Virus record (IMG/VR): IMGVR_UViG_3300036985_000683
Location: 1 to 47,958 of that record
Source: a virus
Direction: 5' to 3' (one strand)
Length of the DNA stretch: 47,958 nt
The position numbers and the translations under genes were made by a program. Shown one piece after another: positions 1 to 47,958 of the stretch. How positions within the stretch are numbered: the stretch's first letter is position 1; the number at the start of each line of letters is the position of its first letter. The notes under the pieces were generated by a model. That model was not told the origin of the DNA. It made no database searches and worked only from the letters and a program-made list of their open reading frames with translations.

Positions 1-690
1 GGGGTTGGCTGCAATTCTATTTTTAACGCCAACTTAAGAATCGATCTTAAAGAAGGTTTCCCTCTTATAACTGGTAGAAAAATGTTTCAAAAGACTTTTG
101 ATACAGAATTTGAATGGTTTATAAATGGCGAAACAAATGTACAAAGATTCAGAGATGCTAATGTAAAGATCTGGGATGCTTGGGCAGATGAGAATGGCGA
201 TCTTGGGCCTGTGTATGGGCATCAAATGCGCAATTTTAATGATCAAAATATAGATCAGATGCAAATGCTTATTAAAAATTTAATTGATGATCCAGACAGC
301 CGTAGACACATTATAAGTTTATGGAACCCGGCCCAATTAGATCAGATGGCATTGCCTCCTTGTTATTTGTATTTTCAATTCTTTGTTGATGGATTAGATC
401 TTAATATGTTTGTTGTACAAAGATCTGGTGATATGTTTTTAGGTATTCCTTATGATGTAGCTTTATTTTCAAAAGTATTATTGTATGTAGCTGAAAAAGT
501 TAATCTAAAACCTAATTATATTGATTTGCAAATTGTTGATGCTCACGTTTATAACAATCAACACGATGCTATACACAATTATCTCAATCAGGAAACTTTT
601 CAGTCTCCACAGTATTTTTACAAAAACGGAGCATTAACACTGCTTAATTACAAACACGGTCCAATAATTTCAGCAAAAGTGGCCATTTAA
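1..690 (+). CDS. Thymidylate synthase-family protein, predicted dCMP hydroxymethylase/methylase (5' end cut)
   Basis: The reading frame is open from base 1, so the N-terminus lies outside the window; the first ATG at 82 is internal. The fold is that of thymidylate synthase: DLKEGFPLITGRK near the start, EFEWFINGETN, GDLGPVYGHQ, the phosphate-binding PDSRR, the catalytic Cys in PPCYLYFQF (codon 361-363) and DAHVYNN with the nucleotide-sugar ligands His and Tyr. The residue that binds the dUMP base in thymidylate synthase (Asn177 of E. coli, in LGLPFNIA) is Asp here (GIPYDVA, codon 454-456). T4 dCMP hydroxymethylase carries Asp179 at this place, and the Asn-to-Asp change in thymidylate synthase is known to favour dCMP. 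The His after the catalytic Cys is also lost (Tyr; Thr in T4). The product is therefore inferred to be 5-hydroxymethyl- or 5-methyl-dCMP. Family membership is near certain; the substrate is inferred. Confidence 0.9.
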   Translation, partial: GVGCNSIFNANLRIDLKEGFPLITGRKMFQKTFDTEFEWFINGETNVQRFRDANVKIWDAWADENGDLGPVYGHQMRNFNDQNIDQMQMLIKNLIDDPDSRRHIISLWNPAQLDQMALPPCYLYFQFFVDGLDLNMFVVQRSGDMFLGIPYDVALFSKVLLYVAEKVNLKPNYIDLQIVDAHVYNNQHDAIHNYLNQETFQSPQYFYKNGALTLLNYKHGPIISAKVAI

Positions 691-698
691 TCTAAATT

Positions 699-1556
699 AT
701 GTATTATATCTATCACATTTTTGGTAAAAAGATCGGAGTCACACGTAATCTTAATAGTAGGGTTACACGTGAGCAAGGCTACAAAGAAAATGAATATGAA
801 GTTTTAGAAACCAGTGATGATATAGATTATGTATCAGCACGGGAACTAGAGCTTCAATCCATCTACGGCTATAAAATAGACAGACAATCTTATAAAAATT
901 TAACTCAAAAACAAACAAATCAAATGGTATTAAATGTAACGGAACAAACAACAACTTTTCCATGCCCTCTTAATAAACTTAAAGGCAATCTAATGGATAA
1001 TGTAGGTATTAAAATTGAGACCAATTTTGGTAAATATGTTTTAACAGAAGATTTAATTTATTGGATAATTAACAATGCTAATACTTCAATGTTTAATCCC
1101 GCTAGATCATATGTATATAATAAAGCTTTAGATGAATTTACTAAAACGTTATTAACTAAACAAGTAAAAGAGCCAAAAATTAATTACGATGAAGTAAAAC
1201 CAGAAGTTCCAAATGTTTATGATCTTATTAGGCAATGGGCAGATGAACGCGGCATATATAGAAATGGCGATACTAAAACTCAATATGTAAAACTATTAGA
1301 AGAGTCTGGCGAACTAGCAAGAGCAATCTTAAAGAATGATAAACCAGAATTTATTGATGCTATTGGTGATATGGTTGTTGTATTGACTAATCTAGCTGCG
1401 TTAGAGGGATTAAAAATAGAAGACTGTGTTAAATCAGCTTATGACGTAATCGCAAGCCGTAAGGGTAATATGATTAATGGAACTTTTGTGAAAGAAGACA
1501 AGCAAACTCAAAACGGATTATATCAATCAACAAAACCCCAGTTAAAAACACTATAA
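699..1556 (+). CDS. Fusion of GIY-YIG-like domain with MazG-like NTP pyrophosphohydrolase
   Basis: The first ~65 residues look like a GIY-YIG nuclease fold: YYIYHIFGKK, then KIGVTRNLNSRV with the conserved Arg, and a Glu in ARELELQ. A middle stretch of ~110 residues is unassigned. Residues ~175-275 are an all-alpha MazG-type domain with the metal-binding EExxE (KLLEESGELARA, ~200) and the ExxD-like part in EFIDAIGDMVVVL. MazG-family enzymes cleave (d)NTPs to (d)NMP and pyrophosphate. The gene starts 9 bp after the dCMP-enzyme gene and ends 1 bp before the next, so it is in the same operon; hydrolysis of dCTP to dCMP would feed its upstream neighbour, but the nucleotide preference cannot be read from sequence. 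Whether the GIY-YIG part still cuts DNA is uncertain. Confidence 0.8.
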   Translation: MYYIYHIFGKKIGVTRNLNSRVTREQGYKENEYEVLETSDDIDYVSARELELQSIYGYKIDRQSYKNLTQKQTNQMVLNVTEQTTTFPCPLNKLKGNLMDNVGIKIETNFGKYVLTEDLIYWIINNANTSMFNPARSYVYNKALDEFTKTLLTKQVKEPKINYDEVKPEVPNVYDLIRQWADERGIYRNGDTKTQYVKLLEESGELARAILKNDKPEFIDAIGDMVVVLTNLAALEGLKIEDCVKSAYDVIASRKGNMINGTFVKEDKQTQNGLYQSTKPQLKTL

Positions 1557-1557
1557 T

Positions 1558-1992
1558 ATGAGAAAACAAGAAATTGAATTTAGAGATCCGGTTGTACAAT
1601 CCGTAGTAAATAAATTTGTAGACAGATCAAATGTAGGCTATGTTAAATATGGTAAAACATTACGTGATGATCCATCTGACGTATTTACTTGGCTTAATCA
1701 CTTACAGGAAGAATTATTAGACGCTTCGTTGTATCTTCAACGTTTAAAAGAAGAAATATCTGATCTACGCGAAGAAAAAGCATTGCTAAAAGAATTAAAT
1801 GAAATTGATATTATAGATGCTTTTGTATTTTTGCCTAAAAAAAAACAATTGAAAGATTTGAAAAAGCGCAAGAAGCCTGGAATTGGACGTGGTGATCATT
1901 TTACTTTTACAATAGACGAACCAAAATACCAAAGAACCTTATCTTCAACCGCTGGTAGTCATTTAGATTTACATCCAGAAGATAACGATTAA
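1558..1992 (+). CDS. MazG-related all-alpha NTP pyrophosphohydrolase-like protein
   Basis: This 144-residue protein has an N-terminal helical part with VKYGKTLRDDP, WLNHLQEELLDA and SLYLQRLKEE. That pattern resembles the small phage all-alpha (MazG/dATP-dGTP pyrophosphohydrolase-like) proteins, in which the EExxD acids bind metal. A charged coiled-coil-like stretch follows (~50-85), then a very basic segment (KKKQLKDLKKRKKPG) and an acidic tail. It is the third gene of an operon that begins with a dCMP-modifying enzyme and a MazG fusion, so a nucleotide-pool role fits. Its TAA stop overlaps the next ATG (TAATG at 1990-1994). The family call is moderate, and it could also be only a structural relative without activity. 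Confidence 0.55.
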   Translation: MRKQEIEFRDPVVQSVVNKFVDRSNVGYVKYGKTLRDDPSDVFTWLNHLQEELLDASLYLQRLKEEISDLREEKALLKELNEIDIIDAFVFLPKKKQLKDLKKRKKPGIGRGDHFTFTIDEPKYQRTLSSTAGSHLDLHPEDND

Positions 1993-2054
1993 TGGAAAAA
2001 AAAGACCAACAACTGCAAATTAACGGAAAAAAAAGACCAATAACTTGCAAATGA
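1992..2054 (+). CDS. Possible 20-codon leader peptide, duplicated 5' end of the next gene
   Basis: A short reading frame encodes MEKKDQQLQINGKKRPITCK. It is coupled to both neighbours: its ATG overlaps the upstream stop (TAATG) and its TGA overlaps the ATG at 2051 (ATGA). Its C-terminal half repeats the first residues of the next protein (KKRPITCK against KKGPVTSK). It may be a translated leader or simply debris of a short tandem duplication. No function can be assigned. Confidence 0.3.
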   Translation: MEKKDQQLQINGKKRPITCK

Positions 2055-2091
2055 GAAAAATTAGCAGAAAAAAAGGACCGGTAACTTCTAA
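1994..2091 (+). repeat. Three imperfect ~30-bp tandem repeats
   Basis: The unit GGAAAAAAAAGACCAAC followed by AACTGCAAAT at 1994-2020 recurs almost exactly at 2025-2052, and a third diverged copy (AGAAAAAAAGGACCGGTAACT) lies at 2066-2086 inside the start of the nuclease gene. The eight-A tracts make the region prone to slippage. The repeats create the leader frame and the coupled start at 2051. Confidence 0.8.
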
Positions 2092-2518
2092 GGTGGTATC
2101 ATACGATGGTATCACCTTTAAATCTGGATTAGAGAAGTACATGTACAAAGCATTAAAAGATGCCAATATATCTTGTGAATATGAACCTAGAACATATCAG
2201 TTATTAGATACGTTTAAATTTGATGGCAATTGTATTGAACGCCAATCTAATGGCAAAGGGGATTTTAAGGATAGAGGAAATAAAAAAGTTTTAGGTATTA
2301 AGTATACTCCGGATTTTGAAGGTGACGGTTGGACATGCGAAACCAAGGGTAGGGCTAATGATTCTTTCCCGTTGCGCTACAAATTATTTAAAAACTGGAT
2401 ACAAAATAATAATCCGGGTTGGTTATTACTAAAACCACAATGCAATTCTGAATGTGATGAAGCCGTTGAAATAATAAAAAAGTATCTTGAAAATGTAAAA
2501 GGCAGTATAAACGAGTAA
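2051..2518 (+). CDS. T7 endonuclease I-like (PD-(D/E)xK) nuclease, Holliday-junction resolvase type
   Basis: The protein reads ITFKSGLEKYMYKALKDA near the N-terminus, then CEYEPRTYQL, and carries the catalytic YTPDFEGDG followed by ETKGRAN. This is the order seen in phage T7 endonuclease I (FRSGLE, YTPDF, ETKG), which resolves branched DNA before packaging; DUF1064 nucleases share the pattern. The Glu of the SGLE motif, Asp of PDF and Glu/Lys of ETKG are all present. I chose ATG 2051 over the upstream TTG 2045 because ATG overlaps the leader stop. At about 155 residues it is close to T7 endonuclease I (149). It likely trims replication or recombination intermediates. Confidence 0.75.
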   Translation: MRKISRKKGPVTSKVVSYDGITFKSGLEKYMYKALKDANISCEYEPRTYQLLDTFKFDGNCIERQSNGKGDFKDRGNKKVLGIKYTPDFEGDGWTCETKGRANDSFPLRYKLFKNWIQNNNPGWLLLKPQCNSECDEAVEIIKKYLENVKGSINE

Positions 2519-2529
2519 TTATATATATT

Positions 2530-3126
2530 ATGGATAAATATTATATATACATACATATTAACGAGAATGGAATTTTTTATATAGGCAAAGGATGTGGCAA
2601 AAGAGCATATTCTAAAGCTTATAGAAATCTTCATTGGAATAACACTGTAAATAAATACCCTAATTGGGAAGTTATTAAATTAATTGATAATCTGTCTGAA
2701 AAGCAAGCTTATAGTATTGAGGAAATTTTAATAAACTTAATAGGGTTAGATAATTTAACTAATGTTAGTGAAGGCGGCGGTAACTGTATTGATAAACCAT
2801 ATGATAGAGCAGGCTCTAAAAACCCAATGTATGGTAAAATACATATTAATAAAGGAAAAAGTATGCCTCAAAATGGACATAAAAAAAGAGTAGGTATGAA
2901 ACATACTGAAAATTCTATACTGCAAAACAAAATATCACAACCTGCTCGCAAAAAAGTTATTTGGGAAGGGATTGAATATTGCTCTATTGCGGAGTGTCAT
3001 CGATCCACCGGAGTTTGCAAAGGCACTATAAAGCGATTAAATGGCATTATAGATATATCATATGTAAATAAAAGAAAAACAAATCGCAAGGTTTCCATTG
3101 AAAAACTTAAATATAATAAACTATAA
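2530..3126 (+). CDS. GIY-YIG homing endonuclease with NUMOD-type DNA-binding motifs
   Basis: Residues 1-90 form a GIY-YIG domain: KYYIYIHINENGIFYIGKG, the catalytic Arg in GKRAYS, and the Glu in YSIEEILINLIG, then NVSEGGG. After it come NUMOD3-like segments (GSKNPMYGK, MKHTENS) and a C-terminal NUMOD1/HTH-like part (YCSIAECHRSTGVCKGTIKRL). This is the build of free-standing phage homing endonucleases, which cut a cognate site in a related genome and copy themselves. It lies between the resolvase-like nuclease and the ribonucleotide reductase region, a frequent setting for such elements. No intron or interrupted gene is visible here, so it seems free-standing. Confidence 0.85.
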   Translation: MDKYYIYIHINENGIFYIGKGCGKRAYSKAYRNLHWNNTVNKYPNWEVIKLIDNLSEKQAYSIEEILINLIGLDNLTNVSEGGGNCIDKPYDRAGSKNPMYGKIHINKGKSMPQNGHKKRVGMKHTENSILQNKISQPARKKVIWEGIEYCSIAECHRSTGVCKGTIKRLNGIIDISYVNKRKTNRKVSIEKLKYNKL

Positions 3127-3186
3127 ACACCAATCAAAACATGAATACCTTAAAACTGTTGAATTAATTTTAAAAACAAAAAACAA

Positions 3187-3375
3187 ATGACAAAGAAAAA
3201 ACCAGAAATGAAATTAGCTTTAGAACCCGAAGAAGACAACGAAAAGTATTGGAGTATAACAATTGGATTTTATCCAGGAATATTATTTGGATTTAGAACT
3301 TACCAAGAGAAAGATTTTAATACGCATGTATTATATTTGCCATTTATTGACTTTGCATTAGAGATAGATAATTAA
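3187..3375 (+). CDS. Small conserved hypothetical protein
   Basis: This 62-residue protein has an acidic N-terminus followed by WSITIGFYPGILFGFRTY and LYLPFIDFALEIDN. The hydrophobic, aromatic-rich middle is too interrupted for a clear membrane helix and looks more like beta strands. I recall similar short proteins next to nucleotide-metabolism genes in Bacteroidota phages but cannot give a function. It starts 17 bp before the reductase gene and is probably co-transcribed with it. Confidence 0.7.
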   Translation: MTKKKPEMKLALEPEEDNEKYWSITIGFYPGILFGFRTYQEKDFNTHVLYLPFIDFALEIDN

Positions 3376-3391
3376 TAACTAAAAACCAAAC

Positions 3392-5260
3392 ATGAGTTTA
3401 ACATTAGATAAGCAGATTTTAAGTGATATAACAGTATACACTAAGTATGCAAAATACCTACCGGCCAAAGAAAGAAGAGAAACCTGGGATGAACTAGTAA
3501 CACGTAACATGGAAATGCATGTGGCTAAATTCCCAACAATGAAAGAATCAATTGAACAGATTTATCAAAACTTTGTATTTAATAAAAAAGTTTTACCTTC
3601 GATGCGAAGCCTACAGTTTGGTGGTAAAGCTATTGAGCTTAATAATGCTCGCATTTATAACTGTGCTTTCCTACCTATTGATAGTATTCATAGTTTTTCT
3701 GAGACTATGTTTCTACTTCTTGGAGGTACTGGCGTTGGTTATTCGGTCCAGCAACATCAAATTGATAAGCTACCTGAAATTAGAAAACCTAATTATGATC
3801 GTAAGAAAAGGTATGTTGTACAAGACAGTATTATCGGATGGGCAGATGCAATCAAAACCCTATTCAAATCATATACCGGAGGATTAACTTCTCATATAGA
3901 GTTTGATCTTTCAGATATAAGGCAGAAGGGTGCATTGCTTGTAACTGCTGGAGGTAAAGCGCCGGGACCAGAGCCATTACGGATTGCATTAGTAAAAGTT
4001 GAAGCTATCTTAAGAACAAAAGAAGACAGATCTAAACTTACAGATATTGAGTGTCATGATATTCAGTGCCATATTGCAGATGCCGTTTTAGCAGGAGGCA
4101 TTCGCAGAGCAGCAATGATCTCGCTGTTTGACTTAGATAGTAACGCAATGTTAAATTGTAAAGCTGGTAATTGGTGGGAAGATAATCCACAAAGAGGTAG
4201 ATCAAATAATTCAGTAGTACTTTTAAGACATAAAATTGATAAAAAAACATTTGACAAAGTTTGGGAACGTATTGAGGCTTCTGGATCGGGCGAGCCAGGA
4301 ATTTACCTTACTAATGATAAAGATTGGGGTACTAATCCTTGTTGTGAAATTGCTTTACGTCCTTATCAGTTTTGTAACTTAACGGAGATTAATATGTCTG
4401 ATATTGAGGACCAGGAGGATTTTAATGCAAGATCGTCAGCCGCCTCATTCTTAGGAACATTGCAAGCATCGTATTCAGACTTTCATTACTTAAGAGATAT
4501 ATGGAGAAAGAATACAGAAAAAGACGCACTACTTGGAGTATCAATGACGGGTATTGCATCAGAGTCAAACTTAAAACTAAACTATGAAGAAGCTGCGAAG
4601 TATGTTAAAGTTACTAATATTGAGACCGCATATGTATTGGGCATTAATCCTGCTGCTAGGACCACCGCTGTTAAACCTGCCGGAACTACCAGTTTGGTTC
4701 TCGGGACTTCTTCTGGGATACACGCTTGGCATAATGATTACTACATACGTAGAATGCGATTAGGTAAAAATGAAGCAATCTATACTTATCTTGCAATAAA
4801 TCATCCAGAATTGCTTGAAGATGAATATTTTAATCCAACATTACAGTCAGTCATTTCTGTTCCGCAGAAGGCTCCTAATGGCGCTATAACGCGATATGAA
4901 TCTACATTAGATTTATTAGAACGTGTTAAATTAATTTCTAAGGATTGGGTTAAACAAGGGCACGTTAAAGGCAACAATACCCACAATGTTTCTTGTACAG
5001 TTTCTGTTAGAGACGATGAATGGAAAATCATTGGGGAATGGATGTGGGCAAACAAAGATTATTATAATGGTTTATCTGTATTGCCTTATCATGGCGGTAC
5101 ATATAAGCAAACACCGTTTGAAGATTGTACTAAAGAAGTTTACGACGAAATGATGTCTACTTTAAAAGATGTTGATCTGTCAAGAGTTATAGAGATACAA
5201 GACAATACTAACTTTAGCGAGTCAGTTGCGTGTGGGCCAGCTGGTTGTGAAATAACTTAA
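3392..5260 (+). CDS. nrdJ: Adenosylcobalamin-dependent (class II) ribonucleotide reductase
   Basis: The 622-residue protein converts ribonucleotides to deoxyribonucleotides for phage DNA synthesis. It carries the class II signature: the redox Cys in RIYNCAF (C91), GGTGVGYSVQ, GGKAPGPEPL, LAGGIRRAAMISLFD, and the active-site loop NPCCE with the thiyl Cys C317, Glu E319 and second redox Cys C328. The 2- and 11-residue spacings match C408/E410/C419 of the Lactobacillus leichmannii enzyme. The C-terminal CGPAGC pair (C614/C619) is the usual reductant-shuttling pair. It is shorter than the 739-residue Lactobacillus enzyme. No small radical-generating subunit is nearby, as expected for class II, so the phage depends on host B12. 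It is the last large gene of the rightward operon. Confidence 0.95.
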   Translation: MSLTLDKQILSDITVYTKYAKYLPAKERRETWDELVTRNMEMHVAKFPTMKESIEQIYQNFVFNKKVLPSMRSLQFGGKAIELNNARIYNCAFLPIDSIHSFSETMFLLLGGTGVGYSVQQHQIDKLPEIRKPNYDRKKRYVVQDSIIGWADAIKTLFKSYTGGLTSHIEFDLSDIRQKGALLVTAGGKAPGPEPLRIALVKVEAILRTKEDRSKLTDIECHDIQCHIADAVLAGGIRRAAMISLFDLDSNAMLNCKAGNWWEDNPQRGRSNNSVVLLRHKIDKKTFDKVWERIEASGSGEPGIYLTNDKDWGTNPCCEIALRPYQFCNLTEINMSDIEDQEDFNARSSAASFLGTLQASYSDFHYLRDIWRKNTEKDALLGVSMTGIASESNLKLNYEEAAKYVKVTNIETAYVLGINPAARTTAVKPAGTTSLVLGTSSGIHAWHNDYYIRRMRLGKNEAIYTYLAINHPELLEDEYFNPTLQSVISVPQKAPNGAITRYESTLDLLERVKLISKDWVKQGHVKGNNTHNVSCTVSVRDDEWKIIGEWMWANKDYYNGLSVLPYHGGTYKQTPFEDCTKEVYDEMMSTLKDVDLSRVIEIQDNTNFSESVACGPAGCEIT

Positions 5261-5270
5261 ATTAAATAAA

Positions 5271-5489
5271 ATGAAAGAACAAACTTTATTAGAAATGAAA
5301 AACAAAGTAGAGGCTCTTGTTAGAGTTCTGCAACAAATTATTAATGAACAACAACATTTAACAACACTCGCGGCTGGCACATTAGAAACCATAAAGCTGA
5401 TGCCAGGGTATGACGATGCTATTAAGGCAATGACTGACAAGGCAAAAGAAGAAATTCAGAAAGCTGAAGAACCACCATTAGAAATTTAA
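5271..5489 (+). CDS. Small hypothetical coiled-coil protein
   Basis: This 72-residue protein has heptad-like hydrophobics in LLEMKNKVEALVRVLQQI and a charged, Glu/Lys-rich C-terminus. It has no signal peptide or membrane segment. It begins 10 bp after the reductase stop and is the last gene before the convergent terminator, so it is expressed with the reductase operon. No family is recognised. Confidence 0.65.
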   Translation: MKEQTLLEMKNKVEALVRVLQQIINEQQHLTTLAAGTLETIKLMPGYDDAIKAMTDKAKEEIQKAEEPPLEI

Positions 5490-5495
5490 TTAAAT

Positions 5496-5530
5496 AAAAA
5501 AAAGGGGCACAATTAAGTGTCCCTTTTTTA
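5496..5530. terminator. Bidirectional intrinsic terminator between convergent operons
   Basis: An A-run, GGGGCAC, loop AATTAA, GTGTCCC and a T-run form a hairpin (one G-U pair) flanked by A on one side and T on the other. It therefore reads as an intrinsic terminator on both strands. It sits exactly between the end of the rightward operon (5489) and the end of the leftward giant gene (5564). Confidence 0.85.
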
Positions 5531-5563
5531 TTTATGGATTGTTAGGTATGGTGCCTATTTTGA

Positions 5564-8500
5564 TTAACCCATTTTTCTTTTTTTAATTAGCTCTTTTCTT
5601 TTTTTAAGTTTTTCTTCTCTTCTTTTTAAAGCAGCCTCTCTTTTAATTTCAATTCTTCTCGCAATAGGCAAAGCTCTAATTGAGTCTTTTGTTCTTGCTC
5701 TTGTTTCTGCTCCTTTAATTTTACCCTCTTCAGCCCTAATTTTTTTTGCTGCGGTTTCTATTTTAATGTCACCCGGTGTATCTCCAACCCCTAAACTTCT
5801 AGGGTTCCATCCCAATCCTATTAATACACGTTGCCATGCTTTATTTTGAGAATTCATTGCTTGAGAAACGTTTTCAATTTTAGTAAATAAACGATCCATT
5901 GGTAAGTTAGTAGTAACTTCAGCCGCTTTACCTGCTACAGAATACAGAGGACCTAAATGTACTCTGCCGTCTTGCATAACTCCCCAACCCCTTTCTTTTA
6001 TAAGGTCTTTGTCAAACTTAGTTTGTTGTAAAGCAGTGTATACTTTTCTAACTTTAGATCCAATCGGTGGTGATATGTTAGTTGCCTCTAATAATACTTT
6101 TGTATAATCAGCTTTATAACCTTTAGGTTCTTCTTCTCTGTACTTTTTAATTACATTTTTTAACGTAACTAAAACACCTCCTAATAAACCGGTACCTCTT
6201 ACAATAGAATCAACAACCCCGCTAACTACATCTATTATTTTATTGTCTTTCTCTTTTAATCTTTTCTTTTTTGCTTCGTCATTTTCTTCATCATCATCTC
6301 CTAATCCTGGCAATACGGCAAATAACCCTTGTTGTAAAGCAGAAAACATTAAGTTTTGTATTGCAAAGTAATAAGCAATTTTTGCAATGTGTGTTTTAGC
6401 ATCTCCTCTACCGTTCTTAAGATCTAAAAAAGATTTCTTAACAATACGAGATTGTTGCATTGCTGTATTTTGAAAGGTAAGTAATAATCTACCTGCTCCA
6501 CTCGCTTGCTGTTTAGATATATCTCTTGGGTCACCAGATTGTTGCGTCTCATCTGATACCTTAGTAAAATCATTCCAAGCATTCTTTTCAGCTTCAACTT
6601 CTGTTTGACCTTCTTTTATATAAGACTTAATTCTATTTCTATAGTACGGAGCGCCTCCGGAAGCAATTGCAAAACTATCCGCGATTTGTGTTGGTGTATA
6701 TCCAATCTTTAATAAATAAGATACAACGGCAGTTGGTTTGTTTCTACTTGTAGCGGCGGCATTAGCAATTTCAGCAGCAGCCACATCTTCTTTAAGTCCA
6801 CCGCGTCTTTCTTTCATTTTATCTGAATTCCAAATGCGTGCAAAATCTGTCCAATATTGTTTTTGATTAGCAAAAGCCGCCCCAGCCGCTATAGGATTGT
6901 TATCTCTTAAGTTTAAGAAATTGACTGCTCCAATTAATTGTAATGCGGCAGATCTTGTGTTCAAGAACATTATAGTTCCAGTAGAACCGCTAACCCAATT
7001 AAGCCATTTGTTTGTTATTCCATCAGTTCCTTGTGATCTATTCTTACCGTTGATCATTCTATACAAAACATCTTCAATAGACTCTCTAACGTCAGTGCCG
7101 TAGATAGCTTCTATTTTATTCATATTAGGACCCACAAGTTTACCGTTTTCAAACTTACCAAACATTTGCTCAGCATTGTCAATGAATTCATTCAAGAATT
7201 GTTTTCTTCCCTCCCCTTCAGTTAGATTATGAAGATCAGATATAATTGCGCTTGCGTCCCAGTTGTCACCAGGTTTAACCCACCCATTTCCTTGTCTACC
7301 TAATACAATTAATCCAGACATAAATTCATATAACTCCGCATCATTATTAACTAAGGAAGTTAACTCATTTGTATCGCGTTTGGATAGCCCTGGGATCTCC
7401 ACATCTGATCCATTCCACATTGCAACACGCAAAGCTTGATCGTATGTAAAGTTTCCATCTGGGGTCAATTTTTCAAGTTTATTCGCAATACCTGGAAAAG
7501 CTTTTATTAACTCTTTATAATTCTTTTTAATAGATTGTCTTGCGGCATCCATCAAATCATTACCATTGGCATAAGGTTTTAACAACGCATCCGAAAAGAA
7601 TTTCATTTGAGCTTCGCCTTCTTTGCCTTTACCTATAAATTTATATAATAATAATTCAAAATCCGCAGCTGACGCGGGAACATATAAATCAAATAGATTT
7701 TTACCGGCCCCTTTTCTTTTTGCAACAATGTCAGAATATGAGATTGCAGGTCCAATACCCGTATTCCTAGATATAATCCTATTAAACTCCGGTCCTATCG
7801 TTTTGCTAAACTTAATCTTATTTTGTTGAATTTCGGATTTAACATCTACAACATTTAAAACGTCTTTAACCTGTGACAAACTGCCAATTCCTTTTTTTGA
7901 ACCAACAACGGTTTCTTTTTCGGTTAATATAAAAGACCCTTCTTTTGAATATAAATTAAAATTTAGATCTTTTGAAACATTTGTTGCTATTGTTTTAAAT
8001 AGATTATCAATATTTTTGTTGCCATTACTTATGTTATCACTACTTAATATAATTGTTTTTATATTATTACCATTTACAAACTCATTAATCGCACTAGAAA
8101 TAGAACTTATATCGTTTGCAGGTATATTTGCTAATTGTTCATTACTATTAATAAAAACAAATTCTTTAGTGTTTTGCGGGGCAAATACATATTTAAAGTT
8201 TTCCGGGTTTAAATCATTTTCTTTTATTAATCGTACAAAATTTTCATCACTTAACTCAGCATCAAAATCAAAGTCAACTTTAACATCTGCATTAGTTATT
8301 TGTAACTTTAATTCAGAGTCACCTGCTTTAATTTTCTTTTGATAAATCCTGCCTTTGTTTAAATCTTCCCAAGAACTATTATTTGGTATTTCAGCAGTTG
8401 CTGTTTTTGGTTTTTCTTTTGTGCTTCCTATAAGACTTTTATCATATAATAAATATGTTCCGTTTTCTGCTTTTGAATCCCATCCTAAACGGTCAGCAAT

Positions 8501-11500
8501 AATATTTGTCATAGAATTATACAATTTAATTCTACTAGGTTCTTTTGCATTAAAAGTAAATGCTTTTATATTCCTTTTATTTGCTAATTCAATAACGCCA
8601 TTTAAAACAGTCCCAAATACTTCTGCTGCATTACCAGTCCCCGTAATACCTGTACCTCTTTTTTTATCTGAAAATTCAACATCATATGCATTGCCATCAA
8701 TATCGCCTATAGTTTTATCATAGTCTAAATTATTATTTTCTACTATGTCAAGCAAGGCAGTATTTATATCATCGTCATATTCCATTGAGCCAATTTCTCT
8801 AAGCGCAATTCTATATGAGTTATTACCTACTTTAAAGTTTGTTGATAAATCTTCGTCTCCTTGTCTCCATTTTAAATCTTGTTTTGAAGTCAAAGAAAAC
8901 TTAATCATCGCTTGTTGTACTTTTGAATCAACACCTGGAATATTTAATGCTTTCTTAACCGCTTCAACATTTTGTATCGCATCGTCTGCAAAGTAAAAAT
9001 CATTATATCCTTCCGCAGCTTTTGCTGTTATCCAATCAGCTTTTGCTTGAGCGGTACTATTGCCTAATCCAGTTATATTCTCTAATGGTATATTAATACC
9101 TATTGAATCTAAAAACTCTTTAATAGGCACAGCAGCATTAGCGGGTCTTGCCGTAAGAATAAAGAAATTTTCATTCCCAAACTTAGCAATCATCTTCTTC
9201 ATCTTCTCAACCATAGGGCCTGGCTTGCCATTAACAACTTTGCTAAATTCGGAAAAATCAAATACTCCTCCATCATCTAATATGTTGTTACCTTCTTTTG
9301 CGAACTCTTCTGCGTTTAATTTACCAGTAGATCCATCAGGCATTGTGTATAGCACACTACCGCTTGTGAAGGCTGATGTATCATCAAAGTCAAAAACTGA
9401 AATACCTTTTGGCGTTTTAGAAAATTGAGGATTTAATGATTTTGTAACAGCGTCTATTGTAATTGCGTCCTCTTTAACTTTAGAATATTTTATTTTATCT
9501 AAAAATTCTTGTGGTTTATTATCTAAATTTATATTAGTTTTTTGATTAAAATTCGGATCTAAATTAAAGTAAGCCCTTTCTATTAATGTTCTAAATCCAT
9601 TCCCTGCTACCCTAGTCCTAAAATCAACAGATACAAATAGCTTTCCTTTCAGCACTTCAAAATTACCTGACAATGCAGCATTACTATTTGGAAACGCAAA
9701 CGCCCCATAATTTTCTATTTGTAGAATATCTTTACCAGGATTAATATCTGATATTGCAATTATAGGCAATTCAGCATAAGTACTTGTATTAGACCTATCT
9801 AATTCCTCGTATAATGTATTGCTTATTTGTATTCCTTTCGGTGTTAATTTAACTTCTTTACTGCCCTCTTTTATTAATTGTTTTAATTTATCAATAAACT
9901 TAGTTCTACCAGCATTAGCAATCATAGATTGTTCAAGATCTTTTATGCCTGAAAATTCTTTTGTAAAAGCTATATCTTTATTTATAAAGTCGCCATTACT
10001 AGTGCTACCCATTGGATCTCTTAAACTTGATTTTAATTCTACAACTATTTTATTGCCTGTATTTTTATTAATAAAAACTAAATCTGGTTTTATGCTATTA
10101 TACCGATCTGGTATATCTTCCTCTAAAGAAAAATTAGCTTTTGCTAAGTATCCTTTTAATTTTCTAAGTTTAGAATAAGTCTCTTTTTCATAATAAACGC
10201 CCTTATTTCTTTCCCAAACTTCTTCATATTTATCTGTTAAAGATTTTATTTTTTTTAGAAAGTAATTAATATCTTTTATTTCTGCGGTAGATAATGTTTT
10301 TAAAAACTTAGTATATTCTGCATAATCTTTTTTCCATCCGCCTTCTTGTAGTAAAAATAAGGCAGAATTTCTATTTGATATTTTTGAAAATTTAATATTA
10401 CCCCTATCTACTTGTTTATTAAATTCTGTTGTTAATACTTCATTTATTTCAACTCCTAATCTTTCTTGATTAGTATTGAATGCTTTTAATATTGGACCGT
10501 CATTTTCAAAGTCATCTTTTATAATATCAAAAGCTCCCTCTTCCGCCATTACTTTAGCCCACGATTCTTTTCTACCTCTAATAGGATTTCCATCAGGACC
10601 AATTAATTGAGCCAAATAAACTTCGTCAGATATATTATTAGCAACATTTGGCAATCTTCTAACAAGTTCAGAACCCGAAGTTCTACCTGCTTGATCCGTA
10701 GTTGTTTTTTCTCTATCAATTTTTTTATTAACCCATTCTGGAAAATTAACCCATTTACCATCAACTTGTTTTTGAATAGCTTGAGGAACTCCTCCTTGAC
10801 CATCTTTACCCATTAGGAAAGTTGTGGTCATATTCTCAAGGAAATACTTTTTATTTTTTAAAGCAAATTTCTTAAGTTGACCGTCTTTTTTACCACCCAT
10901 TGCGGTTTTAATGTCAATGTCAAGTTGCTTGCCAACTTCATCTCTAATTTCTGCAATTATTGGAGTAACAGTTCTATTTAAAGTAACGGGTGCGTCAATC
11001 CTAGATTTTAATGTTCTAAGTACTGTTATTATCTTACCTGTCATTGTTTTTAAGACCCCAGGCTCAAAAACTTTTGCTTCCAACGCATTCTTATACTTTG
11101 TTTTTTCTTTAGCTGTTTCAGTAAATGCTTGATCTGCGGTTTCAGTTGCCATTAACCCTTTTTCTTCTGCAGCATCTTTAGAAAATTGTTTATCCAATAT
11201 TCTTCTTGATGTAGCAATAGCTCTAACGGGTAAATACTTATTTATCCAGGCAGCTAACGGCGTTCCAGATTCTGGGTTGTATTTTGTAATTAAATCTAAA
11301 ATCCCTCCAACTCCGGTTTCAATTTCATCCGTAAGCAATTCTCTATCAAACCCAGGAGCATCCCTGCGTTTATCAACTATTTTATTAGTAATTGGCTTAA
11401 ATAGTTTTATTATTTCCGCGGCTCCTTCTTTTCCTTTAGCTTCATAAATTTGTTGTACTTTATTAGAAGAAATTGAACCGCTTTCATTTTTGATTATTTC

Positions 11501-14500
11501 TTTAACAGTATCCTCTTCGCTAACTTCTTTTTTAATAGTTGGAGTAGTTCCCTCTTTTGCAATAGCTCTTTTAAGTTCTCCTTCTAATTTTCTTACTTCT
11601 TGGTCATATTCATCTGGATCATAATCCCCTTCGTTCTCTTCAAGATCTGCAATTTTTTCTTTTACTAGTTCTGAAGCGGTTTTAGATGATGCCGTTGTTC
11701 CAATTACACTTTTACCCGCTTCTAATAAAGTTTTTTGACGACTTGTTAATTTACCCGCTTTAGAGGTTTTATGATAGTCCTTTAAAAACTGATATATATC
11801 ATTACCACTTTCAAAATCTAATTTTTCAAACCCTAAAACTTTATATATTGGGCGAAATATAGACTTCCACATACTCTTAAAAGTAGCATCTGTTGCTGTA
11901 ATTTCTTTGTTTTCTAACGCTTCAAAAAACTGAGTTAAATATTCATCTTGATTTTTTGAAAGATATTCTTTTGTATATCCTCTATCTTTCAATCTTTGTT
12001 CTACTACTAAATTTTCTTGAGCGCTTAATACGCCTTTAAATTTATTTAATAATTCATCAGCTTTTATAGAGTCATTAAATTGTGATTTTAATATTTTATG
12101 TAATAATTCATGACGGCCAGCAGAAGCTCCTTCATCAACTTCTCTAGCAATTTCTCTGTTTATTATTATTTGCCCATTAGGCAAAACAATAGCTGGTTGG
12201 CTTTCAAAATTTATTTTTACTTTATTGCCATTGTCATCTATTTCGTATAATTCATCTTGTCTGTTGTTATTAACAAACCAATTTTCAGCCGCTTTTGCGG
12301 ATTCTTCTTTAGTGTCTATGACATTATACGCTTCACCATTATTGATCGCTCCTTCCCCAAATTCTTCCACGTCGGTTTGAGAAGTTAATGTTTTTAGTCT
12401 TTCAACCTCTACATCTAATCTTTTATCATAAATATCAGTTATTTCAGTATTTAACCCATTAATCTGTTCGTCAATTTTTTGGTGAAATGGTTTAGCTATA
12501 ACTTTTTTACTTTCTTCTAAATTTTCTACCTCTTGTAATTTTCTAACTAAATTTAAACTTGTTTCAGCATCAACATCTTTTGGTATTTTTCGTATTTGAC
12601 GAACGGTTGAAATTGCATCATTTTTTAAAGCTTCTGCTTCTTTTTCTGTTGCAACGCCGCTTTTAACAAGCTCATCTAAATTGCTTTGGAATGTTATTGG
12701 ATTACTACCTAATGTAACCAAATTAATAAGTCTTTGATTAGGATCTTGCACAAAATTAGGAATCTTTGCATTAGCAATCATACCTCCAGATAAAAAAGCT
12801 AATCCGCTTGTATTAACAAAATCTTGGTAAGTATAAGTATCTTTTAATATTTTTTGTCCAGCAAGTTCATTTATATTAGCATTAACAATTTCTTGTTCTC
12901 CTACTTGTTGTATATTTTCTTGAACTGCCTCTTTTCCGCCTTCTTCAACAAATCCTACAGCACTTCTAGCCGCGGATTTTACACTGCTAGTTAAATTATT
13001 TATAAATCCTTTTGTCCCATTGTTTCTATATTCATTTAAAGCCTCTTTTAATAGCCTTTTTTCAGCAGAACCAAATATAAGTTCTCTTGCTTTTGTTTGA
13101 GGCGACAATGGAGCTGTAGCACCATATAATAAAGCCATTTGATTACCCGCTGTTAATGCCAACGCTTCCGCGTCTTTGTCATTTATTCCAGCGTCGCGGG
13201 CGGCTTTTAATGTTTGTTCGTATCCATTGGAATATCCAAAAGCGGATTGTGTTACAATAGCACCTGCCATATCTTTAGTTACAGGTAATGGCATTTTAGA
13301 TAATACTTTACCTCCAACGGCTTCGCTAAGATTTACCATGTTTTTATATTCTGCAACAGAAGAAAATCCAGCCCGAGTAGCCAAAGCTCTTGTGCCAATA
13401 GCGCCGCCTAGACCCATAGTCATTTCGGTCAATACTATTTGTGGCACCATAGCTCCTAATACTTGAGCAGTGCTTTTTGCAGCACCTCTAGGACTTATAT
13501 ACCAATCTTCTTTACCATTTTCTTGTATACCTTTTTTAATATTTTGATATTCACTATCATCAACCAACCCGGCAATATTAAATCCATGGGTTACATTATA
13601 TATATTACCCGCATCGTCGGTTTGGTATTTTATACCGTCAATAGTTGTACTTTTGCCTTTAATAAATCCACCAATACCCCTTGTATCAGGGTTTTTATAT
13701 TCATCATAAGCCGCTTGACTTCTAATAACGTCAGCCTCTTTATCAAGCCCAATTAAATCTTGACCAGTAGCTATTAATTCTTTACTAGTATTCCACATAC
13801 TGCCAACTAACTCTTTGCCAAACCCCCAAGTTTCCTCTAAGGCAGCCATTGGCGTGCTTCTAGTTCTAAGATGTTCAACTATTTTTTTATCCTCTATTAT
13901 TTTATTAGCATCTATTTTAGCTATAGTAGGGAACATAGTTTTATTATACTCTGAAACCAAATTAGGATCAATAACAGGTACTTCTTTATTAGTTTTATTA
14001 ATTTCTTGCCAATCTTTTTCAGGATTAAGTTCTTTATCCTTTAATTGTTTATATAGATTAGCATTTTTATCTTTATCCTTTAAATAAATGTTTAAATAAT
14101 TATTTAAAATTTTTTCTTTTTTAAATTGTACTTCTTCTTGCGATTGAGTACTTCTACCCATCCACTCAGGAGCTATGTCTTCAAACTTTTCTAACCAATT
14201 CCTTTGAAACGCGCCGCTTTGATCTTTGTTTATAAAATCATCTTTATATCCTTTTTTATTTATAAACCCGTCAAAATCATCTGGATTAATCCCTAATTTC
14301 TTAAGTTTATCCGAATTATAATTTTGATTAACAAACTCGTCTCCTTTTTTAGAAGTAGAGTAATATAAGTTTGGATCTTTTAAGTCCAAATCTTGTTTTT
14401 CAATTTCAAATTTTACCCCTTCTTTAGTTTTTAAATATTCTAATGATTTTTTTAAAAACTCTTTTGGTATTTCGGTTTCTGATGTACTAGCTTTTTTATA

Positions 14501-14911
14501 ATTTGCAATAGAAGGAATCCATGCTTGATCAGAATTAGGAGCAATGTTGCCGGTACTTCTTGCCTCAAAAGATCTTAATTTATTATCTTTTTTAACAGGG
14601 GCGGCAACCTTTTCAAGATTAGTTACAAAATCAGGTTGTGATTTGGTTTTTCCCCAAACATTATCTTGAGATACCGAAGAAGGTTTTACCAATTTGGATG
14701 CCGTACTTTTTACTGTTGCAACCGCATCTTTTTTTACAACAGGTTTTAGCTTTCCCGGCTCTTCAATTTTTATTTCCTCTTCTTTTTTAGTCTTTAATCC
14801 TAATTTATTTCTTTTAACAATATCCTCAAATGTTGTATTATTATCTTTAGCGGTTTGATTTATCTCGTCTATTGTATATAAATCACCTTCTTCGTTAATG
14901 TACTCTTCCAT
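5564..14911 (-). CDS. Giant (3115-residue) polyvalent, probably ejected virion protein
   Basis: Recognisable modules in order: an N-terminal low-complexity Lys-rich leader; a zincin motif HELLH at 934-938 with a likely third ligand at E990; a sigma-like helical stretch at ~1205-1245 (YNPESGTPLAAWINKYLP); a PD-(D/E)xK-type site at ~1608-1627 (KPDLVF, then VVELKS); a HAD-like domain from 1841 (DFDDT, FFILTARP, FADDA); a GNAT-like segment at ~2084-2140 (GTGNAAEVFG, FTFNAKEPSRIKLY); and a long C-terminal part (~2370-3115) like internal virion proteins of podoviruses (LLLTFQNTAMQQSRIVKK at ~2800). The motif I-K-[FY]-S-[KL] separates several modules. Position at the end of the cargo genes and the domain mix suggest a polyvalent protein sent into the host with the DNA. 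No RNA polymerase DxDxD signature was found. Individual activities are inferred from motifs. Confidence 0.85.
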   Translation of the reverse strand: MEEYINEEGDLYTIDEINQTAKDNNTTFEDIVKRNKLGLKTKKEEEIKIEEPGKLKPVVKKDAVATVKSTASKLVKPSSVSQDNVWGKTKSQPDFVTNLEKVAAPVKKDNKLRSFEARSTGNIAPNSDQAWIPSIANYKKASTSETEIPKEFLKKSLEYLKTKEGVKFEIEKQDLDLKDPNLYYSTSKKGDEFVNQNYNSDKLKKLGINPDDFDGFINKKGYKDDFINKDQSGAFQRNWLEKFEDIAPEWMGRSTQSQEEVQFKKEKILNNYLNIYLKDKDKNANLYKQLKDKELNPEKDWQEINKTNKEVPVIDPNLVSEYNKTMFPTIAKIDANKIIEDKKIVEHLRTRSTPMAALEETWGFGKELVGSMWNTSKELIATGQDLIGLDKEADVIRSQAAYDEYKNPDTRGIGGFIKGKSTTIDGIKYQTDDAGNIYNVTHGFNIAGLVDDSEYQNIKKGIQENGKEDWYISPRGAAKSTAQVLGAMVPQIVLTEMTMGLGGAIGTRALATRAGFSSVAEYKNMVNLSEAVGGKVLSKMPLPVTKDMAGAIVTQSAFGYSNGYEQTLKAARDAGINDKDAEALALTAGNQMALLYGATAPLSPQTKARELIFGSAEKRLLKEALNEYRNNGTKGFINNLTSSVKSAARSAVGFVEEGGKEAVQENIQQVGEQEIVNANINELAGQKILKDTYTYQDFVNTSGLAFLSGGMIANAKIPNFVQDPNQRLINLVTLGSNPITFQSNLDELVKSGVATEKEAEALKNDAISTVRQIRKIPKDVDAETSLNLVRKLQEVENLEESKKVIAKPFHQKIDEQINGLNTEITDIYDKRLDVEVERLKTLTSQTDVEEFGEGAINNGEAYNVIDTKEESAKAAENWFVNNNRQDELYEIDDNGNKVKINFESQPAIVLPNGQIIINREIAREVDEGASAGRHELLHKILKSQFNDSIKADELLNKFKGVLSAQENLVVEQRLKDRGYTKEYLSKNQDEYLTQFFEALENKEITATDATFKSMWKSIFRPIYKVLGFEKLDFESGNDIYQFLKDYHKTSKAGKLTSRQKTLLEAGKSVIGTTASSKTASELVKEKIADLEENEGDYDPDEYDQEVRKLEGELKRAIAKEGTTPTIKKEVSEEDTVKEIIKNESGSISSNKVQQIYEAKGKEGAAEIIKLFKPITNKIVDKRRDAPGFDRELLTDEIETGVGGILDLITKYNPESGTPLAAWINKYLPVRAIATSRRILDKQFSKDAAEEKGLMATETADQAFTETAKEKTKYKNALEAKVFEPGVLKTMTGKIITVLRTLKSRIDAPVTLNRTVTPIIAEIRDEVGKQLDIDIKTAMGGKKDGQLKKFALKNKKYFLENMTTTFLMGKDGQGGVPQAIQKQVDGKWVNFPEWVNKKIDREKTTTDQAGRTSGSELVRRLPNVANNISDEVYLAQLIGPDGNPIRGRKESWAKVMAEEGAFDIIKDDFENDGPILKAFNTNQERLGVEINEVLTTEFNKQVDRGNIKFSKISNRNSALFLLQEGGWKKDYAEYTKFLKTLSTAEIKDINYFLKKIKSLTDKYEEVWERNKGVYYEKETYSKLRKLKGYLAKANFSLEEDIPDRYNSIKPDLVFINKNTGNKIVVELKSSLRDPMGSTSNGDFINKDIAFTKEFSGIKDLEQSMIANAGRTKFIDKLKQLIKEGSKEVKLTPKGIQISNTLYEELDRSNTSTYAELPIIAISDINPGKDILQIENYGAFAFPNSNAALSGNFEVLKGKLFVSVDFRTRVAGNGFRTLIERAYFNLDPNFNQKTNINLDNKPQEFLDKIKYSKVKEDAITIDAVTKSLNPQFSKTPKGISVFDFDDTSAFTSGSVLYTMPDGSTGKLNAEEFAKEGNNILDDGGVFDFSEFSKVVNGKPGPMVEKMKKMIAKFGNENFFILTARPANAAVPIKEFLDSIGINIPLENITGLGNSTAQAKADWITAKAAEGYNDFYFADDAIQNVEAVKKALNIPGVDSKVQQAMIKFSLTSKQDLKWRQGDEDLSTNFKVGNNSYRIALREIGSMEYDDDINTALLDIVENNNLDYDKTIGDIDGNAYDVEFSDKKRGTGITGTGNAAEVFGTVLNGVIELANKRNIKAFTFNAKEPSRIKLYNSMTNIIADRLGWDSKAENGTYLLYDKSLIGSTKEKPKTATAEIPNNSSWEDLNKGRIYQKKIKAGDSELKLQITNADVKVDFDFDAELSDENFVRLIKENDLNPENFKYVFAPQNTKEFVFINSNEQLANIPANDISSISSAINEFVNGNNIKTIILSSDNISNGNKNIDNLFKTIATNVSKDLNFNLYSKEGSFILTEKETVVGSKKGIGSLSQVKDVLNVVDVKSEIQQNKIKFSKTIGPEFNRIISRNTGIGPAISYSDIVAKRKGAGKNLFDLYVPASAADFELLLYKFIGKGKEGEAQMKFFSDALLKPYANGNDLMDAARQSIKKNYKELIKAFPGIANKLEKLTPDGNFTYDQALRVAMWNGSDVEIPGLSKRDTNELTSLVNNDAELYEFMSGLIVLGRQGNGWVKPGDNWDASAIISDLHNLTEGEGRKQFLNEFIDNAEQMFGKFENGKLVGPNMNKIEAIYGTDVRESIEDVLYRMINGKNRSQGTDGITNKWLNWVSGSTGTIMFLNTRSAALQLIGAVNFLNLRDNNPIAAGAAFANQKQYWTDFARIWNSDKMKERRGGLKEDVAAAEIANAAATSRNKPTAVVSYLLKIGYTPTQIADSFAIASGGAPYYRNRIKSYIKEGQTEVEAEKNAWNDFTKVSDETQQSGDPRDISKQQASGAGRLLLTFQNTAMQQSRIVKKSFLDLKNGRGDAKTHIAKIAYYFAIQNLMFSALQQGLFAVLPGLGDDDEENDEAKKKRLKEKDNKIIDVVSGVVDSIVRGTGLLGGVLVTLKNVIKKYREEEPKGYKADYTKVLLEATNISPPIGSKVRKVYTALQQTKFDKDLIKERGWGVMQDGRVHLGPLYSVAGKAAEVTTNLPMDRLFTKIENVSQAMNSQNKAWQRVLIGLGWNPRSLGVGDTPGDIKIETAAKKIRAEEGKIKGAETRARTKDSIRALPIARRIEIKREAALKRREEKLKKRKELIKKRKMG

Positions 14912-14929
14912 ATTCTTTTGATTTAATTA

Positions 14930-16372
14930 TTATTTTAATGGTCTTTTTAATGTTCCGCCTATAAACGTGGCTAATATTGTTGGATTTGTTATATCTTCTG
15001 TGCCCGGTTTTGGTAAACCATCTTTATCATATACTCCCCATCTTCCTTCCATTTTCATAAGAGTATATCCGCCTTTTGAAACTCCACCTTCACCTGTATT
15101 AATAACCTCTTTAATACGATTATTAAAATCTACTTGATTTTTTTGAGTACCGGTTTGGCCCGTAGTTTTAGTTCCTTTAGCGGCTTTTTCTTTTGGTTTT
15201 ATGCCTGTTGGTGGGTCTGGATTATAATAAGCAATGCTTCCGTCTTTTTGAGTTACTCTAGGCAAGTCCCTAACTAATTCTCCAAAGGCTTTGTCTGTAA
15301 GCAAATTTGTTAATGTAGCTTTTTGAACATTTGGATTAGTAATATTTTTAAAGTTTTTATCATACCAGCCAGGACCTTGTTCCAGGGTATAGTCAATGTA
15401 TGTTCTAAGTCTAGACTGGCTATCTGCCCCTATTAAACCAGAGGCAGTTACAGACGACGTTTTGTTTATTTCCGCTTTAATTAATGGTTCTTGTAGCCTT
15501 CTAGCATTTCTCATTTGGTAAATATCTCCACCAGAACTTGGTAAATCAACTGTATCAGTAGTATTAAGTAGCATTCCTTCATATACTTTTCCCTTTTTAT
15601 CCGCTACGTGTTGCATAGCTTGTGTTTGGAATGTATCTAAACTTTCAACAGGTAATAATAAACCATCACCCATTTCTGAATCCGCTTTTAAATATTCTCT
15701 AGAACGTATAGGAACATTGAAAGTTGTACCATCTTTATGTTTGCCGGACACTTTTAATATAAACCCGTCTCCGTTTTCGTCTTCTTCAACATCAATGTTA
15801 GAGTCCTCATACATTGCATCCATTCCACCTACTATTTCTAATACAGCGGTATTATTTAATATATCCGCATCGTCTTTGCCATTAACAACGTTACCTCCAG
15901 GAGTACCAACTTGACTGGCTTTAGTAGCCATTCTCCACGTAGCGGTCTGCTCCCCTATTCTTTTACTAAACCCCGCGGCGTTTACTAAAGAATTGTCAGC
16001 ATTTCTAATGTTCTTTAAATATTCTTGTCTTTTACCGGGATCAGTTTCATTTAGCAAAGCAATTCTAGAATCCGCCGCTAAAGTTATTTTTTGTTGAATT
16101 ATACTATATATTTTTTTATCTACAACATCATTAATCTTTGGCTCTTTAACAGACCAATCCGAAAGTTTATCATTATAATATAAATCTGTTTCGTTTTTTC
16201 TGTCTTGTAGTTTTTGAAGAGTTAACTTGCGTTCCTTTTCTTCTTGACGTTTTCTTTCTCCTCTTAGCATAAACCCTTGAGCAAGAGAATTAGCAGCGTC
16301 AACTATAGAAGCTGTAACTATTTCACTACCTCTACTTGGTTGTATAATTGGAGGATTTTCATAATATCCCAT
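14930..16372 (-). CDS. Putative internal virion/cargo protein
   Basis: This 480-residue, mostly soluble protein has a helical, charged N-terminal third (RGERKRQEEKERKLTLQKLQ), a mixed middle (~160-260) and a low-complexity Lys/Gly/Thr linker near residue 390 (KEKAAKGTKTTGQTG) before a small C-terminal domain with GGYTLMKMEGRWGVYD. It lies between a gp14-like protein and the giant protein, where T7-like phages encode ejected core proteins, so it is probably a cargo protein too. No domain is recognised with certainty. Confidence 0.65.
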   Translation of the reverse strand: MGYYENPPIIQPSRGSEIVTASIVDAANSLAQGFMLRGERKRQEEKERKLTLQKLQDRKNETDLYYNDKLSDWSVKEPKINDVVDKKIYSIIQQKITLAADSRIALLNETDPGKRQEYLKNIRNADNSLVNAAGFSKRIGEQTATWRMATKASQVGTPGGNVVNGKDDADILNNTAVLEIVGGMDAMYEDSNIDVEEDENGDGFILKVSGKHKDGTTFNVPIRSREYLKADSEMGDGLLLPVESLDTFQTQAMQHVADKKGKVYEGMLLNTTDTVDLPSSGGDIYQMRNARRLQEPLIKAEINKTSSVTASGLIGADSQSRLRTYIDYTLEQGPGWYDKNFKNITNPNVQKATLTNLLTDKAFGELVRDLPRVTQKDGSIAYYNPDPPTGIKPKEKAAKGTKTTGQTGTQKNQVDFNNRIKEVINTGEGGVSKGGYTLMKMEGRWGVYDKDGLPKPGTEDITNPTILATFIGGTLKRPLK

Positions 16373-16396
16373 AGTTTATATTTTTTTAACTTATTA

Positions 16397-17119
16397 TTAA
16401 CTACCTGCAGCAAATCCCCCCGCAATACTTCCAACAGCGCTTATAGCGCCACCGATAGCAGCACTTTGAGCTTGTTTTGCAGCAGCTTGATTTTGTCTTG
16501 CTTGTGCCTCTTGTCCCGCTAATCTATTTAGTTTGGAAATGTCTCTAGACTCTTGTTCGCCATATTTAAACTTAATACCTTCGGTTTCCGCGGCTTGCAT
16601 TCTTATTCCTTCTGAATACTTAGCTTGCTGTAGCCTTTGAGCTTCCTCCATTTTCTTAGCTTGCTTCTCCGCTTCTCCTTGGGCTTTTAATTTTTCATTA
16701 TCAGCCTCTTGTTTTTCAATGCTAGCGGAAACGCCTTGCTTGCTTTGTAATGCGGCCTGTGCTAAAGCAGTTGCCCCACCTGCGCTTGCTCCTGTTGCTC
16801 TTAATGTATCCAAAGTGTTGGCTAAAGATATATCAGACTCTTCAGCTTGCATTTTGGCAGCTTGAGTTGCAACACCTAGATTAGCAAATGGATTACTAAT
16901 CATGCTGCTAAGATCTTTAGCAATTCCGCTAAGGTCTTTTACATTTGCATACGGATTAGGTATTGCTTGTCTATTTTTTTCTAATTCAGCTATTTCTGCT
17001 GCTTTTCTACTAGCCTCGTTTCTATATCCTTTTGCCTCTTGACCCGCTTGATTGCTTCCAACCAAACCACCAATCATAGACGCGCCGGCCCCTATAGCTA
17101 ATGCTGTTAATGCTGCCAT
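16397..17119 (-). CDS. Putative internal virion protein, T7 gp14-like
   Basis: Glycine- and alanine-rich hydrophobic segments lie at both ends (LAIGAGASMIGGLVGSNQAG and AIGGAISAVGSIAGGFAAGS). Between them is a long Gln/Ala/Lys/Glu-rich helical region (~40-215) likely to form coiled coil. This build matches podoviral internal core proteins such as T7 gp14, which are ejected and form a channel through the outer membrane. It starts the group of three cargo-type genes, which supports the call. Sequence similarity to gp14 itself is not claimed. Confidence 0.65.
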   Translation of the reverse strand: MAALTALAIGAGASMIGGLVGSNQAGQEAKGYRNEASRKAAEIAELEKNRQAIPNPYANVKDLSGIAKDLSSMISNPFANLGVATQAAKMQAEESDISLANTLDTLRATGASAGGATALAQAALQSKQGVSASIEKQEADNEKLKAQGEAEKQAKKMEEAQRLQQAKYSEGIRMQAAETEGIKFKYGEQESRDISKLNRLAGQEAQARQNQAAAKQAQSAAIGGAISAVGSIAGGFAAGS

Positions 17120-17120
17120 A

Positions 17121-17528
17121 TTATTTTATTTTTTTTGAAATTTCATACGATGGGTTTGTATCCACAGTATATCCTAATTTTTTATGAGTGTCTATTAAAT
17201 GTTTACTCTTGGTTATAGTTATTATTACGCTATATCCTTGTTGTTTAGCCACTTCTTCTAAAGTATTTATTAATAACTCTAAAGCTTCCTTTCTATCTTT
17301 ATCTTTATATTCAGGATTTGATACAATCCAATCTAGCCATGCTACCTTGGAATTTGATAAATATAAAAATCCAGCAGCAATATTAATACCGTCTTTATAA
17401 ACCATAATACCGCCCAATCCATTCAATGGCAATATATCTCTACTTACTTCTGGCCATCTCCACCATTTCCACCATGAAGGCAATTCATTCCAATCTGTTT
17501 CTCTTAATTCTCTTGCTTTTAATTTCAT
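17121..17528 (-). CDS. GNAT-family N-acetyltransferase
   Basis: This 135-residue single-domain protein shows the GNAT order: a first strand and WWKWW helix region, GLGGIMVYKDGINIAAGFLY (strands 2-4), WLDWIVSNPEYKDKDRKEA at the acetyl-CoA-binding turn, a helix (ALELLINTLEEVAKQQGY), and a final KHLIDTHKKLGYTVD typical of the fold. Such genes are often found among virion genes of Bacteroidota and marine phages; their substrate is unknown. The stop is 1 bp from the next start, so it is part of the cargo gene string. It could modify a virion protein or a host target. Confidence 0.75.
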   Translation of the reverse strand: MKLKARELRETDWNELPSWWKWWRWPEVSRDILPLNGLGGIMVYKDGINIAAGFLYLSNSKVAWLDWIVSNPEYKDKDRKEALELLINTLEEVAKQQGYSVIITITKSKHLIDTHKKLGYTVDTNPSYEISKKIK

Positions 17529-17545
17529 TTAATTTAATTTAATTA

Positions 17546-19048
17546 TTAATAACTTGATACCACATATTCTGAACCTACACTCCATAGCTTTTTAGGACCA
17601 CCTAAGTTTGTTATAGTGTCAGTAGATAAAGTTACAGTAGCATATTTTCCTTTTATTCCAGAAACATCATTACCCCATATAACCTCTCCATTTGTTGATG
17701 TACTATTGTTAACTAGATTTGCGTAGTATTTATTTTCTTTTCTTTCAAATCCATATCTATAAATAGGTGGAGTCAAAGCTAAAGGATAAGTATTACCTGA
17801 AGCATCGTAAGCACCAGCTAAATAACTTGGGATTAAAGCAACGGTATCATTACTCATTAACCAGTTACCGTTGGCATTCCATAATGTAAAAGGCGGAGTA
17901 AGTGGAGCGGTTTGAAATAGATCATTAAAATCATATTGCTGAGCATCGGATATAAAAGTATCTAACTGCCACCCATTATCACCTTCGTAATTAATTGTTT
18001 TAAAGTTTTTAGACATTCCAGAATTTTCATTAAAAACAAAAGTAATACTAGACTTAGTATATATCCCATAGAAATTATTGTTATTTACAATATTGCTATA
18101 ATGTTGCCACAATTTACCGCTTTTAACTGTATATACACTATTTTTTAAACTTATTATTTGAGAAGGATCATAACTAAAGAAACTTGTAAAACCATTAGAT
18201 GATTCATCAAATATTACAGTATAATAATCTTTATTAGGATTATTAAAAGAACGTTGTAAAGATAATACATATTGTTTATTATGTATATCCCAACCGCCAA
18301 TTACTAATCCAGGTCCAAATTGAGCCGAATCTATGTTTACAAATTCATCTCTAAAGAAATCAATCATTCCATATCCTGATATTTCAGTTATACCATCTTG
18401 TGACAATCTTAAAACCGCTCCTCTAAATCTATCTGTAAAGTATTTTCGATAACCATAGACAGCAAAACTTTGAGGATCTTTGCTTATACCATAGTTACCA
18501 GCATATTGTTGAATCTGGCCAATTACAGCGCTTCCTGAGGTTGTCAGTGCTTCTCCTTCTGCGGAATAAACCGCATCTTTGTCTATCAACGCTCTACTTA
18601 CTTTATTTTCTTGGAATATTATTAAGTTGGTGTCTTCTGCATATAGTTTTTGTATTGACCCATTTGCTGGATCAGAACTTTTACTTATGTCTTCGCCTAC
18701 TGAGAATTCATTTGTTTGGTTTATACCAGTTCTTGAATTATATATACCAGAATATATCATAGAACTAGTTCTAATATTTGCGGTATTATCTTCGTCGACT
18801 ATGTAAGCTCGTACGCCAAGGTTTACTATAGTATTATTATACCCACCTCGTATCCTTGCTTCCTCTACAAACCAATTATTTATATTTGCGTTTGGTGTTT
18901 GTATAGCAGCTCCTCTAGGATAACCGCCTATAACCTCGGGTATCCCTAAAGAACCATTCCAAACTGAAGAAGCGTTATATTCATTGTCATCTAAAGTGTT
19001 TTTTAATATAAAAGTATTAAAATACTTAACTTCTATTTCTGCTGCCAT
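17546..19048 (-). CDS. Structural protein of the tail/connector, beta-rich
   Basis: This 500-residue, beta-rich protein has many aromatic residues and repeated short strands (for example DRFRGAVLRLSQDGITEISG and SLQRSFNNPNKDYYTVIFDE), a pattern compatible with a beta-propeller. It is followed by cargo genes and preceded by the 1196-residue stabilisation-type protein. In related phages this pair belongs to the tail hub/stabilisation complex. I see no enzymatic motif. The role is inferred mostly from place and composition. Confidence 0.65.
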   Translation of the reverse strand: MAAEIEVKYFNTFILKNTLDDNEYNASSVWNGSLGIPEVIGGYPRGAAIQTPNANINNWFVEEARIRGGYNNTIVNLGVRAYIVDEDNTANIRTSSMIYSGIYNSRTGINQTNEFSVGEDISKSSDPANGSIQKLYAEDTNLIIFQENKVSRALIDKDAVYSAEGEALTTSGSAVIGQIQQYAGNYGISKDPQSFAVYGYRKYFTDRFRGAVLRLSQDGITEISGYGMIDFFRDEFVNIDSAQFGPGLVIGGWDIHNKQYVLSLQRSFNNPNKDYYTVIFDESSNGFTSFFSYDPSQIISLKNSVYTVKSGKLWQHYSNIVNNNNFYGIYTKSSITFVFNENSGMSKNFKTINYEGDNGWQLDTFISDAQQYDFNDLFQTAPLTPPFTLWNANGNWLMSNDTVALIPSYLAGAYDASGNTYPLALTPPIYRYGFERKENKYYANLVNNSTSTNGEVIWGNDVSGIKGKYATVTLSTDTITNLGGPKKLWSVGSEYVVSSY

Positions 19049-19065
19049 ATTTTATATTTTAATTA

Positions 19066-22000
19066 TTACGGAACGGGTTGAATACGCATAGTGCATTGAT
19101 CGGATAACCCGCCAGCGTCCGTTAATCTAACTACTATTGTATAATCAAAAGCGCCTCCAGGAGGTGTTGGGTTTGTAAAATACACGCCCCCTCTTTTATT
19201 ATTATTATTAAATGTAGAATTGTCTATAAAAAACACGCCTACAGCGCTATTAATTGTGCCAGTTTCAACGGCACTAATAATATCCCATTGTTGATCCAAA
19301 TTAGAATATCCTCCGGCTATAGCGGAACCATTTAAACCGCCAAAGCGATGAACCAATTGTGTTAATGTGTAATATTCATTCGATGGATTTTTATTTGTTA
19401 TTGTAGGGACTACGTTTATTAACGCCCCAGTTTTTGTAACATTTCCGCTAAGACCTAATGCCGGTGTAGCTGTAAATACAAATCTATAAGACTCAGTTAT
19501 AGCGGCATTAAATCCGTAATAAAAATAAGTTGTTGTCTTTAAATAAAAAGTATCCCAAGCAACTGCTGTAGGAAAATTAGGGTCTGTAACGTCACCAGCG
19601 TCTATTTTAACGTATACAAAATCCGCCGTTCTAGGCGTGTTTAATAAATTAGTTACTAATAAATTATCTATGTCTATATTAACTATGGTTGCTCCTGATA
19701 CGTCTTGAAAGTAAAATCTGCCAGAGCATACATTGTTATTTCCTATGCTTTCTGGTAAATTGAAATCAAATCCTTCTATTTGAGTTGGTCCAGTTGATCC
19801 TTCTAGTATAGCCGCGTTTAATTCGCTTATTAAACCAACAGTAGATGTTTCCCAATATATGTCCAATAAAGACTCGTCTGCTTGGGTTTCTAATACAGCT
19901 AAAGAAATAACATTATCTGATCCTAGAGTAGTAGTGCCACCAACCAACCCCTGAAAAACCGGGGCTTTCATAGTTTGAACCCCATAAATTGCAGGAGTAG
20001 ATAATCTAGCCACTAAAGGATTAGAGTTTACATTATAAAAAGCTCCAAAAGGATATGTAGGAGTGGTACTAGTAACGCCAAACAAAGACTCGGTAGTTGC
20101 TATTGTATTTGCAAACAAAAAAGTATTTGCCGGATAGTACTGAGCATTAGAAGAAACTACCGGGCCGACTTCTTCTCCATCATATAAAATATTGTTTTCT
20201 ACCCTGCCATATAATCTAACGCTACTCCTAAATTGTAATTGTACAGGGCCTACTTCTTGTAAATCTCTAGGCACCTTATTTATATTATCATTAAAAAGCA
20301 CAATATGTGAAGTTTTACCATACGCTTTAGAATCTGTTTCAAGTGGATTTGAAGATTCTTTGTAGAAAGGTTCTATAGGATAACCAGCTAACACCCCTGG
20401 TAAATATACGTTATAGTAATCTTGTTCTACTTGTTTTACAACTATTTTATACGAATGCCAACCAAGTGGATTATAATTTTGTAACGCACTATTTCCTTGG
20501 TATAGTCCAGGCCAACCTGTGGCTATATTTGGCAAATCGTTAGGAATAATAGAATTAAATAATATTTTTAATGAATATCCAGGAAAAAACAAAGCGTTTC
20601 CTTCAGTGGCTGCGTTTTCGGCTACAGTTCTATAAGGCACAAATAAAGATGCTGCCTTGAAAAGTCCACCGCCCTCGCCTTCTTGACCTATTGTTGAGTC
20701 TGACAAAATAACGCCTGATTGTCTGCCAAAAATATCTTCTAGTACAATGCCAACTTGGTAAGTTCTGTTTTGTTTTAAACTATGATTAGGATATTCAATA
20801 ATGCTAGTTCTATTATCCGCTACGTATGAGGAGGGATCAAAAATTGATTTTTGAGAATACTTAACATTATAGTTTAAATACTTTGGGTAAGTAGATTTAT
20901 CTTGATAATTACCATATACAATTCTATTGCTTATTACCTCTTGAGCAAGTGCTCTTATAGGCGTTTTATCGTAAACTCTAATTAGGTCTTTTTCGGGAAG
21001 CGTTTTAAACGGTTTTTTAGATTCATAAACATATTCATATATATTAGAACTAGGTGAAGCTGCAGATATTACTTCTATAGGTATAGAATCAACAACTGAA
21101 ACAGACAACCCATTTGATTCTTTATAAAGAATATCAACTTCTGTAATCTTATATTCAGATCTAACACTAGAAGCTATAGTAGGTAAAGTAATACGCAACA
21201 ATATTTTGTTGACTTTATTTTGCATAAAGTCAACTACAGTGCTTTTATACGTGGCTTCTTGATCATCTTCTTGCCAATCAGGAGGTATAGTTGTAAATGT
21301 AAAGTCTGTTCTATTTGGTATAGCTATAGGTGTAGGGTTAGGCGGGTATGGCGGTGGGTACGCTTCTTTACTCATTAATAAATAAGGTGGATTCCATTCT
21401 ACAACATAAGTTTCAGGACCTATTGCATTAGCAATAGAACAAGTTATTAATTGTCCCGGCAATGGGACTACTAAATTATCTTCAAATTTAATAACATAAC
21501 CGGCAGAAATTCCCGCTACAGCAGGAGGACCTACTATAGGGTCTGTGCCTTGTATGCCATCTGTTCTTTTGATTGTTGGGACAGGAACTGTTCCGGTAAA
21601 CTTAGATCTTTTAAAATAACCATCTTGTTTTGGTATAAATGCAACTTGTGTAAATGGAGCAAATATAGAATATTCTCCATCATCAAACTTAAATCTATAG
21701 CTAAATCTAACAAATCTATCTTGTAAATAGTTAGGATCACCTATAAATGTTGAATCATAATAAGGGTTTGCGTTTACTTTTAAAACAGTATTGATTAGTA
21801 TGGTTTGAGCAGTGCTTAGCACCATTGTGCCGTCATAAGGGGCTGTTGCGGATTGAGTAAAACTTAATACTATGGGTAACCCAACTATAGTAGTGCCCGA
21901 TATTATTTGACCGGGTTTTGGTCTAAAACGACTTGGAATATACCCATCGCCTTTTAATATAACAGTAGCGCTAGCAGTCACCGCGGCCCTTGTTACAGCT

Positions 22001-22656
22001 GAACCACCGTCAGGATAGTACTCACTGGTAACATCGTACATTGTGGTTTCGTACGTTGGCGGAATTGTTACTGGAGCGGTTGTACTAACTTTATACATTT
22101 CAATTGGAATGTATGGGTTTAGTTTTGCTACAGATATTTGTTCTTCGGTTGTGTAATAACCAGGTTGTTGTTCTGCCGTTACAATATTAATCTTTCTAGG
22201 TTGATTTCTATTGTCAGTCCAAAATAATAATTCTTCTAATAAATTAACACCTATTACAGGATTAGTTATAGAAAAATTAAGAAAAGCTCCTTCAACAAGT
22301 TTAGCTATTAATCCAGTTTGACTATTATACAAATATATATAATTATTGGCGTTTTCATTATAAGCAGGAGCGCCTGCTGGTTGATTATAATCTGTTAAAA
22401 AGAATATTATAATATTACTCTTTTCATCGGTATAAGTGCCAATACATTCAATATTATTGTTATTTGTTAGTTCTGCACTTCTAAAGTTAATAAATAATTC
22501 ATTGCCTAGCGAGGTTTGTAAATCACCCACACTAGATCCTTCTGATTTATTTATTTGTAAATTTAAAGCGTTTCTGTATTCTCCAGGAGGAATTATCCTA
22601 GCATCAACGTCTTTATTCATCTTTGCGCCTAGAAAATTATTTTTAACTTCAGCCAT
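19066..22656 (-). CDS. Large DNA-stabilisation/tail hub (muzzle-type) protein
   Basis: The N-terminus (MAEVKNNFLGAKMNKDVDAR, then IPPGEYRNALNLQINKSEGS and VGDLQTSLGNEL) is typical of the stabilisation protein annotated in flavophage genomes, thought to close the portal after packaging. Repeated strand-turn units (for example ECIGTYTDEKSNIIIFFLTD) over residues ~30-170 suggest a beta-propeller. The C-terminal ~150 residues (TDAGGLSDQCTMRI) look like an Ig- or cadherin-like domain. Its length of 1196 residues and its place after the ring proteins fit the muzzle/tail hub of crAss-like virions. Exact equivalence is not certain. Confidence 0.75.
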   Translation of the reverse strand: MAEVKNNFLGAKMNKDVDARIIPPGEYRNALNLQINKSEGSSVGDLQTSLGNELFINFRSAELTNNNNIECIGTYTDEKSNIIIFFLTDYNQPAGAPAYNENANNYIYLYNSQTGLIAKLVEGAFLNFSITNPVIGVNLLEELLFWTDNRNQPRKINIVTAEQQPGYYTTEEQISVAKLNPYIPIEMYKVSTTAPVTIPPTYETTMYDVTSEYYPDGGSAVTRAAVTASATVILKGDGYIPSRFRPKPGQIISGTTIVGLPIVLSFTQSATAPYDGTMVLSTAQTILINTVLKVNANPYYDSTFIGDPNYLQDRFVRFSYRFKFDDGEYSIFAPFTQVAFIPKQDGYFKRSKFTGTVPVPTIKRTDGIQGTDPIVGPPAVAGISAGYVIKFEDNLVVPLPGQLITCSIANAIGPETYVVEWNPPYLLMSKEAYPPPYPPNPTPIAIPNRTDFTFTTIPPDWQEDDQEATYKSTVVDFMQNKVNKILLRITLPTIASSVRSEYKITEVDILYKESNGLSVSVVDSIPIEVISAASPSSNIYEYVYESKKPFKTLPEKDLIRVYDKTPIRALAQEVISNRIVYGNYQDKSTYPKYLNYNVKYSQKSIFDPSSYVADNRTSIIEYPNHSLKQNRTYQVGIVLEDIFGRQSGVILSDSTIGQEGEGGGLFKAASLFVPYRTVAENAATEGNALFFPGYSLKILFNSIIPNDLPNIATGWPGLYQGNSALQNYNPLGWHSYKIVVKQVEQDYYNVYLPGVLAGYPIEPFYKESSNPLETDSKAYGKTSHIVLFNDNINKVPRDLQEVGPVQLQFRSSVRLYGRVENNILYDGEEVGPVVSSNAQYYPANTFLFANTIATTESLFGVTSTTPTYPFGAFYNVNSNPLVARLSTPAIYGVQTMKAPVFQGLVGGTTTLGSDNVISLAVLETQADESLLDIYWETSTVGLISELNAAILEGSTGPTQIEGFDFNLPESIGNNNVCSGRFYFQDVSGATIVNIDIDNLLVTNLLNTPRTADFVYVKIDAGDVTDPNFPTAVAWDTFYLKTTTYFYYGFNAAITESYRFVFTATPALGLSGNVTKTGALINVVPTITNKNPSNEYYTLTQLVHRFGGLNGSAIAGGYSNLDQQWDIISAVETGTINSAVGVFFIDNSTFNNNNKRGGVYFTNPTPPGGAFDYTIVVRLTDAGGLSDQCTMRIQPVP

Positions 22657-22662
22657 TTAATT

Positions 22663-23901
22663 TTAGTGTTTAATCCATTTAGATTGACCTCTTAATACTT
22701 GAGTGATTTCCTCTAACTTGATATTAGATAATCTTATCTTTGTGTTTCTTAATTTAGCAGTTCTCTCTTGTTTAAGTCTTTGTACTAAATATTCTGGTTG
22801 GTTTGATCTTGATGCAATAATACCATGTAATATATAAGCATACATTGCTTCTTCTGCCATTTTAGGTACCCTAGAGTCTAAATCGTAAGCAAGGCCATCT
22901 GAAACGTATTCCAATACTATTAACTTACCTACAAGATCACTACTAAAAGAAATTTTACCTTCTCTTTCGTTTATTGTAAAGTAACCGTTAATATTTGCAT
23001 ATTGAGGATCCATTCCGTATCTTCTGCCATACCATGCGCTTTGAACCCACATATCTCCATTATACCAATCGCCTACAAAACTACTAGCGTCAAAGCTAAG
23101 CGGGATACCACCGTGCGTTCTCCATCTTTGCTCAGTCAAAGAGTCTCCTTCGATGTTTGAACTAAAGTTATCTTGAATAGGTACTCCTCTAGAATCTTGA
23201 ATAGGATTCTCGTAAGGACTTATAGTTAAATTGTTTGTGGGATATATAATATGTTTTACCCCGCTAGCGTCTATCCATGACATGCGAACATAGTTAACAT
23301 AATCTTGGGGTATAACAATACTTAAACTTGGGGGAATATTTAGTTCTTGAGATTTAATACTTTTTAAAGTATCATAACTAAATTCCTGCATACTTCTTTT
23401 AGCGTGGAATATTACGTCGGTTCTTTTTACAGAAGGTATTAATTTCTCAGGACCAACGTAAGCACTCATAAAGTTATTTACAATATCATTTAAAGCAATA
23501 TAAGCATAACTACCATAATTCTGCTCTACAGTATTACCATAAGCATAACTATTTGGATTTAATGGATCTCCATAATTACCGCCGTCTAAAATTTTTAACT
23601 GCACAACTATATATTCACCGGCAGCCGGAGCGTTACCAGCGGTAAATACAACAGCATTGGCAACTATGGCGTAATTAGCAATAACCTCAGTAAAAGAACC
23701 AGGAAAACCGGTAAGACTACTATATAATTTATAATTATTTAAGGCGTAGTCAATATCATTTGGATCATAACTACCGTAAATTAAATCTGTATTAAATGTA
23801 GTTAAAAACGATAAAGTAGAGTTGTCCCCTATAAAACCTTGAGCTCCCTCGTAATATTGTCTATTTGTTTCGGTTATTAAGCCGTTATTTGGTATTGGCA
23901 T
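22663..23901 (-). CDS. Ring/connector protein (crAss-like head-tail ring type)
   Basis: This 412-residue protein has a conserved middle part, ALNDIVNNFMSAYVGPEKLI, then VKRTDVIFHAKRSMQEFSYD and IPQDYVNYVRMSWID. It ends in a basic helix (LVQRLKQERTAKLRNTKIRL). I recall this motif set from ring or head-tail connector proteins of crAss-like and marine Bacteroidota phages. It sits 6 bp after the smaller ring-type gene and before the stabilisation gene, which agrees with a neck component. Confidence 0.7.
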   Translation of the reverse strand: MPIPNNGLITETNRQYYEGAQGFIGDNSTLSFLTTFNTDLIYGSYDPNDIDYALNNYKLYSSLTGFPGSFTEVIANYAIVANAVVFTAGNAPAAGEYIVVQLKILDGGNYGDPLNPNSYAYGNTVEQNYGSYAYIALNDIVNNFMSAYVGPEKLIPSVKRTDVIFHAKRSMQEFSYDTLKSIKSQELNIPPSLSIVIPQDYVNYVRMSWIDASGVKHIIYPTNNLTISPYENPIQDSRGVPIQDNFSSNIEGDSLTEQRWRTHGGIPLSFDASSFVGDWYNGDMWVQSAWYGRRYGMDPQYANINGYFTINEREGKISFSSDLVGKLIVLEYVSDGLAYDLDSRVPKMAEEAMYAYILHGIIASRSNQPEYLVQRLKQERTAKLRNTKIRLSNIKLEEITQVLRGQSKWIKH

Positions 23902-23907
23902 GGTTTA

Positions 23908-24669
23908 TTAGCTTTTTGAATTAACTTCCTCTGATTGTGCTTTCTGGGATGCTGCTTGTACAATTTCAGGGTCACGTATTATAACGCCTGCATAACCAAG
24001 TATTTTTATTATAATATTTGTTTTTTCCGTAGGACTCAATTCAAATTGTACTGAATTTACTGAGTCATATATATAAGGACCGGTAGTCCAAGGCACTCCA
24101 GCGTTAGGAGTTGTAGGCAAACCTTTATAAGCCCAAACTACATCATTTGGTTTTCTAATATAACTACAAGAAATTACCCCAGCTCCTGTTATTGTTTTTG
24201 GATAAACATATATATGAGGTATAGATGTATCGCCTCCAACGGTTCCAACAGTTGAATTTTCATATAAATAAACGGGGAAGGTAGTTGTTGGTTTTGTTAA
24301 TGTAGATAAATTTAAGTATAATAAGTCATTCTTTTGAATTCTTTCTACTTCAATTTCGTCTTTATATATAACTGTCCCAATACGATGCACATTAGCCGGT
24401 GGTTGAAAATAAGGACCAGGATACGTGCATGCGCCAAAAGTTTTAAAGATAGCTATGTTATTATCTATATTCTTTTGTCTGTTGGCATACTCTGCATCAG
24501 TTTGTGGAACTCTAAGTTGTTGGTTTAAATCCTCAAAATATGTTTCAAATATTTCTTGTTGAACTTGACTGCTTATCTTATTAAATTCTTCAGGAGTAAT
24601 ATATCCCCTCTGCTCTTTATTGAGTATTAATAAGACTGTTTTATATACTGAATCTACATTTACTGCCAT
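23908..24669 (-). CDS. Ring/connector-type neck protein
   Basis: This 253-residue protein has a helical N-terminus (VYKTVLLILNKEQRGYITPE, SQVQQEIFETYFEDLNQQLR), a beta-rich middle (PHIYVYPKTITGAGVISCSY, IRKPNDVVWAY) and a C-terminal helix with LSPTEKTNIIIKILGYAG. Similar two-part proteins occur next to the larger ring protein in related phages and bind the portal-neck junction. The assignment rests on motif recall and gene order. Confidence 0.7.
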   Translation of the reverse strand: MAVNVDSVYKTVLLILNKEQRGYITPEEFNKISSQVQQEIFETYFEDLNQQLRVPQTDAEYANRQKNIDNNIAIFKTFGACTYPGPYFQPPANVHRIGTVIYKDEIEVERIQKNDLLYLNLSTLTKPTTTFPVYLYENSTVGTVGGDTSIPHIYVYPKTITGAGVISCSYIRKPNDVVWAYKGLPTTPNAGVPWTTGPYIYDSVNSVQFELSPTEKTNIIIKILGYAGVIIRDPEIVQAASQKAQSEEVNSKS

Positions 24670-24694
24670 TTGTTATCTTTATTATAATAGTTAA

Positions 24695-24726
24695 GCGGTT
24701 ATTGCAGGTTTAAGTACAATAACCGC
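24695..24726 (-). terminator. Stable hairpin in the leftward late operon
   Basis: GCGGTTATTG (24695-24704) pairs perfectly with CAATAACCGC (24717-24726) across a 12-base loop in the 77-bp gap between the 285-residue protein gene and the next neck gene. A strong T-run does not follow on the - strand, so it may be an attenuator or RNA-processing/stability element rather than a full terminator. Confidence 0.55.
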
Positions 24727-24746
24727 CTAATTATTATTATTACGTA

Positions 24747-25604
24747 TTATTTTAATTTTTTCTCTATCGACTTGAAGATTTGTATACCTTCATCTGTCTT
24801 AAAGAATGCAGCCATTGCGGAATAAGGATTCTCATCAAATGGCACCGTCATTAATTTTCTATCATTCTCTCCCCAATGGAAAGTTCTTTGATCTTGTGAT
24901 AGTTTTATAATTCCTGCTTCTGTTGCTCTAATAGCTAAATTTCTAAGCGGAACATTATCGTCATTAGCTAATTCTAAGAACAAAGAAGGGTTTCTTCTAG
25001 CTAGTAATAATAAATCTCTTTTTATCTCCTTAGAACTCATCTTATTGACTCTAGAACCAACTTCTACTCTTACAATTGCCTCCGCAATATCAATATCCAT
25101 TTCAAAAGCAGCATTCATTGCTTCCACTTCTAATTCTAAATAATCTAAATCGTCTTCTGCTTCACCTGTAGCATCAAATTCATAATACTTAGTTCCCAAT
25201 CCGGGGTGGTATATTGATAATAATTTTTGTAAGTTTTGTTTTTCTTTAGGAACAAATAAGGTTCCATTTTCAAATAAAATATGTCCTAATGTTACTTGAC
25301 CTTTTTGGTCTTTAACTAAAGGAGAATTCTGATTTGTAGCGTATCTTAATTCTTCTTGTTCACCTGTTATTTTATCAAACCATAACAATGGGTATCTAAG
25401 TGTATGCTTACCTTGCAAAGTATACGTCAATGGTGAATGACTGTCTGCAATAATGTAAGTTCTGTCTTTTATTTCCCAGTTATTTTTTGGAAGTTTAACT
25501 TCAATAGTTTTTGGTTTTTCAACCGTTTCAACATAATCTAGTACTTCAACATTGTTTGTTTCTACGTACTCTTCTTTAATTTTTGGTTTTTGCGTTGTCG
25601 CCAT
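24747..25604 (-). CDS. Conserved structural-region protein of unknown function
   Basis: This 285-residue acidic protein has an N-terminal disordered, charged tail, then YPLLWFDKITGEQEELRYAT and GHILFENGTLFVPKEKQNLQ, and a helical C-terminal half (MSSKEIKRDLLLLARRNPSL). It directly follows the major capsid gene, separated by a strong hairpin. It may be a head or neck accessory component. No enzymatic motif is seen and I cannot name the family. Confidence 0.65.
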   Translation of the reverse strand: MATTQKPKIKEEYVETNNVEVLDYVETVEKPKTIEVKLPKNNWEIKDRTYIIADSHSPLTYTLQGKHTLRYPLLWFDKITGEQEELRYATNQNSPLVKDQKGQVTLGHILFENGTLFVPKEKQNLQKLLSIYHPGLGTKYYEFDATGEAEDDLDYLELEVEAMNAAFEMDIDIAEAIVRVEVGSRVNKMSSKEIKRDLLLLARRNPSLFLELANDDNVPLRNLAIRATEAGIIKLSQDQRTFHWGENDRKLMTVPFDENPYSAMAAFFKTDEGIQIFKSIEKKLK

Positions 25605-25642
25605 AATATAATATAATTTAATAAATTTTTAAAAAGGTAATA

Positions 25643-25671
25643 ATTACCCCCGTAAATTCAACGAGGGTAAT
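25643..25671 (-). terminator. Hairpin terminator/attenuator after the major capsid gene
   Basis: Reading the - strand, ATTACCCTCGT pairs with ACGGGGGTAAT (11 bp, one G-U) around the loop TGAATTT, and TTTTT follows a few bases later. It starts 12 bp after the capsid stop. A partial terminator here would raise capsid expression relative to the downstream neck genes. Confidence 0.75.
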
Positions 25672-25683
25672 ATCACCATATTT

Positions 25684-27132
25684 TTACACTGATGCAGTAA
25701 ACAATACGAAATTGTTAGCGGCTTGTGTAACTAAACATCTTTCAGACAAGAAGTGTACTTGCATTGCATCAAGATCAGAAGTGTAAGCACCTCCAACAGA
25801 TCCAGTGATCCAAGATTTCATTCTTCTATCGTCAGCTTGGTTAGCTCTATAACGAACGTGTAAGAAAGGTCTACGGATGTTAGTACCTAATTGTTGATCG
25901 TATACAGTGGATGTTCCAGCAGGAATCAATACACCATCGATTGAAGTATTAGCAACACCACCACGAGTAGAAGCATCATTCAAATATTTCCAATCAGTTT
26001 TGTAGAAATCGTAAGATCCTCTACGGAAACCAGAGAAACCTAAGTTCAAAGCCATTTGCTCAGAGTTTTCGAATAAACCGTAAGCAACACCTCCAGCAGC
26101 ACCAGAAGATAAAGAAGCTAACATATCATCAAAGTCAAGAGAAGTTGATCTGTTCAAGAAGAACATGTTTTCTTCAATAGCTCCTTGAGTATCTAAGTTT
26201 TTCAAGATTGAATCAAAATCACTTAATCCTGCAGCAGCAGTAAAGTTATTTACGATATTACCTCTTTCTTTAATAGCAGCAAAAAGACCCTGTGTTCCTT
26301 TGTAAGTTACACCAGTAGCAGGAGTCAAAGTTGATACACCTGAACTAGCAGCTGATAATTCACCTTCAATAACTGACATTTCTAAGTAATCTTCAAAACG
26401 TAATCTTGTTTCAGATTCAGCTTTTAAGTACCATAAATATCCACCAGTACCATCTTCAGTAGCAACTTCAACCCACCCAATTTGAGCAGTATCAGATCCA
26501 GAGATTTGGTATCTTTCTTTGATAATGATAGGAGAGTTATTGTATTGAGTGAATGATGGAGTTACAGCGTTAATAGACGCATCAGTAGTTCCTTTTATAA
26601 ATTCAGAACCATAAACAAAGATCTTAAGGTTTGTTGCTCCAGAGAATGATACAGTACCAGAAGTTAAACTAGCTTGTGTATAAGGATAAACCGTAAGAGT
26701 AGCGGTAGTAGATGCAGTACTTGAAGCACTAACAAGAACTTTAAGTTCAGTACCAGTTGCAGGGTTCATAACTACTAAAGTTTGACCAGGAGAAACAACG
26801 TTTTGAACGAAGTTAACACCAGTTCCACCAGTTGTAAATGTTAAAGTAGTTGCAGTTGCACAAGTTACATCTTTGTAAGCAATGTGTAATCTATTTTGTT
26901 CAGACCAAATAACTTGATCAGAAGACATTGGCATTTCAGCTCCTACCATACGTAAGAATCCAGAAAGAGTTCTGTTTCCGTAACGCTCTACTTCAGCTTC
27001 GTAGATTTCAGGTAAATATTGTTGAGCAAAATCATTACCACTTCCGTTTGCGAAGTTTAAGTAATTTGTCTCTAACGCTTGTTGTTTTTGAGACGGTTTA
27101 ATCGTCCCGAATTGTGGAGTCACATTTGACAT
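25684..27132 (-). CDS. Major capsid protein
   Basis: This 482-residue protein lies directly after a scaffold-like gene and is read with it. It has an N-arm (IKPSQKQQALETNYLNFANG), EIYEAEVERYGNRTLSGFLR, a beta-rich insertion (~95-200, Thr/Ser/Gly-rich), GGYLWYLKAESETRLRFEDY as a likely spine helix and a C-terminal FLHVRYRANQADDRRMKSWI. This agrees with HK97-fold capsid proteins of crAss-like and flavophage types. Codon choice here looks more uniform than in the neighbours, as expected for the most expressed gene, and a hairpin terminator follows. The call rests on order plus recalled motifs. Confidence 0.8.
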   Translation of the reverse strand: MSNVTPQFGTIKPSQKQQALETNYLNFANGSGNDFAQQYLPEIYEAEVERYGNRTLSGFLRMVGAEMPMSSDQVIWSEQNRLHIAYKDVTCATATTLTFTTGGTGVNFVQNVVSPGQTLVVMNPATGTELKVLVSASSTASTTATLTVYPYTQASLTSGTVSFSGATNLKIFVYGSEFIKGTTDASINAVTPSFTQYNNSPIIIKERYQISGSDTAQIGWVEVATEDGTGGYLWYLKAESETRLRFEDYLEMSVIEGELSAASSGVSTLTPATGVTYKGTQGLFAAIKERGNIVNNFTAAAGLSDFDSILKNLDTQGAIEENMFFLNRSTSLDFDDMLASLSSGAAGGVAYGLFENSEQMALNLGFSGFRRGSYDFYKTDWKYLNDASTRGGVANTSIDGVLIPAGTSTVYDQQLGTNIRRPFLHVRYRANQADDRRMKSWITGSVGGAYTSDLDAMQVHFLSERCLVTQAANNFVLFTASV

Positions 27133-27144
27133 AATTCTTTAATT

Positions 27145-28335
27145 TTAATTGTTAAATTTTTTTGTTTGTATTCTTAATTTAGAAGAATCAAAACCGCTGA
27201 TAGATTTAACTTTTAGACCGTTGATAAATACCTCGCCAGACGTTTGTCTTGGTTGAGCAGCTCCAGGGTTTTTTGAGTTAGTTACTACCTCTTTAATCGC
27301 ATCAGCTTTTCCTTGTTCGTAAAAGTGTTGTGCAATTTTATCAGAGTTCATAGCGGAGTACAAAGCCTTGTGATAACCTTTAGTGTCACTAATATTTCCT
27401 TCTTTATCCAGGAACTTCCCGAGGAAATTATTAATATCTGACTGTTTCTCTGCAACTTGTTCGTTATTTTGCACAGTATATCTAAATCTTTTTTCACCAA
27501 CATTGTATTCAAAACCTTTGAAATCATTAGTAAATAAACTTTTAGTGTCCTGCTTAAAACGATCGTGTCGCGTTTTAGACTCGTCTTCATTCTTCTTATA
27601 GCGATTGAAAAAATCAGAGGCTTCCTGTTGTTCTTTGGTTACGCCGGGTCTCAACTTGATTTCGTCGTAATATTTACCTTTAAGATCTTCTAAGAAACCC
27701 TTTGCTTTTGCAACCTCTTCTTTAAACGCGAGTTTTTTCTTTTTGATGTCTCGCTCATCATCTTCGTCTTCATCATAACTAAATTTATCTTCCATTAAGA
27801 ACTCAATCTCTTCAAGATCTAAATGCGGTCGTGATTTTTTATAATATTCTTTTATTAAAGTTTCCTTATTTATTGAAGAATAATCAGCATTTAATCTAAC
27901 ATAATCTTCAACAGTACCACCAGTTTCCTCCATAAAGGTAACTAGCTTCTCTATATTTTCTGGTAAGGGCTTTCCCGTATTGATTTGTTCTTGAATATGT
28001 TTTTCAGCTTCTTGTTCAATAACTTTAATCTCTACTTTTACTTCTTCGTCTGTAATTTCTTGAATAACATTTTCAGGGGTCCCTTCGTTTCTTTGCTCCA
28101 TTTCATACAATCCCACTTCGGATTGTTCTGAGCGTAACAAGCTTTCATCTGTGCTTTGCTTTTGAATGGCATCTGTTTCTGCGTTTAAGTTTGGTATAAC
28201 CACTTTGGTAATTTCCGGTTCTGCTCTATTTACTGATAAATCTACTTTTGTAACTTTATCTTCTTGATTTAAGCTTTTAGGCTTTCTTGGTTTTGAGATT
28301 TTAAAGTCTCCTTCTTGTTTTACAATTTCTGACAT
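27145..28335 (-). CDS. Putative scaffolding protein
   Basis: This 396-residue protein is highly charged, Glu/Lys-rich and predicted helical (for example EVKVEIKVIEQEAEKHIQEQ and DEDDERDIKKKKLAFKEEVA). It has a Gly/Pro-containing linker (~355-370) before a short C-terminal basic domain. It lies between portal and capsid genes, the usual site of the scaffold, and the basic C-terminus could bind the capsid as in other scaffolds. No protease motif is visible in it. Confidence 0.7.
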   Translation of the reverse strand: MSEIVKQEGDFKISKPRKPKSLNQEDKVTKVDLSVNRAEPEITKVVIPNLNAETDAIQKQSTDESLLRSEQSEVGLYEMEQRNEGTPENVIQEITDEEVKVEIKVIEQEAEKHIQEQINTGKPLPENIEKLVTFMEETGGTVEDYVRLNADYSSINKETLIKEYYKKSRPHLDLEEIEFLMEDKFSYDEDEDDERDIKKKKLAFKEEVAKAKGFLEDLKGKYYDEIKLRPGVTKEQQEASDFFNRYKKNEDESKTRHDRFKQDTKSLFTNDFKGFEYNVGEKRFRYTVQNNEQVAEKQSDINNFLGKFLDKEGNISDTKGYHKALYSAMNSDKIAQHFYEQGKADAIKEVVTNSKNPGAAQPRQTSGEVFINGLKVKSISGFDSSKLRIQTKKFNN

Positions 28336-28369
28336 GATATAATAATATAAAATTAGTTAATAAGTATTG

Positions 28370-30760
28370 TTACATACCAAACATTCCTGCTAAATCATCT
28401 TGTGATTCAAAGTCTTTTGGCATTGCATTATTTTTTCTTTGGTCTATTAATTCTGATTGCTGTGTGGCTTGTATTTTTGTTCTTTTATCTTTGCGATCTT
28501 CTGCTTCTGTTTGTAATTGTTGTTTTGTTTGTATACTAGCTTGAGCCAACTGAAGATCATATTGGAATTGCTGTTCCATGATTTGCTGCTTAAATTGCAT
28601 CTCTGCTTGTAATTTTTGCATTTCAAGTAGGGACTTAGCCTTCTCTATGTTTATAGTTTCCTGTGTTAATGCTTGTTGCTTTTGAACTTCAAACAACGCG
28701 GCTTGTTGAGCCGTTTCTTGGTTAGCTTGTGCCTGAGCTTGTATATTCCTCATTTGAGACTCTTGAGCGGCTTTTTGTTTTTTATTCTTTCTTAACTTTA
28801 GCATTTGATTTGCTAACTTTAAGTTTTTTATTTGTCGAATATCAATAGCATCGTCTAAATCAATTCCTCCGCTTTGCAAAGCAACTTGTATGTTTTGCTC
28901 TAGCATTGCTTTTTCTTCTTCGTCTGGCTCTAACTCTAAGTAGATACCAAAGTCATGAAGGTTTAAGTTTTTAATTTCTCTTAATGTCGATGTATTATAA
29001 GTTGTAATACTTTGTTCTAATACTTTTGCAGTAAGAGGATAATCCAAACAGTCCGCAATTCTAAGAGATATGTTTTCGCACGTTCTAAGCGTTAAAAACA
29101 TACTAGCTTGCACTAAATGCTTTGTAGCGGTATTTGATGCGTTCACAGCCATCTTTTGAAGCCCTACTAAGGCATCTCTATCTGGCATACTTCCGTCACG
29201 AGCTTCATTAAGTCCCGTAACATCGCGTATCATTTGTAAATAGTACTGATAAGTTTGTATAAGAGAAGCTATTTTTGCTTGCCCAGAAGAGCTACTTAAT
29301 TCTTGGATTGGAACTCTTGCTAAATTCTGGCCTCCATCTTGTGTTAAAGATCTACCAATTATACTACCTGTTTGGAAATACATATTCAATGCTTCCGCTG
29401 GATTATAATTCGTACCATTCCCTAAATCAATTTCAGCTAATCCATCAATATCTAAAAATACTCCGTCAGGAATTATCTTAGACATTACTTGTTGTAACTT
29501 TAAATGGGTCAATTGAATCATATCTGCAAAACCTGTAATCTTGTTTACAGTAGAATCAATTCTACCTTTATACATTCTAGGCGCACAAATAACATAATTC
29601 ATTTCTACCTTAGTTGTATCAGCATAAGGTCTTGACATATTTTCTGATAACTTCCATTCTAGCATTGTTGTAGTACCCAGGATTTTAGCCCCTGTATAAA
29701 GTACTTCTATAGTTCTAGAAATTCTTTCAAAATTATCACTTGGTGGTGGATTAAAATCGTCTGTTTTTTCAATAGCTTTTTCTAAACCATTATCACCGTA
29801 TTTTATTTTAAATACTTGATTCATGTATGTCTTATATTCAAAATATAATACTTGAACGGTATTTTCATCATAATTACCCCATCCTGTTATATACTGTCTG
29901 TTACCAGGCATTTGTTGAATTTTATATAACTCTTCGTCTGTTATATTCGGAAATTCTTTTTTTAATTCAGGAATTGTAACCGCTTTAACTTCTCCAACAT
30001 AATATATATCTTCAAAGTTTGGATCTTCTGTATAAGAATAAACTAAATAAGCAGGGTCTACATATTCAGCTTTTATGCCTTCTGATACATTAAAGTTTGT
30101 TTTAACACAAGCAATACCTAGAACTGTTAAATCGTAGTTTAATCTTCTTCTAGTTAAATCCCACTTGTTTGATGCCAACACATTATTAATCGCTTCTTCC
30201 TCAGCAATCTCTATTGATTGTTTATAGGATAACTGCATGTGCAAATCTAATTCTTCTTGATTCTCAGGTAAAGCATCTGCAGATAACGGAGAAGCAGAAA
30301 AATCCTGCCCCGTAACGCTATTAGCTTTGTTTAATAAATCCTGAGAATACATATCTCTTAAAATAGATTGCGCGTAAGCTGTTCTGTTTTTTAAAGACTC
30401 TTGATCTTGAGCGTATGCTTTTATATCATAAGTCTTTTGAGACATACCGTTAACCACAATATCTACAAACTTAGATATAACAGGTACGGGTTTCCAATCT
30501 ATATTCAAATAAGATAAATCGCCATTAGTAGCTAATTCGTCTTTATATTTTTGAACCGACTGTTCTCCTCTTGCATACAATCTTAATTGATGAAAATTAT
30601 TCCAATTAGATACATATCTATTTTGAGTGGTCCTGCCTTGGTCAAACCATTCTTGTTCTATAGCGCGGGATACTTGTAAGCCGTATTCTTCAGATGCTTT
30701 ATCCGCATCACTAACAACTTGACTAGGAAAAGCACTATTTGTATTTGTGTATATATTCAT
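28370..30760 (-). CDS. Portal protein
   Basis: This 796-residue protein lies directly after TerL with an ATGA overlap at 30757-30760. The N-terminal half is mixed alpha/beta (YLNIDWKPVPVISKFVDIVV, IKAYAQDQESLKNRTAYAQS). The typical portal stem/clip region holds VTGLNEARDGSMPDRDALVG and QKMAVNASNTATKHLVQAS. Residues ~665-770 are a long Gln-rich coiled coil (QKQQALTQETINIEKAKSLL), ending in DDLAGMFGM. The protein forms the DNA gate of the head and the motor dock. Long Gln-rich barrels of this kind are known for podoviral portals. Confidence 0.85.
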   Translation of the reverse strand: MNIYTNTNSAFPSQVVSDADKASEEYGLQVSRAIEQEWFDQGRTTQNRYVSNWNNFHQLRLYARGEQSVQKYKDELATNGDLSYLNIDWKPVPVISKFVDIVVNGMSQKTYDIKAYAQDQESLKNRTAYAQSILRDMYSQDLLNKANSVTGQDFSASPLSADALPENQEELDLHMQLSYKQSIEIAEEEAINNVLASNKWDLTRRRLNYDLTVLGIACVKTNFNVSEGIKAEYVDPAYLVYSYTEDPNFEDIYYVGEVKAVTIPELKKEFPNITDEELYKIQQMPGNRQYITGWGNYDENTVQVLYFEYKTYMNQVFKIKYGDNGLEKAIEKTDDFNPPPSDNFERISRTIEVLYTGAKILGTTTMLEWKLSENMSRPYADTTKVEMNYVICAPRMYKGRIDSTVNKITGFADMIQLTHLKLQQVMSKIIPDGVFLDIDGLAEIDLGNGTNYNPAEALNMYFQTGSIIGRSLTQDGGQNLARVPIQELSSSSGQAKIASLIQTYQYYLQMIRDVTGLNEARDGSMPDRDALVGLQKMAVNASNTATKHLVQASMFLTLRTCENISLRIADCLDYPLTAKVLEQSITTYNTSTLREIKNLNLHDFGIYLELEPDEEEKAMLEQNIQVALQSGGIDLDDAIDIRQIKNLKLANQMLKLRKNKKQKAAQESQMRNIQAQAQANQETAQQAALFEVQKQQALTQETINIEKAKSLLEMQKLQAEMQFKQQIMEQQFQYDLQLAQASIQTKQQLQTEAEDRKDKRTKIQATQQSELIDQRKNNAMPKDFESQDDLAGMFGM

Positions 30761-32979
30761 TTGTATATTTTTGATGAAGAACCTGTATTATCGTATTTCT
30801 TAAACCCTAAATCATGCACGGGTCTAACAAAAGGCATTATTGGTGTATATCTATGTTTGTTACACGCCATTATAGCCAACCCTGAACTAATAGAAGCATC
30901 ATGCTTTGTTCTATCATTAATATTAAATCTAGCCCAATCATTTAATGTTTTATTAAAATACATATCACCGTAACCGGTTTCTTTTAATCCAACATGATCC
31001 TCTATATATGATTCTATTGCCGCAGCGTGTGCTTGTTTTATATCTTCGCTTGAATTGGGTATTCCACCAATATCTTTTTCTGTTATAGATAATTTATTCC
31101 ACACCTTATCAGGTCTATTCATAGAGTAACCTCTATAACCTCTTCTTTTAAAATGGAATAACAACCTGGGTTTATTATTTTCTGCAAGTATAGGCATTCC
31201 GTAGAATATACAAGCCATTAAAACTTCTTCAAAGAATATCTCAGCCGTTTGAGGTCTTGCAATGTATTCTAAAAAGAAACTATTTGGTGGCACATCTTCC
31301 ATAGAAAACTTAGTTAACCCACTTAAAGCCCCGTTAGATCCTTTGCCGTCTACTGTTCCAGATATATCATAAGGGTCACAACCAAATGCACCACAATGTT
31401 CATTGCCTGGATATTTTATCCCGTTTAATGATTTTATATTGTTTTGTAAATGTATTGGCGGAATCCATGAAACTAAAAACCTACCGTTTTTATTCGGATA
31501 GAATACAACTCTTGTATCAGGTATGCCATTTTCCCACTGAAAACTTCCTTGAGTTAAAACGCTTGTATTCCTTAAATCATCATTATAATCTATTTGCTCG
31601 TATATTTTTGTAAGATTAAACAAAGATTGCTTTGCTTCATCTCTAAAAGCGTGTTGCTCTGTTCTTGGAAACTGTCTGTAGTATTCATTTAAACCATCTT
31701 GATCAGACTTTAAACCATCTACTTCATTTTGCCAATGCTCGATAACGCCATAATCTATTTCGTTTCCGTCAACGCCTTTGACTGGGGTTTTTGGAGTATC
31801 GAATACAGGTAAGCCATAAGTATCAATGAATCCCTCGTAGGACCACTCCATAGGTATAAACAAACTATATAATCCTGAGCTAGTCTGCCCGTTGCGGTTT
31901 CTTTTTGTAACATCTGAATTGTAATAAAGTTTTTTAAAGTTCTCTCCTCCTTTATCCAGAGCATTTGATGTTGAACCCATCATACATTTACCAATAATCT
32001 TACTACCTAATCTTAACGTTGTTTTTGTAACACGCCAGTTGTTTAATATATTATCAGGTCTTTCCCATTTACCGCTCTCGTCATGTACTAAAAGTTTTAA
32101 CTTTTCACCATCGTAAGAGTTGTCTCCAGTATTTTTCCAGTCGATCGTTGTATCAAGTCCTTCAAGTTCTTCTAATCTTTCGTTAGAATCTAACTTTCGT
32201 CGTGTTAGTTTCGATGCTGGAATCCTATATGCAAGTTCTGTTTTAGGTCTATCCATACCATCTTGGATAGGTTTAAAAAAGAAAGGATAATTAATTGATA
32301 TTGGCACAACCTTATCTGTAAACATTGTTTTAGCATCTGCTCCTTTTTTAGATAGGATACCAAACCTTGAATCACTTGATATAGTTGCTAAGTTAACTAA
32401 TTCTGCGGATGACATAAATGAAAATCCAGAACGTCTATTCTTTAAATAGCACATTCCGTATGCTCTATTATCTGCTTTGCAAGCTTCCCAAAATATAAAG
32501 AACAATCTATTTGACTCCCTATAATCAGGTGCTCCAATATCTATTTTGCTCCATTGTAAGTACATATAATGTGTACCTGTTATATAAGTTGGTTTACCAT
32601 TATTATAAAAGAACAAACCTTCTTCTCTATATTTAAACTCATTATCAATGTAATCGTACCATCTATCTTTGAAAGCGTCCGGTTGTTTATTCCAATCAAA
32701 CGTGTTTTTAATTTTATGTAATTCTTTAGGAAACTCCATTTGTTTCCAGTATTGTTCTTCTTTAACTTTAGATCTTGAATAAGTATCTTCAGCTAATGGT
32801 AATGCTATTTTTAAATTTTGGATTTCCAGGATTTCACCAATCTTTCCAGTTTTACTAATAACAACCATATCATGAATCTTATCATATCCATACTTCCATT
32901 TTTTAAGGCGGTTGTTTTGTTTTATAACACTAGACTTTACATAATCTGGTACTACTTTATATAGAGTTTGTTCGTACAT
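30757..32979 (-). CDS. terL: Terminase large subunit
   Basis: This 740-residue packaging motor has an ATPase half with an unusual P-loop (LKNRRSGFSFMSSAE, ~180) and a Walker B acid pair in LKLLVHDESGKW (~293). It continues with GKCMMGSTSNALDKGGENFK as the coupling motif. The nuclease half contains GCDPYDISG (~531) and later acids of the RNase H-like fold. The arrangement and wording match crAss-like terminases as I recall them. The start overlaps the stop of the upstream small gene by 1 bp (TAATG), and the end overlaps the portal start by 4 bp. Confidence 0.9.
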   Translation of the reverse strand: MYEQTLYKVVPDYVKSSVIKQNNRLKKWKYGYDKIHDMVVISKTGKIGEILEIQNLKIALPLAEDTYSRSKVKEEQYWKQMEFPKELHKIKNTFDWNKQPDAFKDRWYDYIDNEFKYREEGLFFYNNGKPTYITGTHYMYLQWSKIDIGAPDYRESNRLFFIFWEACKADNRAYGMCYLKNRRSGFSFMSSAELVNLATISSDSRFGILSKKGADAKTMFTDKVVPISINYPFFFKPIQDGMDRPKTELAYRIPASKLTRRKLDSNERLEELEGLDTTIDWKNTGDNSYDGEKLKLLVHDESGKWERPDNILNNWRVTKTTLRLGSKIIGKCMMGSTSNALDKGGENFKKLYYNSDVTKRNRNGQTSSGLYSLFIPMEWSYEGFIDTYGLPVFDTPKTPVKGVDGNEIDYGVIEHWQNEVDGLKSDQDGLNEYYRQFPRTEQHAFRDEAKQSLFNLTKIYEQIDYNDDLRNTSVLTQGSFQWENGIPDTRVVFYPNKNGRFLVSWIPPIHLQNNIKSLNGIKYPGNEHCGAFGCDPYDISGTVDGKGSNGALSGLTKFSMEDVPPNSFFLEYIARPQTAEIFFEEVLMACIFYGMPILAENNKPRLLFHFKRRGYRGYSMNRPDKVWNKLSITEKDIGGIPNSSEDIKQAHAAAIESYIEDHVGLKETGYGDMYFNKTLNDWARFNINDRTKHDASISSGLAIMACNKHRYTPIMPFVRPVHDLGFKKYDNTGSSSKIYK

Positions 32980-33254
32980 TATTTAGATCTCCCTTCTGCA
33001 AAACCTTTAAATACTTTAACCTCTATATCTCTGTCTCCGTCTAATAACATTTTTTCCTCTTCTTCTATTCTGGTAAGAATTTCAAAAGCATCAAATATGG
33101 CTAGTTTTTTAGTTGCTGCAGCGTTCTTTAATTTATCTGCTGACAAATCGTCGTCCCCGTTATTTAAAATAGCTTCTTCTGCTACTTTAATTAATTCAAG
33201 TACTGCTTTGTGTCCAGCCAGGATTATATTCTGCTTCGTTTCCTTTATATTCAT
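32979..33254 (-). CDS. Small helical protein before TerL, possible terminase small subunit
   Basis: This 91-residue, all-helical protein contains KAVLELIKVAEEAILNNGDD and SADKLKNAAATKKLAIFDAF, with an acidic C-terminal half. I recall the same motif just upstream of TerL in other Bacteroidota phages. It lacks an obvious DNA-binding helix-turn-helix, so the small-subunit role is only suggested by position. Its start lies 59 bp inside the upstream GroES-like gene, and no later Met allows a full protein. Confidence 0.6.
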   Translation of the reverse strand: MNIKETKQNIILAGHKAVLELIKVAEEAILNNGDDDLSADKLKNAAATKKLAIFDAFEILTRIEEEEKMLLDGDRDIEVKVFKGFAEGRSK

Positions 33255-33804
33255 ATTTAATTACAATATCATTAGATTTCATACAATAAAGTCTTTGCCC
33301 TTCGACAACAAACTCAAACTCTCCGTTAGGAGTATAACCCACAAGGTCTCCCTCGTTTATTTTAAGCGCGTTTAAAGAACTATTACCGTATTTTAATATG
33401 CCAATAAGGCGTTGTTCTTTATCTAGCTTTAAATGATCTATATTTTTCAATGGTTTAATAAAGCATCTGTCTCCAAATGACTTCCACTTATTATCTCTTT
33501 TATATAAATAAATTTGATCTATATCGCAAAAATACATTTTGTCCATAAAGAACGCTCTGCTATTTTTTTGTTTACCTTTTATGTCGTAGAATCTTCTAAA
33601 AACATTGTGATGTATTATTACAAAATCACCAACTTTTATGTCAGTTGAATAAGCTAGCGGGATTGCAACAACCTCCGCTAAGTTATTCACAGATTTAAAA
33701 CTTTCTATTTTTGTATTAAGTACTAGGTTTCCACCATCTACTTTAATTTCATTATCGTATCTTTCACCTACTGGTTTTACGATAAAACTAAATACACTTG
33801 TCAT
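33196..33804 (-). CDS. GroES-fold-like co-chaperonin-type protein (T4 gp31-like)
   Basis: This 202-residue protein has chaperonin-10-type wording in two places: VVAIPLAYSTDIKVGDFVII with HHNVFRRFYD, and later GDLVGYTPNGEFEFVVEGQR with LYCMKSNDIVIKYEY. This resembles the GroES beta-barrel, which T4 replaces with gp31 to fold its capsid protein. It is much longer than GroES (97 residues) and could hold two related barrels. It precedes TerL and the head genes and may help fold the capsid protein with the phage GroEL. The fold call is moderate and no mobile-loop hydrophobic triplet is evident. Confidence 0.55.
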   Translation of the reverse strand: MTSVFSFIVKPVGERYDNEIKVDGGNLVLNTKIESFKSVNNLAEVVAIPLAYSTDIKVGDFVIIHHNVFRRFYDIKGKQKNSRAFFMDKMYFCDIDQIYLYKRDNKWKSFGDRCFIKPLKNIDHLKLDKEQRLIGILKYGNSSLNALKINEGDLVGYTPNGEFEFVVEGQRLYCMKSNDIVIKYEYKGNEAEYNPGWTQSST

Positions 33805-34031
33805 TAGTATTCTAAATCAAATTCTACGCTAATGGCCATATTAGAATTAAATTTCTTCCATGGCATTACTTCGTCTCCTTTTTTTATGTATATATTATAT
33901 GAAGAGTCTTTTGTATCTAACTTAATATAAGTTATTTCATGACCCCCATATACGGATTGACCAATAGAATAATGCATCGCCTCATTCTTATAATCAACTC
34001 CTATACTTATTTTTCTAATAATGTTGTCCAT
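33804..34031 (-). CDS. Small conserved hypothetical protein
   Basis: This 75-residue protein contains IRKISIGVDYKNEAMHYSIG, then YIKKGDEVMPWKKFNSNM. It is beta-rich with no membrane segment. It shares 1-bp overlaps with both neighbours and lies just upstream of the GroES-like protein, in the same string. Similar proteins are recalled from flavophages without assigned function. Confidence 0.65.
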   Translation of the reverse strand: MDNIIRKISIGVDYKNEAMHYSIGQSVYGGHEITYIKLDTKDSSYNIYIKKGDEVMPWKKFNSNMAISVEFDLEY

Positions 34032-34288
34032 TATTTAGAAGTATCTTCTTCTGTATTTTCAATTAAAGTATAAGAACCATCTTCTAAATTAATATTAATA
34101 GCGCCGTATTCTTCTTGTAATACATTTTTAAATTCTTCAGCATCTTTATTTACTTCAGCTACTTGATGTAACAGACCGTGTTTTTGCGACTCTAATACTC
34201 CAATGTTAGTTAAAATACTTGTTAGTTCTTTTTGATGCTTTACAATTGTTTTTAATTGTTCTTGCGTAATTTGTTTTACTACTTCCAT
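34031..34288 (-). CDS. Small coiled-coil protein
   Basis: Heptads in KTIVKHQKELTSILTNIGVL and KHGLLHQVAEVNKDAEEFKN predict a coiled coil over most of its 85 residues, with an acidic tail (ENTEEDTSK). It is preceded by the A/T-rich leader AATTAAATTAAATAAA. Its place before head and packaging genes suggests a virion-assembly helper, but nothing specific can be claimed. Confidence 0.6.
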   Translation of the reverse strand: MEVVKQITQEQLKTIVKHQKELTSILTNIGVLESQKHGLLHQVAEVNKDAEEFKNVLQEEYGAININLEDGSYTLIENTEEDTSK

Positions 34289-34335
34289 TTTATTTAATTT
34301 AATTGTTTATTGTTATATTTATTTAATTACTTGTT

Positions 34336-34689
34336 TTATTTAATTATTACTTCATCTACTGGACCATCAGCATTTTGAGCGTACCCTGCAAATGAGTGAA
34401 CACAATCAACAGGGAATACTTCATTAGTTCCAAAGTCAATTACTTCAGTAGTCATTACATCATAGAATACTCCGTCAAAGTATATAGGTTCAACAATTAC
34501 ATTCCATTGATCATCATATTCTCCCGGTACTTTTACTATTTTACCTATATCAACTACAGCTTGAGTTCCGTTAGCATATACAAGGTGCTTTTCTTTGTTT
34601 AAATCTTCAACCTCTACATAAACCCCTTTTGCTAATAAATCAGCTATTGCAGTTTCTTTGTTTTTGTAATTTAATTTGTATATTTCCAT
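34336..34689 (-). CDS. Hypothetical protein after the tail fibre gene
   Basis: This 117-residue, acidic, beta-rich protein contains KGVYVEVEDLNKEKHLVYAN, KIVKVPGEYDDQWNVIVEPI and VFPVDCVHSFAGYAQ. It starts at the base where the fibre stop ends, so it is translated together with the fibre and could be a fibre chaperone or tip subunit. No family is recognised. Confidence 0.55.
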   Translation of the reverse strand: MEIYKLNYKNKETAIADLLAKGVYVEVEDLNKEKHLVYANGTQAVVDIGKIVKVPGEYDDQWNVIVEPIYFDGVFYDVMTTEVIDFGTNEVFPVDCVHSFAGYAQNADGPVDEVIIK

Positions 34690-36074
34690 TATAGTGTTGT
34701 TAATTGTGCAAGTTCCGTATTTGTTAAGCGTGTTTTATAAAGCTGTGCTGAATTAACATTTTGCTTGGGTATATATTGAGAAACATCATATTGTAAACCA
34801 AAACTTGTTAAATTTCCCGATACTAAACCACTTGTATCAACTCCTAATTGAATACCGTCATAATATAAAATAAAATCATTATTTTTATATGCAAAAGCTA
34901 TTTTATGTCTGCCATTTTGTGGAGTTACTCCAGCTGTAATTAAACCAGTAAAAGTGGAACCGTTGTTATAAGCTCCAACAATAAGTCCAGTAGGAATTAT
35001 TTCAATAAAAGCAGAAGAAGTTCCTTTAACATATAATAATACTGGTTCATTTATTTGTTTTGTAAAGTCATCAATATATGTATCAATAAAGATTGTTCCC
35101 TCTGTTTGCCCTATTAAATCAGTTATTCCTGTTTTAGAAATTACATCTGCGTTACGAGTTACTGAAGACGCAATAGTTTTTATGTATGAAGTTGAATAAG
35201 TCCCAGCTTCTAATTGAGCACCCCAAAGAATTAAACCACTTGTGCCATCGCCAGTATAAATATTACTCCCAGCGTTGTTTAAAATATTAAATAATATTTG
35301 CGCTCCAACTCCGGTTAAATCAGTAAATGTTGCTTGGCATCTATACCAACCATTACCATAATTTTCTATTTTACCATTTAAAGCTGGTGCGGTAGTTGTA
35401 GCAGTTCCTAAGGTTAAATCAAAATCTACATTTCCTGTAAGTGCATAAAATCCTAATATTTGAAATTTAGTTCTACCATTTGCTTTTACAAATACTGAAA
35501 CCGTATAACTTCCAGCAACTACTGGAGGATTAAGAATATCAATAGTATGAAGTCCTGTTGAAGTGTCTTCTGTTAATCTATTGGCTGTTGTGTTTCCGTC
35601 TGGGGATACGTTTGTATTTGTAGTAACCGTAACTCCTATTTGTAAATAAATAGCATTACTAAAATCTTCGCTGGATATTTGTACATTCGTTCTTTGAGGC
35701 TCTACTAATATACTCGGGCAACTTGCGTTTAAATAATCTAAACGTGGTACATTATTCGCTACGCTTTCAATCAATCCACTTGCATTTACTCTCGTTGCTG
35801 TTGTAGCACGAACTACATCCATATCTCCTAATGTAGTATTAGGTATTACGTCATACAATATACCTGTATTGTATGCGTTTGGCGTAATAATAAGTGAAGC
35901 GTTGTCTAATAGTCCAATTGCGTTTAAGCCCTCTAATGTTGCATCTAAGCAAGGCCCCGCTTCAAATATACTATTTGGATATGATAATACTCTTGCTTTA
36001 AAATTAGCAATAACATTATTTGCCACGCTATATATAGCCTTAGCCCAGCTTATCCCAATCCCTATATTTATCAT
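34689..36074 (-). CDS. Tail fibre with lectin-like (LamG/concanavalin-type) C-terminal domain
   Basis: This 461-residue protein carries IFEAGPCLDATLEGLNAIG and VVRATTATRVNASGLIE, then CPSILVEPQRTNVQISSEDF, SPDGNTTANRLTEDTSTG and ILWGAQLEAGTYSTSYI. This is a module found in many phage and environmental fibre proteins with carbohydrate-binding-like domains. Residues ~310-455 (EGTIFIDTYID, GRHKIAFAYKNNDFILYYDG, SAQLYKTRLTNTELAQLT) match a LamG/concanavalin-type jelly roll. It probably binds host surface polysaccharide. Stop and start are shared with its neighbours. Confidence 0.75.
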   Translation of the reverse strand: MINIGIGISWAKAIYSVANNVIANFKARVLSYPNSIFEAGPCLDATLEGLNAIGLLDNASLIITPNAYNTGILYDVIPNTTLGDMDVVRATTATRVNASGLIESVANNVPRLDYLNASCPSILVEPQRTNVQISSEDFSNAIYLQIGVTVTTNTNVSPDGNTTANRLTEDTSTGLHTIDILNPPVVAGSYTVSVFVKANGRTKFQILGFYALTGNVDFDLTLGTATTTAPALNGKIENYGNGWYRCQATFTDLTGVGAQILFNILNNAGSNIYTGDGTSGLILWGAQLEAGTYSTSYIKTIASSVTRNADVISKTGITDLIGQTEGTIFIDTYIDDFTKQINEPVLLYVKGTSSAFIEIIPTGLIVGAYNNGSTFTGLITAGVTPQNGRHKIAFAYKNNDFILYYDGIQLGVDTSGLVSGNLTSFGLQYDVSQYIPKQNVNSAQLYKTRLTNTELAQLTTL

Positions 36075-36075
36075 A

Positions 36076-36342
36076 TTAGTATACTAATAGAATATTTGAT
36101 ACAGAAATATTAGTTGCAGATGTAATTCCAGAAACAATAACTGGTAAAAATGTTCCGCTAGTTAGCCCAGAGAATGTTACGTCCGCAGAATTACCAACAG
36201 GTCTTACTGTTATTGTAGTATTAAGCAATGGATCAACTACCGCTCCAATATATATAGCTGCAGACTTAATATTACCTAAAGGCAAAGAAGCCACTGTATC
36301 TACTGTTGTTGCGAAGTCTGGTTGATTACCGTATTGTCCCAT
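36076..36342 (-). CDS. Small beta-rich virion-region protein
   Basis: This 88-residue protein starts MGQYGNQPDFATTVDTVASL and continues with IYIGAVVDPLLNTTITVRPV. It is rich in Thr, Ser and Val and without charged helices. It resembles small decoration or fibre-base proteins recalled from marine Bacteroidota phages. It lies immediately upstream of the tail fibre (1 bp gap), so an adaptor role is possible. No catalytic motif. Confidence 0.6.
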   Translation of the reverse strand: MGQYGNQPDFATTVDTVASLPLGNIKSAAIYIGAVVDPLLNTTITVRPVGNSADVTFSGLTSGTFLPVIVSGITSATNISVSNILLVY

Positions 36343-36345
36343 AAT

Positions 36346-36594
36346 TTATTTTTTAAATATTCTATTGTATATTTTTGTTTTATTCTTCGTATTAGATTTA
36401 AACTCTAAAACAGTATTTCCAGGAAAAGAGTAATCTTCACCCGGTTGCATTTCTTTTTTATTACCTAAATTATCAATTCCCAATACGGGGAAATCCACAT
36501 CTTTCATTGTGATCTCCCCACTTGGTATTACATTATAAGGTCTATCTTTGTCAGGACTATCTTTTTTATAGCCTGTTGTTGATAGATTTTTCAT
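36346..36594 (-). CDS. Small hypothetical protein
   Basis: This 82-residue basic protein contains SPDKDRPYNVIPSGEITMKD, VLGIDNLGNKKEMQPGEDYS and a Lys-rich end (KNKTKIYNRIFKK). It is separated from its neighbours by 0-3 bp and so co-translated with them. The composition suggests a small virion protein, but no family is recognised. Confidence 0.55.
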   Translation of the reverse strand: MKNLSTTGYKKDSPDKDRPYNVIPSGEITMKDVDFPVLGIDNLGNKKEMQPGEDYSFPGNTVLEFKSNTKNKTKIYNRIFKK

Positions 36595-37089
36595 TTAGCA
36601 TTTCATTTTAGTAGGAGATTTTTTAAATCCTCCCCCTACTTTAGCGGTAGCGTTTTGACCAATAACATTTGCAGTAGCATAATCAGTGTATGATTTCTTT
36701 TCTGATTCAAAATCTTTCTTTAGTTTATCTATAGCCGTAGAGTTTAGTTTGCTAGCTTTAGCAGACTTAACCGTTTTCCCAGAACTATTTACCATAAACA
36801 CATCTCCGCCTGGCTGTGTAACTAATTTGCTTCCATAAGGTTTTACTTCTGTTTCCCCAGTACGAGAACTCATTTGTGTATTACCCATTATTCCAGTACC
36901 TTTAGCTCCTTGTGCAAATTTAGTAGCGTTTTTTACTTCTTCATTTGTGTAGCCTGCGGCTTCTTTTTTGTCTACTTGTGCTCTTCTTTTAGTAGTAGCT
37001 GGTCCATCAGTTATTTGTTTAAAAGGAGCAGGAATTCCATGCCCTGTTTTAGGATTGCTTCCTCTTCCAGGTTTTTGTGTATATGCCAT
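36595..37089 (-). CDS. Lysine-rich small late protein with KSP motif and Cys tail
   Basis: This 164-residue basic protein starts MAYTQKPGRGSNPKTGHGIP and ends GGFKKSPTKMKC. It is rich in Lys, Ala, Thr and Gly, probably disordered in the first half and helical near DKLKKDFESEKKSYTDYATA. The K-S-P stretch and the Lys-x-Cys end recur in other small late genes of this window. It could be a virion protein that binds DNA or the capsid interior; no family is recognised. Confidence 0.6.
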   Translation of the reverse strand: MAYTQKPGRGSNPKTGHGIPAPFKQITDGPATTKRRAQVDKKEAAGYTNEEVKNATKFAQGAKGTGIMGNTQMSSRTGETEVKPYGSKLVTQPGGDVFMVNSSGKTVKSAKASKLNSTAIDKLKKDFESEKKSYTDYATANVIGQNATAKVGGGFKKSPTKMKC

Positions 37090-37111
37090 TTTATTGTTTT
37101 TTATTATTTTG

Positions 37112-37471
37112 TTATTTTATTTTTGTATATATTATTGTATCATTAATAGGCCCTTTTACAATACACTGTAATGTGTTTTTATTAATAAAAGTAAACAAGC
37201 ATTCTGTAACCCAATTTTTTTCGTCAAATCTAGTCTTAATTACTAAGGTTTCATTTTTTAATTGCATTGACAATAAAGATAAAGCAGTTCCACTTATAGT
37301 GCTAAATTCAATTAATTGAAAGTTATTATTAGTATCTTTCCATATTACTAGTTGTGTTGCATGTTTGTTGGGTTCCCAATATCCAATTAAATCTTCTGTA
37401 ATAAACTTCTCTTGTGCTTTAATATTAAAACTTAACAACACAATAACTAAAATTAAAAATACTTTTTTCAT
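37112..37471 (-). CDS. Small exported protein with Sec signal peptide
   Basis: The N-terminus MKKVFLILVIVLLSFNIKAQ is a clear Sec signal peptide of Bacteroidota type (cleavage likely after KA-Q). There is no lipobox Cys. The mature ~100 residues are beta-rich (GYWEPNKHATQLVIWKDTNN, IVKGPINDTIIY), like small lipocalin-like host proteins. It is unusual among virion genes and may be a moron that alters the host envelope or excludes other phages. Function unknown. Confidence 0.65.
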   Translation of the reverse strand: MKKVFLILVIVLLSFNIKAQEKFITEDLIGYWEPNKHATQLVIWKDTNNNFQLIEFSTISGTALSLLSMQLKNETLVIKTRFDEKNWVTECLFTFINKNTLQCIVKGPINDTIIYTKIK

Positions 37472-37521
37472 AATTAAATAATATTAAATTTATATAATAT
37501 TATTATTACGCGCATTATATA

Positions 37522-37851
37522 TTATTTAACACTTTTGCTTTGCTTAGTATACGCTTCCTTTTCCCAAGGCAGATTTTTTGCCCCTTCTTTCATTGCTGAA
37601 CGAGAGTATTTTTTTCCTTTCCAGAGTACATGTGTGTCAGTATAATCTAAATCTCCACGTTTCATCTGATCAATATGAACCATTTCGTGTTCTATTGTTT
37701 TACTTTTTTGTAATTCTAATGGCGATACGTTCTTATTTACCAGTATAGTTCCATTTGATTGAGCCATACCTAAAACATTATCGTCCATATCCGTACTATA
37801 AATAGGTGTATTGTGCACATTGTAAGGTGCCCCTTTCATTGTAAATGCCAT
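37522..37851 (-). CDS. Small zinc metallopeptidase-like (DUF4157-type HExxH) protein
   Basis: This 109-residue protein has a zincin site HEMVH at residues 55-59 (TIEHEMVHIDQMKRGD) and a likely third ligand Glu in LPWEKEAY (E97 or E99). Upstream strands include GTILVNKNV. The HEMVHIDQ wording resembles DUF4157-type and related eCIS/phage small peptidases. It is embedded in a run of small late genes. It may process virion proteins; no head maturation protease is otherwise visible in this genome part. Activity is not proven. Confidence 0.7.
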   Translation of the reverse strand: MAFTMKGAPYNVHNTPIYSTDMDDNVLGMAQSNGTILVNKNVSPLELQKSKTIEHEMVHIDQMKRGDLDYTDTHVLWKGKKYSRSAMKEGAKNLPWEKEAYTKQSKSVK

Positions 37852-37876
37852 TTGTATACGGTTTAAATTATTAAAT

Positions 37877-37902
37877 TCCCCTATAAATTGCTCTATAGGG
37901 GA
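37877..37902 (-). terminator. Hairpin between small late genes
   Basis: TCCCCTATA (37877-37885) pairs perfectly with TATAGGGGA (37894-37902) across an 8-base loop, and flanking A/T extend it with one bulge. On the - strand it lies 14 bp past the stop of the 89-residue gene and is followed by ATTTAATAATTT. It is probably a weak terminator or an mRNA 3'-end protector. Confidence 0.6.
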
Positions 37903-37915
37903 TTTAAAGTTGATA

Positions 37916-38185
37916 TTACGATACTACAGCAGCAGTAACCGTTACTCCAGAAGGTAAACTTACAGAAGTTAAAATTGGTCCAGACGTACTTAAAATAGCA
38001 GAAAGTACCGCATTGTAAAAGTTAGTTGTTGTAGCTCCTGCAACAGTTAATGTAAGGATTTTTGTTCCTAAATAAAGTACTACTGAAGTAGCGCTTACGT
38101 AAGCTACATGCGTTATAGCGTTTACGTTTAATTGTAATGTTGGTGTACCAGTAATGGTAGTTGCAATAGAAATAAAATTTGCCAT
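37916..38185 (-). CDS. Small Thr/Val-rich protein
   Basis: This 89-residue beta-rich protein contains TTITGTPTLQLNVNAITHVA, VSATSVVLYLGTKILTLTVA and SVSLPSGVTVTAAVVS, with alternating hydrophobic and Ser/Thr residues and hardly any charge. Such proteins occur as decoration or spike-base proteins of Bacteroidota phages. It has its own hairpin downstream, which suggests strong or separate expression. No family is named. Confidence 0.6.
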   Translation of the reverse strand: MANFISIATTITGTPTLQLNVNAITHVAYVSATSVVLYLGTKILTLTVAGATTTNFYNAVLSAILSTSGPILTSVSLPSGVTVTAAVVS

Positions 38186-38238
38186 GTTCTTTTTTGTTTT
38201 TTTGTTTGTGTTTGTTTTGTTTATTTACGTATATAAAG

Positions 38239-38257
38239 AATGTTAATTATTAACATT
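38239..38257. repeat. Perfect 19-bp A/T palindrome over a stop codon
   Basis: AATGTTAAT, T, ATTAACATT is a perfect 9-bp inverted repeat that overlaps the Cys-stop end of the 86-residue gene. On the - strand it would form a small hairpin right at the stop. It could be a terminator element or an operator; a low-complexity coincidence is possible in this A/T-rich DNA. Confidence 0.4.
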
Positions 38258-38510
38258 TTTTCATTTTAACAGGAGCTTCTTTAGTCCCTTTAATCGGAGC
38301 TGTTGGTTTTGGCATCAATTTTACCGCACTTTTAATAGCTCTTGCCGCTACTCCTGTTTGTTTAATTGGAGATTTAGCCTTTCCGTATTCTTTTTTCATT
38401 TCTGCTTTTGACTCGCCTTTCTCATGCTTCATCATTGCTTTCTTAGAAGAGTAAGTTTCTCCTGTTGCTTTTTCTTTAACTGCTTTCTTTTTTAATACTG
38501 GTGATTTCAT
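38250..38510 (-). CDS. Lysine-rich small late protein with SPxxK motifs and Cys tail
   Basis: This 86-residue protein is about one quarter Lys. It begins MKSPVLKKKAVKEKATG, has a second motif AKSPIKQTG near residue 47 and ends PVKMKKC. It is helical and histone-tail-like (KKAMMKHEKGESKAEMKKEY). DNA or capsid-interior binding is plausible but unproven. The KSP motif and the Lys/Cys tail are shared with other small genes of the window. Confidence 0.65.
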   Translation of the reverse strand: MKSPVLKKKAVKEKATGETYSSKKAMMKHEKGESKAEMKKEYGKAKSPIKQTGVAARAIKSAVKLMPKPTAPIKGTKEAPVKMKKC

Positions 38511-38531
38511 AATTTGATTTTTGTTTTATTA

Positions 38532-39104
38532 TTATCTTATCCAAGAAGGTTTTTTCTTTAATATATTTCCAAATAATTTTTCTGAGGCTGCTGTAGCTGG
38601 GTCTAAAAATGTATTCAAAGACTTTCCAATTTCTTCTTTACTCGGCGGTTCAGGTGTAATTTTTGAATTAATATTTATAGGTGTAGTTTTAGATACAATA
38701 TCAGATTTCAAAGTTGGCTTGTCAATTTCATTATAGGCTTTAATTCTTGCGCTTGTTTCTTGTTGTTTTTTACCTATATTGCCTAATTTATTTTCTATTC
38801 TAGCAGCTTGTTTTGGGTCTTTGGAAGAAGTCATTTTTTCAGTTAATCTAACTGTTCTTTTATCCAGACGATCTTTCTTTTTAACATCCGAAGCATTATT
38901 ATCAGCTGCTGTTCTGCTGCCTAAAGCAGCTCCTAGGGTTTTACCAAATCCGGCAATAGCTTGACCTATTCCACCTCCGCTATACTCAGATTGCCCAGTA
39001 TATCCGCCAGATTCATAAGCGCCACCTTCCCCACCTTGGTCTACCATACTTCTTTGAAGATAAAACGGAGAACTACTATTTTTCTTAATTACATCTAAAG
39101 ACAT
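38532..39104 (-). CDS. Small virion-type protein, Gly-rich with basic helices
   Basis: This 190-residue protein begins MSLDVIKKNSSSPFYLQRSM, has a Gly/Ser/Tyr-rich stretch (GAYESGGYTGQSEYSGGGIG), a short hydrophobic AIAGFGKTLGAALGS and a strongly basic helical middle (KKKDRLDKRTVRLTEKM). It ends FGNILKKKPSWIR. The organisation is somewhat like the small internal core protein at 16397 but shorter. An internal virion role is possible; no family recognised. Confidence 0.6.
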   Translation of the reverse strand: MSLDVIKKNSSSPFYLQRSMVDQGGEGGAYESGGYTGQSEYSGGGIGQAIAGFGKTLGAALGSRTAADNNASDVKKKDRLDKRTVRLTEKMTSSKDPKQAARIENKLGNIGKKQQETSARIKAYNEIDKPTLKSDIVSKTTPININSKITPEPPSKEEIGKSLNTFLDPATAASEKLFGNILKKKPSWIR

Positions 39105-39108
39105 AATA

Positions 39109-39327
39109 TTAAAATCTACCTTTAGCTTTTTGGGTTATTGCCCCAAAAGAATAAGTTGGTTTGTCGTTATTAAATATAATTCCGTTTTTACCAGAACTAG
39201 AACCCTTACCTTTTGGCAAAGAGTCCGTATTAAAAGGTCCATTCCATAGCGCGTTAGCTCCAACCCCTGAATTAGCAGCGGTTTTGTCATGTAGGTCCAT
39301 TGGGTGTTTTTTGATGTTTAAATTCAT
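39109..39327 (-). CDS. Small hypothetical protein
   Basis: This 72-residue, low-complexity protein contains MNLNIKKHPMDLHDKTAANS, ANALWNGPFNTDSLPKGKGS and PTYSFGAITQKAKGRF. It is rich in Lys, Gly, Ser and Asn and probably disordered. It sits in the string of small late genes with 2-4 bp gaps to its neighbours, so co-translated with them. Function unknown. Confidence 0.55.
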   Translation of the reverse strand: MNLNIKKHPMDLHDKTAANSGVGANALWNGPFNTDSLPKGKGSSSGKNGIIFNNDKPTYSFGAITQKAKGRF

Positions 39328-39329
39328 AA

Positions 39330-39989
39330 TTAATAATTGTTTATGTCATAAATAGGTGTTGTAGGCGTTTGCACTCCGCTAGGTGGAGGCAATGGCGCAT
39401 TTGGGTCTTGACTCATTGTAGGATCAATTGTTAATCCTGTTAATGGATCTACCATTTGCATAAAGGGAGAATTAGGCACAGCCTTCCCCATCATTTTTTC
39501 TATTGTCCCTGAATTGCTAAATGCTTTAGGGCTAATCTTGTTATATTCCATTTGTTCTTTTTTTAATTGTGGAAAAGGGGAAAACATACTGCTCCTGCCC
39601 CCTGAAGGATTTGAATAATCTGTGCTTCCTCCATTTGTTCTGTCTGCATAGGTAGTATTATGAGAATCTCTTCTATTTATACCCGCTCCATGCGTGCCCT
39701 GCATTACCGATTGAGGGCCTCCCCCAACTGTATTTGTTGGTACTGCTCCAAACCAATTTTGTCCTCTATTATGTTGACTACTAACCGGCGCTGTACCCGG
39801 GCTTATGGCATTTGCCACTGGAGTTCCGTTTGCCATTGCTCCTGCTGGCGTATTGCTAAAAGCAATTTGAGCGGCAGTCATAGGGGGCTGAGAAACATTA
39901 CTCATTATCCCTGAGGCCATTGATCTTATAGTATTAACTCCAGATACAAATCCTTGTTTTAAAGGACTACTTTTTTGTTTAAAACTCAT
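39330..39989 (-). CDS. Pro/Gly/Ser-rich small virion-type protein with SPLK motif
   Basis: This 219-residue protein begins MSFKQKSSPLKQGFVSGVNT. It is largely disordered, with Gly-, Ser-, Asn- and Pro-rich sequence (GGGPQSVMQGTHGAGINRRD) and more S-P sites (SMFSPFPQLKK, NKISPKAF, NSPFMQM). It has no signal peptide or membrane span. Its start overlaps the end of the winged-helix gene by 11 bp. It may be a flexible virion component; no family is recognised. Confidence 0.55.
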   Translation of the reverse strand: MSFKQKSSPLKQGFVSGVNTIRSMASGIMSNVSQPPMTAAQIAFSNTPAGAMANGTPVANAISPGTAPVSSQHNRGQNWFGAVPTNTVGGGPQSVMQGTHGAGINRRDSHNTTYADRTNGGSTDYSNPSGGRSSMFSPFPQLKKEQMEYNKISPKAFSNSGTIEKMMGKAVPNSPFMQMVDPLTGLTIDPTMSQDPNAPLPPPSGVQTPTTPIYDINNY

Positions 39990-40431
39990 TATTTCGTGTT
40001 TTATCTTTATTTGTGTTTTCTATAGCGGTTATCATAACAGTATCCATATATGTTTTACCACTCATTATAGAATTCCTATGACTTGTTGGTATATCTTCTT
40101 TACCTAGCATTATACGATACATTCTACTTATAAGTTGTTTACACTTGAATGAAACTTTATATATATTATATTTTTGAGTTGTATGGTTATGATTTCTCCA
40201 TACCACTATCCAACCCTCTTTTAATAAATTGTTCCAGCGTTTATTGTCCCAACTATAGGCATAAGTACCGATCTTATAATCTTGTTTACTAAAGAATTCC
40301 ATACAATCAAAATAAATAAGAAGCTCTAAATCGGCATCGGTTAAATTATTATTCCTGCATGCCCATCTTCTTATTATTCTATAATGTTTTAGTAATCCTA
40401 TTTCTTTAATATCATTAGCCTCGAGTCTCAT
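39979..40431 (-). CDS. Winged-helix (MarR-like) DNA-binding protein
   Basis: This 150-residue protein has a helical N-terminus (GLLKHYRIIRRWACRNNNLT), then DLELLIYFDCMEFF as a likely helix, a recognition-helix region with YSWDNKRWNNLLKEGWIVVW, and a wing in HTTQKYNIYKVSFKCKQLI. This matches the MarR-type winged helix-turn-helix as I recall it from Bacteroidota phages. It is coupled to groES by a 1-bp stop/start overlap. A late-gene regulator is possible, as is a terminase-like DNA binder. Confidence 0.6.
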   Translation of the reverse strand: MRLEANDIKEIGLLKHYRIIRRWACRNNNLTDADLELLIYFDCMEFFSKQDYKIGTYAYSWDNKRWNNLLKEGWIVVWRNHNHTTQKYNIYKVSFKCKQLISRMYRIMLGKEDIPTSHRNSIMSGKTYMDTVMITAIENTNKDKTRNNEF

Positions 40432-40691
40432 TATAAAACTACTACTACATCCTGAATTTTTATAACAAAATAAGTTTCTTTATCTAATTCTATCTTGTGA
40501 CCGGCGTGCCTATCATAAAATATCATATCTTCTTCTTTAATTCCTACTACTTCTTCACCTATAGATAAAACTTCAGCTTCTATATATCTAATGTCTTCTC
40601 TTTGGTTCTTGGCAAGCATTAACCCGCCTTTAGTTGTAGTGGTTCCTTCTTTTACTTTCTGTATAATTAAATTTTTACCTATTGCCTTCAT
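40431..40691 (-). CDS. groES: Co-chaperonin GroES
   Basis: This 86-residue protein shows KAIGKNLIIQKVKEGTTTTK, the mobile loop with GGLMLAKNQRE (LML in place of the usual IVL contact), EAEVLSIGEE, and DMIFYDRHAGHKIELDKETY ending KIQDVVVVL. It caps the GroEL ring during folding. It is somewhat shorter than E. coli GroES (97). Its start overlaps the stop of the upstream groEL by 1 bp, and its stop overlaps the start of the winged-helix gene by 1 bp. Confidence 0.9.
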   Translation of the reverse strand: MKAIGKNLIIQKVKEGTTTTKGGLMLAKNQREDIRYIEAEVLSIGEEVVGIKEEDMIFYDRHAGHKIELDKETYFVIKIQDVVVVL

Positions 40692-42235
40692 TATGCTCTC
40701 AGGTTATTAATTATACAGTCAGTTGATAATATAGTAACTGCTACAGATGCCGCGTTTCTTAACGCGCTTTTAGTAACTAACAAAGGATCAATTATACCAG
40801 CTTTAATCATATCAACAGTTTCCCCGGTTATAACATCAAGCCCATACCCAACCTTTGATATTGTTTCTATTGGTGCATTTTCAATTCCCGCGTTGTCTAA
40901 TATAGTTTTAAAAGGAGCTCTAATAGAATCTAATAATATCTCTTCTCCAATTGAAAAAGTATCTATGTTATGCGAAGCGTTTAGTAAAGCAATTCCACCT
41001 CCTGGTACAATGCCCTCTTTAATAGCTGCCTTGGTTGCACAAATTGCGTCTTCAATTCTATCTGCTTTTTCTTTTAATTCTATCTCAGAATTTGCACCTA
41101 CTTTAACTATAGCAATCTTAGCTGTTAAACGAGCTAATCTTTTTTCTAGTTTTATAACCGTATAATTAGGATTGTTTTCTAATAAAGACTTTTTAATATC
41201 CTTTATTATTTCCAATATATCTTCGGGTGTTTCGCCTACGTGAAGAACTGTTTCTTCATGGCTGGTAACACTTTTAATACATGTACCCAAATGTTCTGGT
41301 TGTATTAAATCTAAATCATCTCCAAGGTCTTCATTTATAACAGTCGCTCCTGTTAATAAAGCGAGATCATCTAAAATCTCTTTTCTGTTGATTCCAAAAG
41401 TTGGTGCGTTTATAACATTAACCTTTATATTGCCTTTAGATCTGTTCATTGCTAAAGCAGATAGAACTCCTTGTTCTAGGTCTCCTATAATAAGTAATGA
41501 TTTTTTATTCTTTATAACATATTCTAATACAGATTGTACTTGTCGTATGCTTTCAACAGGTGATTCAATTAGTAGCACTAAAGGATTATCTAGCTCTGCT
41601 GTTTTATTTTTATGATTGGTTATAAAATGAGAATTTGTTAATCCCATATTACATTGTACGCCTTCTACTACTTGTAAACTACATTCTGGATCTGAAGATG
41701 TTTCCATCATTACAATTCCTGTATTACCAACTGATCTAAAAGCGTCCCCAACTAATTTACCCAATACAGGGTCGTTGTTGGTTGATATAGTTGCTATTTG
41801 GTCCAGCATCGCATCGTCTACTTTTATAGACATATTATCTAAATATTCTATAACTTTTTCAACGGCTTTATTTATACCTTCTTTTAATTGCCTAGCGTTT
41901 ACGTTTTCTAAAGCATAAGCGTTCTTTAAAATAGAATGAGCTAATACAGTAGCGGTTGTAGTTCCGTCACCGGCTTCCCTAACTGTTTTTCTTGCGGCTT
42001 CCTTTAATAATGTAGCTCCCATGTTTTCTACAGGATCTAATAGTATAATTGAATCAGCAACAGTAACCCCATCTTTTGTTATAACAGGTTTCCCGGTAGA
42101 GTCTTCTAAAAGAACACATTTACCATTTGCTCCCAGTGTAGAACTAACTGCTTTTGTTAGTTTCTCTATTCCAGCAAATACTTTATCACTAGCTTCTTTT
42201 CCAAAGCTTAAATTTTTGACTATAGCGTCTGACAT
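40691..42235 (-). CDS. groEL: Chaperonin GroEL
   Basis: This 514-residue phage chaperonin has the nucleotide-binding GDGTTTATVLA (Asp D90, E. coli D87), SSTLGANGKCVLL, ITKDGVTVA and the apical domain with GNTGIVMMETSSD. The ATPase Asp in RIEDAICATKAA (D396, E. coli D398) and EGIVPGGGIALL are present. The GGM-repeat C-terminal tail of bacterial GroEL is missing and the sequence ends CIINNLRA. It has its own A/T-rich leader, and it is followed without a gap by groES, the reverse of the usual bacterial groES-groEL order. Probably for folding the capsid or giant proteins. Confidence 0.95.
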   Translation of the reverse strand: MSDAIVKNLSFGKEASDKVFAGIEKLTKAVSSTLGANGKCVLLEDSTGKPVITKDGVTVADSIILLDPVENMGATLLKEAARKTVREAGDGTTTATVLAHSILKNAYALENVNARQLKEGINKAVEKVIEYLDNMSIKVDDAMLDQIATISTNNDPVLGKLVGDAFRSVGNTGIVMMETSSDPECSLQVVEGVQCNMGLTNSHFITNHKNKTAELDNPLVLLIESPVESIRQVQSVLEYVIKNKKSLLIIGDLEQGVLSALAMNRSKGNIKVNVINAPTFGINRKEILDDLALLTGATVINEDLGDDLDLIQPEHLGTCIKSVTSHEETVLHVGETPEDILEIIKDIKKSLLENNPNYTVIKLEKRLARLTAKIAIVKVGANSEIELKEKADRIEDAICATKAAIKEGIVPGGGIALLNASHNIDTFSIGEEILLDSIRAPFKTILDNAGIENAPIETISKVGYGLDVITGETVDMIKAGIIDPLLVTKSALRNAASVAVTILSTDCIINNLRA

Positions 42236-42294
42236 AATTTTATTTGATTAAATTTGATATACTTTATATATTACTTGTTTTTTGCAATTTTTAC

Positions 42295-42426
42295 CTACCC
42301 TTGCCCGTTGTATTTCTTTTTATAAAGTTTTGAACTTTTAATTTTTGAAGTTTTTGTCTTAGCATGCACTCCAGGTCTTGATATGTTCTTTACAATATGC
42401 TGAATACTCGATGTCTGTTTCGCCAT
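42295..42426 (-). CDS. 43-residue conserved basic microprotein
   Basis: ATG at 42426 to TAG at 42295 encodes MAKQTSSIQHIVKNISRPG, then VHAKTKTSKIKSSKLYKKKY and NGQG. The wording (TSSIQHI, RPG.HAKTKTSK.KSSKLYKK) is one I recall as a short conserved protein in Bacteroidota phages, always with this Lys/Ser-rich tail. It overlaps the 3' end of the spanin gene by 37 bp in another frame and lies in the interval before groEL. Function is unknown; the basic tail suggests nucleic-acid or ribosome contact. Confidence 0.75.
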   Translation of the reverse strand: MAKQTSSIQHIVKNISRPGVHAKTKTSKIKSSKLYKKKYNGQG

Positions 42427-42881
42427 AATAAATATAAAATTAATATTAGTATTAACCAATAAAATAAAAACCAATAGTTTGCTTTTTTATCTATAACTTT
42501 TGTTTTGCCAACTACACGTTCTTTTACTTCTATCTTAGTAGTTGCTACGGAATCCACACGCTTATTATTAGACTCTGTTTTATTGTTTGTATATAAAGTA
42601 TTAACTTTATTTTTTTTGATCTTTAAAACAACATTTTTATAAATCTTTCCGTCTACTACAATTTCTTTACATGTGTCAATCGGTGTGATTGTAATTTCAC
42701 TATTATCAACAGTTGTAACTATGTTTGTAGAATCCGTTTTTATTTTGTTTTCTACAGTTGTAACTGCAACTTTTGTTTCCGCAATACTATCTTTTTTAAT
42801 ATCTACTTTTTCAATATTTACTTTACGAGTTGCGCAAGATGTTAATAGGAATATTAATACAATTAATATAATTTTTTTCAT
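42390..42881 (-). CDS. Putative unimolecular spanin (lipoprotein plus C-terminal membrane span)
   Basis: This 163-residue protein begins MKKIILIVLIFLLTSCATRK, a signal peptide with lipobox Cys at 16. A Lys/Thr/Val-rich extended periplasmic part follows, and at ~137-156 there is a hydrophobic span YWFLFYWLILILILYLLW with a basic end (RNRHRVFSIL). An outer-membrane lipid anchor plus an inner-membrane C-terminal span is the u-spanin plan (T1 gp11), which fuses the two membranes at lysis. It follows the lysin by 1 bp, in the lysis cassette. Confidence 0.75.
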   Translation of the reverse strand: MKKIILIVLIFLLTSCATRKVNIEKVDIKKDSIAETKVAVTTVENKIKTDSTNIVTTVDNSEITITPIDTCKEIVVDGKIYKNVVLKIKKNKVNTLYTNNKTESNNKRVDSVATTKIEVKERVVGKTKVIDKKANYWFLFYWLILILILYLLWRNRHRVFSIL

Positions 42882-43267
42882 TACGATATAATTGTTAATG
42901 TTATATTTTTGGCCGCTTGCATTTTTTTAAATAATTTATCAAATGCTTTTCTTGACTGTCCTATATAGTTTTTATTTCTTGATTGACCAACTAGTATACA
43001 ACCTTCAGTGTCGTGATTAGAGTTTCCACTATGAATACGTACCCCCTCAAAATTAGGCACATCAATCAATAAAGGTAGTAATCTTTTAAATCTATTAGAT
43101 TCATTAATTATAACTTTATAAGTTCCTTTTGGTATTGCTGTTTCCCCTTTAATTTTTACTGGTCTTTCGGTATCTTCTAGGGTATAACATTGGAATAACC
43201 CGTCAATCAATAGTTCCCCTATTGTTGATGTATCAGTCTTGTGTAATCTCTTTACTGTTATCTGCAT
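42881..43267 (-). CDS. Endolysin-like DUF5675 family protein
   Basis: This 128-residue protein has IGELLIDGLFQCYTLEDTER, TAIPKGTYKVIINESNRFKR and the diagnostic FEGVRIHSGNSNHDTEGCIL (His H79, Cys C90). This is the DUF5675 pattern, with an L,D-transpeptidase-like arrangement of His and Cys. It is therefore a likely peptidoglycan-acting lysis enzyme, although the reaction is not established. Small holin-type genes precede it and the spanin follows. Confidence 0.75.
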   Translation of the reverse strand: MQITVKRLHKTDTSTIGELLIDGLFQCYTLEDTERPVKIKGETAIPKGTYKVIINESNRFKRLLPLLIDVPNFEGVRIHSGNSNHDTEGCILVGQSRNKNYIGQSRKAFDKLFKKMQAAKNITLTIIS

Positions 43268-43430
43268 TTTTTTTATTTAATTTAATTAGTAACCAATCGT
43301 ATATTTTCATCGAGGTGTATACTATTGATATAATCAATAATAATATTTTTAGGCTTGCTTCCAAATTTGTAAGGCTTATTATAAGGGTTAGAGCGTTTAA
43401 AGTATAAACACGGAGACTGCATTGATCCAT
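43233..43430 (-). CDS. Small membrane protein of the lysis cassette (holin or antiholin)
   Basis: This 65-residue protein has one strong hydrophobic stretch (ASLKILLLIISIVYTSMKIY) after a weaker one (LNALTLIISLT), and a charged C-terminus (KLNKKNADNSKEITQD). It overlaps the lysin start by 35 bp and touches the upstream holin stop by 1 bp. This size and setting fit a second holin or antiholin subunit. Topology is not certain. Confidence 0.6.
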   Translation of the reverse strand: MDQCSLRVYTLNALTLIISLTNLEASLKILLLIISIVYTSMKIYDWLLIKLNKKNADNSKEITQD

Positions 43431-43612
43431 TATCTTTTTAGTTTATTAACAATGTCCGTAAATCCCTGAATCCCTATGTACGCAGTTGATATAATAACCC
43501 AATCAGATGAGGTTAAATATCCTGAAAACATTCCCGCGCACGCTACAATAAATACCATTAGTTTTCTACTAATCCATTTATTTAGTAATATATCTAATTG
43601 TTCTTTACTCAT
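43430..43612 (-). CDS. Putative holin
   Basis: I start this at ATG 43612 (MSKEQLDILLNKWISRKLMV) rather than the upstream ATG 43636, because it leaves an 8-bp instead of a 32-bp overlap with the gene before it. The ~60-residue protein has two short hydrophobic segments (RKLMVFIVACAGMFSGYL and DWVIISTAYIGIQGF) with a short linker between and a basic end, a class II holin-like plan. It controls the timing of lysis. The similarity to holins is compositional. Confidence 0.65.
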   Translation of the reverse strand: MSKEQLDILLNKWISRKLMVFIVACAGMFSGYLTSSDWVIISTAYIGIQGFTDIVNKLKR

Positions 43613-43832
43613 GTTTACAAATATCAAATAGTTCAACTTTTTGTTCTTCTGTTAAAGCATTAAAAAACCATTCTTTTGCTACCATTATTTTAAGATGTTC
43701 TTTGTTTCTACTTAATGTATCTTTTTCTTCGTCAGATAATTCAGCAATTAAATTTAATTCATTGATTAAATTTACTGAATCATAAGCGGCGTTTATTGAG
43801 TTTTTAATTTCTTCTTGTGTTAAGTTTTCCAT
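43605..43832 (-). CDS. Small acidic helical protein
   Basis: This 75-residue helical, Glu-rich protein contains EEIKNSINAAYDSVNLINEL, DEEKDTLSRNKEHLKIMVAK and LTEEQKVELFDICKHE. It lies immediately upstream of the holin, with the stop overlapping its start, and 3 bp after the fibre stop. It has no membrane span. Possibly a regulator of lysis; no family known. Confidence 0.6.
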   Translation of the reverse strand: MENLTQEEIKNSINAAYDSVNLINELNLIAELSDEEKDTLSRNKEHLKIMVAKEWFFNALTEEQKVELFDICKHE

Positions 43833-43835
43833 AAT

Positions 43836-45236
43836 TTATGATTTTTCTACGTGAAATGATGATATAGCCGCTCTATCAGTTGATGTTGTTGTAACTTGGG
43901 CAATTATATAAAATTGGGTTGCAGGAATTGCAACGCTATTGATTGCGAAAGCTGAATTAGATGTTGATGTTGATGCGCTGGCTGTAAAATCTCTTCCATA
44001 AATAGTTGTACCAGATACCCAAAAGAATCTATCCATAGGAATATATTGATTACCAATAGGGCCATTGTATCTACCTATTAAGGTTGCTCCAACTGTTGTT
44101 GCCGCTGAATTTATATAAAATTCTATTGTTACAATGGCAACGCTAGCCGCCGTAGTAGTTATAGCAGCATTTAATTTTAATAAATTACCACTTGCAAATA
44201 TATTACTTGGAATTGCGGATGAGATATTTTGCAGCGTGCCCGCCGTAGCTTGATATATTGTCGAAACAGCGGAAAATAAAGTTCCGTTTGTAGATATTGA
44301 ACCATCAGCCATTAAGTATTGAATAGCTGTTCCGCTATCCTTAACAAATGATCCACCCTGCACTGCTCCTCTTAATCGAGTAGTAGCTATAGATGTATTG
44401 CCTATTACAACAGTATTAGATCCTAATCCAGTTGCGCCTGCACCGATAACTATAGAGTTATTGTTTGTTGCAGCAAGAGTAAAAGCGTCTATACCTATAC
44501 CTATATTGTTAATTCCTGTAGTGTTGCCAAATAGAGCCCGTCGACCAATTGCAGTATTATTCTGCCCTGTAGTATTATTATCTAAGGTTGACTCTCCAAC
44601 AGCAGTATTATAGTTTCCTGTAGTATTTTGAGCTAATGAAGTTTGTCCAACTGCGGTATTATTAATTCCTATAGTATTCAACCACAAAGTAGTTGATCCA
44701 ATAGCAACATTTCCAGACCCTGTAGTATTTGTGAATAACGGCACGTGTCCAATAGCAATATTACTACTTCCTGTGGAATTAGCACGCAAGGGCAAAAGCC
44801 CAATAGCCGTGTTAAATTGCCCAACGGTATTTGAATATAACGATTGAAAACCAACTGCAACGTTGCTTCTTCCTGTTATATTTGTTATTAAAGATTCAAA
44901 CCCAATAGCGATATTTTGAAATCCTGATGTATTATTTTGTAAAGCATTATTACCAACAACCGTATTGCTACTAAGGCCGCCTCCCCCTCTACCAACTGAT
45001 ATGCTATTAACGGTTAGATCATAAGCCCCTAAATTTACTGGCCCAATTGCCCCTGTATAAGGAACATAAGAGCCTGGTGGTAATATTACTGAAGCAAAGT
45101 AAGTTGCAAGGTCTGCAACCTCAAAACTCTTTGTTTGATTTTTCCGTTTACCATTAACAATAACAGTGCTAGACCCGAGAATTATATCGGTTGCTAGTAT
45201 GTTTGTATTTACTGGGTAACTATATATTATTGCCAT
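43836..45236 (-). CDS. Fibre/adhesin with 17-residue beta-roll repeats
   Basis: The 466 residues begin with MAIIYSYPVNTNILATDIIL and TKSFEVADLA, an N-terminal module shared with the next upstream gene. Residues ~102-254 are nine 17-residue repeats of the form N-T-T-G-x-x-N-x-A-[IV]-G-x-x-x-L, like the head region of trimeric autotransporter adhesins (YadA-type). It then has FVKDSGTAIQYLMADGS and an Ile/Ser/Thr-rich C-terminal domain ending SSFHVEKS. It is probably a trimeric receptor-binding fibre or spike. Confidence 0.8.
   Translation of the reverse strand: MAIIYSYPVNTNILATDIILGSSTVIVNGKRKNQTKSFEVADLATYFASVILPPGSYVPYTGAIGPVNLGAYDLTVNSISVGRGGGGLSSNTVVGNNALQNNTSGFQNIAIGFESLITNITGRSNVAVGFQSLYSNTVGQFNTAIGLLPLRANSTGSSNIAIGHVPLFTNTTGSGNVAIGSTTLWLNTIGINNTAVGQTSLAQNTTGNYNTAVGESTLDNNTTGQNNTAIGRRALFGNTTGINNIGIGIDAFTLAATNNNSIVIGAGATGLGSNTVVIGNTSIATTRLRGAVQGGSFVKDSGTAIQYLMADGSISTNGTLFSAVSTIYQATAGTLQNISSAIPSNIFASGNLLKLNAAITTTAASVAIVTIEFYINSAATTVGATLIGRYNGPIGNQYIPMDRFFWVSGTTIYGRDFTASASTSTSNSAFAINSVAIPATQFYIIAQVTTTSTDRAAISSFHVEKS
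44475..44933 (-). repeat. Nine tandem 51-bp (17-residue) coding repeats
   Basis: Nine units of 17 residues (N-[TIS]-[TSVI]-G core, then x-x-N-[ITV]-[AG]-[IV]-G and a Leu or Phe) run without gap. DNA identity between copies is low to moderate, so this is an old protein repeat rather than a recent DNA expansion. It encodes the beta-roll of the fibre. Confidence 0.85.
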
Positions 45237-45245
45237 GTTATTTTT

Positions 45246-45548
45246 TTATGTTACTATAGCTATGGTATAAGACGCCCATGCCGTTGAAGTTTTTTCATAG
45301 ATTTTTAATACCGCCGGATTAGTGCATTGCACTTTAAATCCTATCATTGCAGAAGGATACGCGGTATTTAATGCGGCAAGACTTAATGCCACGGCTGTTG
45401 AATTATTAACTGTTGTATTTGCAACTAAGTTTACAATATCTGCTATTAAGAATGATTTTGTAGGGTTACCATCGTAATCAAATTGAGTACCTAACACTGT
45501 GTCCGATATTGTAGGGGTTGCTCCTGGGTAACTATATACTATTGCCAT
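45246..45548 (-). CDS. Short fibre-base or spike protein with shared N-terminal anchor
   Basis: This 100-residue protein begins MAIVYSYPGATPTISDTVLG and has TKSFLIADIVNLVAN, the same order as the first ~45 residues of the following fibre. The rest (STAVALSLAALNTAYPSAMI, LKIYEKTSTAWASYTIAIVT) is a small beta domain. It may be a short spike that attaches at the same virion site as the longer fibre. Confidence 0.65.
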   Translation of the reverse strand: MAIVYSYPGATPTISDTVLGTQFDYDGNPTKSFLIADIVNLVANTTVNNSTAVALSLAALNTAYPSAMIGFKVQCTNPAVLKIYEKTSTAWASYTIAIVT

Positions 45549-45569
45549 ATTATTTATTAATTGTTTTAT

Positions 45570-46169
45570 TTATCCTACTTTATTTACTGTTACAATAAGG
45601 CCAGGAATAGCGGGAATAGTTCCTGAAGCCGCAGCTGATGTAATTGCTACTGCATTATTTGCATTGCTATTTATTTCCCATTTAAGTTGTACATATTCAT
45701 TAGCTACTGTAGTTTTAAAGAAAAAGTTCCAAGCGGCTACAACATATACAGTGTTTGAAGGAAACCCTATTTGAGACGCACTTATAGGGACGTCTACACC
45801 GTTTTGCGATAACCAAATATGCGCATGTGTTGCAGTGTTACCCGCATTTTTTACCATCTGCGCACTAAACTGTATATTATATACGCCAGGATTAGCTATA
45901 GTTATTCTGTCGCCAGAAACTATAGATACTCCATTGTTCCATGGATCTGAGTTATTAAGACCCATTGTAAGAACGCTATTTGCAACACCTGTTTGGTTTG
46001 TAGTATCATAGAAAGATCCAAAGTAACCCCCTCCTCCGCCTATAGTATCAATAATATCCTGCATTGTGTACCAATTTTGTAAAACCTTTAAAGCATCACT
46101 TCCTCCGTAGGTAGTATTAACATCCTCACGAACCATATAAACTTTATCTGTTGCTGGTATTATTGACAC
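45570..46169 (-). CDS. C1q/TNF-like domain fibre protein
   Basis: This 199-residue protein has an N-terminal ~45 residues with an adaptor-like sequence (KVYMVREDVNTTYGGSDALK) and a Gly stretch. It is followed by a jelly-roll domain typical of C1q-like phage spikes: GSFYDTTNQTGVANSVLTMG, GDRITIANPGVYNIQFSAQM and AHIWLSQNGVDVP, with VQLKWEINSN near the end. C1q-like domains trimerise and can bind surface ligands. Probably a spike or head fibre. Confidence 0.75.
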   Translation of the reverse strand: MSIIPATDKVYMVREDVNTTYGGSDALKVLQNWYTMQDIIDTIGGGGGYFGSFYDTTNQTGVANSVLTMGLNNSDPWNNGVSIVSGDRITIANPGVYNIQFSAQMVKNAGNTATHAHIWLSQNGVDVPISASQIGFPSNTVYVVAAWNFFFKTTVANEYVQLKWEINSNANNAVAITSAAASGTIPAIPGLIVTVNKVG

Positions 46170-46182
46170 GTCTTTTTATTTA

Positions 46183-46533
46183 TTAACAGTTCCACTTGTC
46201 TAACGCAAGCTTTTTTCTTGTTGGTTCTCCGTTTGGTTTCTTCATAGGTCCTGGCATACCGGACATTCTAGCGCAGAAAGATTTTCTACGTTTTGCGTCT
46301 TTACTACCCGCTTTTAATTCAGATGGTTTCTTTGTTACCGCTGTTTGTAATTTACTGCCTGGATTAGCTGCTCTATAACTTGCAACTCCTTTAGCGTTTA
46401 ACCCTCCTTTAGGATCTTTACCTTCCTTGCGCGTCCAAGCCGCAGTCTTCTTTAAAGGTGAATGATCACATTCGCATTTCTCCTTTAGCATATCATTGTT
46501 TGCCGCAAAGTGATTTAATATTACTGGTCTCAT
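46183..46533 (-). CDS. DUF6321-type small basic protein
   Basis: This 116-residue protein contains HSPLKKTAAWTRKEGKDPKG, GGLNAKGVASYR, RRKSFCARMSGMPGPMKKPN and the ending RKKLALDKWNC. This wording is that of DUF6321, found in marine phages and giant viruses. An N-terminal Cys-rich extension (LKEKCECDHSPLK) and several conserved Cys suggest metal or disulfide structure. Its role is unknown; positively charged, it may be a DNA-associated virion protein. Confidence 0.75.
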   Translation of the reverse strand: MRPVILNHFAANNDMLKEKCECDHSPLKKTAAWTRKEGKDPKGGLNAKGVASYRAANPGSKLQTAVTKKPSELKAGSKDAKRRKSFCARMSGMPGPMKKPNGEPTRKKLALDKWNC

Positions 46534-46545
46534 ATATTTATTTTT

Positions 46546-46818
46546 TTAAGAAACATTACTCTTGCTAGATCTTCTGGCCCCCATACCAACTTTCTTCTTC
46601 GCCGATACTACTTTTGATTTTTCACTCTGCGTCATTTGACCCCAGGGTTTAGGAGATGCCGCGCTTACTCTTTTAGATGGACGGCAAGCTTTAGTGCCTT
46701 TCCTATCTGCAGAGCCGCACTCATTTCCTTTTTCATCAGTCCACTTTTCTTGGAACCATCTTTTTAAAGATGCTCCCTCTTTAGTTTTGCGAACCGCTTG
46801 TAGTGGAGAAGTATACAT
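46546..46818 (-). CDS. DUF5872-type small basic protein
   Basis: This 90-residue protein contains LKRWFQEKWTDEKGNECGSA, KACRPSKRVSAASPKPWGQM and SEKSKVVSAKKKVGMGARR. This matches DUF5872 as I recall it, a short Lys/Arg-rich domain of phages and nucleocytoplasmic large DNA viruses. It starts MYTSPLQAVRK, with the S-P-L motif. It shares 1 bp with the upstream gene. Function unknown. Confidence 0.75.
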   Translation of the reverse strand: MYTSPLQAVRKTKEGASLKRWFQEKWTDEKGNECGSADRKGTKACRPSKRVSAASPKPWGQMTQSEKSKVVSAKKKVGMGARRSSKSNVS

Positions 46819-47039
46819 TATGAATTCTTTCTACATTTAGCAATAGCACCACTCGCGTAAGCTGACGGGAATACTTTATAAGATGCTTTTACTTTTTTGT
46901 AACACGCATCCTTAAGCATTAATGGGGATTTTTTACATTTGCAATCACCGTTGCATCTGCATTTACCACCTTCTCCAATAGTGTAACCATTGTTTGTTGG
47001 TCCACCTAACCCTTGAGGGCCTATCCCTTTTCCGTACAT
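46818..47039 (-). CDS. Cys-rich small basic protein with a conserved SAYASGA motif
   Basis: This 73-residue protein has a Gly-rich N-terminus, a Cys cluster (KCRCNGDCKCKKSPLMLKDA) and then CYKKVKASYKVFPSAYASGA, ending AIAKCRKNS. The YKVFPSAYASGAIAKCRK part is a recurrent short motif in phage and large-virus small proteins. Seven Cys in 73 residues suggest metal binding. Its function is unknown. Confidence 0.7.
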   Translation of the reverse strand: MYGKGIGPQGLGGPTNNGYTIGEGGKCRCNGDCKCKKSPLMLKDACYKKVKASYKVFPSAYASGAIAKCRKNS

Positions 47040-47040
47040 A

Positions 47041-47319
47041 TTACTTTACTTTATAATTTTTACCGCTTTCTTTTTTTGTGCCTTCCCCTTCATTTCCTCT
47101 GTTCTGTTTTACAGATTCAAATCTACCATCTTCATGATCGTAATCCATACCTTTCTTACCAGGACTTTTACGATGCATCCTTTGCGCATGCGCCTTCTTT
47201 GCCGTTCTATCATCCGTCTTAGCATACGCCAAATCTCTAACCGCTTTAGCCTTAGCCGCCTTGGGGGATAACTTCTGTTTCATTAAAGGAGATGATTGAC
47301 TTCTTAATTCAAATGCCAT
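47041..47319 (-). CDS. Lysine-rich protein, first gene of the leftward late block
   Basis: This 92-residue, very basic protein begins MAFELRSQSSPLMKQKLSPK and has HAQRMHRKSPGKKGMDYDHE, then EGRFES-type acidic tail residues and KNYKVK. It has two or three S-P motifs. It is the first gene after the non-coding right end, so its promoter probably lies just right of 47320. Disordered and nucleic-acid-binding character is likely, no family recognised. Confidence 0.65.
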   Translation of the reverse strand: MAFELRSQSSPLMKQKLSPKAAKAKAVRDLAYAKTDDRTAKKAHAQRMHRKSPGKKGMDYDHEDGRFESVKQNRGNEGEGTKKESGKNYKVK

Positions 47320-47600
47320 AGTGTAATAGGTTTATTATAGTATATACAATTACGCATAGTCACCCATTCTTACAGTGCGACATTAGCCTACTATTTTTAT
47401 ATATAACTACCTAACGTCACTCTTTTCGTTCATTTATTATAACCAACCGCCGCACGTTTATTATAATACACTGCAAAAAAAAATATTAAAAAAAATTTTT
47501 TAAGGGTGGAAAATTTAATGTTACTTGTATGTATGTATTGTGTTGCACCCCTATATTAGCTAAGCCCCCTTAAAAGGGAAATGAGTTTTGTTTTACCGGG
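47320..47600. promoter_or_regulatory. Non-coding A/T-rich leader of the late block
   Basis: No reading frame is supported here. The segment has three copies of TTTATTATA (at about 47332, 47434 and 47458) and a long A-tract followed by the inverted repeat TTAAAAAA-AA-TTTTTTAA at 47486-47503, which would bend the DNA. A promoter for the leftward block is expected in the part nearest 47320 (TATACTATAATAAAC on the - strand is a TATAAT-like candidate). Which element does what is not decided by sequence. Confidence 0.45.
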
Positions 47601-47958
47601 TCCCCCTTTGCCTTTACATTCCGGGCGGTAGGATGACTGCGATCGTGGCGTACGTGTGATCTGGTTCACCTATTGCCGGGACGCGTTGAGGTATTGTATG
47701 TGGCAGGATCTGGTGTGATGCGTGCATCGTGTGGATGTGATGGTGATGTGTATGATATGTTATACGATACGGCATGATACGATACGATACGTATGGCATG
47801 TTAGCTAACAGCGTTACCTCATCGCGCTGCATCAGATCTGGCGTATGCCGCTGTTTACAGTACGCACACGGAGTGATGGTGATAATATATGTGTATTGAT
47901 ACTACTCCACTAGATGGAATGAACAGGCAGAGCCGTGCGCAGCACGCGTAGCGTGTAT
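47601..47958. other. Non-coding right end: GC-rich, repeat-bearing region
   Basis: GC rises from about one third in the genes to about one half (32 of 60 bases in 47641-47700). The + strand is G/T-rich at 47690-47760. Four GATAC pentamers lie at 47766-47790 with the unit ATACGATACGGCATG (47762-47776) partly repeated at 47777-47800, and ATACGTAT is palindromic. At the very end CGTGC-GCA-GCACG and CACGC-GTA-GCGTG are overlapping hairpins. Origin, packaging or genome-end functions are candidates; an assembly join cannot be excluded. Confidence 0.6.

Follow-up and report, generated by a model that had tools for sequence, protein, structure and literature searches.

A short peptide, [V/I]-K-[F/Y]-S-[K/R]-[S/T], recurs at the seams between the modules of a giant multidomain protein encoded in the window (the whole 47,958-nucleotide stretch of viral DNA analyzed here), and comparison with homologues establishes that this giant-protein family carries a repeated, selected junction peptide. 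The reading we favor, to which we assign a probability of roughly 0.55, is that the peptide serves as a short linear signal for processing, placed where the modules of a polyvalent "polyprotein" meet; the cleavage, the enzyme, the exact site, and the timing are what we infer from the pattern described below. The elements of the window on which the argument draws are as follows.

5564 to 14911, minus strand: giant multidomain (polyvalent-type) protein, a single ORF of 3115 aa
11897 to 12334, minus strand: zincin-like metallopeptidase domain, aa 860-1005, with HELLH at nt 12098-12112
11681 to 11701, minus strand: degenerate junction after the metallopeptidase, TTASSK, aa 1071-1077; the relatives' column is mostly KxSK
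11177 to 11188, minus strand: QFSK, aa 1242-1245, rejected as a copy; the S is not conserved in its column
10382 to 10396, minus strand: junction copy 1, IKFSK, aa 1506-1510, following a conserved DRGN, in a linker with pLDDT < 50
9494 to 10381, minus strand: variable nuclease-like module, aa 1511-1806, folds in the AlphaFold model; AHJR-nuclease Pfam match weak, at E 0.08
9479 to 9493, minus strand: junction copy 2, IKYSK, aa 1807-1811, at the end of the folded nuclease-like module
9416 to 9427, minus strand: junction copy 3, degenerate QFSK, aa 1829-1832, 21 residues after copy 2, with which it forms a tandem pair
8906 to 9415, minus strand: HAD-like module, aa 1833-2002; FDFDDT, LTARP, and DD motifs invariant in the alignment of relatives
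8891 to 8905, minus strand: junction copy 4, IKFSL, aa 2003-2007, following QQAM, at the edge of a linker with pLDDT < 50
7817 to 8890, minus strand: optional GNAT-like module, aa 2008-2365; weak PHROG match and weak acetyltransferase fold matches
7802 to 7816, minus strand: junction copy 5, IKFSK, aa 2366-2370, following QQNK, in a linker with pLDDT < 50
5567 to 7801, minus strand: conserved C-terminal virion domain, aa 2371-3115; mean column identity of the alignment 64%

The pattern IK[FY]S[KL] occurs four times in the window giant (aa 1506, 1807, 2003, and 2366), while 5000 shuffles of the protein gave an average of 0.017 occurrences. A scan of 34 further window ORFs (10,940 aa) found no strict motif and two matches to the loose pattern. 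The original prediction had listed six copies; besides these four, the PQFSK at 1829 counts as a degenerate copy, since PKFSK, TNLSK, or PTFSK stands at this place in relatives, directly before the HAD domain. The sixth, DKQFSK at 1242, was rejected: relatives read FKKD, FSKD, FTSD, or FNKD there, with the F and the D conserved and not the S, and on this alignment the QFSK is part of an unrelated conserved segment. The remaining copies bracket the nuclease-like, HAD-like, and GNAT-like regions and the C-terminal domain, as had been proposed. Homology blocks of the relatives stop at copy 4, and the site of copy 5 is kept in relatives ahead of the C-terminal domain, while the GNAT-like module between these two copies is missing in most relatives. 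The 3115-residue chain has several separately folded regions and exchanges modules, with most enzyme names taken from motifs or weak matches; none of the module names has a significant Pfam match, and HAD was named by its motifs.

An AlphaFold model of aa 1235-2430, built with 29 sequences (mean pLDDT 65), has copies 1506, 1829, and 2366 within stretches of pLDDT below 50; copies 1807 and 2003 adjoin such stretches, each at one end of a folded domain. The model puts every copy in a linker or at a domain edge; because roughly one quarter of it has pLDDT under 50, this placement supports the linker position and does not prove it. Foldseek with this 1196-aa model returned no significant match. 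Hydrophobic residues are rarer upstream of the motif (0.28 versus 0.38-0.39).

For the family-wide comparison, IMG/VR was searched with three profile scans and one single-sequence scan, and the relatives were reduced to 141 non-redundant giants. Enrichment over shuffled sequences in homologues had been named in advance as a check on the motif, and it was pronounced: 73 of the 141 giants hold 121 copies of [IV][KR][FY]S[KRL], against a shuffle mean of 6.6 and a maximum of 14 in 100 shuffles, and 68 have no strict copy. Six scrambled orders of the same residue classes occurred only 1 to 5 times each in the 141 giants. When single positions were varied, V was enriched 22x and I 15x at the first position, K 23x at the second, F 27x and Y 6x at the third, S 18x but T only 1.5x at the fourth, and the final K 31x. 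After removal of copies with similar upstream sequence, the core [V/I]-K-F-S-K-[S/T] remained in at least 43 unlike upstream contexts, 23 of which (23/43) have S or T at +2. The same tag marks seams in dozens of related phages. A contig search beyond IMG/VR added one short relative, on a contig binned as a gammaproteobacterium. Among cultured phages, the repeated junction motif was not found in the giants of elemo, phi38:1, phi18:3, Gundel, or crAss001; crAss001 gp49 has one isolated IKFSR, a chance-level match.

This residue-specific conservation bears on the alternative in the original prediction, which had offered a cleavage or a linker signal. One could suppose a structural role for the motif, as a linker or helix cap that nothing recognizes specifically, for which a flexible basic joint would suffice, and the low-confidence linkers and the preference for S or T at +2 are what such a joint might look like. 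Such a joint, however, would not depend on the order K-F-S-K, yet permuted orders show no enrichment, and T is no substitute for S. We therefore regard a structural joint as improbable, and a passive spacer as disfavored, while cleavage is the best-fitting half of that alternative.

The copies also coincide with the places where the relatives exchange modules. Homology blocks of the relatives stop 0 to 4 residues past the motif Ser at 29x background, an enrichment owed largely to two conserved junctions, whereas block ends lie at about 1x background around the controls ([FY]S lacking basic flanks, TPEE, and K[FY]T). The remaining copies show a weaker mean enrichment of 3.2x, with 48 of 139 above 3x. 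At the RGN junction (copy 1), the upstream 150 aa form one family in 67/67 proteins, while the downstream 150 aa fall into 23 BLAST clusters, an upper bound on the number of unrelated families because at E<1e-4 BLAST may place remote homologues in separate clusters. The C-terminal junction is the mirror image, with one downstream cluster in 51/51 relatives and six clusters upstream. Neighboring copies are either 7 to 27 or at least 121 residues apart, with none between, so that two copies are either tandem sites or hold a whole module between them; this is as expected of a motif that never interrupts a domain and is sometimes tandem, as at 1807/1829 in the window. When all inter-motif segments were clustered by single linkage, they chained into a single group, and this clustering was discarded. 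Gene splitting at junctions was also considered; in the single contig found (L054/L221), the break falls within the HAD-like module and not at a motif.

Since the motif marks exchange breakpoints, it might be a by-product of module shuffling, in which case recombination would use the DNA homology at the seam as an arm and the peptide itself would be without function. In favor of this, the window giant and five relatives have, behind the HAD-like module and again behind the GNAT-like one, a short segment that finishes in QQxxIKFS. The DNA, however, is not conserved: the 75 copies of [IV]KFSK are encoded by 34 different 15-mers, with Ser drawn from both codon families (TCN and AGY), and the recurring QQxxIKFS segments share a mutual DNA identity of only 42-48% (ungapped), which argues against a recombination site as such. 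Long-diverged copies retain the peptide and not the DNA. Because the core stands after so many unlike sequences and its codons vary widely, we conclude that selection acts on the peptide, and a recombination arm is highly improbable. Taken together, the enrichment in homologues, the location at breakpoints, the spacing, and the selection at the peptide level bear out the central proposal of the original prediction, a repeated junction signal.

With regard to what might cut at such a signal, the giant itself carries a candidate. In the metallopeptidase domain, H75, E76, H79, and E131 are invariant in 27 relatives, and in a confident AlphaFold model HExxH and the third-ligand Glu lie on separate helices; since a Foldseek search of the PDB returned no significant match to a zincin, the zincin assignment rests on the active-site residues and the topology. 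Of 126 long relatives, 121 have HExxH, and 111 of 112 strict motif copies are C-terminal to it; with the two commonest junctions excluded, this holds for 61 of 63 copies (p about 2e-8, assuming independence). Three relatives (L142, L144, and L168) have [LI]EELFH in place of HExxH, with the first His lost and no other HExxH in their sequence examined, yet they keep 2 to 3 strict copies. Loss of the motif showed no association with loss of HExxH among the relatives. The embedded metallopeptidase therefore cannot be the only possible cutter: these three proteins point to a protease acting in trans, to another enzyme, or to a motif that is not a cut site. No separate protease gene was recognized by Pfam or PHROGs among the window proteins scanned, nor was a prohead protease recognized in the window.

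The main rival to cleavage takes up the last of these options. The motif may be a docking or sorting peptide, through which the module linkers bind a common partner (a chaperone, the portal, or an ejection component) responsible for packaging, unfolding, or threading the giant. A strict K, aromatic, S, K peptide repeated in disordered linkers resembles a docking motif, the window phage encodes both GroEL and GroES of its own, and copies are kept where the metallopeptidase is degenerate. Docking alone, however, leaves unexplained that the copies are almost all C-terminal to the peptidase and that they fall exactly at breakpoints and not anywhere in the linkers, and we consider it unlikely.

On the processing reading, the giant would be made as one chain, comprising an N-terminal part, the zinc-metallopeptidase, exchangeable effector-like modules, and the conserved C-terminal domain, and a protease would cut the disordered linkers at the signal, freeing the modules. 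The cutter could be the embedded metallopeptidase, in cis or in trans, or another phage or host protease, and it might act during assembly or after injection. A portable signal of this kind would allow unrelated modules to be swapped while the tag stays at the seam.

The genomic setting offers indirect support for a protein that travels with the virion. The giant ORF closes the structural block as its last gene, and at the matching position phi18:3 has a giant, gp123, which is annotated as a virion protein from MS/MS. The window giant is thus probably carried in the phage particle, a location that rests on synteny because it has no detectable sequence similarity to phi18:3 gp123. The window portal is 41% identical to that of the Flavobacterium phages elemo, 51% to that of an uncultured podovirus, and 29-34% to those of Cellulophaga phages phi38:1 and phi18:3, and the window also encodes a crAss-type muzzle domain. 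Going by these portal relatives, isolates that carry the motif would probably have Bacteroidota hosts. The related podovirus crAss001 has giant virion proteins as well (gp47, gp49, and gp50), of which gp47 contains HEAFH; they differ in having no repeated junction motif.

The protein class and the idea of its processing are known, while the junction signal appears to be new. Phage polyvalent proteins, as described in the available part of Iyer et al. 2017 (PMC5512222), are very large and multidomain, have a zincin with HExxH and a third-ligand Glu, combine mixed enzyme-like modules, and undergo extensive domain shuffling, and processing by the metallopeptidase with proteolytic release is predicted for them; the window giant shares these features, its modules being enzyme-like mostly by motifs or weak matches, and differs in that one short signal recurs at its seams. 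A metallopeptidase of the same class is found in the phage head proteins P1 DdrB and N4 RNA polymerase, for which that part of the paper reports no shared junction motif, nor did we find in it a junction motif or cleavage signal for polyvalent proteins in general. The word "polyprotein" used in the original prediction agrees with the processing predicted there, and P1 DdrB is cut before packaging, but the N4 virion RNA polymerase, which carries such a domain, is packaged uncut (PMC5512222, the same part).

A precedent for a repeated short signal is the prohead-protease cleavage signal, for example that of SPN3US gp245, which occurs in several virion proteins, with Ser favored at P1' and several sites possible in one propeptide (PMC10052503). 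The SPN3US prohead protease cuts after Glu and mostly removes N-terminal propeptides (PMC10052503), whereas the window motif is basic and aromatic, lacks Glu, and lies between modules of a single chain. For the same reason a prohead-protease substrate of the T4 or phiKZ type was rejected, as it needs a motif ending in Glu and [VI]K[FY]S[KR] has none. The literature collection searched contained no paper combining "KFSK" and "phage", and we know of no described cut signal for polyvalent proteins. A different peptide, VRYSLKD, was considered as a junction motif in other phages' polyvalent proteins; the scan gave 34 matches against 17 for a scrambled control and none in a giant ORF, which does not refute the idea because the collection seems poor in gut phages.

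If the motif is the cut signal, it provides a testable cut-site code for polyvalent proteins and a pointer to the protease, makes the module boundaries of dozens of uncharacterized phage giants readable directly from sequence, and would show how phages exchange injected effectors without breaking the carrier protein. A wider proposal, which we rate at somewhat less than even odds, is that tailed phages have a true polyprotein system, with a portable cleavage code between interchangeable injected effectors that co-evolves with its protease. As an example of such co-evolution we propose, as a lead only, relatives in which the motif has changed in parallel at unrelated junctions: four copies in L165, and two each in L195 and L136, have Q in place of K at position 2, and L018 has R in place of F at position 3 at all three junctions. 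Across the set, 129 of 141 pairs were concordant, compared with 116 in shuffles (p 1e-4, uncorrected for ancestry); concerted change is a lead and no more because the signal is small, L165 dominates it, and ancestry is uncorrected.

One further junction, which the original prediction did not include, lies behind the metallopeptidase. Its S is nearly invariant among the relatives; the window protein has the degenerate form TTASSK there, and pLDDT is below 50 at model residues 212-217.

Variants of the junction motif, the short [V/I]-K-[F/Y]-S-K peptide repeated at the module seams of the giant protein, shift together inside one protein in four relatives from the IMG/VR scans (L018, L165, L195 and L136), the concerted form being KRSK in L018 and IQFSK in L165. 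Because the variants change in concert within a single protein, this pattern suggests that the motif co-evolves with a recogniser. In three other relatives (L142, L144 and L168), the zincin-like metallopeptidase domain, with HExxH as its active-site motif, lacks the first histidine and reads [LI]EELFH, and the junction motif is retained in the same giants. Judged from sequence, the metallopeptidase of these three proteins is apparently inactive, since the first histidine is lost. In L054 and L221, two overlapping ORFs take the place of one giant gene; the second begins within the HAD-like module and has an unrelated N-terminus.

Further features of the window are as follows.

11156-11464, sigma-70 region 2-like conserved domain (giant protein aa 1150-1252; Foldseek of the model and profile search)
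17121-17528, small separate gene with weak acetyltransferase similarity (phrog_1249), adjoining the structural block
17546-19048, crAss-type muzzle C-terminal domain (PF25729), score above the PF25729 cut-off
33196-33804, phage-encoded GroES-like protein
37522-37851, 109-aa protein with HEMVH
40691-42235, phage-encoded GroEL-like protein

The modeled segment aa 1150-1252 looks like sigma-70 region 2: sigma factors made up the majority of its top Foldseek matches (best E 0.24, none significant), and a sigma factor was again the top match when its profile was compared with solved structures (E 1.3). A sigma-like domain carried in the virion would, if true, be notable.

The muzzle domain stands in a phage whose nearest portals are those of Flavobacterium/Cellulophaga podoviruses. 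The 109-aa protein is possibly a small metallopeptidase; the giant protein of relative L181 has a HEEQH segment near its end, similar to HEMVH.
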